33,141 nucleotides of DNA from positions 1 to 33,141 of the forward strand of contig PKUG01000006.1 of NCBI GenBank assembly GCA_002869665.1, read 5' to 3'. The DNA is from Desulfuromonas sp. (GTDB lineage: Bacteria > Desulfobacterota > Desulfuromonadia > Desulfuromonadales > Geopsychrobacteraceae). Each line of letters begins with the position of its first letter. The first letter of the stretch is position 1. The notes beneath the pieces were generated by a model that was given only the letters and a program-made list of their open reading frames with translations, did no database searches and was not told where the DNA came from. This document shows positions 1 through 33,141 of this stretch, in pieces. Both the position numbers and the translations under genes were made by a program.

Positions 1-291
1 TACGGCGAGAACAGCTGTTTGATAACCGGAGCCCGTACCGACTTCCAATACCCGTTCATGCCCCTGCAACTGAAGTGCTGCCGTCATCGTCGCCACAGTG
101 TACGGCTGTGAGATTGTCTGTTTTTCACCAATAGGTAGAGAGGCATCATTATAGGCGACGCTATGCAGCCCCGGTTCAACAAAAAGATGGCGCGGGACTT
201 TCTTCATGGCTTCGATAACTCGATGATCTGTAATTCCACGGGAAACGATCTGCTCCTCGACCATTCGCCGTCGGGCGATTGCATAATCCAT
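1..291 (-). CDS. pcm: protein-L-isoaspartate O-methyltransferase, N-terminal part (cut by window edge)
   Basis: I translated the minus strand from the ATG at 291; it stays open for 97 codons to the left edge, so the C-terminal half is missing. The protein begins [15 protein letters not shown] and reaches the SAM-binding motif [17 protein letters not shown], just before the edge, with the family's [14 protein letters not shown] stretch ahead of it. The family transfers a methyl group from S-adenosylmethionine to abnormal L-isoaspartyl residues and so starts repair of aged cytosolic proteins. The start codon shares one base with the surE stop (TGATG), so the two are probably translationally coupled. 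The surE-pcm pair is a very common stress and stationary-phase arrangement, often followed by nlpD and rpoS; those would lie left of the window. Identity is secure. Confidence 0.95.
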
Positions 292-1049
292 CAGATAAAA
301 TCCAGCAATGTATCGAGAGCCCAATCATGCATAGCAGGAAAAACTGCTTCATGGGTCATACTGGTCTTGAGTGGAGTCACAGAGATGAACCCATCAGCAA
401 CGGCATTGCAGTCACTCCCTTCGATGTCTTCAAAGCCGAGATCAGGTCCACCGATCCAGTAATAATTGCGTCCACGTGGATCAGTATTACAAACCACGGC
501 TTCTCCATAACAGCGCTTGCCCTGCCGGGTCAAACGCACGCCTAGACAATCCCCATGGGGGACATTGACATTCATAAAGGTTTCGGGCGGAAGACCATTG
601 CTTAATATTTTCCGCGCTAAACGGCTCGCAAATGCTGCAGCAATTTCGAGATCATTCTCATCAAACTGCTGAGAATCAAGGGAAATGGCAAATGAAGGCA
701 AGCCCATCAAAGAGGCTTCCAATGCCGCACAGACTGTACCAGAATAGGTAATGTCATCGCCGAGATTGCTGCCACGATTAATACCTGAAACGACCAGGTC
801 TGGCTTCTGTTTCAGCAAACCGTGGATGCCGAGGTTGACACAATCTGTCGGCGTGCCATCGACAGCAAAAACATCCGGACGAATTTCTTCAGCACGCAGT
901 GGATGATCAAGCGTGAGGGCATGGCCAACAGCACTACGGTTCCTGTCGGGAGCGACGATGACCGCACGTCCCAACTCACTCATGGCTGTAGCAAGTGCGC
1001 GGAGACCAGGCGAACGTACGCCGTCATCATTGGTGACAAGAATCAACAC
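291..1049 (-). CDS. surE: 5'-nucleotidase SurE
   Basis: This 252-residue protein has the standard SurE length and fold signature. The metal-binding NDDG motif is at residues 7-10, followed by SAVGHALTL, the [13 protein letters not shown] block and the [11 protein letters not shown] block, all diagnostic of SurE. The family is a divalent-metal-dependent phosphatase acting on nucleoside 5'- and 3'-monophosphates and short polyphosphate in the cytosol, linked to stationary-phase survival. The start is a GTG at 1049 with no strong Shine-Dalgarno; a TTG follows immediately and is the alternative. It lies 13 bases downstream of merR and overlaps the pcm start by one base, so it is the middle gene of a co-transcribed merR-surE-pcm tail. 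Confidence 0.96.
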
Positions 1050-1062
1050 GCAGGAGTCTTTC

Positions 1063-1416
1063 TCAAGGGGTGTTATCCGTCAGGCGCCGACGGAGTCTTA
1101 GCAGGTCTGCCTTGATATCCTGAAGCAGACGTTGATTTGTATCGGTATCATCCAGAGGGAGTTCTGGCTGAACTTCCTCGGTTAGAAGTTGCTGGCGGGC
1201 GCCGGCAATAGTAAAGCCCTGCCGATACAGGAGGTCCTTGATCAGCAGGGCTGTTTCTACATCCTTGCGTCGATACAGGCGCTGGTTAGTACGACTCTTA
1301 ACCGGCTGAAGGACTGGAAATTCAGTCTCCCAGTAACGCAGAACGTGCGTTTTCAGTTCCAGCAGGGCTGCAACTTCGCCGATTCTAAAAAAGAGCTTGT
1401 CTGGTATTTCAGTCAC
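1063..1416 (-). CDS. small MerR-family transcriptional regulator
   Basis: This 117-residue protein opens with a MerR helix-turn-helix: [20 protein letters not shown] at about residues 10-29, then [13 protein letters not shown], the wing of the DNA-binding domain. A short helical C-terminus rich in Leu, Arg and Gln follows, with no cysteine cluster and no large effector domain, so it is not an obvious metal- or drug-sensing MerR. The start is a GTG at 1416, preceded only by a weak GAG. It sits 18 bases downstream of ihfA and 13 bases upstream of surE. A short MerR after ihfA is, as I recall, conserved in Geobacter-type genomes. Its targets cannot be read from the sequence. Confidence 0.9.
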
Positions 1417-1434
1417 CGGCCAGCTCGGTATCGA

Positions 1435-1716
1435 TTAATCTTCTTCGTTAATCGCGCTCTTGAGCACCTGGCTCGGTTTGAACGTCAGAATCTTACGAGC
1501 AGAAATTTCTATTTCGCTCCCGGTCTGAGGATTACGTCCACGGCGAGAGGCTTTTTCTTTCACGACAAAATTACCGAAGCCGGCAATTTTAATCTTTTCC
1601 CCCTGCTCCAGAGTCGTTTTCATCAGATCAAAAACCATCTCAACAATCGCGGCAGATTCCTTTTTGGAAAAACCGGTCGTCAGATAAACGCTCTCAATCA
1701 AATCTGCTTTTGTCAT
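1435..1716 (-). CDS. ihfA: integration host factor subunit alpha
   Basis: HU/IHF-family DNA-bending protein, 93 residues from the ATG at 1716. I chose this start over an upstream TTG at 1731 because AGGAGA lies a few bases before it and the product then begins MTKADLIESVY, as in the family. The DNA-binding arm is visible as GFGNFVVKEKASRRGRNPQTG, with the intercalating-proline segment GRNPQTG. IHF alpha pairs with IHF beta to bend DNA sharply at promoters, including sigma-54 promoters, and at recombination sites. It follows pheT after a 98-base gap that holds a candidate promoter. The pheST-ihfA order is shared with E. coli. Confidence 0.95.
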   Translation of the reverse strand: MTKADLIESVYLTTGFSKKESAAIVEMVFDLMKTTLEQGEKIKIAGFGNFVVKEKASRRGRNPQTGSEIEISARKILTFKPSQVLKSAINEED

Positions 1717-1779
1717 GTGCTCTCCTGCCAAGTTGAACAGACGTCATATTAATGCAACTATCTATATGATTTTCAAGGA

Positions 1780-1808
1780 CTTATATCACACAGAAAGTTT
1801 GACCGCAA
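1780..1808 (-). promoter_or_regulatory. candidate sigma-70 promoter for ihfA
   Basis: On the minus strand TTGCGG (1808-1803) is separated by exactly 17 bases from TATAAG (1785-1780), inside the pheT-ihfA gap and overlapping neither start codon. The -10 matches consensus at 5 of 6 positions, the -35 at only 3 of 6. An ihfA-specific promoter next to pheT is known in E. coli, which makes an internal promoter plausible here. A second, weaker TTGAAA element lies closer to ihfA. Confidence 0.4.
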
Positions 1809-1814
1809 GACTAA

Positions 1815-4223
1815 TTAGCGAATTTCCGCTCCCAACTGATGACAAAGGGAGCGAATGAGCTTGTCATGGAACTTGTTGACTTCGGCTTCGGTCAAGGTTC
1901 TTTCCAGATCACGATAGCGGACCCTGATGGCCAGACTCTTCTTGCCGTCAGGGACACCTTTGCCGGTATAAAGGTCGAAGAGGGTCACACCCTCAACCGA
2001 CTTTAGCTTGGCACGCTTGATTATCGTCATAACATCAGCGGCAGTCACCTGCTCATCAAGAAGCAATGCACTGTCCCGAATGACATCAGGGAAACGAGAC
2101 AAAGGTTTGAAGCAGGCATGATCACCTGACAGGCTGACAAGACGCTCGACATCAACCTCAAAAAGATAGACCGGTTGATCGATATCAAAGCCGGACAGAA
2201 CCTGGGGATGGACTTCACCGGCATAACCAACAATATCTTTACCAACTTTGAGCGCACAGGATTTCCCCGGGTGGAAATACGGCTCGGTCTGACCAGCATC
2301 GTATACAACATCATCAATATACATCGAATCGAAGAGACGTTCGACAACCCCCTTCATGTCGAAGAAATCAACCGTGCCCTGGGACTGAGCCCAGCCTTCC
2401 GGTTCACGGCGACCGCTGAGGACCGCAGTCAGGGTCAGTCGCTCTTTACAGTTCTGGTGATCGCCATCACTGAGGAACACCGGGCGAAGTTCAAATAACC
2501 GCAGATCGTGGCTGCGATAATTCAGGTTGCGGGCAACAGTTTCAAGCAGGCTCGGTACCAGGCTCGTGCGCATAACAGCCTGATCTTCCGATAACGGGTT
2601 CATAATCGGCACATGGAGGTAGCGCGCATCATCCTCAGCAAGACCGATTTTTTTCATCGAATCCACAGCAATAAAAGAATAATTCATCGCTTCCGAGAAA
2701 CCGGTTTCAACCATCAAATGACGCAGCTGACGTTGGACAACCTGACGCTGTGGCGGCAGTTTTGCGTCAACGGTACCGGTTGGCATCGTGACCGGAATGC
2801 GCTCGTAGCCATAAAGTCTGGCGACTTCTTCGATCAGGTCGACCTCACGCTCGAGATCAGGGCGGAAGCTCGGGACATTGACCAGCAGGCTGTCTGAAGT
2901 CGTACCGGAGCGGACGTCCAGGCCGATCGACTCAAGCAGAACCTGAATTGTTTCCTTATCAAGATCAACATCAAGGAGTTCGACAACTTTTTCCCGCCGC
3001 AACTCAATGCTCAGTGGTTCGAGGACAGCTGGATAGTTATCAATTACACCGGACAGGATCTCACCATCGCCCAGTTCGGCGATCAAACTCGCAGCGCGGT
3101 CAAGGGCAACGGGGATCATATCGATATCGGCACCACGTTCGAAACGATGGGATGACTCAGTGTGCAACCCGTGACGCTTACTGGTTCTGCGAATTGAAGT
3201 CGGTTTAAAATAGGCGGCTTCAAGCAGAACCGTCGATGTGTCGTCCTGAACTTCAGAGTTCTGACCACCCATAACGCCGGCCATAGCTACCGGACGCTGG
3301 CCATCGCAAATCATAAGATCTTCGGCGCTCAGGGTGTGCTCCTGATCATCGAGGGTGACAAACTTGTCCCCTTCTGCAGCCGACTTGACGACAATCCGGC
3401 CATCTTCCAGATACCTGAAATCGAAAGCATGCAGCGGGTGGCCAAGTTCCATCATGACATAATTGGTGACGTCGACAACGTTGTTGATCGAACGCATACC
3501 AACAGCTTCGAGACGGCGAACCATCCATTCTGGCGAGGGTCCGATTTTGACTCCATCGATCATTCGGGCTGCGTAACGTGGACAACCATCTGAATTCTCA
3601 ATGATTACTGATGTCCGTTCACTGATCGGCGAATTGGATTCCTTGATTTCCGGTGCCGGCAATTTAAGTTTGGCATCGCAAAGCGCGGCAACTTCACGGG
3701 CGACACCGACAATACTCAGGCAGTCGGGACGGTTCGGAGTAAGACCGATCTCGATTTTGTGGTCAGAGATTTCCAGTGCTTCGAAAACCGGCTGTCCGAG
3801 CTTGAGGTTATCGGAAAGGATCATGATCCCGGCGGATTCGTCAGACAGCCCCAACTCTTTTTCAGAGCAAAGCATTCCGTTTGATTCCTGACCACGGATT
3901 TTCGATTTCTTGATCTTGAAATCACCGGGAAGCACTGAGCCGATCTGGGCAAAAGCGACATAATCGCCGGTTTTATGATTCGGCGCACCACAGACGACCT
4001 GCAGAACTTCAGTTCCATTGTTCACCTGACAAACAGTTAATTTGTCTGCGTCAGGATGGCGCTCGACAGACTCCAATTTAGCGACTACGACACTGCCGAG
4101 GCCGCCACCAACTTCATCAAGGGCATCAACTTCAAGCCCAACCATGGTCAGGCGATCACACAACTCCTGAGGGCTGTAATCGAAATCGACAAATTCTTTA
4201 AGCCAGTTATAGGTAACTATCAT
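1815..4223 (-). CDS. pheT: phenylalanine--tRNA ligase beta subunit
   Basis: This 802-residue protein has the full bacterial PheT length. The N-terminus MIVTYNWLKEFVDFDYSPQEL is typical. A tRNA-binding OB domain follows at about 40-150 (VCGAPNHKTGDYVAFAQIG, GMLCSEKELGLS), then the B3/B4 editing region (NPNRPDCLS-type segment and NNVVDVTNYVMMELGHPLHAFD), the B5 region, the core-like domain (LRLFELRPVF) and a C-terminal FDX-ACB anticodon-binding domain ending near VRYRDLERTLTEAEV. It forms the alpha2-beta2 enzyme with PheS that charges tRNA-Phe and removes mischarged Tyr. The start is the ATG at 4223 with AAGGAT upstream, 24 bases after pheS, so the two are co-transcribed. Confidence 0.97.
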   Translation of the reverse strand: MIVTYNWLKEFVDFDYSPQELCDRLTMVGLEVDALDEVGGGLGSVVVAKLESVERHPDADKLTVCQVNNGTEVLQVVCGAPNHKTGDYVAFAQIGSVLPGDFKIKKSKIRGQESNGMLCSEKELGLSDESAGIMILSDNLKLGQPVFEALEISDHKIEIGLTPNRPDCLSIVGVAREVAALCDAKLKLPAPEIKESNSPISERTSVIIENSDGCPRYAARMIDGVKIGPSPEWMVRRLEAVGMRSINNVVDVTNYVMMELGHPLHAFDFRYLEDGRIVVKSAAEGDKFVTLDDQEHTLSAEDLMICDGQRPVAMAGVMGGQNSEVQDDTSTVLLEAAYFKPTSIRRTSKRHGLHTESSHRFERGADIDMIPVALDRAASLIAELGDGEILSGVIDNYPAVLEPLSIELRREKVVELLDVDLDKETIQVLLESIGLDVRSGTTSDSLLVNVPSFRPDLEREVDLIEEVARLYGYERIPVTMPTGTVDAKLPPQRQVVQRQLRHLMVETGFSEAMNYSFIAVDSMKKIGLAEDDARYLHVPIMNPLSEDQAVMRTSLVPSLLETVARNLNYRSHDLRLFELRPVFLSDGDHQNCKERLTLTAVLSGRREPEGWAQSQGTVDFFDMKGVVERLFDSMYIDDVVYDAGQTEPYFHPGKSCALKVGKDIVGYAGEVHPQVLSGFDIDQPVYLFEVDVERLVSLSGDHACFKPLSRFPDVIRDSALLLDEQVTAADVMTIIKRAKLKSVEGVTLFDLYTGKGVPDGKKSLAIRVRYRDLERTLTEAEVNKFHDKLIRSLCHQLGAEIR

Positions 4224-4247
4224 CTTGAAAGATCCTTAACGACGAAA

Positions 4248-5264
4248 TCAGAACTGTTTCAGAAAGCGCAAATCATTCTCAAAGAAGAGGCGGAAATCAT
4301 TGACCGTGTACTTGAGCATGGCGATCCGCTCCAACCCCATACCGAAGGCGAATCCACTGAACTCGGCAGGATCATAATCCACAGAATTGAAGACCGCCGG
4401 ATCAATCATTCCGCAACCAAGTATCTCGAGCCATCCAGTCGACTTACAAACACGGCACCCCTTACCACCACAAATGACGCAGGCGATATCGACTTCGGCA
4501 CTCGGTTCGGTAAATGGAAAAAAGGAAGGGCGGAAACGAACGCCAAGGCCTTCACCAAAGAACTCATTGAGAAAATGGGTCAGAATCCCTTTAAGGTCAC
4601 CAAAGGTCACGTGTTTATCAACAAGAAACCCTTCGATTTGATGAAACATGGGGCTATGAGTCAGGTCAGAATCACGCCGATAAACCGTACCCGGTGCGAT
4701 GACACGAACAGGCGGCTTGTTCTTGAGCATGGTGCGAATCTGAACCGGAGAAGTATGTGTCCGCAAAACCAGATCTTCGCTGATATAGAAGGTGTCCTGC
4801 ATGTCACGCGCAGGATGGTCCTTCGGGATGTTGAGCGCCTCGAAGTTGTAGAAGTCCTGCTCGATCTCGGGACCTTCCTCCACCGAAAAACCCAGGCGAG
4901 AAAAGATATCTACAATTTCATTCGTAACCAGGGTTACAGGATGTAGGCTACCGGTGATTTGCTTGCGTCCAGGCAGGGTGACGTCGATCTTTTCACTTTC
5001 AAGACGCGCTGAGATGGCTTCCTGCTGAAGAGCGTTCTGGCGTTCAGTAAAAGCTGCTTCAAATTCATCTTTCAGCGTGTTTACGAGACTACCGACCAAC
5101 GGTCTTTCCTCAGGAGACAGATCGCGCATCCCCTTCATAATCTCGGTTAGCTCACCCTTTTTACCAAGAATGCGCACACGCACATTCTGCAGATCCTTCA
5201 AATCAGCAGACTGCTGCAAGGCAGACAGAGCTTCATCCTGTAATCTCTGAATCCGTTCTTTCAT
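4248..5264 (-). CDS. pheS: phenylalanine--tRNA ligase alpha subunit
   Basis: I place the start at the ATG at 5264 ([18 protein letters not shown]), giving 338 residues, the normal PheS length. The reading frame stays open further upstream but that extension crosses two hairpins and has no PheS character. An N-terminal coiled coil is followed by the class II catalytic core: the motif 2 region with [11 protein letters not shown] and [21 protein letters not shown], and motif 3 [16 protein letters not shown] near the C-terminus. The Cys-rich segment [12 protein letters not shown] is a variable feature of many bacterial PheS. It provides the aminoacylation active site of the PheST heterotetramer. 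The stop is 24 bases from pheT. Confidence 0.97.
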
Positions 5265-5307
5265 TGACTCAATCCATCTGAACGTTTGTTTATGATTTTT
5301 TTGACAA

Positions 5308-5334
5308 CAGCCCGGACTGGAAATGTCCGGGCTG
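5308..5334 (-). terminator. hairpin in the pheS leader without a clear U-tract
   Basis: A perfect 10-base-pair stem (5308-5317 with 5325-5334, loop of 7) lies 44 bases upstream of the pheS start. On the minus strand it is followed by TTGTC and then a run of A, so it is a poor intrinsic terminator. It may be a processing, translational or attenuation element in the rplT-pheS spacer. It is separate from the upstream terminator-like hairpin. Confidence 0.4.
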
Positions 5335-5344
5335 CAGTGTGAAC

Positions 5345-5380
5345 AAATAAAAAAGGAGATGGAGCCAAAACTCCATCTCC
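5345..5380 (-). terminator. intrinsic terminator or attenuator between rplT and pheS
   Basis: On the minus strand a perfect 10-base-pair stem (5380-5371 with 5364-5355, loop of 6) is followed at once by six T, then ATTTG: a textbook rho-independent terminator. It lies about 20 bases past the rplT stop and 80 bases before pheS. It either ends the thrS-infC-rpmI-rplT transcript or sets partial readthrough into pheST, comparable in position to the pheST attenuator of E. coli. No Phe-rich leader peptide is visible. Confidence 0.8.
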
Positions 5381-5400
5381 CGGAACCGGAAGGAAACCGT

Positions 5401-5757
5401 TTACTGCAGCTTGGCCTTGGCGGTATCGACAACAGCCGTAAAGCCGGCCGGGTCATTTACCGCGAGATCAGCCATGATCTTACGATCGAGCGCGACTTCG
5501 GCCTGTTTGAGACCGTGAATAAGCCGGCTGTAGGAGAGACCATTATCCCGCGCTGCGGCATTGATTCTGGCGATCCAGAGAGCACGGAAATCCCGCTTCT
5601 TGACGCGCCGGTCACGATAAGCGTAATTGAGCGCACGGTCGACTGCTTCCGTAGCAGAACGGAACAGTTTACTTCTTGCGCCACGGTAACCCTTGGCGAG
5701 TTTTAATACCTTGTTACGACGACGTCTGGCTTTAAAGCCTCTTTTTACTCTTGGCAT
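5401..5757 (-). CDS. rplT: 50S ribosomal protein L20
   Basis: This 118-residue, strongly basic protein starts [24 protein letters not shown] and carries the conserved [26 protein letters not shown] segment of L20. L20 binds 23S rRNA early in large-subunit assembly and in E. coli also represses its own operon by binding the rpmI-rplT messenger. The ATG at 5757 is preceded by GAAGGAGA at a good distance. It follows rpmI after 110 bases and is followed by a strong terminator-like hairpin. Length and sequence are ordinary. Confidence 0.98.
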
Positions 5758-5867
5758 CTCACTTTCTCCTTCTCATTAATGGTTTCGGCATCTGCCGTGG
5801 TCGGATCTGCAGGGGGAGATCAGTCCCCACAGTTCACAACCGCGCTCCTATTCAGGAAACGCAAAAG

Positions 5868-6065
5868 TTACATGTACGGAATCAGTTGCGAGATATTCCG
5901 CTCGTCAGTCTTGGCAACGACGGTGGACTGGCGCAGATTACGCTTATTCTTGGTCGTTTTCTTGGTCAGAATGTGGCTGGTGAAAGCCTTATTCCGACGA
6001 ATCTTGCCGGTGCCGGTCTTGCGAAAACGCTTGGCGGCACCGCGGTTGGTTTTGATTTTAGGCAT
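5868..6065 (-). CDS. rpmI: 50S ribosomal protein L35
   Basis: This 65-residue basic protein, [28 protein letters not shown], is a clear L35. AGGAGAGACAG precedes the ATG at 6065. It sits 41 bases after infC in the standard infC-rpmI-rplT operon. The 110-base gap to rplT contains a short GGGGA/TCCCC stem-loop on the minus strand, which could be part of a translational control structure, but I cannot show that it matches the known L20 binding site. Confidence 0.98.
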
Positions 6066-6106
6066 CTGTCTCTCCTGTTTCTTTTATCTGGTTTCCGTGT
6101 TCCGGT

Positions 6107-6619
6107 TCACTTCTTGTTCGGTCCGATCATCATGGTCATGAAGCGTCCCATCTTACTCGGCTGGGATTCAACCTGGCCAACATCTTTGAGCGCTTCGACC
6201 GCTTTTTCAAGTTGCATCATCCCCTGCTCCGGATGGGCATTTTCACGGCCACGGAACATGATGGTGAGTTTGACCTTGTTCCCTTCTTCGAGGAATCTGC
6301 GGGCATGCTTGATTTTGAACTGGAAGTCATGCTCGTCGGTCTTGGGACGCATCTTGACTTCTTTTATTTCAACCTTGACCTGTTTTTTACGTGCTTCAGA
6401 TGCACGTTTGGCCTGCTGGTACTTGTATTTACCGTAATCCATAACCCGGCAAACAGGAGGAGCCGCCTGGGGCGACACTTCCACCAGATCAAGACCGCGG
6501 CCCTCGGCCAGCGACAATGCTTCGTCAAGGCTCAAAATTCCAAGCTGATTACCCTCATCATCAATAACCCGAACCTGGCGGGCCGTGATGGCATCATTTA
6601 TATTGGCTTCCTTGGCGAT
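6107..6619 (-). CDS. infC: translation initiation factor IF-3, probable AUC start
   Basis: The conserved protein continues well upstream of the first conventional start codon. From an ATC at 6619 it reads (M)AKEANINDAITARQVRVID and goes on in frame through GILSLDEALSLAEGRGLDLVEVSP, the universal IF-3 N-domain. From there it is 170 residues, as expected. AGGAG (6631-6627) lies 7 bases before the ATC, and no ATG, GTG or TTG fits the N-terminus. IF-3 binds the 30S subunit, prevents premature 50S joining and proofreads the initiation codon. In E. coli infC uses AUU, which lets IF-3 repress itself. The C-terminal domain (MRPKTDEHDFQFKIKHARRF) is intact. Its neighbours are thrS upstream and rpmI downstream. 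Confidence 0.95.
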   Translation of the reverse strand: MAKEANINDAITARQVRVIDDEGNQLGILSLDEALSLAEGRGLDLVEVSPQAAPPVCRVMDYGKYKYQQAKRASEARKKQVKVEIKEVKMRPKTDEHDFQFKIKHARRFLEEGNKVKLTIMFRGRENAHPEQGMMQLEKAVEALKDVGQVESQPSKMGRFMTMMIGPNKK

Positions 6620-6626
6620 GACCCAA

Positions 6627-6631
6627 CTCCT
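6627..6631 (-). promoter_or_regulatory. ribosome binding site that decides the infC start
   Basis: AGGAG on the minus strand (6631-6627) is spaced 7 bases from the ATC at 6619. It supports a near-cognate AUC start and argues against the TTG at 6535, which would delete 28 conserved residues. Confidence 0.75.
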
Positions 6632-6684
6632 CTGTCTCTGTATAACGGGGAATTAACAAAGCAAAGCTCATCAAGAGCTTTTAC

Positions 6685-8601
6685 TTATTTATAAGCCGCA
6701 CTTTCTGCGGCAACAAAATCGATAAATTCGGAAACTGTACAAGGATCGAGGTTCTTGCCGTTCCGGAAACGCGGTGCAACCTTCTGCTCTTCCATTTCAC
6801 GATCACCGATAACCAACATATAGGGAATCTTGGCCATTTGCGCTTCACGGATCTTGAATCCGAGCTTTTCATTGCGCAAATCGACCTCAACCCTGATCCC
6901 GGCAGCACGCAACTGCTCAAAGACCTGCTGTGCGTAGTCAGCCTGATTGTCAGTCACATTCAGGACGATCGCCTGAACCGGCGAAAGCCAGAGCGGGAAG
7001 CTGCCTGCGTAATGCTCAATCAAAACACCGATAAAACGTTCAATCGAACCGACAATTACGCGGTGCAGCATAACCGGACGGTGTTTTTCACCATCGGCGC
7101 CGACGTAAGTCAGATCGAAACGCTCGGGGAGGGTAAAATCGCACTGGATTGTAGCACATTGCCATTCCCTGTCAAGCGCGTCCTTCAGCTTGACATCGAT
7201 CTTGGGACCGTAAAAAGCACCGTCTCCTTCATTAATATCAAACGGTTGGCCGCTGTCTTCTAGAGCACTGCGCAGAGCGTTGGTCGCCCGGTCCCAATCC
7301 TCGTCACTGCCGATTGATTTATCCGGACGGGTCGAAAGCTCCATGGTGTATTCGAAACCGAAAATTCCCGCGACATCCTGAACGAAACTCATGATCGACT
7401 TGACTTCCTGGTCGATCTGGTCAGGGCGGCAGATGATATGAGCATCGTCCTGAGTAAATCCACGAACACGCAACAGACCATGAAGAACGCCTGACTTTTC
7501 GTGACGATGTACCGTTCCGAGCTCGAAATATCGCACCGGCAGGTTTCGATACGAACGCGGCTTCGACTTATAGATGAGCATATGAGCAAGGCAATTCATC
7601 GGTTTGATCCCGTAGCCCTGTTCATCGACCTCAGTGAAATACATGTTCTCGCGGTAATTCTCGTAGTGACCAGACATCTTCCAAAGCTCGGTCTTGAGAA
7701 TCTGCGGTCCGACAACGATTTCGTAACCGCGCTTGAGGTGCTCCTTGCGTTCGAAGTCCTCAATAATCATCCTCAACATGGCCCCTTTAGGATGCCAGAG
7801 GACCAGACCACCACCGGCGTCTTCACTGAAGGAGAAGAGGTCGAGTTCACGACCGAGGCGGCGGTGGTCCCGCTTCCGCGCTTCTTCAAGACGGGCGATG
7901 TGAGCTTTCAGATCCTTGTTGTTGAGAAATGCCGTCGCATAGATTCGTTGCAGCATGGCGTTTTTTTCATCACCACGCCAGTAGGCACCAGCCAGACTGG
8001 TCAACTTGAAAGCCTTGTGGACACCGGTCCGCGGAACGTGGGGCCCGCGGCAAAGATCAACGAAGTTACCCTGACGATAGAGGGAAACGGTCTCGACATC
8101 GAGGTCTTCTATCAACTCGACCTTGTAGGCTTCTCCCATCTCACGGAACATGCCGATGGCTTCATCGCGACCCATAACCTCCCTGGAAACAGGCATGTCC
8201 GCCTTGGCCAGTTCAGCCATTTTCGCTTCGATCACCGGAAAGTCTTCCGGCACGAACTTCTTGGTTTCACTATAGAAATCATAGTAGAAACCATCCTTGA
8301 TCGCCGGACCGATGGTCACCTGAACGTCATCACCGTAAAGCTCCTTGACTGCCTGAGCCATCAGGTGAGCGCAGGAGTGACGGATAATTTCGAGCGCATC
8401 AGGTGAATTCTGAGTGATCAGCGCCAGAGTTCCGGACGTTTCAAGCGGAGCATAGACATCAATCAGCTGATCATTAAAACGTGCAGCAATAGCCTGGCGT
8501 GCAAGGCCTTCACTGATAGACAGGGCGATATCGTAAGGAGTCGTAGCAGTTGCGACCTCTTTTACGCTACCGTCGGGAAGTTCAATCTGAAGCATCGACA
8601 T
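6685..8601 (-). CDS. thrS: threonine--tRNA ligase
   Basis: 638 residues from the ATG at 8601, chosen because GGAGA sits 7 bases upstream; a GTG at 8607 and an ATG at 8595 are alternatives. Domains in order: TGS at about 1-60, the SAD editing domain with [15 protein letters not shown], the class II core with the zinc-site segment [13 protein letters not shown] and motif 2 ([17 protein letters not shown], then [12 protein letters not shown]), motif 3 [20 protein letters not shown], and a C-terminal anticodon-binding domain. It charges tRNA-Thr and edits Ser-tRNA-Thr. The zinc-ligand loop reads NCLAH rather than the more usual NCPGH; the Cys and His are kept. infC follows after 65 bases. Confidence 0.97.
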
Positions 8602-8615
8602 TAGCACTCTCCAAC

Positions 8616-8643
8616 AACAAAAAAAGGCATCCTCAGATGCCTT
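8616..8643 (-). terminator. intrinsic terminator between tRNA-Val and thrS
   Basis: On the minus strand AAGGCAT (8643-8637) pairs with ATGCCTT (8630-8624) across a 6-base loop, followed by five more T, then GTTGTT. It ends about 25 bases past the tRNA 3' end. Its T-tract merges into the thrS Shine-Dalgarno, so it also lies within the thrS leader and could act as an attenuator for readthrough transcripts. Confidence 0.85.
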
Positions 8644-8667
8644 GTCAGTATGGATATTCAGCAGTAA

Positions 8668-8742
<75 letters not shown>

Positions 8743-8760
8743 GCATCCAACTGCGGCGTT

Positions 8761-8789
8761 CTTGTAACACTCGGCATCTGAACTGTCAA
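8761..8789 (-). promoter_or_regulatory. sigma-70 promoter of tRNA-Val
   Basis: A perfect TTGACA (8789-8784) is followed after exactly 17 bases by TACAAG (8766-8761), placing transcription start about a dozen bases before the tRNA 5' end at 8742. Readthrough of the downstream terminator could also feed thrS. Confidence 0.75.
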
Positions 8790-8836
8790 GATTTTTTTAT
8801 TAATTTCCTTCTTTCATAACGGAACTGCAATCATCC

Positions 8837-8842
8837 TATAAT
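8837..8842 (+). promoter_or_regulatory. candidate -10 element for the acyl-CoA ligase gene
   Basis: A perfect TATAAT lies about 100 bases upstream of the ligase start in an otherwise AT-rich divergent spacer. No convincing -35 is visible at 16-18 bases, so the promoter is weak or activator-dependent. Confidence 0.35.
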
Positions 8843-8869
8843 CATTCCTAATTTCACACTTGCCTGAAC

Positions 8870-8919
8870 AAATGATCAGCGTTTAGATTATGCATATTAA
8901 CACATATGAATGATCATTT
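8870..8919 (+). promoter_or_regulatory. paired TGATCA dyads upstream of the acyl-CoA ligase, possible operator
   Basis: AAATGATCA (8870-8878) recurs as its exact inverse TGATCATTT (8911-8919); the second copy is centred on the 10-base perfect palindrome AATGATCATT (8909-8918). Between them is a further dyad CATAT-N6-ATATG (8893-8908). The array lies between the candidate -10 and the start codon, a position suited to a repressor. The regulator is unknown. Confidence 0.4.
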
Positions 8920-8945
8920 TCTACACGCCGCCAAAGGAGCCGATC

Positions 8946-10814
8946 GTGCAGACTATCGACCAGTTGATTCAGTCCAGTTGCCAACGTCACCACACCAGTG
9001 TCGCGTTACGCTACAAGAGTCACGACGAATGGAAACCGGTGACCTATTCGAGACTCTGGGACACCATTGAAAAGCTGGCGGCCGGCCTGCACGAACTGGG
9101 CATTAAAGAGCGGGCACATGTCGCTCTTCTCGCCCCCTCCTCCCCCCGCTGGGTTATGTCCTGTCTGGCGATTCTGCGCGCGGGTTGCGTCGCAGTTCCG
9201 GTCGACAAAGAACTCAAAGCCACTGAACTCAGACACATACTCAACAACTCGGATGCGCAGGCTATCTTTGTCGCCCAGACACAACTGGAAACTCTGCTTG
9301 AAATCATCGACGACCTTCCACAGGTCAAGAAGATTATCCTGATCGATGCGCCACTTGAAGAATTGAGTGAGCAGAACCAGCTAACTGACGCTGTCACTAA
9401 ACTGACAATGCTCTGGAAACAATTGGTCAAAGACCTCTCGATCCCCAAAGAGCGTAGTCTTCTGCTCGAAGAGGCTGCGGTCGAAGCCCATGCCCTGCTG
9501 AGCAACCTTGAAGATCAGCCGAAAAAAAACAAACAGAAGAAAGGTGATTTCCTCTCTGATACGGAACTGACCCGCCAACGCCTGCTGAAAGAGAAGCGCC
9601 TGTTCGCTTATAAAAGTATTTTCAAGGACGCAATCCTCCCGCAGGCAGACAATCGACCGGAACAGGTCGCTTTGATTCTCTACACATCCGGCACAACCGG
9701 CCAATCCAAGGGCGCGATGCTCAGTCACAACAACGTTGTCAGCAATATCCTTGCGGCAAGCAAGCGTTTCCAACTGGACAACAGTATCGAAACCCTCTCT
9801 TTCCTGCCAATCAACCATGTGTTCGAGCTTGTCTGCGGCATTATGTTGCCCTTGTCCCTTGGCGGAAAAGTCAATTTTGCTGAATCGATCAAAAAGCTTG
9901 GCGCCAACCTCAGTGAAGTCAAGCCAACCTTCCTGCTTGCCGTTCCGGCTGTTTACCGCCTCTTGCTTGATCGCATCATGAAGAACATCGATGACAAACC
10001 GGCCTCACGCCTGCTGTATAAATTCTCCCTTACCCGCAATATCGTTGCCTCAAAAGTCAAACAGGCGGTCGGTCCCCAAACGACTTTTGTCAGCGGCGGT
10101 GCCGCACTCGACCCGGAAATTGCTCGCGGATTCCAGACCCTTGGTCTGAAGATTCTCCAAGGGTACGGCATCACCGAGACATCACCGGTTATCTCTGCTG
10201 AGAGCATGGCTATGGACAAACTGGGAACCGTCGGACGCCCTCTCGACGAAGTCGAGGTCAAAATCGCGACCCCCAATGCCGATGGTGAAGGCGAAATCCT
10301 GGTTAAAGGTCCGAATGTCATGCTCGGCTACTACAAAAATGAAAAAGCGACCACTGAGGTTCTGCAGGACAACTGGTATCACACCGGTGATCTGGGGCGT
10401 GTCGACAGCGACGGTATGCTTTCGATATGCGGACGGGTCAAAAACCTGATCGTCACACCGAACGGGAAGAATGTCTATCCCGAAGAGGTCGAGAATCAAC
10501 TGCTCAAGAGCCCGTACATTGCCGAGATCATGGTCTACGGTCACAAGGTCGGGGCTCATGCCGAAGAGGTTTATGCTGTCATCTTCCCGGATCAGGAGGC
10601 ACTCTTTGCCCTCGCCAAGGACCGCACAGGAGACTCCTTCACCGCGGCTGAGATCGAGGATTTGATGCGCAAAGAGGTTCTGACGTACGGCAAAGATCTG
10701 GCGGATTACAAGCGCGTCAAGAAATTCACGCTGCGTGAAGACGAGTTCCCTAAAACGACGACCCGCAAGATCAAGCGCTACATCGTTGAACCGGAGATCA
10801 CGACCCTGCGTTAG
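8946..10814 (+). CDS. AMP-dependent long-chain acyl-CoA synthetase (FadD-like)
   Basis: I start at the GTG at 8946 because AAAGGAG lies 6 bases upstream, giving 622 residues beginning (M)QTIDQLIQSSC; an ATG 36 bases earlier lacks a binding site. Adenylate-forming enzyme motifs are clear: the P-loop YTSGTTGQSKGAMLSHNN from residue 246, GYGITETSPV, the YHTGDLGRVD hinge region and GRVKNLIVTPNGKNVYPEEVE, with the C-terminal lysine region KTTTRKIKR. The family activates fatty acids to acyl-AMP and then acyl-CoA at the inner membrane. Residues 138-243, between the N-terminal fold and the P-loop, are a long charged Lys/Glu-rich segment, roughly 60 residues more than usual. It is monocistronic, bounded by the tRNA region and a terminator. 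The exact acyl chain preference is not visible. Confidence 0.92.
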   Translation: MQTIDQLIQSSCQRHHTSVALRYKSHDEWKPVTYSRLWDTIEKLAAGLHELGIKERAHVALLAPSSPRWVMSCLAILRAGCVAVPVDKELKATELRHILNNSDAQAIFVAQTQLETLLEIIDDLPQVKKIILIDAPLEELSEQNQLTDAVTKLTMLWKQLVKDLSIPKERSLLLEEAAVEAHALLSNLEDQPKKNKQKKGDFLSDTELTRQRLLKEKRLFAYKSIFKDAILPQADNRPEQVALILYTSGTTGQSKGAMLSHNNVVSNILAASKRFQLDNSIETLSFLPINHVFELVCGIMLPLSLGGKVNFAESIKKLGANLSEVKPTFLLAVPAVYRLLLDRIMKNIDDKPASRLLYKFSLTRNIVASKVKQAVGPQTTFVSGGAALDPEIARGFQTLGLKILQGYGITETSPVISAESMAMDKLGTVGRPLDEVEVKIATPNADGEGEILVKGPNVMLGYYKNEKATTEVLQDNWYHTGDLGRVDSDGMLSICGRVKNLIVTPNGKNVYPEEVENQLLKSPYIAEIMVYGHKVGAHAEEVYAVIFPDQEALFALAKDRTGDSFTAAEIEDLMRKEVLTYGKDLADYKRVKKFTLREDEFPKTTTRKIKRYIVEPEITTLR

Positions 10815-10834
10815 CATGAAAACCAGCATCCAAA

Positions 10835-10876
10835 CAAAAAAGGCCGACACCTGCGCTGCGGTATCGGCCTTTTTTC
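10835..10876. terminator. bidirectional intrinsic terminator
   Basis: AAAAAAGGCCGA (from 10836) pairs with TCGGCCTTTTTT (to 10875) around an ACC/GGT inner stem. Both strands end in a T run, so it serves both the acyl-CoA ligase gene (plus) and the nucleotide-sugar dehydrogenase gene (minus), which converge here. Confidence 0.9.
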
Positions 10877-10893
10877 ATGAAAACAATTTTTAA

Positions 10894-12201
10894 TTACAGC
10901 GTCCAGTAAACCAGACCCTGCCCTTCGATTTCAGCTCTGTCCAGAACGCTTTTGACATCAATGACAACCCCCTGTCCTGAACACATCTCTTTAAGGCGCA
11001 GGGGATTCAAACTGGAAAACGCCGAATGGGCAACAGCCCAGACAACGGCATCAACAGAACCGACCGCGGCCAGATCGACAAGTTCGACACCATATTCCTC
11101 ATGTGCATCATCCGGCAAAGCCAAGGGATCATGGACCAGAACAGTCGCCCCGTAATCTTCCAGCTCACGGATGATATCGATCACCTTGCTGTTACGAATA
11201 TCCGGCACGTCCTCTTTGAAGCTCAGGCCAAGCACGAGAACCCGCGCCCCCTTCACCCGCTTGTCGGCTTGAATAATCTTCTTGATCGTATTCTCGGCAA
11301 CATACTTACCCATCCCGTCGTTGATCCTGCGCCCGGCGAGAATGACCTGCGGGTGATATCCGATTTCTTCAGCCTTATAGGTCAGATAATAGGGATCAAC
11401 GCCGATACAATGACCACCGACCAAGCCAGGGGTAAACTTGAGGAAATTCCACTTCGTCCCCGCAGCAGCCAGAACGTCCGCTGTCGGAATCCCCATTTTA
11501 CCGAAAATCAGGGCCAGTTCATTCATCAGGGCAATATTCAAATCGCGCTGCGTATTTTCGATCACCTTGGCCGCCTCGGCAACCTTGATACTTGCCGCAC
11601 GGTGGACCCCGACCGAAACAACCAGCTCGTATATCCGGGCGACAGTCTCTAAAGTCTCTTCATCCTGCCCGGAAACAACTTTAACGATCTTGTCAACGGT
11701 GTGGACTTTATCTCCGGGGTTGATCCGCTCCGGTGAATATCCAACCTTGAAATCGACCCCGCAGGTCAACCCCGACTCACGCTCGAGGATCGGCACGCAG
11801 ATATCTTCAGTAACCCCCGGATATACAGTCGATTCATAGACGATAATCGAACCAGATTTCAGATTGCGACCGATGGTTCGCGAAGCCGCTTCAACAGGGG
11901 TCAGATCAGGTTTTTTATTGTTATCGATCGGCGTCGGAACGGTGACCACAATAAATGACGCTTCAGCGAGTCTGACAGCATCAGTTGTGTAGTCTATTGT
12001 CGTGGAAAGAAGTTGCTCCCGGCTCAACTCTCCGGTGGCATCGAAACCACCCTTAAGCTGACCGACTTTGCTGGTATGGATATCGAACCCGATGACATCG
12101 AGCTTATGACCGAATGCCGCAGCGAGAGGCAAACCAACGTAACCGAGGCCGACAACGGCGATTTTTTCCTGTTTATTGATAAGTTCTTCAGCTGTTACCA
12201 C
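10894..12201 (-). CDS. UDP-sugar (UDP-HexNAc type) 6-dehydrogenase
   Basis: 435 residues from the GTG at 12201, chosen because GGGAG is 6 bases upstream and an upstream TTG would fall inside the promoter -10. The Rossmann NAD-binding motif is KIAVVGLGYVGLPLAAAFG, followed by VTVPTP, YESTVYPGVTED and VGYSPERINPGDK, and the catalytic-cysteine block PGLVGGHCIGVDPYYLT. The C-terminal UDP-binding domain carries VLVLGLSFKEDVPDIRNSK. It oxidises C6 of a UDP-sugar to the uronic acid using two NAD+. The sequence pattern resembles TviB/WbpO-type UDP-N-acetylhexosamine dehydrogenases more than UDP-glucose dehydrogenase, which is inference. The product would feed capsule or O-antigen synthesis; no other polysaccharide genes are nearby. 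Confidence 0.92.
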   Translation of the reverse strand: MVTAEELINKQEKIAVVGLGYVGLPLAAAFGHKLDVIGFDIHTSKVGQLKGGFDATGELSREQLLSTTIDYTTDAVRLAEASFIVVTVPTPIDNNKKPDLTPVEAASRTIGRNLKSGSIIVYESTVYPGVTEDICVPILERESGLTCGVDFKVGYSPERINPGDKVHTVDKIVKVVSGQDEETLETVARIYELVVSVGVHRAASIKVAEAAKVIENTQRDLNIALMNELALIFGKMGIPTADVLAAAGTKWNFLKFTPGLVGGHCIGVDPYYLTYKAEEIGYHPQVILAGRRINDGMGKYVAENTIKKIIQADKRVKGARVLVLGLSFKEDVPDIRNSKVIDIIRELEDYGATVLVHDPLALPDDAHEEYGVELVDLAAVGSVDAVVWAVAHSAFSSLNPLRLKEMCSGQGVVIDVKSVLDRAEIEGQGLVYWTL

Positions 12202-12246
12202 GAAATACTCCCGAGACTCCAAGTTGTTAGACACAAAGGTGATCAA

Positions 12247-12275
12247 GTTAAAGCACTCTCTATCGGTAAAGTCAA
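12247..12275 (-). promoter_or_regulatory. sigma-70 promoter of the nucleotide-sugar dehydrogenase gene
   Basis: TTGACT (12275-12270) and TTTAAC (12252-12247) are 17 bases apart on the minus strand. The predicted transcription start near 12240 lies about 40 bases before the GTG at 12201, consistent with the chosen start. Confidence 0.55.
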
Positions 12276-12363
12276 AATTTTTCCATCGGATTGCGTTACA
12301 GTATCCTTATGAAGCATTATCAACGTCTTGGGTCTTATTTCATGGATGATCGGGAGAAACTTG

Positions 12364-13152
12364 ATGAGCAAAGAATACTGCTACCATATCGGATTCGGTC
12401 AAAGCGATATCGATGAAGCTCCAACTTCAGTCGCCCTGCTCTGCGGAGACCCGCAGAGAACTCGCAGAATCGCCATGGAGACAACCGGAGTCAGTTGCCT
12501 GAAAGTCCTCTCAGAAAACCGCGGGCTCAACAGTTATCTCTGCGAAACGTCCAACGGCTCTCGTTTTATCGCTGCGACTTCGGGCATGGGTGCCCCATCA
12601 CTGTCGATCGTCGTAAATGAACTTGTTCAGGTTGGCATCGACACAATCATCCGAGTCGGTACCAGCGGAGGTATCGCTGAAGGGGTCAAAGTCGGCAGCC
12701 TGGTGATCTCGCAAGCGGCACTCTGCCGCCAGGGCGCTGCAGACGATATCGCCCCACGCGAATACCCGGCAGCAGCCGATCCCTTCCTGACTGTTCGCCT
12801 GGTCGAATCAGCACGTCTCCTGGGTGTTGACTGGCACCTCGGTCTAACCGCCAGCGTTGATACCTTTTACGAGGGGCAGGAACGCTCAGATTCCGCCAGT
12901 CCCCATCTGCAGCCACACCTGAAAGGGGTAACCGACGAATACCGCCAACTCGGTATCCTCAATTATGAGATGGAAGCCGCTACTTTGTTCAAGATGGGGC
13001 TGGTTTACGGTTTTTCCGCCGGATGTATCTGTGCTGTTCTGGCTGAACGTAACAGCAGCGAACATGTTGTCATTGAAAAAAAACGTCAGGCAGAAGAGGC
13101 CGCCGTGCAGGTTGCGCTAAAGGCACTGGAAACAACGACCCTGTGTAATTGA
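12364..13152 (+). CDS. udp: uridine phosphorylase-like nucleoside phosphorylase
   Basis: 262 residues from the ATG at 12364, preceded by CGGGAGAAACTTG; an in-frame start 36 bases earlier lacks a site. The product MSKEYCYHIGFGQSDI aligns in my reading with E. coli Udp throughout: ALLCGDPQRTRRIA (phosphate site), ATSGMGAPSLSIVVNEL, IRVGTSGGI, LTASVDTFYEGQERSD and NYEMEAATLFKMGL (nucleoside-binding Met-Glu). It would split uridine with phosphate to uracil and ribose 1-phosphate in the cytosol, part of pyrimidine salvage. Related purine phosphorylases share the fold, but the DTFYxGQER segment favours Udp. It stands alone, ending 8 bases from the convergent lysR stop. Confidence 0.88.
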   Translation: MSKEYCYHIGFGQSDIDEAPTSVALLCGDPQRTRRIAMETTGVSCLKVLSENRGLNSYLCETSNGSRFIAATSGMGAPSLSIVVNELVQVGIDTIIRVGTSGGIAEGVKVGSLVISQAALCRQGAADDIAPREYPAAADPFLTVRLVESARLLGVDWHLGLTASVDTFYEGQERSDSASPHLQPHLKGVTDEYRQLGILNYEMEAATLFKMGLVYGFSAGCICAVLAERNSSEHVVIEKKRQAEEAAVQVALKALETTTLCN

Positions 13153-13160
13153 GATAGTGC

Positions 13161-14084
13161 CTAGATCCAGGCCTTATCACTCAAACTGTCGCCATATTCC
13201 TGCTTATCCGGTTCCCAGGCATAGCAGATGGCATCCCGGGCTTTCTGCAAATGTCTGGTCGCATCGTTCTCTTTCAGCCAGCCGAGTTTGAGTGGAATAT
13301 CACTCCACCCCGACTCCCATAAAACAACCCGTCCTTCCTGCTCAAGAGGGCGAGCCTCATCTTCCCTCATCAGGGCAACCCCCTGCCCGGCGATCACCAG
13401 TTCTCGAACAATCTGTTCATTAGCCGCAGTCACAACATTCTTCGGTGGCTTGATCGCTGCACCCAACTTGCTCGACAGGACCTGATAAAAGGGAAACTTG
13501 TCATCCACCCATATCCACGGCAATTCGGAAACAACGCCCCAATCCAGTGGCACGGCGGGATCGATCAATTTTGTCGGAATGGCGACACAAACGCGGACAT
13601 GCGTGATGAGTCGTTGCGCGATATCGTCATCAGAGATTGTGCCGTAGAAGAAACCGAGGTCGATCATTCCTCCCCGGAGACGTTGCGCCGTACTGATTGT
13701 TTCACTGGCATGAAAAACAATACTCAAGTCCGGATGCAAAAGCGACAGGCGCTGATTAATGGCACTGATGCGCAAAAACGTCGGATCTGTATTCAAACCA
13801 ATCGTCACAGTTGCAGTAATTCCGCGACTGAGGGTTTCCGCGCGCCGCTGCATTTCTGATATTGCCGCCAGGACCTGCTCGGCATGTTCAAGCAGAATCT
13901 TTCCTGCTTCGGTCAGCAGCATTCCACGGGTGCTCCGGGCAAACAGGCTGACACCAAGCTGTTCCTCCAACCCTTTTAACTGGCTGGAGATAGCCGACTG
14001 ACTCAGATGAAGGATCTCCGCGGCCCGGGTCAGATTCTTTTCTCTGGCGATTACGCTGAAAGCGCGTAATTGATTCATGTGCAT
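13161..14084 (-). CDS. LysR-family transcriptional regulator
   Basis: 307 residues from the ATG at 14084 (GGAG 6 bases upstream). The N-terminal winged helix-turn-helix is standard: MNQLRAFSVIAREKNLTRAA, HLSQSAISSQLKGLEEQLG and LFARSTRGMLLTEAGKILL. The rest is a two-lobed periplasmic-binding-protein-like effector domain (TVTIGLNTDPTFLRI; ELVIAGQGVALMREDEA). The ligand cannot be inferred. It is divergent from the YitT-family gene at 14232; LysR regulators often control the divergent neighbour and repress themselves. The dyad at 14097-14113, only 13 bases before its start, is a good autoregulatory site. Confidence 0.93.
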   Translation of the reverse strand: MHMNQLRAFSVIAREKNLTRAAEILHLSQSAISSQLKGLEEQLGVSLFARSTRGMLLTEAGKILLEHAEQVLAAISEMQRRAETLSRGITATVTIGLNTDPTFLRISAINQRLSLLHPDLSIVFHASETISTAQRLRGGMIDLGFFYGTISDDDIAQRLITHVRVCVAIPTKLIDPAVPLDWGVVSELPWIWVDDKFPFYQVLSSKLGAAIKPPKNVVTAANEQIVRELVIAGQGVALMREDEARPLEQEGRVVLWESGWSDIPLKLGWLKENDATRHLQKARDAICYAWEPDKQEYGDSLSDKAWI

Positions 14085-14096
14085 AGGATTCTCCGC

Positions 14097-14113
14097 GTTC
14101 GATATTTTCGAAC
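14097..14113. promoter_or_regulatory. LysR-type operator dyad
   Basis: GTTCGATATTTTCGAAC is a perfect inverted repeat (GTTCGA-N5-TCGAAC) with the T-N11-A form of LysR boxes. It lies in the lysR/yitT divergent spacer, close to the lysR start codon, so binding would most directly affect lysR itself. Confidence 0.6.
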
Positions 14114-14155
14114 ATAATGAGCAGATAGTTTAATTGGACCAGGAGTTTAAAACAA

Positions 14156-14173
14156 GCTATCAAGGCTATCAAG
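14156..14173. repeat. tandem 9-base repeat in the lysR/yitT spacer
   Basis: GCTATCAAG occurs twice head to tail (14156-14164 and 14165-14173) in the divergent intergenic region about 60 bases before the plus-strand gene. It could be an activator half-site pair or chance. Confidence 0.5.
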
Positions 14174-14231
14174 CAATCTTCCAGTGATAAGACGTCTTCT
14201 TTCAGCGTTCGCTTAGGTCAATTGAACTCAT

Positions 14232-14912
14232 ATGCACGATATACAAACAAAATGGAATAAGCTCGTGATGGTCACGAAAATGGAACGAAGTAAAGCTGCT
14301 TGCTACATGGTCGGCAGTCTGCTGTTGGCTCTCGGTGTCACACTGTTCCTTCAGCCGAACCAGATCGCCTCTGGAGGGACCCCGGGGCTGGCAATTCTTC
14401 TGGCCAACGTGAGCCCGTTAAGTGTCGGCATGGCAATGCTGGCAATCAACATCCCCCTGCTAATTATTGGAGGCTTCGGTCTCGGGCAGAGCCTCGTCTG
14501 GCGCACGGTGGCAGTCGTCGGCACGACATCATTGGTCGTCGACCTGTGCCATGATTGGCTGAGGAATCAACACATCACCTGGCATCCCATGCTGGCTGCT
14601 GCCTGCGCGGGTATCGTCATTGGTATCGGGGTCGGCCTGATCCTCAGAGGACAGGCGACTGCCGGCGGCCCAACGATTATCGCCCGGCTGCTCAGCCATC
14701 ACTACCAGATCCGCCCGGGACGCGTGATTCTGGTGATGGACAGCGTCATCGTCATTGCTTCGGCGTTGGTTTTTCATTCGTTCCGCCCTGCCCTGTTGAG
14801 CCTGCTCTGTGTCATCATCACCGGACGCTGTATAGATCTGACCATGAACTCACACGATCCGCGACTGACCCAGACAGCGCATGTCTGTTGTAAAGAGAAA
14901 CAGTTTAAATAA
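14232..14912 (+). CDS. YitT-family integral membrane protein
   Basis: This 226-residue hydrophobic protein has about five or six membrane spans. The signature SLLLALGVTLFLQPNQIASGGTPGLAILL at the N-terminal part and the GIGVGLILRGQATAGGPTIIARLL repeat-like segment are typical of the YitT/DUF161 membrane domain. The cytosolic DUF2179 domain found at the C-terminus of longer YitT proteins is absent; the chain ends shortly after the last span. Function is unknown for most of the family; transport has been suggested. The ATG at 14232 has no strong binding site, and an ATG at 14268 is an alternative. The divergent LysR gene suggests local regulation. Confidence 0.85.
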   Translation: MHDIQTKWNKLVMVTKMERSKAACYMVGSLLLALGVTLFLQPNQIASGGTPGLAILLANVSPLSVGMAMLAINIPLLIIGGFGLGQSLVWRTVAVVGTTSLVVDLCHDWLRNQHITWHPMLAAACAGIVIGIGVGLILRGQATAGGPTIIARLLSHHYQIRPGRVILVMDSVIVIASALVFHSFRPALLSLLCVIITGRCIDLTMNSHDPRLTQTAHVCCKEKQFK

Positions 14913-14943
14913 AGTTCCCTGTATTTCATACGTCACATCTAAC

Positions 14944-14977
14944 AAAAAACGGGCCAGATCTGCGATCGGCCCGTTTT
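14944..14977. terminator. intrinsic terminator between convergent genes
   Basis: AAAACGGGCC pairs with GGCCCGTTTT around an AT/GC loop. The minus-strand exit has six T and the plus-strand exit four, so it ends the minus-strand gene at 15009 and probably also the YitT transcript. Confidence 0.85.
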
Positions 14978-15008
14978 AGAGTTACATGCTTTTAAATCTC
15001 ATTTTCCA

Positions 15009-15548
15009 TCAATTTACGACCAACATCGGCCCGCTTCTCTGTTGAATCTTCTGCCTTTCAAGTTGTTGTCTGTGGTTACGCAGAAATTCCTCACTATGAT
15101 AGCGGCTCCCCTGACTGTTGTTTGCTCCTTTGAGTTGTGGATTCTGACCAGAAGCATAGGGGCAACTGGCGTCAGCATTACGAACCGAGCCTCTATCCCC
15201 TTGCATGGTGATAACTTCCCAGTTGCCTTCGCGGTTCTGACAGGCAACACCGACGCCATCACTACTGCCATTTGCTGTTATGTAACTGAAGCTGTATTGA
15301 CGACAGGTCTGACCGAAGCTGGTTTGATAAGTTTTCAGTGGAACCAGGGTCATGCGGTTCTCGCTGACCTGGCTGACAAAAGCAACCGCATGCCTGTCCG
15401 GCGCATTGTTCAGTGCAAATGAAAGGCCGGATTGGATTGTTTCAGGTGCCCCGGGGGCTGTCGGCGATTGGGTTCCATAGTGAGGAAATGCGAAGCTGAA
15501 TCCGGCAACGGCCAGAACAAGCGATGTCGCCATGAGATATCTTTTCAT
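15009..15548 (-). CDS. secreted protein with 17-kDa surface-antigen-like domain
   Basis: 179 residues from the ATG at 15548; AAGGAG lies 7 bases upstream and the product then begins with a signal peptide, MKRYLMATSLVLAVAGFSFA, probably cut near residue 20. Upstream in-frame sequence is ignored because it precedes this clean start. The central segment has spaced features FGQTCRQYSFSY and GVACQNREGNWEVI, which resemble the C-terminal 17kDa_Anti_2-type surface antigen domain (paired cysteines around an aromatic strand and a GxW near the end). The C-terminus is Gln/Arg/Asn-rich and low in complexity. It has no lipobox, so it is likely periplasmic. Its role is unknown. It is a single gene ending in a terminator. 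Confidence 0.7.
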   Translation of the reverse strand: MKRYLMATSLVLAVAGFSFAFPHYGTQSPTAPGAPETIQSGLSFALNNAPDRHAVAFVSQVSENRMTLVPLKTYQTSFGQTCRQYSFSYITANGSSDGVGVACQNREGNWEVITMQGDRGSVRNADASCPYASGQNPQLKGANNSQGSRYHSEEFLRNHRQQLERQKIQQRSGPMLVVN

Positions 15549-15867
15549 CCGCGTTCTCCTTTCCGTTAACCGGCATAAACTGACCGAAGTAAAGGCATAT
15601 AGAAAGAATAGCAGAGATGTGGACAAAACATAACCTCGGCGGTGATATTTTATCCGCATCATGAAAAAATACACACTAAAAGTTAAGGAGTTACAAATCT
15701 AAACACGACTGCTGACAGCCTGAAAAACAATCCTGTATCAGCTGCAGGTAAAAAGCCGGAGGCGGTGAGATACCCATACCTCGCTCAAGAGATAACAGTC
15801 AGGTTATGAAACTCTGAGAGCAGCGGCTACTATAGGCCACAACCCAAATATGGCAGCGGAGCACCAG
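15549..15867. other. 319-base intergenic region with one nested stem-loop
   Basis: No convincing reading frame is present. The part nearest 15548 must hold the promoter of the surface-antigen-like gene, but I see only weak matches. At 15783-15821 three short helices nest (GCTC/GAGC, GAG/CTC, ATAAC/GTTAT) around the loop AGTCAG; there is no T run on either side. It lies just past the end of the caspase-like gene at 15868 and may mark the 3' end of that transcript. Confidence 0.5.
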
Positions 15868-17967
15868 CTACTCTGTAACCCGGACACTGTACTGAAGCGT
15901 TCCCCAGTTCTTCACCGGTGCCGAAACTGGCTCCCCGCGGGTTCCGTACATGGCATCGGCCAGAAGTTTTTCCAATGGATTGAGAGCACCCTTGGTTCCG
16001 CGAGTTCCGACAAAACCACCCTGCTCCAACAGCGAGATATCCACGGGTTTACGTGACACCAGCAACTTGATCGTTTCTTCTCCAATCTGGTCCGTCCTGA
16101 TCCCCGCTTCGGTATCACGGGTCTCACCCTTTTCGAGCAAAGCCGCTTCGTCATCAGCATCTGCTGCAGGATAAAGAGCCTGGACTTCCCCGCGCGGGGT
16201 GACGTTTAGTAGATAAATGTAATAGTCGTTCTCATCGTTATTCGTCACTTTAAATGTCAGGATATCGCCGTTGGACAACGACTGTTGCTCCATTTCGGCG
16301 GCCGAATAATCGCCTGCAAGAGTAAAGAATGATTCTTCATCAGTCGACTCGTTGTAAATAATTCGGCAGCCAGCATCTGTCTCATCACAGGAGTCAACCT
16401 GGTGCCACAACTGAGTCGTCAGCACGAAATTCGGTGATGTTGACGAGGCAAGCTGCTTGATTTCCTTGACCCGGGCCAGCGTTTTCAGATTTCGCCGTAA
16501 CAGTTCTGTCGCCTTTTGCGGATCGGAACAGGAAATACGTAATTCATCGTTGAGTAACTCCATCGTATCCGTGAGAAGCCAGACCTGCGGCGGCTGATCG
16601 GCAAAGGATTGCGGCAGGGTGTCAAGTGGGTCAGCTTTCAGGTAGACGCCATCAACCTTCTGTGGATGCAGTACATAAAGGACAACCTCAGCCTCCTGCT
16701 GAGTCTCGACCAGTCTGTATGCCAGCAGCTGCTCATTCACCAGGCTGCTTTTGAGCGAGGAGATCAAATCCTTGTCCACACTCTCGGCATAATCACCACT
16801 AATAAACAGCGGGATCCGGGAAATATGACTGGCGTGGCTGAGTTCAACGATAAGATCACCGACAGCTAAATTTCCAGATACTTCGGCGACACTGTAAAAA
16901 GGCCTGACTCTTGTGACCGTCAAGGTCGGCAGACTGTCCGGGTCAGAATGATCCGGGACATAGAGGCGATAAACGGATCCGGCAGTGACGCCGGCCAACG
17001 AACCTGCTTTAAAGCTTGCGGTTTTACCGTCGACGGACACACTACTGATCGCGATCCGGGGGGAAATTTCACCGACAGCACCACCGAAAACCGCCTGCTG
17101 TGCCATTTTCCCTCGCAACTGAGGGAGTTGTGACTTCCGACGCTGCGTAACCTTGGCATAGGTTTTACGGAACACATCCTGCCAGGTTTCACCAGGGTGG
17201 GCCTGACGCAAGGCCTGAGCCCAGAACCAGGTAAACAGGCCATAAATCTTTTCGTCTTCATTGGAAAATTCACCGGCCGCTTCCTGATCGCGAGCCGCAC
17301 CGATAATCACACCTGCGGAAAGATCTCCTGTTACGAATGTTTGTTTGCCGAGCGGGTGCTCACTCATATCCTTTGGCGCAGCCCGAACGGCTGGTGTTTC
17401 GCCCCGAGTCACCGAAGCCGAGTGGCACGAATCGGAAACCAGCACGACCTGACCCGCCTTTTCGAACAATGGAATTAACCATTCGTGTAACTCGTCATCA
17501 AGAATGTCGTAATCGTCAAGCCCCTGCCCTTCGGGTTTCCTGGAACCATAACTGACCCAGGTCTGATCATAATCACCCGGCTCGTCGCCATTCAGGTCCG
17601 GCGTATAGGAACCATGGCCGGAATAATGGATATAGACAAAGTCCCCGGGGTCAATACGGCGAACAAGCGCAGCAAAGGCATCTTTGATTTTTGAATGACG
17701 TGCCTGCTCGTCCAGCAAAACCTGGACATTATCGTCGGTAAAGCCAAAGCGCTCATCCGTCAACACTTCACGCATCAGTTCGACATCGTTATGTGTCCCC
17801 TGAAGTGACGCCAGGCCACTCACAGAATAATCAGAGATACCGATTAACAAAGCATGCTTCGTTGGACTTTTTGCCCGTGTTTGTGGGACCTCCGCCAGCA
17901 CGATTGATGGCAACGTGGCCATGGCGACAGCCACCGAAACAAGAAAAAGCAGGACAATACGCAACAT
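15868..17967 (-). CDS. exported caspase-like (C14) protease with DUF4384-like domain
   Basis: 699 residues from the ATG at 17967 (GGGAG 7 bases upstream). A signal peptide covers residues 1-25 (cut near VLA/EV). A caspase/metacaspase domain follows at about 36-300: KHALLIGISDYSV, catalytic His118 in YIHYSGHGSY and Cys181 in VLVSDSCHSASVTRG. The middle is beta-rich with no match I recognise. Near residues 565-655 is a DUF4384-like domain (GDILTFKVTNNDENDYYIYLLNV, PRGEVQALYPA), often found with bacterial caspase-like proteins. Such proteases are usually Arg/Lys-specific cysteine peptidases; the substrate here is unknown. The signal peptide implies an envelope role. It is the last gene of the CHASE2/FecR/caspase run, 95 bases after the PPC-like gene. 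Confidence 0.88.
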   Translation of the reverse strand: MLRIVLLFLVSVAVAMATLPSIVLAEVPQTRAKSPTKHALLIGISDYSVSGLASLQGTHNDVELMREVLTDERFGFTDDNVQVLLDEQARHSKIKDAFAALVRRIDPGDFVYIHYSGHGSYTPDLNGDEPGDYDQTWVSYGSRKPEGQGLDDYDILDDELHEWLIPLFEKAGQVVLVSDSCHSASVTRGETPAVRAAPKDMSEHPLGKQTFVTGDLSAGVIIGAARDQEAAGEFSNEDEKIYGLFTWFWAQALRQAHPGETWQDVFRKTYAKVTQRRKSQLPQLRGKMAQQAVFGGAVGEISPRIAISSVSVDGKTASFKAGSLAGVTAGSVYRLYVPDHSDPDSLPTLTVTRVRPFYSVAEVSGNLAVGDLIVELSHASHISRIPLFISGDYAESVDKDLISSLKSSLVNEQLLAYRLVETQQEAEVVLYVLHPQKVDGVYLKADPLDTLPQSFADQPPQVWLLTDTMELLNDELRISCSDPQKATELLRRNLKTLARVKEIKQLASSTSPNFVLTTQLWHQVDSCDETDAGCRIIYNESTDEESFFTLAGDYSAAEMEQQSLSNGDILTFKVTNNDENDYYIYLLNVTPRGEVQALYPAADADDEAALLEKGETRDTEAGIRTDQIGEETIKLLVSRKPVDISLLEQGGFVGTRGTKGALNPLEKLLADAMYGTRGEPVSAPVKNWGTLQYSVRVTE

Positions 17968-17986
17968 TCATCAACTCCCGAAGACA

Positions 17987-18021
17987 AGAGCCCCGTATCA
18001 ATCAGATCGATACGGGGCTCT
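17987..18021 (-). terminator. 13-base-pair hairpin between the PPC-like and caspase-like genes
   Basis: A perfect 13-base-pair stem (17987-17999 with 18009-18021, loop of 9) lies 41 bases past the PPC-like stop and 19 bases before the caspase ATG. The exit on the minus strand is TGTCTTCGG, only weakly T-rich. It may be a partial terminator or an mRNA-processing structure that lowers expression of the protease relative to the upstream gene. Confidence 0.5.
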
Positions 18022-18062
18022 ATATTCACTCAAGCAGCATATCAACTAACGCGGTAAAGACA

Positions 18063-18761
18063 TTAGTTTGTCAACAGCACATAGTTCGAATAAACACTTC
18101 GACCGAGGTTCTTGATCTTGATCTTGAACGTGCCGGTCCAAGCGGGATACCAACTAACGTAGCACTGATCAGTTGCGTCCTCATCACTTTCGATCAGGTT
18201 GCCATTCTCATCATAAATGAAGAGATCGAGATCGTTGTCGCCATCACCGAGAACGGCGACTTCGGCCAGTTCATCCCCTCTAAAAGTAATTTCATAAACA
18301 TCGGTAGCCCGAGGATTGACACGATCACGATGTTCATTCGGGCCGGTAATATCACCCTTGGTCCCTTGGGCCTGCTTCTCCGCGTCGATCATTGCGAGTA
18401 GCTGAACGTCATCGCCAGCCATTTCTTCGGCTTCTGCCAGCATCGCATCTCGGGTAGCCAATGCGCCCGATGCTTTCTCTGCAGCTGCAGTTGCATCACC
18501 CTCTACCCCTTTGTCGAGGTCCACATCAACCGCTGCTGCATTGCGCAGAATCTCAGCAGCAACCAGCATCGCCTGAGCGTTATCGTTAGCCCGTGCATAG
18601 GCCGCCAACTCGGAAGCCAGTGCGGCAGAAGAGACCCCCTGGCCGGCAGCAGAGGCACCTGTCTTGTCACTGACATTGGATTTGTCAGCAGCAAAACAGA
18701 CAGCAGAAGCGCCCAAGATAAGCGCACAAGATAACAAAATCATTAAATAAGTCTTTTTCAT
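18063..18761 (-). CDS. small exported protein with C-terminal PPC-like domain
   Basis: 232 residues from the ATG at 18761, 7 bases after AGGAG; an ATG two codons earlier is too close to that site. The signal peptide is MKKTYLMILLSCALILGASA, ending near CFAADK. A long alanine- and acid-rich helical region (residues about 40-140) looks like stacked helices. The C-terminal 90 residues form a beta-rich PPC-like (pre-peptidase C-terminal) domain, with DVYEITFRGDELAEVAVLGD, the acidic DGDNDLDLFIYDENGNLI calcium-type loop and FKIKIKNLG. PPC domains commonly accompany secreted proteases. Placed between two caspase-like genes, it may be a partner or adaptor; that is inference. A candidate promoter precedes it. 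Confidence 0.75.
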   Translation of the reverse strand: MKKTYLMILLSCALILGASAVCFAADKSNVSDKTGASAAGQGVSSAALASELAAYARANDNAQAMLVAAEILRNAAAVDVDLDKGVEGDATAAAEKASGALATRDAMLAEAEEMAGDDVQLLAMIDAEKQAQGTKGDITGPNEHRDRVNPRATDVYEITFRGDELAEVAVLGDGDNDLDLFIYDENGNLIESDEDATDQCYVSWYPAWTGTFKIKIKNLGRSVYSNYVLLTN

Positions 18762-18804
18762 AAACATTCTCCTATAAAATAGTTGAGTAGAGGTGTCATG
18801 TCTA

Positions 18805-18831
18805 ATTACTAAACATCTCAAGAACTGTCAA
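18805..18831 (-). promoter_or_regulatory. candidate promoter upstream of the PPC-like gene
   Basis: A perfect TTGACA (18831-18826) lies in the AT-rich gap after the propeller-caspase gene. The best -10 is AGTAAT at a 15-base spacing, which is short. A second set, TTGACC (18886-18881) with TATATG 18 bases on, is also possible. The small gene could thus be transcribed independently at higher level. Confidence 0.4.
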
Positions 18832-18898
18832 GCGATCCTTAACTAAACCAACATTACATATAAGTAATATTAAATCTACCGGTCAACTCAACTATTTT

Positions 18899-21800
18899 TC
18901 ACGGTTTAACAGATAGATAGAAACCATCAAGCAATTTATGAAAATCAAACAGGCCCGGCTGCTGAACCTTGAGAGTTTCCCGCTCTTTCTTTTTCCCCCA
19001 GAACACCGGCGCCCCTCTCCCCTGAGAAACGAAACGATCGTCCCTGATCTCACTGTAAAGATCGGGGACTCGCTTCAGACCATAGTTCAGCCATTCATCC
19101 ACACTGATACGGTCATCCTGCGGACTAAAATCCGCCAGCCATTCTTCAAGCCCTTCATTGATCAACGAATAAGTCAACATTCCGTGATCCAGTTGATCAC
19201 TTTCAAAAGCGACTGCTTCGGCCTGACTCGCTGCGAGGATACGCATCCCCTTGTCGTACGCCAGTTGCCCAAGTCCGCGGCTGCCCATCGGGCCGGGTTT
19301 AAAACCTTCTCCCTCGACACTGGCGGCTGAATTACAGGCATCAATAATCATGATACTTTCACCAGCATCGACATCACGCAGCCAGTTTGACAGCTCTACA
19401 CTGGACACCGTCTTTTCGAAGAGTTCAGCGTCAACCCGACGGGTATCACCACGACCGATATCATACGGAAACAGGTGAAACTGACCGGCCTGATCGACGA
19501 TGCCGTGACCCGAGTACGTTATCAGCAGCAGGTCGTCAGGTGTCGCCGTCGGCAGGTCAGGAAAGACTGCCGGCAACTTAGCGTCTAGCGAGGTCGACAC
19601 CTCTTTGCCAGCCAGTTGCGCAAAAACGACCTCGATGACGGCTGACGTCACCTTCGGCAACTCAGCTGACGGGGCCTGTGGTTGATCTGCATGAGTATCA
19701 GAAATCAATGGTATGGTTATAACCTCTGAGAAGGCGCCTGTTTCTTGCAGTCGCGACTGGAGAACGTCAATCATAGCCCGGGCATCATTCGCCGCATATC
19801 GCAGGTTCCATGACGGGTTCTCATAGGCATTCATCCCTAGCCCAATGATGATGGCTCGCCTGTGTCCTGAGCCAGAACTGGATGCGACATCCAAACGCTT
19901 CCTCGCGGTTTCACTCTTTATTCCATCCTCGTTAAAAGCGTACGTAGAAAATGTTAGCCCTTGCTCTCCGGTCGAGGTCGGCAGGAGGATATCATCAAAC
20001 AGCAGACGCCGTTTTCCGCTCTTTTGATCGATCTCAATCCGGCAGTTTTCATCGGGGAAATAGGCAACCAACTGATCGTTACGGAACACTTTCAAATCAT
20101 GAACTTCAGTCTGCTGCGACTGCCCGGTGTCAGGTCGTTTTGTGGCAATTTCAATTTCAACAGTAGCCGTGCGACCATCCTCAGCTGGTTTGACTTCAAC
20201 AATCTTTACCAGTGGCTGCTCGCGATTCAGTGTTTCAAGCTGACGGATCTCAGGAAAATTCTCATGAGCGATCAGCCGTGGCAACAGCCGTGGTTCGTAA
20301 TACTCACGCATGAAGATTTCAACTGGCCGGGGAGTAAAAGGCTCGTCGGCAAGAACCCAGGATAAACCGGGCAAGTCTCCAGGATCACTGGCATCGTAAC
20401 GACCGTCGACGGCAACGACAGCCCAATGTCCATCGATAAAATCAAGCAGACGGGCGACCTGCTTAAACTTTTCATGCTCCAGCACCTGGATGCTGCCATT
20501 GGCCAGGACAACCGCGAGCAGTGTTCCATCATCGCTGAGTGTCAGATCCCTGGCGGGGGTGGCAAGATCCAGAGACCTTTGATCTTCCGGATCAGCAGGA
20601 TCGAGTGATGTCAGCTTTCCGCTTGACCCCAGGATTACGAGCCGACCTGAATTCTCTTCAACTGCGGCTGCTGGCATCTCCCCGAGATTAACCTGACCGA
20701 TACTGTCCTGATGATTCAGATCAAAAATCCCGGTCTGATTATTCCAGGCAGCACCGAGAATGTAGTTCACAGCAACGCCTTTGAACACTGGAATGAACGA
20801 CTGGGCTTTCATTTGTGTCAAGAACTGCATTGATGAGAGGAGTTCACCTTTAGTGGTGTCGAGCAGTCGAATCTCATCTGTATTTCCCGTAACGACGAGT
20901 GTCTTTTCGTCCCCACTGAAGTAGATATTCGATACAGCGAAAGGCACCCTTGTTCGCCACAATTCCGTCGACTGATTCAGATCGTAAGCCACGATCTGCC
21001 TGCCTACATTTGCCATGACAAAGATTGACTCATCAGCAGAAAACCGGAAGGCATCAAACGACGACGATGTCAGCTCTTCATTCGCCTTGAGACAGGTTCT
21101 CTGTTGGTCACGGTCATAAATGATCTGTTCTTTATCACCGAACAGATGGAGCATCTTACCCTTGGGTGAAAAACCGTACCGATTGGTCGGATTATAAATA
21201 AACTCTCCGGACTGGGGATCGGTCACAAAAGTATTGAGAGTAAACATTTCACTTTCGCCACGGGTCGGATGCCAGAATTTGAACGTCTGCCGGGTTTGAT
21301 CAGCCTCGGCGTACATAACACCCGAAGCATTTCGGTAGATTTGTGAAAAGTTCGGCATAAACGAAGGAATACGTTTTTCCACGCCCCCTTTTTCCAGGTT
21401 CCACACCGTAAAGCCATCGGCACGCTTGACGATAAGGCGCGTATGGTCCGGTGAAAATCGGGCCGAATCGACGGCTGTCGTAAAGGCCGTCAGGGAAATC
21501 AGATTGTTTTTTGAGAAATCGAGTACGTCGGCAAAAGCATTATCAAAATCGTGGGTAATGACGAGCTGCTGTCCTCCCCGGGCAAAGGACATCCCTGAAA
21601 TCTCTGCAATTGAACCCGGCGCTCTCCAATTGATATAGCCAGCCACAGAAGGGGGATCGGTACTGAGGTCTATGGTGACAATTCTGTCATCGGCTCCGGC
21701 AGCAACGACAAGAGAGCCTTGTGGTTGAACTGCAACGGCGCGTATAGACTGAAGGTCGGTTGGGATGGTTCCGAGAACTGAACGATTAACCAAGTCATAG

Positions 21801-23515
21801 ATCAAAACATCCGTTTCAGTGGCTGCAACCAACAAGCGGCTGCGCGGGTCAAAGGCAATCGCCTTAACCTCCCCGCCAAGCCCCTGAATGGTCATATCAA
21901 CCTGCCCGGTCTCCGCATTGATCAGCGCAATATCACCATGCTCAGTCGTACACGCAGCTTTCAGGCCGTCAGGAGCCAGCACCATTGGTGCAGATAATGT
22001 CCGACTGTCTTCAATTTCAACGGCAACAGGCTCTTCCGAACCATCAAGCGTGTTATGAGTAAAAAAATCTGATCCGACATCGTAAGACAGCGAGACATAC
22101 CTGTTACCATCAGCATTAATAAGAACATCATTCCCCCAGGCAGCCCAACCCGCACTGTTTATCATGGTTGCCGGCATGTCGTTCAGCGCCCAGACGAATG
22201 ACCCGCTGTGGGTCAAGATGAGCAGCTCATGACGAATGGGATTGAAGGTCATCGATTCAATGTAAGCCGTTTGATTCAACTGCTGGGTGAGATCCAGCTT
22301 ACGGATTGCTCTGCCGTTCTCAAGGGCCCAGAGCCAGATGGTCCCCTCGATATCTGCCGTGGCCAGCAATTCGCCATCGGCGGAGACAGCGTGCGCCATG
22401 ACTCTTCCCGCACTTCCCGCCTGTACGACAAGAGATTGTTCTATAAATTCATCCGGGGCCTCACTGACCCAGCCATCAGCATTGGTACTGAACAATAAAG
22501 TTTGATACCGTCTGTTCCGCTCCTTGACAATGGCGACCAGTTCCCCAGCAGCGGAGATCGTCCCATACCGAGCAGTTCCCGAAATCTCCAGCGACTGTTC
22601 GGCAGGCGATTCAAAAGGTGACCAGACCCGGGCCTGCTCCTTTTCAAGCAAAAGAACTTTATCGCCATAGAACGACAGATCCGCTGCAATGAAATCGGAT
22701 ATCGGGATCTGCGCAAGGACCTGACCATTCAGGGCGTTGATGAGCAGGCTGGTTCCATCGGAGTTGCCGCCGACCTGGATAAAATTCAACAGTAAACGCT
22801 GCCCATCTGCCGACAAAAGCGCCTGAGAGACATAACCCTCGGGCGTTTCCCTAAGAGACCATCCACCTGTCTTATTTACCAGGTCATAGCTATAGACGGA
22901 ATTGTCATGACTCAGATAAACAACGCCTTCGTCCGACACGGCGATCGGTTCGGGAGGCGCTGACCAACCTGAACTCTCGCCGGTGTCCAGTTTCAGGGAA
23001 TTGCTGTCGTAGCGAACAGGCTTTTCGTCCGCCAGTACGACCATCAGACCGCTCATCAGTTCGCTGAACACCACGTAACGACCGGAAGGCGAGTTCAGTG
23101 TTTTAAAAAAACTGTTCCCCATCAATGTCGAGGCAATTTTCTCATTGAACGTCCCGTTTTTACTGATAGTTATCCGTCGCAACAAATCGGATTCAGCGAC
23201 CAGGATTTCGGCACCATCGTTGACAAATCTGGACGACATACTCAGTCCCCCCTCAAAAGGGATACGCATCTTAATTTGTCCACTATGAAGATTCTGGCGG
23301 ATAAAGACACTGCTGTTTAAGCCGTCCCCATAGATGCCCGACAAGTTGTCATCCGCAGAAATAACCGGTGCAGCAAAAGGGAATCCGTGGTCTATCTCGG
23401 CGACCGGATGGCGAAGAAAAGTCTGCGCATCAGCACGGGTGGAAAACGGAAACAAACCCGACAGAACAAAAGCGAAAAGAACCGGCAACAACCGCCAGTG
23501 AATGAGTTCAGACAT
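18899..23515 (-). CDS. giant exported beta-propeller protein with C-terminal caspase-like domain
   Basis: 1538 residues from the ATG at 23515 (GGAACGGAACT upstream); an upstream in-frame start is ignored because MSELIHWRLLPVLFAFVLSG begins a signal peptide, ending near TRADAQ. Residues about 40-1100 are repeated WD40-like blades, for example VKAIAFDPRSRLLVAATETDV, IRAVAVQPQGSLVVAAGADD and LTLSDDGTLLAVVLANGSIQVL, enough for two or more propellers. A C-terminal caspase domain starts near residue 1218 (HRRAIIIGLGMNAYENP), with His1337 in LLITYSGHGIV and Cys1394 in MIIDACNSAAS. Propeller domains usually bind partners, so this may be a scaffolded or target-sensing protease. It follows the FecR-like gene by 79 bases. 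The substrate is unknown. Confidence 0.88.
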   Translation of the reverse strand: MSELIHWRLLPVLFAFVLSGLFPFSTRADAQTFLRHPVAEIDHGFPFAAPVISADDNLSGIYGDGLNSSVFIRQNLHSGQIKMRIPFEGGLSMSSRFVNDGAEILVAESDLLRRITISKNGTFNEKIASTLMGNSFFKTLNSPSGRYVVFSELMSGLMVVLADEKPVRYDSNSLKLDTGESSGWSAPPEPIAVSDEGVVYLSHDNSVYSYDLVNKTGGWSLRETPEGYVSQALLSADGQRLLLNFIQVGGNSDGTSLLINALNGQVLAQIPISDFIAADLSFYGDKVLLLEKEQARVWSPFESPAEQSLEISGTARYGTISAAGELVAIVKERNRRYQTLLFSTNADGWVSEAPDEFIEQSLVVQAGSAGRVMAHAVSADGELLATADIEGTIWLWALENGRAIRKLDLTQQLNQTAYIESMTFNPIRHELLILTHSGSFVWALNDMPATMINSAGWAAWGNDVLINADGNRYVSLSYDVGSDFFTHNTLDGSEEPVAVEIEDSRTLSAPMVLAPDGLKAACTTEHGDIALINAETGQVDMTIQGLGGEVKAIAFDPRSRLLVAATETDVLIYDLVNRSVLGTIPTDLQSIRAVAVQPQGSLVVAAGADDRIVTIDLSTDPPSVAGYINWRAPGSIAEISGMSFARGGQQLVITHDFDNAFADVLDFSKNNLISLTAFTTAVDSARFSPDHTRLIVKRADGFTVWNLEKGGVEKRIPSFMPNFSQIYRNASGVMYAEADQTRQTFKFWHPTRGESEMFTLNTFVTDPQSGEFIYNPTNRYGFSPKGKMLHLFGDKEQIIYDRDQQRTCLKANEELTSSSFDAFRFSADESIFVMANVGRQIVAYDLNQSTELWRTRVPFAVSNIYFSGDEKTLVVTGNTDEIRLLDTTKGELLSSMQFLTQMKAQSFIPVFKGVAVNYILGAAWNNQTGIFDLNHQDSIGQVNLGEMPAAAVEENSGRLVILGSSGKLTSLDPADPEDQRSLDLATPARDLTLSDDGTLLAVVLANGSIQVLEHEKFKQVARLLDFIDGHWAVVAVDGRYDASDPGDLPGLSWVLADEPFTPRPVEIFMREYYEPRLLPRLIAHENFPEIRQLETLNREQPLVKIVEVKPAEDGRTATVEIEIATKRPDTGQSQQTEVHDLKVFRNDQLVAYFPDENCRIEIDQKSGKRRLLFDDILLPTSTGEQGLTFSTYAFNEDGIKSETARKRLDVASSSGSGHRRAIIIGLGMNAYENPSWNLRYAANDARAMIDVLQSRLQETGAFSEVITIPLISDTHADQPQAPSAELPKVTSAVIEVVFAQLAGKEVSTSLDAKLPAVFPDLPTATPDDLLLITYSGHGIVDQAGQFHLFPYDIGRGDTRRVDAELFEKTVSSVELSNWLRDVDAGESIMIIDACNSAASVEGEGFKPGPMGSRGLGQLAYDKGMRILAASQAEAVAFESDQLDHGMLTYSLINEGLEEWLADFSPQDDRISVDEWLNYGLKRVPDLYSEIRDDRFVSQGRGAPVFWGKKKERETLKVQQPGLFDFHKLLDGFYLSVKP

Positions 23516-23594
23516 AGTTCCGTTCCAATATGGCAATACAGATAGAATTTGCAAATTTTCGACAAGTTAAGTAACAAACCGGCAGCTCAAGACG

Positions 23595-24503
23595 TCAGGG
23601 AGATAAAAGCTTCCCCTCTTCAAGCGCCCTGGCAACCTTGTCAGCGGGAGGGTAATCGGGGGCAATCTTCTGTACCATCTGATATGCGGCAAAACTCCAA
23701 TCAGAGCCCTGTTGCAACAACCATGACGCGTGAATCATTGTCCGCAACTCATTATTCAAATAGATGAATCCCGCTGGCGGAGCAAAGTGAGGCAACTCCT
23801 CGGACGCAACAATCTCCAGCGGAATCTCATATATTTCCCGGTCACTGCTGACTTCAAGCTGGCAGAAATCCCCAGGCAACAGATCTATTGGCTCGATTGT
23901 CACGTGACGCGACTCCAGATCTCTGACAATTAACTGCTGGTGCACTTCTTCATTCATCTCCTGACAAGAGAAACGCACACTGAACGGAGGGGTGCCACCA
24001 AGCCAACGGAGGCCAAGTTCCCGTGAGTCAGAACTCAATTTGAAACCAAAATCATTTTGAAAAGCCTGAACGATACCTGCAGCATCATCCTCGCCACGCA
24101 CATGCAGTGTCACCTGCCCACCCGCCTCATCCCCGGAAGAAGACCACGACGCGATCGAATCACCAAGCCAGCCGAGCATGTTATCGACAAAACCGGACTC
24201 CTCTGCTTGTCCATCGATTTGTATCGGTGTGTTCAGGCGGGTCAGCTGCTGAGTTTGCCCATCTGCATAACTTATTGTCAAAGCGGTGTCACCGTTTACG
24301 GTGATCTCATCGCCGGATGACAAGCTGGTATAAATCGCGACCGGCAGGGTTTCACTTGCCCTGATCAGCGTCACATCCTGATCATTTCCAGCAATCATTT
24401 CAACCCAGGCGACGGATTGTTGAGCCATGGCTGAGGCGAACGAAAGCAGCCACCAGCACAACAGAGTCATTACGATATAGCTGACATAAGGCTTTCTGTT
24501 CAT
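23595..24503 (-). CDS. FecR-like exported protein
   Basis: 302 residues from the ATG at 24503. A signal peptide ends near AMA/Q at residue 27. Residues about 30-95 resemble a FecR domain: VTLIRASETLPV, then LSSGDEITVNGDTALTISYADGQTQQL, with the characteristic GD, small-residue strand and DG turn. The remainder is beta-rich (GLRWLGGTPPFSVRFSCQE resembles an Ig-like strand pair), then a helical C-terminus. It lacks a membrane anchor after the signal peptide. Its start codon abuts the stop of the CHASE2 gene (TAGATG), which strongly suggests translational coupling and a shared complex. FecR domains elsewhere relay envelope signals; the partner here would be CHASE2 or the caspase-like proteins, by inference. 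Confidence 0.75.
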   Translation of the reverse strand: MNRKPYVSYIVMTLLCWWLLSFASAMAQQSVAWVEMIAGNDQDVTLIRASETLPVAIYTSLSSGDEITVNGDTALTISYADGQTQQLTRLNTPIQIDGQAEESGFVDNMLGWLGDSIASWSSSGDEAGGQVTLHVRGEDDAAGIVQAFQNDFGFKLSSDSRELGLRWLGGTPPFSVRFSCQEMNEEVHQQLIVRDLESRHVTIEPIDLLPGDFCQLEVSSDREIYEIPLEIVASEELPHFAPPAGFIYLNNELRTMIHASWLLQQGSDWSFAAYQMVQKIAPDYPPADKVARALEEGKLLSP

Positions 24504-25943
24504 CTAGCTCTCTCCATGGAATCGGGCATGCAGATTATGCTCAAATTTCGCCGCCATCTCATGCAACTGAACACCGACCAACGGGATGACAAAATCAAGC
24601 CAGACACCATGCTTGAATAACAGGAAACTTATGGGTAACAGGATGACAACAACACATGCGCCCGAGAGCAGCATGCCCCAGAAGGAATCAAGCCAGGCAA
24701 AGGCCAGACTCATCACCGTAATCAGAATCAATTCGATAAGAAACTTCAGCCACGACGGTGGTGGCGAAATCTCGCGATGTTGCAGCAGGGAGTTGATCGC
24801 ATTGATCAGGATCAACGCTCCCGGCATTTCCCCGATCGGCGTCATATGCAGATCGCGGCTGTCGGCGTAACTGGCACCGACAACAACCACACGGTTCTTC
24901 AGCCAGGAATTATCAACCGCTCGCTCTGTCGCAACGAGAGGCCAGACCGAGCGCTGAATCAGGACAGGATCGCCGAACTTACCGTTACCGACATGCGCTA
25001 CGGACTTCCCCCCCTCTGCGGCATAAGGAAAGCGGTAGAGAATACGCTGCTGCAGCGGAGTCGGATTCAGACTGAGGGTCAGGTTCGAGAGTTCAATCAG
25101 TTCATGATTTTTATAAGATCCATCAACGTAAGGGACTAATTTATTGATTATTTTATCATGAACATCAGAATGAGACTGTGTTGACTTTTGTAACAACGCC
25201 GTTGCCAGCAGTTGAATTGAGGGAACCGGCTCAAGATTGCCGGCTGAATTCTCTGCCCGGGTCCAGAGTTGCCAGCGCCGTATTGTATAATCCGTGTCAC
25301 GCAGGAACAGTGTCGACGCCCAGAACACATTGGGCTTTTGTTCAATCAAAATATCGAGAAAAGATGCACGCTGTTCGTTGCGTGCGGGATCGCGCAGTGA
25401 CGTACGAAAAGTCCGCACCAGGATCAATGGCGGAGCATCTTCAGGATAGTCCTCGACAAAACGACTGAACGCGCGGTCTTCTTCTGGATTATGACCGGCA
25501 AGAGCAACCTCGACATCGACGAAAACCAGTTGAGGCTGACCGGAAACCGCAAACTCAATGATCCGAAGCAGATCACCCCGAGGTGTATAAAAGGGTTCCC
25601 CCCAGAAACGATAGGTTTTTTCGTCAATATTGAGGAAGGCATAGTGAGCTTTTGCATCTTCGACAATTCCGGAATTCATTCGGATCATCCAGTCAATGCC
25701 GGATTCTTCCGTATCGCGCAGCCAACGGGTATCGTGAAAAAGATGCAGTCCGATAGCGATCAACACGCCGACCAGCACATTCACCATGACAGGGCGCCAG
25801 AACTCAGGTCTGGCCACCCACCAGTCACGCCCCTTACCAAAAGCTGGAACCATGAGCCGGGTCGGCCACGTTCTGGCGGCAAGCTCAAGGAGTTTGCCGA
25901 TCAAAAGGAATTGCAGAATCCAGCGACTAAGACGGCGAAACAT
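24504..25943 (-). CDS. CHASE2-domain membrane protein without output domain
   Basis: 479 residues from the ATG at 25943, with TTGAGG 6 bases upstream. A membrane span lies at about residues 48-70 (VMVNVLVGVLIAIGLHLF), then a large periplasmic CHASE2 sensor (DWMIRMN, AFLNIDEKTYRFWGEP, PQLVFVDVEV, NRVVVVGASYADSRDLHMTPIGEMPGALILINAINSLL), then three closely spaced spans near the C-terminus. In most CHASE2 proteins these spans lead into a cyclase, kinase or GGDEF domain. Here the chain ends about 25 residues after the last span (LHEMAAKFEHNLHARFHGES), leaving no room for one. It is the first gene of the run and fused by TAGATG to the FecR-like gene. The ligand is unknown. Confidence 0.87.
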   Translation of the reverse strand: MFRRLSRWILQFLLIGKLLELAARTWPTRLMVPAFGKGRDWWVARPEFWRPVMVNVLVGVLIAIGLHLFHDTRWLRDTEESGIDWMIRMNSGIVEDAKAHYAFLNIDEKTYRFWGEPFYTPRGDLLRIIEFAVSGQPQLVFVDVEVALAGHNPEEDRAFSRFVEDYPEDAPPLILVRTFRTSLRDPARNEQRASFLDILIEQKPNVFWASTLFLRDTDYTIRRWQLWTRAENSAGNLEPVPSIQLLATALLQKSTQSHSDVHDKIINKLVPYVDGSYKNHELIELSNLTLSLNPTPLQQRILYRFPYAAEGGKSVAHVGNGKFGDPVLIQRSVWPLVATERAVDNSWLKNRVVVVGASYADSRDLHMTPIGEMPGALILINAINSLLQHREISPPPSWLKFLIELILITVMSLAFAWLDSFWGMLLSGACVVVILLPISFLLFKHGVWLDFVIPLVGVQLHEMAAKFEHNLHARFHGES

Positions 25944-26050
25944 CTGAGACCTCAAGACAAAGACAGATTCAACAGCGGATCAATAGGAAATGAATTTACT
26001 CGAATATAGTTATGAGGTCAAAGAAAGGTTATCCATCATCAAGCGTAAAC

Positions 26051-26087
26051 AACAACGGGCTCTGCAATGACTGCAGAGCCCGTTGTT
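26051..26087 (-). terminator. strong intrinsic terminator after the TolC-family gene
   Basis: A perfect 16-base-pair stem (26051-26066 with 26072-26087, 5-base loop) lies 21 bases past the TolC-family stop. The minus-strand exit is GTTTACG, while the plus strand ends in TTTTG. It probably insulates the CHASE2 operon from the outer-membrane factor gene. Confidence 0.75.
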
Positions 26088-26108
26088 TTGGAAAATTCAG
26101 CGTGACAA

Positions 26109-27575
26109 CTATTTGAGCCAGGGTTGCGGCTGAACCTCGCCGTTCAGGAAAATCGCATCAGGAATCCCCTGGGCTGGGCAAAACTGATCGCTGACATTCC
26201 TTTCCGGCAAACCACCCAGCAGGGTAACGGCTGCATCCTCCTCACTGAGCAGCCCGAGGATATTCATCAACTGCCCCATATTCGCAGCAGAACGGGCGTA
26301 CGCGAGAACATAATCGTAGGACGCCATGGTATAGGCGCGTCGGGCATCGAAATACTCGTTTTCAGTGTCAAGCAGGTCGAGCAGAGTCCGCTGGCCGATT
26401 TCAAACTGATCACGGTAAATTTCCCGGGTTTTGGCACTCGACTCCTGATGCTGTTTGAGATAGGCAAGCTGCTGGTCGAGAAAGTCGATATCACGGAGCG
26501 CGATTGTCAGTTCCTGGCGGACATTACGGCAGATTTTATCGCGCAAATCGACTGCACGATTATACAAGTGCAGGAACTGCGAGATTCTCGCTTTGTCACT
26601 GGCACCGCGATAAAGGTTAAAAGTCGCAACCAGTTCGACCACGGTTTCACTGCTGTCACCGGAAATCCTGTCGCGGTCTTCACCGAAAGAATGGTGAGCC
26701 TTAAAATCGAGGCGAGGCTGATATAGTGCTTTGCGCACCAGCATGGCACTGTGAGCAGCCGTCGCCCGTTCAAAGGCAGCAGAAACCGCCGGATTATCGA
26801 CAAAAGCGACTTGTAATGCTGTTTCGGTATCAGAAGGGATGACCGTGGAAAGAAGTTGACTCGGTGGCTCGAGGGCATAACCGGGGAGTTCACCAACCAA
26901 CCGCAAAAAACGACTGGAGACGTCGTGGAGATTACTCGATTCGGTTCTCCGATTGGCACGTGCCAAGGCCAATCGACCTTTGGCCTGGTCGAGATCGACA
27001 CCGCGGCTGATTCCGCTGCTCACGCGATCTTCAACCTGCTGATAGATACTCTCATGATGGCGCAGATTCTCATCAGCATAGGCGAGCAGACTGCGATAAC
27101 GCAGGACATCAAGGTAAGCATTGACAACTTCAAGGCTGACACCTTCCATCTCGGCAAGCAGTTGATAGAAGCTGACAAGCTTTTCCGCCTCCAGTCGCGC
27201 GACTTCGTTTCTTGTCTCAAAGCCGTCATAAAGCATCTGAGTCAGTTCTATTTTGCCTTCCCAGGGCTTGAAGCTGTTATCAATACCGTTGTCACGATAA
27301 ACAGCATGCCCTGCCCTCGCTGTCAGATCAATGCTGGGCAGATATTTGCCGCGCGCGGCATCCTGTTCTCTGGTCGCTGCCAGGAACTCCTGGTAGCTGG
27401 CCAGAACATCAGGATTGGTCACCAGCGCACGCTGAACCGTTTCTGCCAACGTGTCCAACACACCATCAGCGGTAAGGGGGGTAAGAATAGTGTCGATAGG
27501 TTGGTATTCAGCTCGTGCGGTAAAAGGAGATGCGAGCAACAGCAAAGTGACTATCAGGATGTTCACCCTCTTCAT
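26109..27575 (-). CDS. TolC-family outer-membrane factor (LapE-like)
   Basis: 488 residues from the ATG at 27575, with GGAGG 6 bases upstream. A signal peptide ends near ARA/EY. The protein shows the duplicated TolC pattern of long helices and short strands: VQRALVTNPDVLASYQEFLAA and GKYLPSIDLTARAG in the first half, then FVDNPAVSAAFERA, RKALYQPRLDFKAHH and VATFNLYRGASDKAR in the second, with EIGQRTLLDLLDTENEYFDARR. It would form the outer-membrane tunnel of a type I secretion or efflux system. Its divergence from lapG-lapD and closeness to an RTX adhesin make a LapE-like role, exporting that adhesin, most likely. The ABC and membrane-fusion partners are not in the window. Confidence 0.9.
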   Translation of the reverse strand: MKRVNILIVTLLLLASPFTARAEYQPIDTILTPLTADGVLDTLAETVQRALVTNPDVLASYQEFLAATREQDAARGKYLPSIDLTARAGHAVYRDNGIDNSFKPWEGKIELTQMLYDGFETRNEVARLEAEKLVSFYQLLAEMEGVSLEVVNAYLDVLRYRSLLAYADENLRHHESIYQQVEDRVSSGISRGVDLDQAKGRLALARANRRTESSNLHDVSSRFLRLVGELPGYALEPPSQLLSTVIPSDTETALQVAFVDNPAVSAAFERATAAHSAMLVRKALYQPRLDFKAHHSFGEDRDRISGDSSETVVELVATFNLYRGASDKARISQFLHLYNRAVDLRDKICRNVRQELTIALRDIDFLDQQLAYLKQHQESSAKTREIYRDQFEIGQRTLLDLLDTENEYFDARRAYTMASYDYVLAYARSAANMGQLMNILGLLSEEDAAVTLLGGLPERNVSDQFCPAQGIPDAIFLNGEVQPQPWLK

Positions 27576-27616
27576 ATCTGTCCTCCATCACTGGGACTTT
27601 ATGCCTCCATCTACAT

Positions 27617-27622
27617 ATTATA
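27617..27622 (-). promoter_or_regulatory. candidate -10 of the TolC-family gene
   Basis: A perfect TATAAT (27622-27617) lies 42 bases upstream of the TolC-family start in the divergent spacer; the -35 position reads GATAAT and is weak. The same spacer holds GCAGT-N4-ACTGC (27692-27705), a short dyad midway between the divergent genes that could bind a shared regulator. Confidence 0.35.
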
Positions 27623-27782
27623 AACCATAAAGCCATTAAATTATCCTCACCCTTCAATTAGCGTGAGTTTATAGCTTATTATTAATAATATGCAGTCAGC
27701 ACTGCCTACTGCTATGATAACAGATATAGTCATATTTTATGCCGATGCAGCAAAAAAACATCTCTTTCTGCACAGGTAAATC

Positions 27783-28496
27783 ATGATCAGAACCGTCATC
27801 GACAGACGACAACAGACCAGCGAGCGATACCGGTTCATTCTGGGAGGAGTTCTCGTACTGATTATTACGGGTCTGGTGGCCTTGTCCCCCCTCGCAATGA
27901 CGGCCAATCAAACAAAAATGCTGCAACTCGCCGACGAACGCTATGGCAAAACCGGCATTTACGCTGTCAATAGTTGGCTGCGATTACAGAACGAGTGCGC
28001 AAGTCTGCCGATTGACCAGCAGCTTGATCGTGTGAACAGTTTTTTCAATGAAAGGACACGTTACGTTGATGACCGCCTGACCTGGGGGCAGGACGATTAC
28101 TGGGCAACACCCCTGGAGACCCTCGGGATGGGTCAGGGTGACTGCGAAGACTTTTCATTTGCCAAGTATGTGACACTGCATTTACTTGGGGTTCCGGTAG
28201 AAAAATTGCGGCTGACCTACGTCAGGGCGCGGCTGACGACGATCGATGGAATCAGGAATCAGGCCCACATGGTTTTGAGTTATTACCCCACTCCTGACAG
28301 CCCCCCGTTAATACTCGACAGCCTGCGCAGTGAAATTATGCCGGCGTCACAACGCAGCGATCTTTTCCCGATATTCAGCTTCAACACTGAGAACCTCTGG
28401 ACCAACGGAGCAGCGGCACCAGCGGGCAATGCAGTCACCCGTCTCTCCCACTGGCGGGATGTCCTGCGCCGCATGCATGAAGAAGGTGTAAATTGA
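27783..28496 (+). CDS. lapG: LapG-type periplasmic cysteine protease
   Basis: 237 residues from the ATG at 27783. One N-terminal span (residues about 19-39) anchors or exports it. The bacterial transglutaminase-like cysteine peptidase fold follows, with the catalytic triad visible as Cys121 in GMGQGDCEDFS, His162 in QAHMVLSYY and Asp179 in LILDSL. WGQDDYWATPLETL just before the Cys is typical. In Pseudomonas LapG cuts the N-terminal retention domain of the LapA adhesin after a di-alanine and releases it from the cell surface; calcium is required. It is followed 50 bases later by lapD on the same strand, the usual pair. The adhesin cleavage site lies beyond the window. Confidence 0.93.
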   Translation: MIRTVIDRRQQTSERYRFILGGVLVLIITGLVALSPLAMTANQTKMLQLADERYGKTGIYAVNSWLRLQNECASLPIDQQLDRVNSFFNERTRYVDDRLTWGQDDYWATPLETLGMGQGDCEDFSFAKYVTLHLLGVPVEKLRLTYVRARLTTIDGIRNQAHMVLSYYPTPDSPPLILDSLRSEIMPASQRSDLFPIFSFNTENLWTNGAAAPAGNAVTRLSHWRDVLRRMHEEGVN

Positions 28497-28546
28497 TGCG
28501 TAACAGCTTGAAGGCAAACAGATACGTTGACTGAAAGGTGACTACC

Positions 28547-30457
28547 ATGACCCTGAACAAGCAGTTGTGGATTGCGATCATCGTCGTTCTCCTGCTGGCG
28601 CTGAGCGGAACATTTGTCATCAGCACGCTCACGGCGCGGCATTACCTGATCCAGCAACTCTATCTGAAGAATCAGGACAATGTCAGTTCACTGGCCTTGT
28701 CGATCTCGCAGCTCGACAAGGATCCCGTAACCCTCGAATTATTGGTCAGCGCCCAGTTCGACAGTGGTCATTACAGCTTTATCCGTATCAGCGACACCAC
28801 TGGCAAAGTTTTGATTGAACGCAGTAACCCTCCCGTCGACTATCAGGTTCCCGACTGGTTTCAAAGCCTGGTCCCGATCTCGATAGCGCCGGGCACCTCC
28901 CCTATCCAGGATGGCTGGAATCTTTTCGGCACTCTGACCCTGCAAAGCCACAGCCGCTTCGCCTATGAATCACTCTGGCAACAGACTAAAAACCTGATGT
29001 TCTGGTTTCTGGTCGGGCTGATTATCTGTGGTGGTCTGGGCACCATCATCCTGAAGAAGCTCACGACGCCTTTACGTGCGGTTATCGATCAGGCCGAGGC
29101 GATCGGCAACCGCCGCTTCATCCGCACCGCAGAGCCGAAAACCTTCGAGTTCCGGATGCTGGTGATTGCCATGAACAAGCTGTCGGGCAGGATTCAGCAA
29201 ACATTACAGGAAGAAGGCACTCGCTACGAACAATTGCGCAGTGCATCACATCACGATGCATTGACCGGGCTGCTGATCCGCGAGCAGTTCATCAACCAGT
29301 TCGAAGCGCGCCTGTCACATGACGACGACAGTGCCTCCGGCACCTTTATGATCATTCATCTCAACCGCATCGACGCTCTCAACAACAAGTTCGGTAGAGC
29401 TGCAATCGACTCCCTGTTGAGAAACATTGGCCGGGCACTGCTTGACTTCACCAACCGACATCCCGGATCAATTGCCGGCCGTATGAACGGAACGGATCTC
29501 GCACTTCTGGCCTGCGGCTACAGCAATGCAGAAAACATTACCGGAATGATCGCCACGGAACTCAGGCAGTTGTTGCCCGAACAGGAAATCAACGATGAAC
29601 CGCTGCTGCCGTTGGGCGCCACGACATTCCACTACGGTGAGTCGATTGCTACAGTTCTTGCCCGCACCGACAATGCGTTGGCAGCCGCGCACCAAAAGGG
29701 TGCTCTGGATGGCAACATTACCTACCCGGAAAACTACCCTGCGACACTGACCACCCAAGCCTCCTGGAAGAAGGCGCTGATCGCCGCTCTCGCTGATAAC
29801 CATATGTCATTGGGACATTACCCTGTCCTCGATGCAGATCGAAACCTGTTGCATTTCGAAGCACCTGCCAGAGTTATAATCGACGACAGCTGGCAGAATG
29901 CCGGCCTCGTCGTCCCGATCGCGGCCCAAAATGGCCTGCTGCCGAAATTTGACCTGTGTGTCGTTCAAACTGCCCTGAAAAAGATCAGCAGTGGCAATCA
30001 GCCGCTCGGGATCAACCTTTCCCGCCAGTCAATTACCTCTCCGGAATTCTGTTCCGAAGTTGCTGCGCATTTACGCTCCAATCTGGAAACCTGCAAGAAT
30101 CTGTGGCTTGAAATTCCTGAATACGGTGCCTATCTGATTCTCGATGCTTTCAAAGATTTTTGCGATCTTGTCAAACCACTAGGCGTTAAAGTCGGGATCG
30201 AACACGCTGGGCAGCATTTTTCCAGAATCGCAGATCTGCATGACCTGGGGCTCGACTATATCAAGATCGACGTCAGTCTGATTCGGGATATCACGACAAA
30301 GCCGGCCAACCAGATGATCGTCCGCAACCTGTGCACTATTGCCCATTCGATCGGCATTACTGTCATTGCTGAAGGGGTCAGGACTCAGATTGAAGCAGAC
30401 TGTCTCCCCGGCCTTGGTGTCAATGCCATGACCGGCCCTGCCATCACGCTCGAATAA
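28547..30457 (+). CDS. lapD: LapD-type c-di-GMP receptor with degenerate GGDEF and EAL domains
   Basis: 636 residues from the ATG at 28547; a GTG 9 bases upstream overlaps the AAGG site. Order: span 1 (about 8-27), periplasmic LapD/MoxY-type domain, span 2 (about 149-170), HAMP, GGDEF-like (about 236-390) and EAL-like (about 400-636). The GGDEF signature is replaced by RMNGTDLALL, so no cyclase activity is expected. The EAL domain lacks the catalytic set (HFEAPARV for EAL, EHAGQHF for DDFG-type) but keeps GINLSRQSI and YIKIDVSLI. Periplasmic DGWNLFGTLTL holds the Gly-Trp near position 124 comparable to the LapG-binding loop of known LapD. It would bind c-di-GMP in the cytosol and sequester LapG in the periplasm. 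Confidence 0.93.
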   Translation: MTLNKQLWIAIIVVLLLALSGTFVISTLTARHYLIQQLYLKNQDNVSSLALSISQLDKDPVTLELLVSAQFDSGHYSFIRISDTTGKVLIERSNPPVDYQVPDWFQSLVPISIAPGTSPIQDGWNLFGTLTLQSHSRFAYESLWQQTKNLMFWFLVGLIICGGLGTIILKKLTTPLRAVIDQAEAIGNRRFIRTAEPKTFEFRMLVIAMNKLSGRIQQTLQEEGTRYEQLRSASHHDALTGLLIREQFINQFEARLSHDDDSASGTFMIIHLNRIDALNNKFGRAAIDSLLRNIGRALLDFTNRHPGSIAGRMNGTDLALLACGYSNAENITGMIATELRQLLPEQEINDEPLLPLGATTFHYGESIATVLARTDNALAAAHQKGALDGNITYPENYPATLTTQASWKKALIAALADNHMSLGHYPVLDADRNLLHFEAPARVIIDDSWQNAGLVVPIAAQNGLLPKFDLCVVQTALKKISSGNQPLGINLSRQSITSPEFCSEVAAHLRSNLETCKNLWLEIPEYGAYLILDAFKDFCDLVKPLGVKVGIEHAGQHFSRIADLHDLGLDYIKIDVSLIRDITTKPANQMIVRNLCTIAHSIGITVIAEGVRTQIEADCLPGLGVNAMTGPAITLE

Positions 30458-30460
30458 ATG

Positions 30461-30498
30461 AAAAAAGCCGTCGCAATATGAACTTATTGCGACGGCTT
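30461..30498. terminator. bidirectional terminator between lapD and the minus-strand adhesin operon
   Basis: A 14-base-pair stem (30465-30478 with 30485-30498, loop of 6) is flanked by six A on the left, so the minus-strand exit is a T run. It ends the transcript from the adhesin and small gene; on the plus strand it may also stop lapD. Confidence 0.85.
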
Positions 30499-30519
30499 AA
30501 CATCCTGGGTAAAGAAGCG

Positions 30520-30849
30520 TCAGGCAATGTCCTCGGCTTCGTCACCGAACAGACACAGCCGATGCGAGCGCTCCCTCAGGCAAAGGCGTTCTAACAACTT
30601 GTGCTGGGCTTCTTCCGGAAAATCGGTAAAACGGATCACCCCACGCGACACAAGCAGTTCAATCAAGTCTTCCAGCACCCGCACCATCGGCAGGTCCGAT
30701 TTTGCCAGCGTATCATTTTCGCCAACCACCAATTGACAGAATTGAGCAAGCTCGGGGGCCTGTGAGTCGACCGCTTCCCTGCAATCCTGATTCTCTTCCA
30801 GGCTGACTGAAACGATTCGGCCTGTATCATCTCTCTGAACATAGATCAT
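30520..30849 (-). CDS. small conserved protein downstream of the adhesin
   Basis: 109 residues from the ATG at 30849 (GAGGG about 8 bases upstream). It begins MIYVQRDDTGRIVSVSLEE and ends in a helical part, MVRVLEDLIELLVSRGVIRFTD, followed by FPEEAQHKLLERLC. I recall similar short proteins in gammaproteobacteria labelled tryptophan synthase beta subunit-like; nothing here resembles a PLP enzyme, so that name should not be read as a function. There is no signal peptide or membrane span, so it is cytosolic. It lies 14 bases downstream of the adhesin stop and is co-transcribed with it. The role is unknown, possibly linked to adhesin expression. Confidence 0.75.
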   Translation of the reverse strand: MIYVQRDDTGRIVSVSLEENQDCREAVDSQAPELAQFCQLVVGENDTLAKSDLPMVRVLEDLIELLVSRGVIRFTDFPEEAQHKLLERLCLRERSHRLCLFGDEAEDIA

Positions 30850-30863
30850 GATTATACCCTCGC

Positions 30864-33141
30864 TCAATCTGTGATCAGCTTGCCACTGTCAACAAGATGA
30901 TTGATGATGTCCTGATCCGTCGCACCTCCCAGATCCGTCAGGTCGACGTCGTTCAGCACGATGGTCTGGTCGACTTTAGAGGCAATTGCAGCGGCATCGT
31001 CCGTATCGGTAAATGCCCCGCTGCTGCTGATCTGAATGACCGCATCCCCATCCACGTTGGTGTCGAAGCGCAGATAGTTGATCAGGTCACTACTTTCTTC
31101 GCCAATCAGCAGATCCGCCAGGTTCAAGATATCACCACCATTAGCAACCGTAGCAGTATCGAAATCGGTGATTGTATCAACGGCCGAATCACCTGCGGTG
31201 CCCTGATCGTTCAGTTCCCATTGGAAGACATCGACACCTAAGCCACCGGTCATGGTATCGTCACCCTCGCCACCGATCAGGAGATCGTCCCCGTCGCCAC
31301 CGATCAGGATATCATTCCCACTGTCCCCTATCAGCTCATCATCGCCATCGTAGCCGATAATTGTCGCGGCCTGATCAGTGCTGGTTTCAAGGGCATCGAC
31401 ACCACTGTCATCACCGTCGGTACCGTGGATGATGATATGATCATCTGGACTGAGAAGAATCTGGATACCATCTTCAACATATGCAGTGTCACCATCGCCA
31501 TCAAACACTTCCAGATCAAAATTCATGGTGAGCGCATCGCCAGGGATAAAGGCGGAAGCACCGAACCCCTGCAATGAGAACGACTGGTCGGCACCATCAA
31601 CAAGACCGGTCAATTCGAGAGTTTCATTGACATAGGCATCACCATCAACATAGGCATACTCGATTGTGGTGAAGCCGTCGACCGTGTAGACCACGACAGA
31701 ATCATTGTTTTTCAGTCCGGAGATCGTCACTGTTCCATCGGCTTCGAAGATGACCATGTACCCATCTAACGGATCAACATCATTGACAGTATATTCGACA
31801 CCATTGATTTCGACCTTGGTGATCGTGTCAACCGTATCATTGTAGATATCGCCTACATTGTCAGGATCTTCATTCTCGGTATCAAGGACAAAATCAGCGT
31901 CATCATAGGCTCGTATATTTACACTTGAGATCTTACCCGGGCTTACATAGAAGCTGGTTTCAGCACCATTAACCAGGACATGATTATCGAAGTGCAAATC
32001 AACAGTCGCCTCAGTGTAGCCGGTGGAAGCAGGAGTGCCAGTAAAATCTTCTACAAAATCAACCCTGATAGTTTCATCAAGACCAACATCCTGACCGCCA
32101 CCACCGCTACTACCGCCGGTAACACCAACACGGTTCGCCGTTCCGTTAATCCGTCCAGACTCACCGGTTTCGGTGTTACTTAACAACGGAGTCACCACAA
32201 CATCCGGCAGGTTGTAACCGGACAGGTCTTCATAGTAGGCGAAATCCGTGTTACCACCAACAAAGTTCCAGGTTCCGGTCGTGGTACTGAAGTCACCGAT
32301 ACCACCATCAATCTGGCTGAACAGCTCGAACGAATAGGTATCAGCCAGCGTACCCAGATCGGCGTCAAGGCTAAGCGTTGCGACAAAAGCTGTCGTTTCT
32401 GGCACGGTATTCGGGTTACCATCATCATTAAGCAGATAATCCGCATAGGCATCAAAGAAATCATAACCGTCATTGGGGTCGAGTATCGAGCCTATAAGAA
32501 TCAGTCCATTCGTATACAGATAGATATCCTGACTGCTCGTCGTATATTCCGACGGACTGATTATGCCGGTGACAGGATCGGGCTCAGGTACGACGAAGCG
32601 AACCGTACCCGTCTGATCGGCGCCGTAGTTGTCATCGACATTTATATCGATATCCAATGGCAATCCGGTAATCGATTCTCCTATGTTGTTTACGATGTAG
32701 CCTGGATCGGGATCAATGACTGATGGCTCATCGTCAAGGATAGCGAGCGAGCCATCAACAATGGTCAGTTGTTCGAAATTCCCACCACCATTCGTAAAGT
32801 CTACGGTTATCGACTCAACTATGACACTATCTGTCGGGCTACCGGGCGTGCCATGGTTTGTAACCGGAACATCAAACGTTGTCGATGCCACCGGCGTGCC
32901 TGGCACGTAGCTTGTGTCAAATGTTATCGTCTCGCCATTGGAAAGCGTCACCACGAGTTCCGTTTGAGGAGTATTGCTGAGTGTAGCCGTAATGAACGCA
33001 TCTGTTGTCCCATCCAGATATTCCACATTACCTAAGGTCAAGATTGTAACGTCAGCGTCATCAACGACGTCCGTCAGCGCAGGCGTCGTATCGTAGGTCA
33101 GATCCTCGAAGCTCTCCCCTGGACCCGCGGCTTCCGTCGCA
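30864..33141 (-). CDS. giant RTX adhesin, C-terminal 758 residues (LapA-like; continues past the right edge)
   Basis: The frame is open to the edge; the first in-window residues (ATEAAGPGESFEDLTYD) are internal, so this is not a complete gene. From the edge inward it has an Ig-like adhesin domain (PALTDVVDDADVTILTLGNV onward), further acidic beta-sandwich modules rich in Asp, Gly and Thr with almost no cysteine, glycine-rich linkers, and calcium-binding RTX nonapeptides (GGDGDDLLI, GGEGDDTMT) encoded at 31242-31360. It ends with a type I secretion C-terminal target domain (DVFQWELNDQGTAGDSAVDTITDF). Such proteins leave the cell through an ABC-MFP-TolC channel and mediate attachment. lapG, lapD and a TolC homologue next door make this the likely LapG-controlled substrate. 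The N-terminal retention module lies outside. Confidence 0.92.
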   Translation of the reverse strand, partial: ATEAAGPGESFEDLTYDTTPALTDVVDDADVTILTLGNVEYLDGTTDAFITATLSNTPQTELVVTLSNGETITFDTSYVPGTPVASTTFDVPVTNHGTPGSPTDSVIVESITVDFTNGGGNFEQLTIVDGSLAILDDEPSVIDPDPGYIVNNIGESITGLPLDIDINVDDNYGADQTGTVRFVVPEPDPVTGIISPSEYTTSSQDIYLYTNGLILIGSILDPNDGYDFFDAYADYLLNDDGNPNTVPETTAFVATLSLDADLGTLADTYSFELFSQIDGGIGDFSTTTGTWNFVGGNTDFAYYEDLSGYNLPDVVVTPLLSNTETGESGRINGTANRVGVTGGSSGGGGQDVGLDETIRVDFVEDFTGTPASTGYTEATVDLHFDNHVLVNGAETSFYVSPGKISSVNIRAYDDADFVLDTENEDPDNVGDIYNDTVDTITKVEINGVEYTVNDVDPLDGYMVIFEADGTVTISGLKNNDSVVVYTVDGFTTIEYAYVDGDAYVNETLELTGLVDGADQSFSLQGFGASAFIPGDALTMNFDLEVFDGDGDTAYVEDGIQILLSPDDHIIIHGTDGDDSGVDALETSTDQAATIIGYDGDDELIGDSGNDILIGGDGDDLLIGGEGDDTMTGGLGVDVFQWELNDQGTAGDSAVDTITDFDTATVANGGDILNLADLLIGEESSDLINYLRFDTNVDGDAVIQISSSGAFTDTDDAAAIASKVDQTIVLNDVDLTDLGGATDQDIINHLVDSGKLITD
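31242..31360 (-). repeat. 27-base repeats coding for RTX nonapeptides
   Basis: The DNA repeats in 27-base units (for example CGCCACCGATCAGGA at 31268 and again 27 bases on), matching nine-residue RTX units GGxGxDxLx. About four to five units are visible. These bind calcium and drive folding after type I secretion. Confidence 0.85.

Follow-up and report, generated by a model that had tools for sequence, protein, structure and literature searches.

A predicted exported WD40-propeller caspase encoded beside an output-less CHASE2 receptor in Desulfuromonas

Organization of the locus

The window analysed here is a stretch of 33,141 nucleotides from a Desulfuromonas sp. contig. The gene of interest, casp1, lies in a same-strand row with the order TolC, hairpin gap, CHASE2, FecR-like partner, casp1, PPC-like gene, second hairpin, casp2. 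The main features are as follows.

15868-17967, minus strand: casp2, exported C14 and DUF4384 protein, 699 aa, His118 and Cys181 (Pfam and inspection)
17970-18040, minus strand: strong hairpin of 16 pairs separating casp2 from the PPC-like gene (-34.9 kcal/mol, z -6.50)
18063-18821, minus strand: exported PPC-like protein (PPC by eye only; no Pfam match)
18899-23515, minus strand: casp1, exported WD40-propeller, beta-sandwich and Peptidase C14 protein, 1538 aa
23595-24503, minus strand: exported partner of CHASE2, remote FecR-like, 302 aa (no Pfam match; profile comparison)
24504-25955, minus strand: CHASE2 receptor with no cytosolic output domain, 483 aa (Pfam and hydropathy)
25993-26021, minus strand: promoter-like site TTGACC-17-TAAATT ahead of CHASE2 (no clear excess of such sites over shuffles)
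26040-26105, minus strand: likely terminator separating TolC from the CHASE2 unit, a strong hairpin of -31.8 kcal/mol (z -6.65)
26109-27575, minus strand: TolC-type outer-membrane channel, part of a conserved Lap locus and outside the caspase unit
27783-28496, plus strand: LapG-type periplasmic cysteine protease of the Lap locus
28538-30457, plus strand: LapD-type c-di-GMP receptor of the Lap locus
30520-30867: 115-aa protein of the Lap locus, between the LapA-like gene and LapD
30864-33041, minus strand: RTX / type I secretion adhesin (LapA-like), C-terminal part, near the contig end

The gap of 153 bases between TolC and the CHASE2 unit contains a perfect 16-pair hairpin followed by a U-rich stretch, a likely terminator that would bound the caspase genes as a unit of their own. 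The hairpin at 17970-18040 may likewise set casp2 apart in expression. Signal peptides are present on casp1, the FecR-like partner, the PPC-like protein and casp2, and all the other products of the casp1 cluster are exported or membrane proteins. In the CHASE2 protein one hydrophobic helix lies at the N-terminal end and two or more at the C-terminal end, with no additional domain; its lone long soluble domain sits between the membrane helices and is predicted to face the same outer compartment as casp1. Pfam gave no match to FecR (PF04773) on any of the five partner proteins compared (see below), and a search for solved-structure homologues of the 302-aa partner gave nothing significant. A joint profile of the five partners nevertheless finds two true FecR proteins weakly (E 4e-4 and 8e-4), so that a remote relationship of the partner to FecR is probable.

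LapG and LapD are retained in nine genomes of the order, most of which also have the remainder of the Lap locus. Within the stretches read, the caspase unit is absent beside Lap in all nine, and the genes beyond TolC vary from genome to genome; on this comparison the caspase unit is best regarded as accessory, inserted beside Lap. The hairpin, together with the Lap loci that have no such unit, led us to reject co-transcription with TolC and a Lap role for the unit as the main reading. In most of the Lap loci read (the window and L240-L248), the LapA-like gene is separated from LapD (or LapG) by one for a protein of about 110 aa.

Architecture and catalytic residues of casp1

From the N-terminus, casp1 consists of a signal peptide, WD40 repeats over about 1000 residues, a linker of beta-sandwich type and a Peptidase C14 domain.

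23426-23515, minus strand: signal peptide, residues 1-30, cleavage between ADA and QTF (inspection and hydropathy)
20351-23368, minus strand: about 22 WD40-like blades, residues ~50-1055 (Pfam, PDB sequence matches and Foldseek; eye count)
18902-19852, minus strand: C14 domain and tail, residues ~1222-1538, with a QQPGLFDF tail (Pfam; motif comparison)

The reading frame (23515-18899, minus strand) opens with ATG and is free of internal stops over its 1538 codons. An alternative TTG start, 13 codons upstream, would give a protein of 1551 aa; the ATG is preceded by a weak GGAAcGGAAct, and no such site lies ahead of the TTG. The signal peptide is retained with either start. By inspection, residues 1-30 form a Sec signal peptide, with the n-region MSELIHWR, the h-region LLPVLFAFVLSGLFPF and an A-D-A/Q site, and hydropathy identifies the h-region as the sole strong hydrophobic stretch of the protein. 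Export of casp1 is well supported by this predicted signal peptide, by the N-termini of its relatives (see below) and by the exported or membrane character of the other cluster products. The first-pass description of an exported 1538-residue propeller protein, with some 1000 residues of WD40-like blades and a His1337/Cys1394 dyad, is thus upheld in frame, signal peptide, repeats and dyad. The count of about 22 blades, made by eye, corresponds to approximately three seven-bladed propellers.

Pfam places Peptidase_C14 on casp1 at 23.6 bits, barely above the cut-off of 21.4. Against this narrow score, the dyad (His1337 in GHG, residues 1336-1338, and Cys1394 in DAC, residues 1392-1394) is invariant in nine members of the casp1 clade, beyond chance. 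Two further residues invariant in these nine, D1244 and D1392, are putative acidic S1 residues by sequence motif and fall by that motif at the positions of Asp95 and Asp211, the acidic S1 residues of TbMCA2 (PMC4357240). By analogy with TbMCA2, cleavage after Arg or Lys would be expected. Casp1 is probably an active cysteine protease of peptidase family C14 (orthocaspase-type). A further motif, KPGPMG-x2-GLGQ, occupies residues 1406-1417, C-terminal to Cys1394. Membership of the EACC1-associated caspases (NF047832) is not indicated, the score of 48.1 bits lying below the NCBI cut-off of 140.

AlphaFold models of casp1, made from two-row alignments, have pLDDT values of 44 and ~47 (46.7), a level of confidence at which propeller number and caspase fold are not readable. 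In these low-confidence models Foldseek recognizes mid-protein propellers and a beta-sandwich ahead of the caspase part; the fold-search matches of the C-terminal model (pLDDT ~47, low confidence) include no caspase.

Relatives of casp1

A search of 136 genomes in the rest of the order found no close relatives of casp1, only weak and partial ones. In the class (277 genomes), clear relatives are present in G174, G244, G143 and G216, with 37-45% identity over the C-terminal part; another is found outside the class, in an Acidobacterium (L015). Further relatives (35-41%) lie on plasmids of Sulfitobacter, Bradyrhizobium and Rhizobium. Close to the start of the frames as called, each of the 20 WD40-caspase relatives compared has a hydrophobic, export-like stretch, in some of them with a lipoprotein-like Cys. 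The predicted exported propeller-caspase, which the first-pass annotation had called unusual, is on these relatives and their N-termini a recurring type and no oddity; indeed, WD40 repeats and probable signal peptides had already been published for prokaryotic metacaspases (PMC3501461).

In a tree built on the C-terminal parts of the WD40-caspase relatives, casp1 falls in a ten-row clade (support 100/100) of class members, the Acidobacterium protein and the alphaproteobacterial plasmid copies. Nine of the ten, spanning several phyla, keep His1337, Cys1394, D1244, D1392, the KPGPMG-x2-GLGQ motif and Q-x-P-x-L-F near the C-terminus; the tenth row, from Sinorhizobium, has a long branch and is without the clade motifs. 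The tree and the lack of a close relative in the rest of the order would favour sporadic gain of casp1. Base composition was uninformative as to horizontal transfer, the GC and GC3 of the caspase unit matching those of the neighbouring genes.

The closest known proteins are the plasmid-encoded WP_114889215.1 (Sulfitobacter sp. SK012), WP_166354696.1 (Bradyrhizobium barranii) and WP_233938858.1 (Rhizobium leguminosarum), labelled in RefSeq as 'caspase family protein' or 'WD40 repeat domain-containing protein'. They share with casp1 an export-like N-terminus, WD40 repeats, C14, the KPGPMG motif, the QxPxLF tail and the same ten-member clade, but are shorter (1202-1388 aa against 1538 aa) and, unlike casp1, lack an annotated CHASE2 gene in the surrounding sequence that was read. 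A WD40-caspase without the CHASE2 module is likewise found in the Acidobacterium and in other genomes, so proteins of the casp1 type can work alone. On the Rhizobium leguminosarum plasmid (L208:1-15604), five caspase genes and a lysozyme gene are found in 15 kb.

Output-less CHASE2 genes in other genomes

With the CHASE2 protein of the window and its profile as queries, output-less CHASE2 genes were found in four further genomes (G008, G174, G150 and G494, the last from another class of the same phylum), making five with the host. The same exported partner, about 300 aa long, lies close to the CHASE2 gene in all five. An exported CHAT or C14 protein is also near the gene in 5/5 genomes, as judged with CHAT and C14 profiles whose building sets contain the test loci, compared with 0/40 control loci. 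The controls were CHASE2 loci of the order with longer proteins (frames of at least 600 aa, taken as output-fused from that length), with 10-19 kb read at each; neither CHAT nor C14 was seen within the sequence read. In a check outside its building set the C14 profile found 17/18 C14 or C14-like loci, and the CHAT profile, checked on a few loci, also caught CHAT proteins in L019 and L133 that Pfam confirmed. Linkage of the output-less CHASE2 gene with the partner and with a predicted exported CHAT or C14 protein is thus well supported.

An exported CHAT protein, in some cases together with caspases, is present in each of the four further modules. G008 has in addition a TPS exoprotein and a ShlB transporter. 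The G174 module comprises CHAT, a TPR protein, an M48 peptidase, a casp2 relative (43%) and a trypsin/PDZ-type protein (by eye), while in that of G150 CHAT is accompanied by WD40-caspases, encoded on the same strand and contig, and by a sigma-factor-like gene. No obvious adhesin gene was seen near the G494 and G150 modules. At L202:1570-12247 the row consists of a TPS exoprotein, a ShlB transporter, an exported TPR-CHAT protein, an output-less CHASE2 and a FecR-like partner, an arrangement that may connect the module with two-partner secretion; a plasmid search with the L202 CHASE2 relative gave one weak match.

A possible role in the envelope

Bacterial caspase and CHAT proteins are mostly viewed as cytosolic cell-death or defence effectors. 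For casp1 we tentatively prefer, at somewhat short of even confidence, a different role: an exported, probably active C14 protease that serves as the periplasmic effector of a CHASE2-centred envelope module. The CHASE2 domain of the membrane receptor would sense a cue in the envelope or outside and pass the signal to the FecR-like protein and the protease, both exported; with no output on the cytosolic side and with exported partners, the receptor would have to relay this signal outside the inner membrane. The propellers of casp1 may hold substrate or partner proteins, which the C14 domain, presumably under CHASE2 control, would cut after Arg or Lys. Other genomes would use an exported TPR-CHAT protein instead of the protease. 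The wider proposal, that output-less CHASE2 and the FecR-like partner form a periplasm-only module controlling an exported effector of clan CD, for which CHAT and C14 are interchangeable, is possible but more doubtful. Against a module, only five genomes have it, four of which have CHAT, and not a casp1-type protein, as the exported protein nearby, although G174 adds a casp2 relative and G150 adds WD40-caspases on the same contig. If the proposal is true, caspase-type proteolysis would be a receptor-controlled envelope process.

A less likely arrangement is that casp1 is a free-standing envelope protease, acting in turnover or processing of exported proteins, with its position in the CHASE2 unit incidental; most clade relatives, including the Acidobacterium and plasmid copies, indeed have no CHASE2 gene beside them, but incidental position fits poorly with the 5/5 against 0/40 linkage described above. 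The adjoining LapG, LapD, TolC and RTX adhesin, together with the TPS exoprotein and transporter beside another module copy, could be taken to mean that casp1 is an extra processing enzyme of the Lap adhesin, trimming LapA or the TolC machinery. This is improbable in view of the strong hairpin between the two, the nine relatives with Lap genes and no caspase unit in the stretches read, and the modules of G494 and G150 with no obvious adhesin gene nearby. We give equally little weight to casp1 as a pseudo-enzyme scaffold with functional propellers and a purely structural C14 domain: the C14 score is weak and orthocaspases with altered catalytic residues are known (PMC6426788), but the His, the Cys and both putative S1 Asp residues are invariant in nine members from several phyla.

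A weapon or self-lysis factor, acting at the cell surface or on neighbouring cells, would accord with a general proposal for extracellular prokaryotic metacaspases (PMC3501461) and with the lysozyme gene and several caspases of the rhizobial plasmid cluster; the unit has, however, no recognisable immunity gene, toxin domain or secretion signal beyond Sec, and we regard this role as no more probable than that of a scaffold or Lap enzyme. Defence against phage or other invaders is the least probable of all. PADLOC returned a weak match to its generic caspase model (23.4 bits) and a match in the WD40 region only, with no partner genes of a known anti-phage system, and casp1 carries an export signal and lies among housekeeping and Lap genes. 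The export-like N-termini of all 20 relatives and the exported or membrane cluster products point the same way, in agreement with the first-pass argument from the signal peptide against a cytosolic cell-death or defence role.

Relation to known systems

The simplest reading of casp1 is that of a receptor-controlled periplasmic protease, which would be functionally like LapD-LapG but built of unrelated parts. LapD-LapG is a precedent for receptor control of a periplasmic cysteine protease (PMC4359373, PMC5231407), and in both cases a membrane receptor is paired with such a protease. LapG is, however, transglutaminase-like (C93) whereas casp1 belongs to C14, and LapD reads cytosolic c-di-GMP whereas the CHASE2 receptor has no cytosolic domain. 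In the BiofilmReg FecR and CHASE2 histidine kinase operon (PMC5192318), an exported FecR-domain protein adjoins a CHASE2 receptor, as here; that receptor is a histidine kinase, while the module CHASE2 has no output domain and the pair stands beside exported proteases.

Prokaryotic metacaspases with WD40 repeats, probable signal peptides or CHASE2 were noted in 2010 and 2012 (PMC2853523, PMC3501461). Asplund-Samuelsson (2012, PMC3501461) reported WD40 in 10.9% of them and also helices at the N-terminus, probably signal peptides. The surveyed WD40 orthocaspases have the C14 His-Cys dyad and WD40 repeats, like casp1, and an extracellular location was suggested for some (PMC3501461, PMC2853523). 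In the CHASE2-metacaspase fusion of Trichodesmium, from the same surveys, a cytoplasm-facing protease is predicted, whereas casp1 is a separate exported protein. What seems new is the gene set around casp1, the exported WD40-caspase build itself being common. The open-access literature yielded no report of CHASE2 with CHAT, of CHAT with two-partner secretion or of CHASE2 with FecR and a caspase, nor an earlier description of the casp1 clade with its motifs; the CHASE2, FecR-like and CHAT-or-C14 gene set seems not to have been described before. A recurrent gene set that puts caspase and CHAT proteins on the outer side of the inner membrane, next to a receptor, would give this large unassigned protein group an envelope role, and the module offers a defined receptor-protease pair for testing.

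The PPC-like/casp2 pair has a second copy in the host genome (G000, contig C159, L016:7660-10699), with 55% and 45% identity by BLAST.
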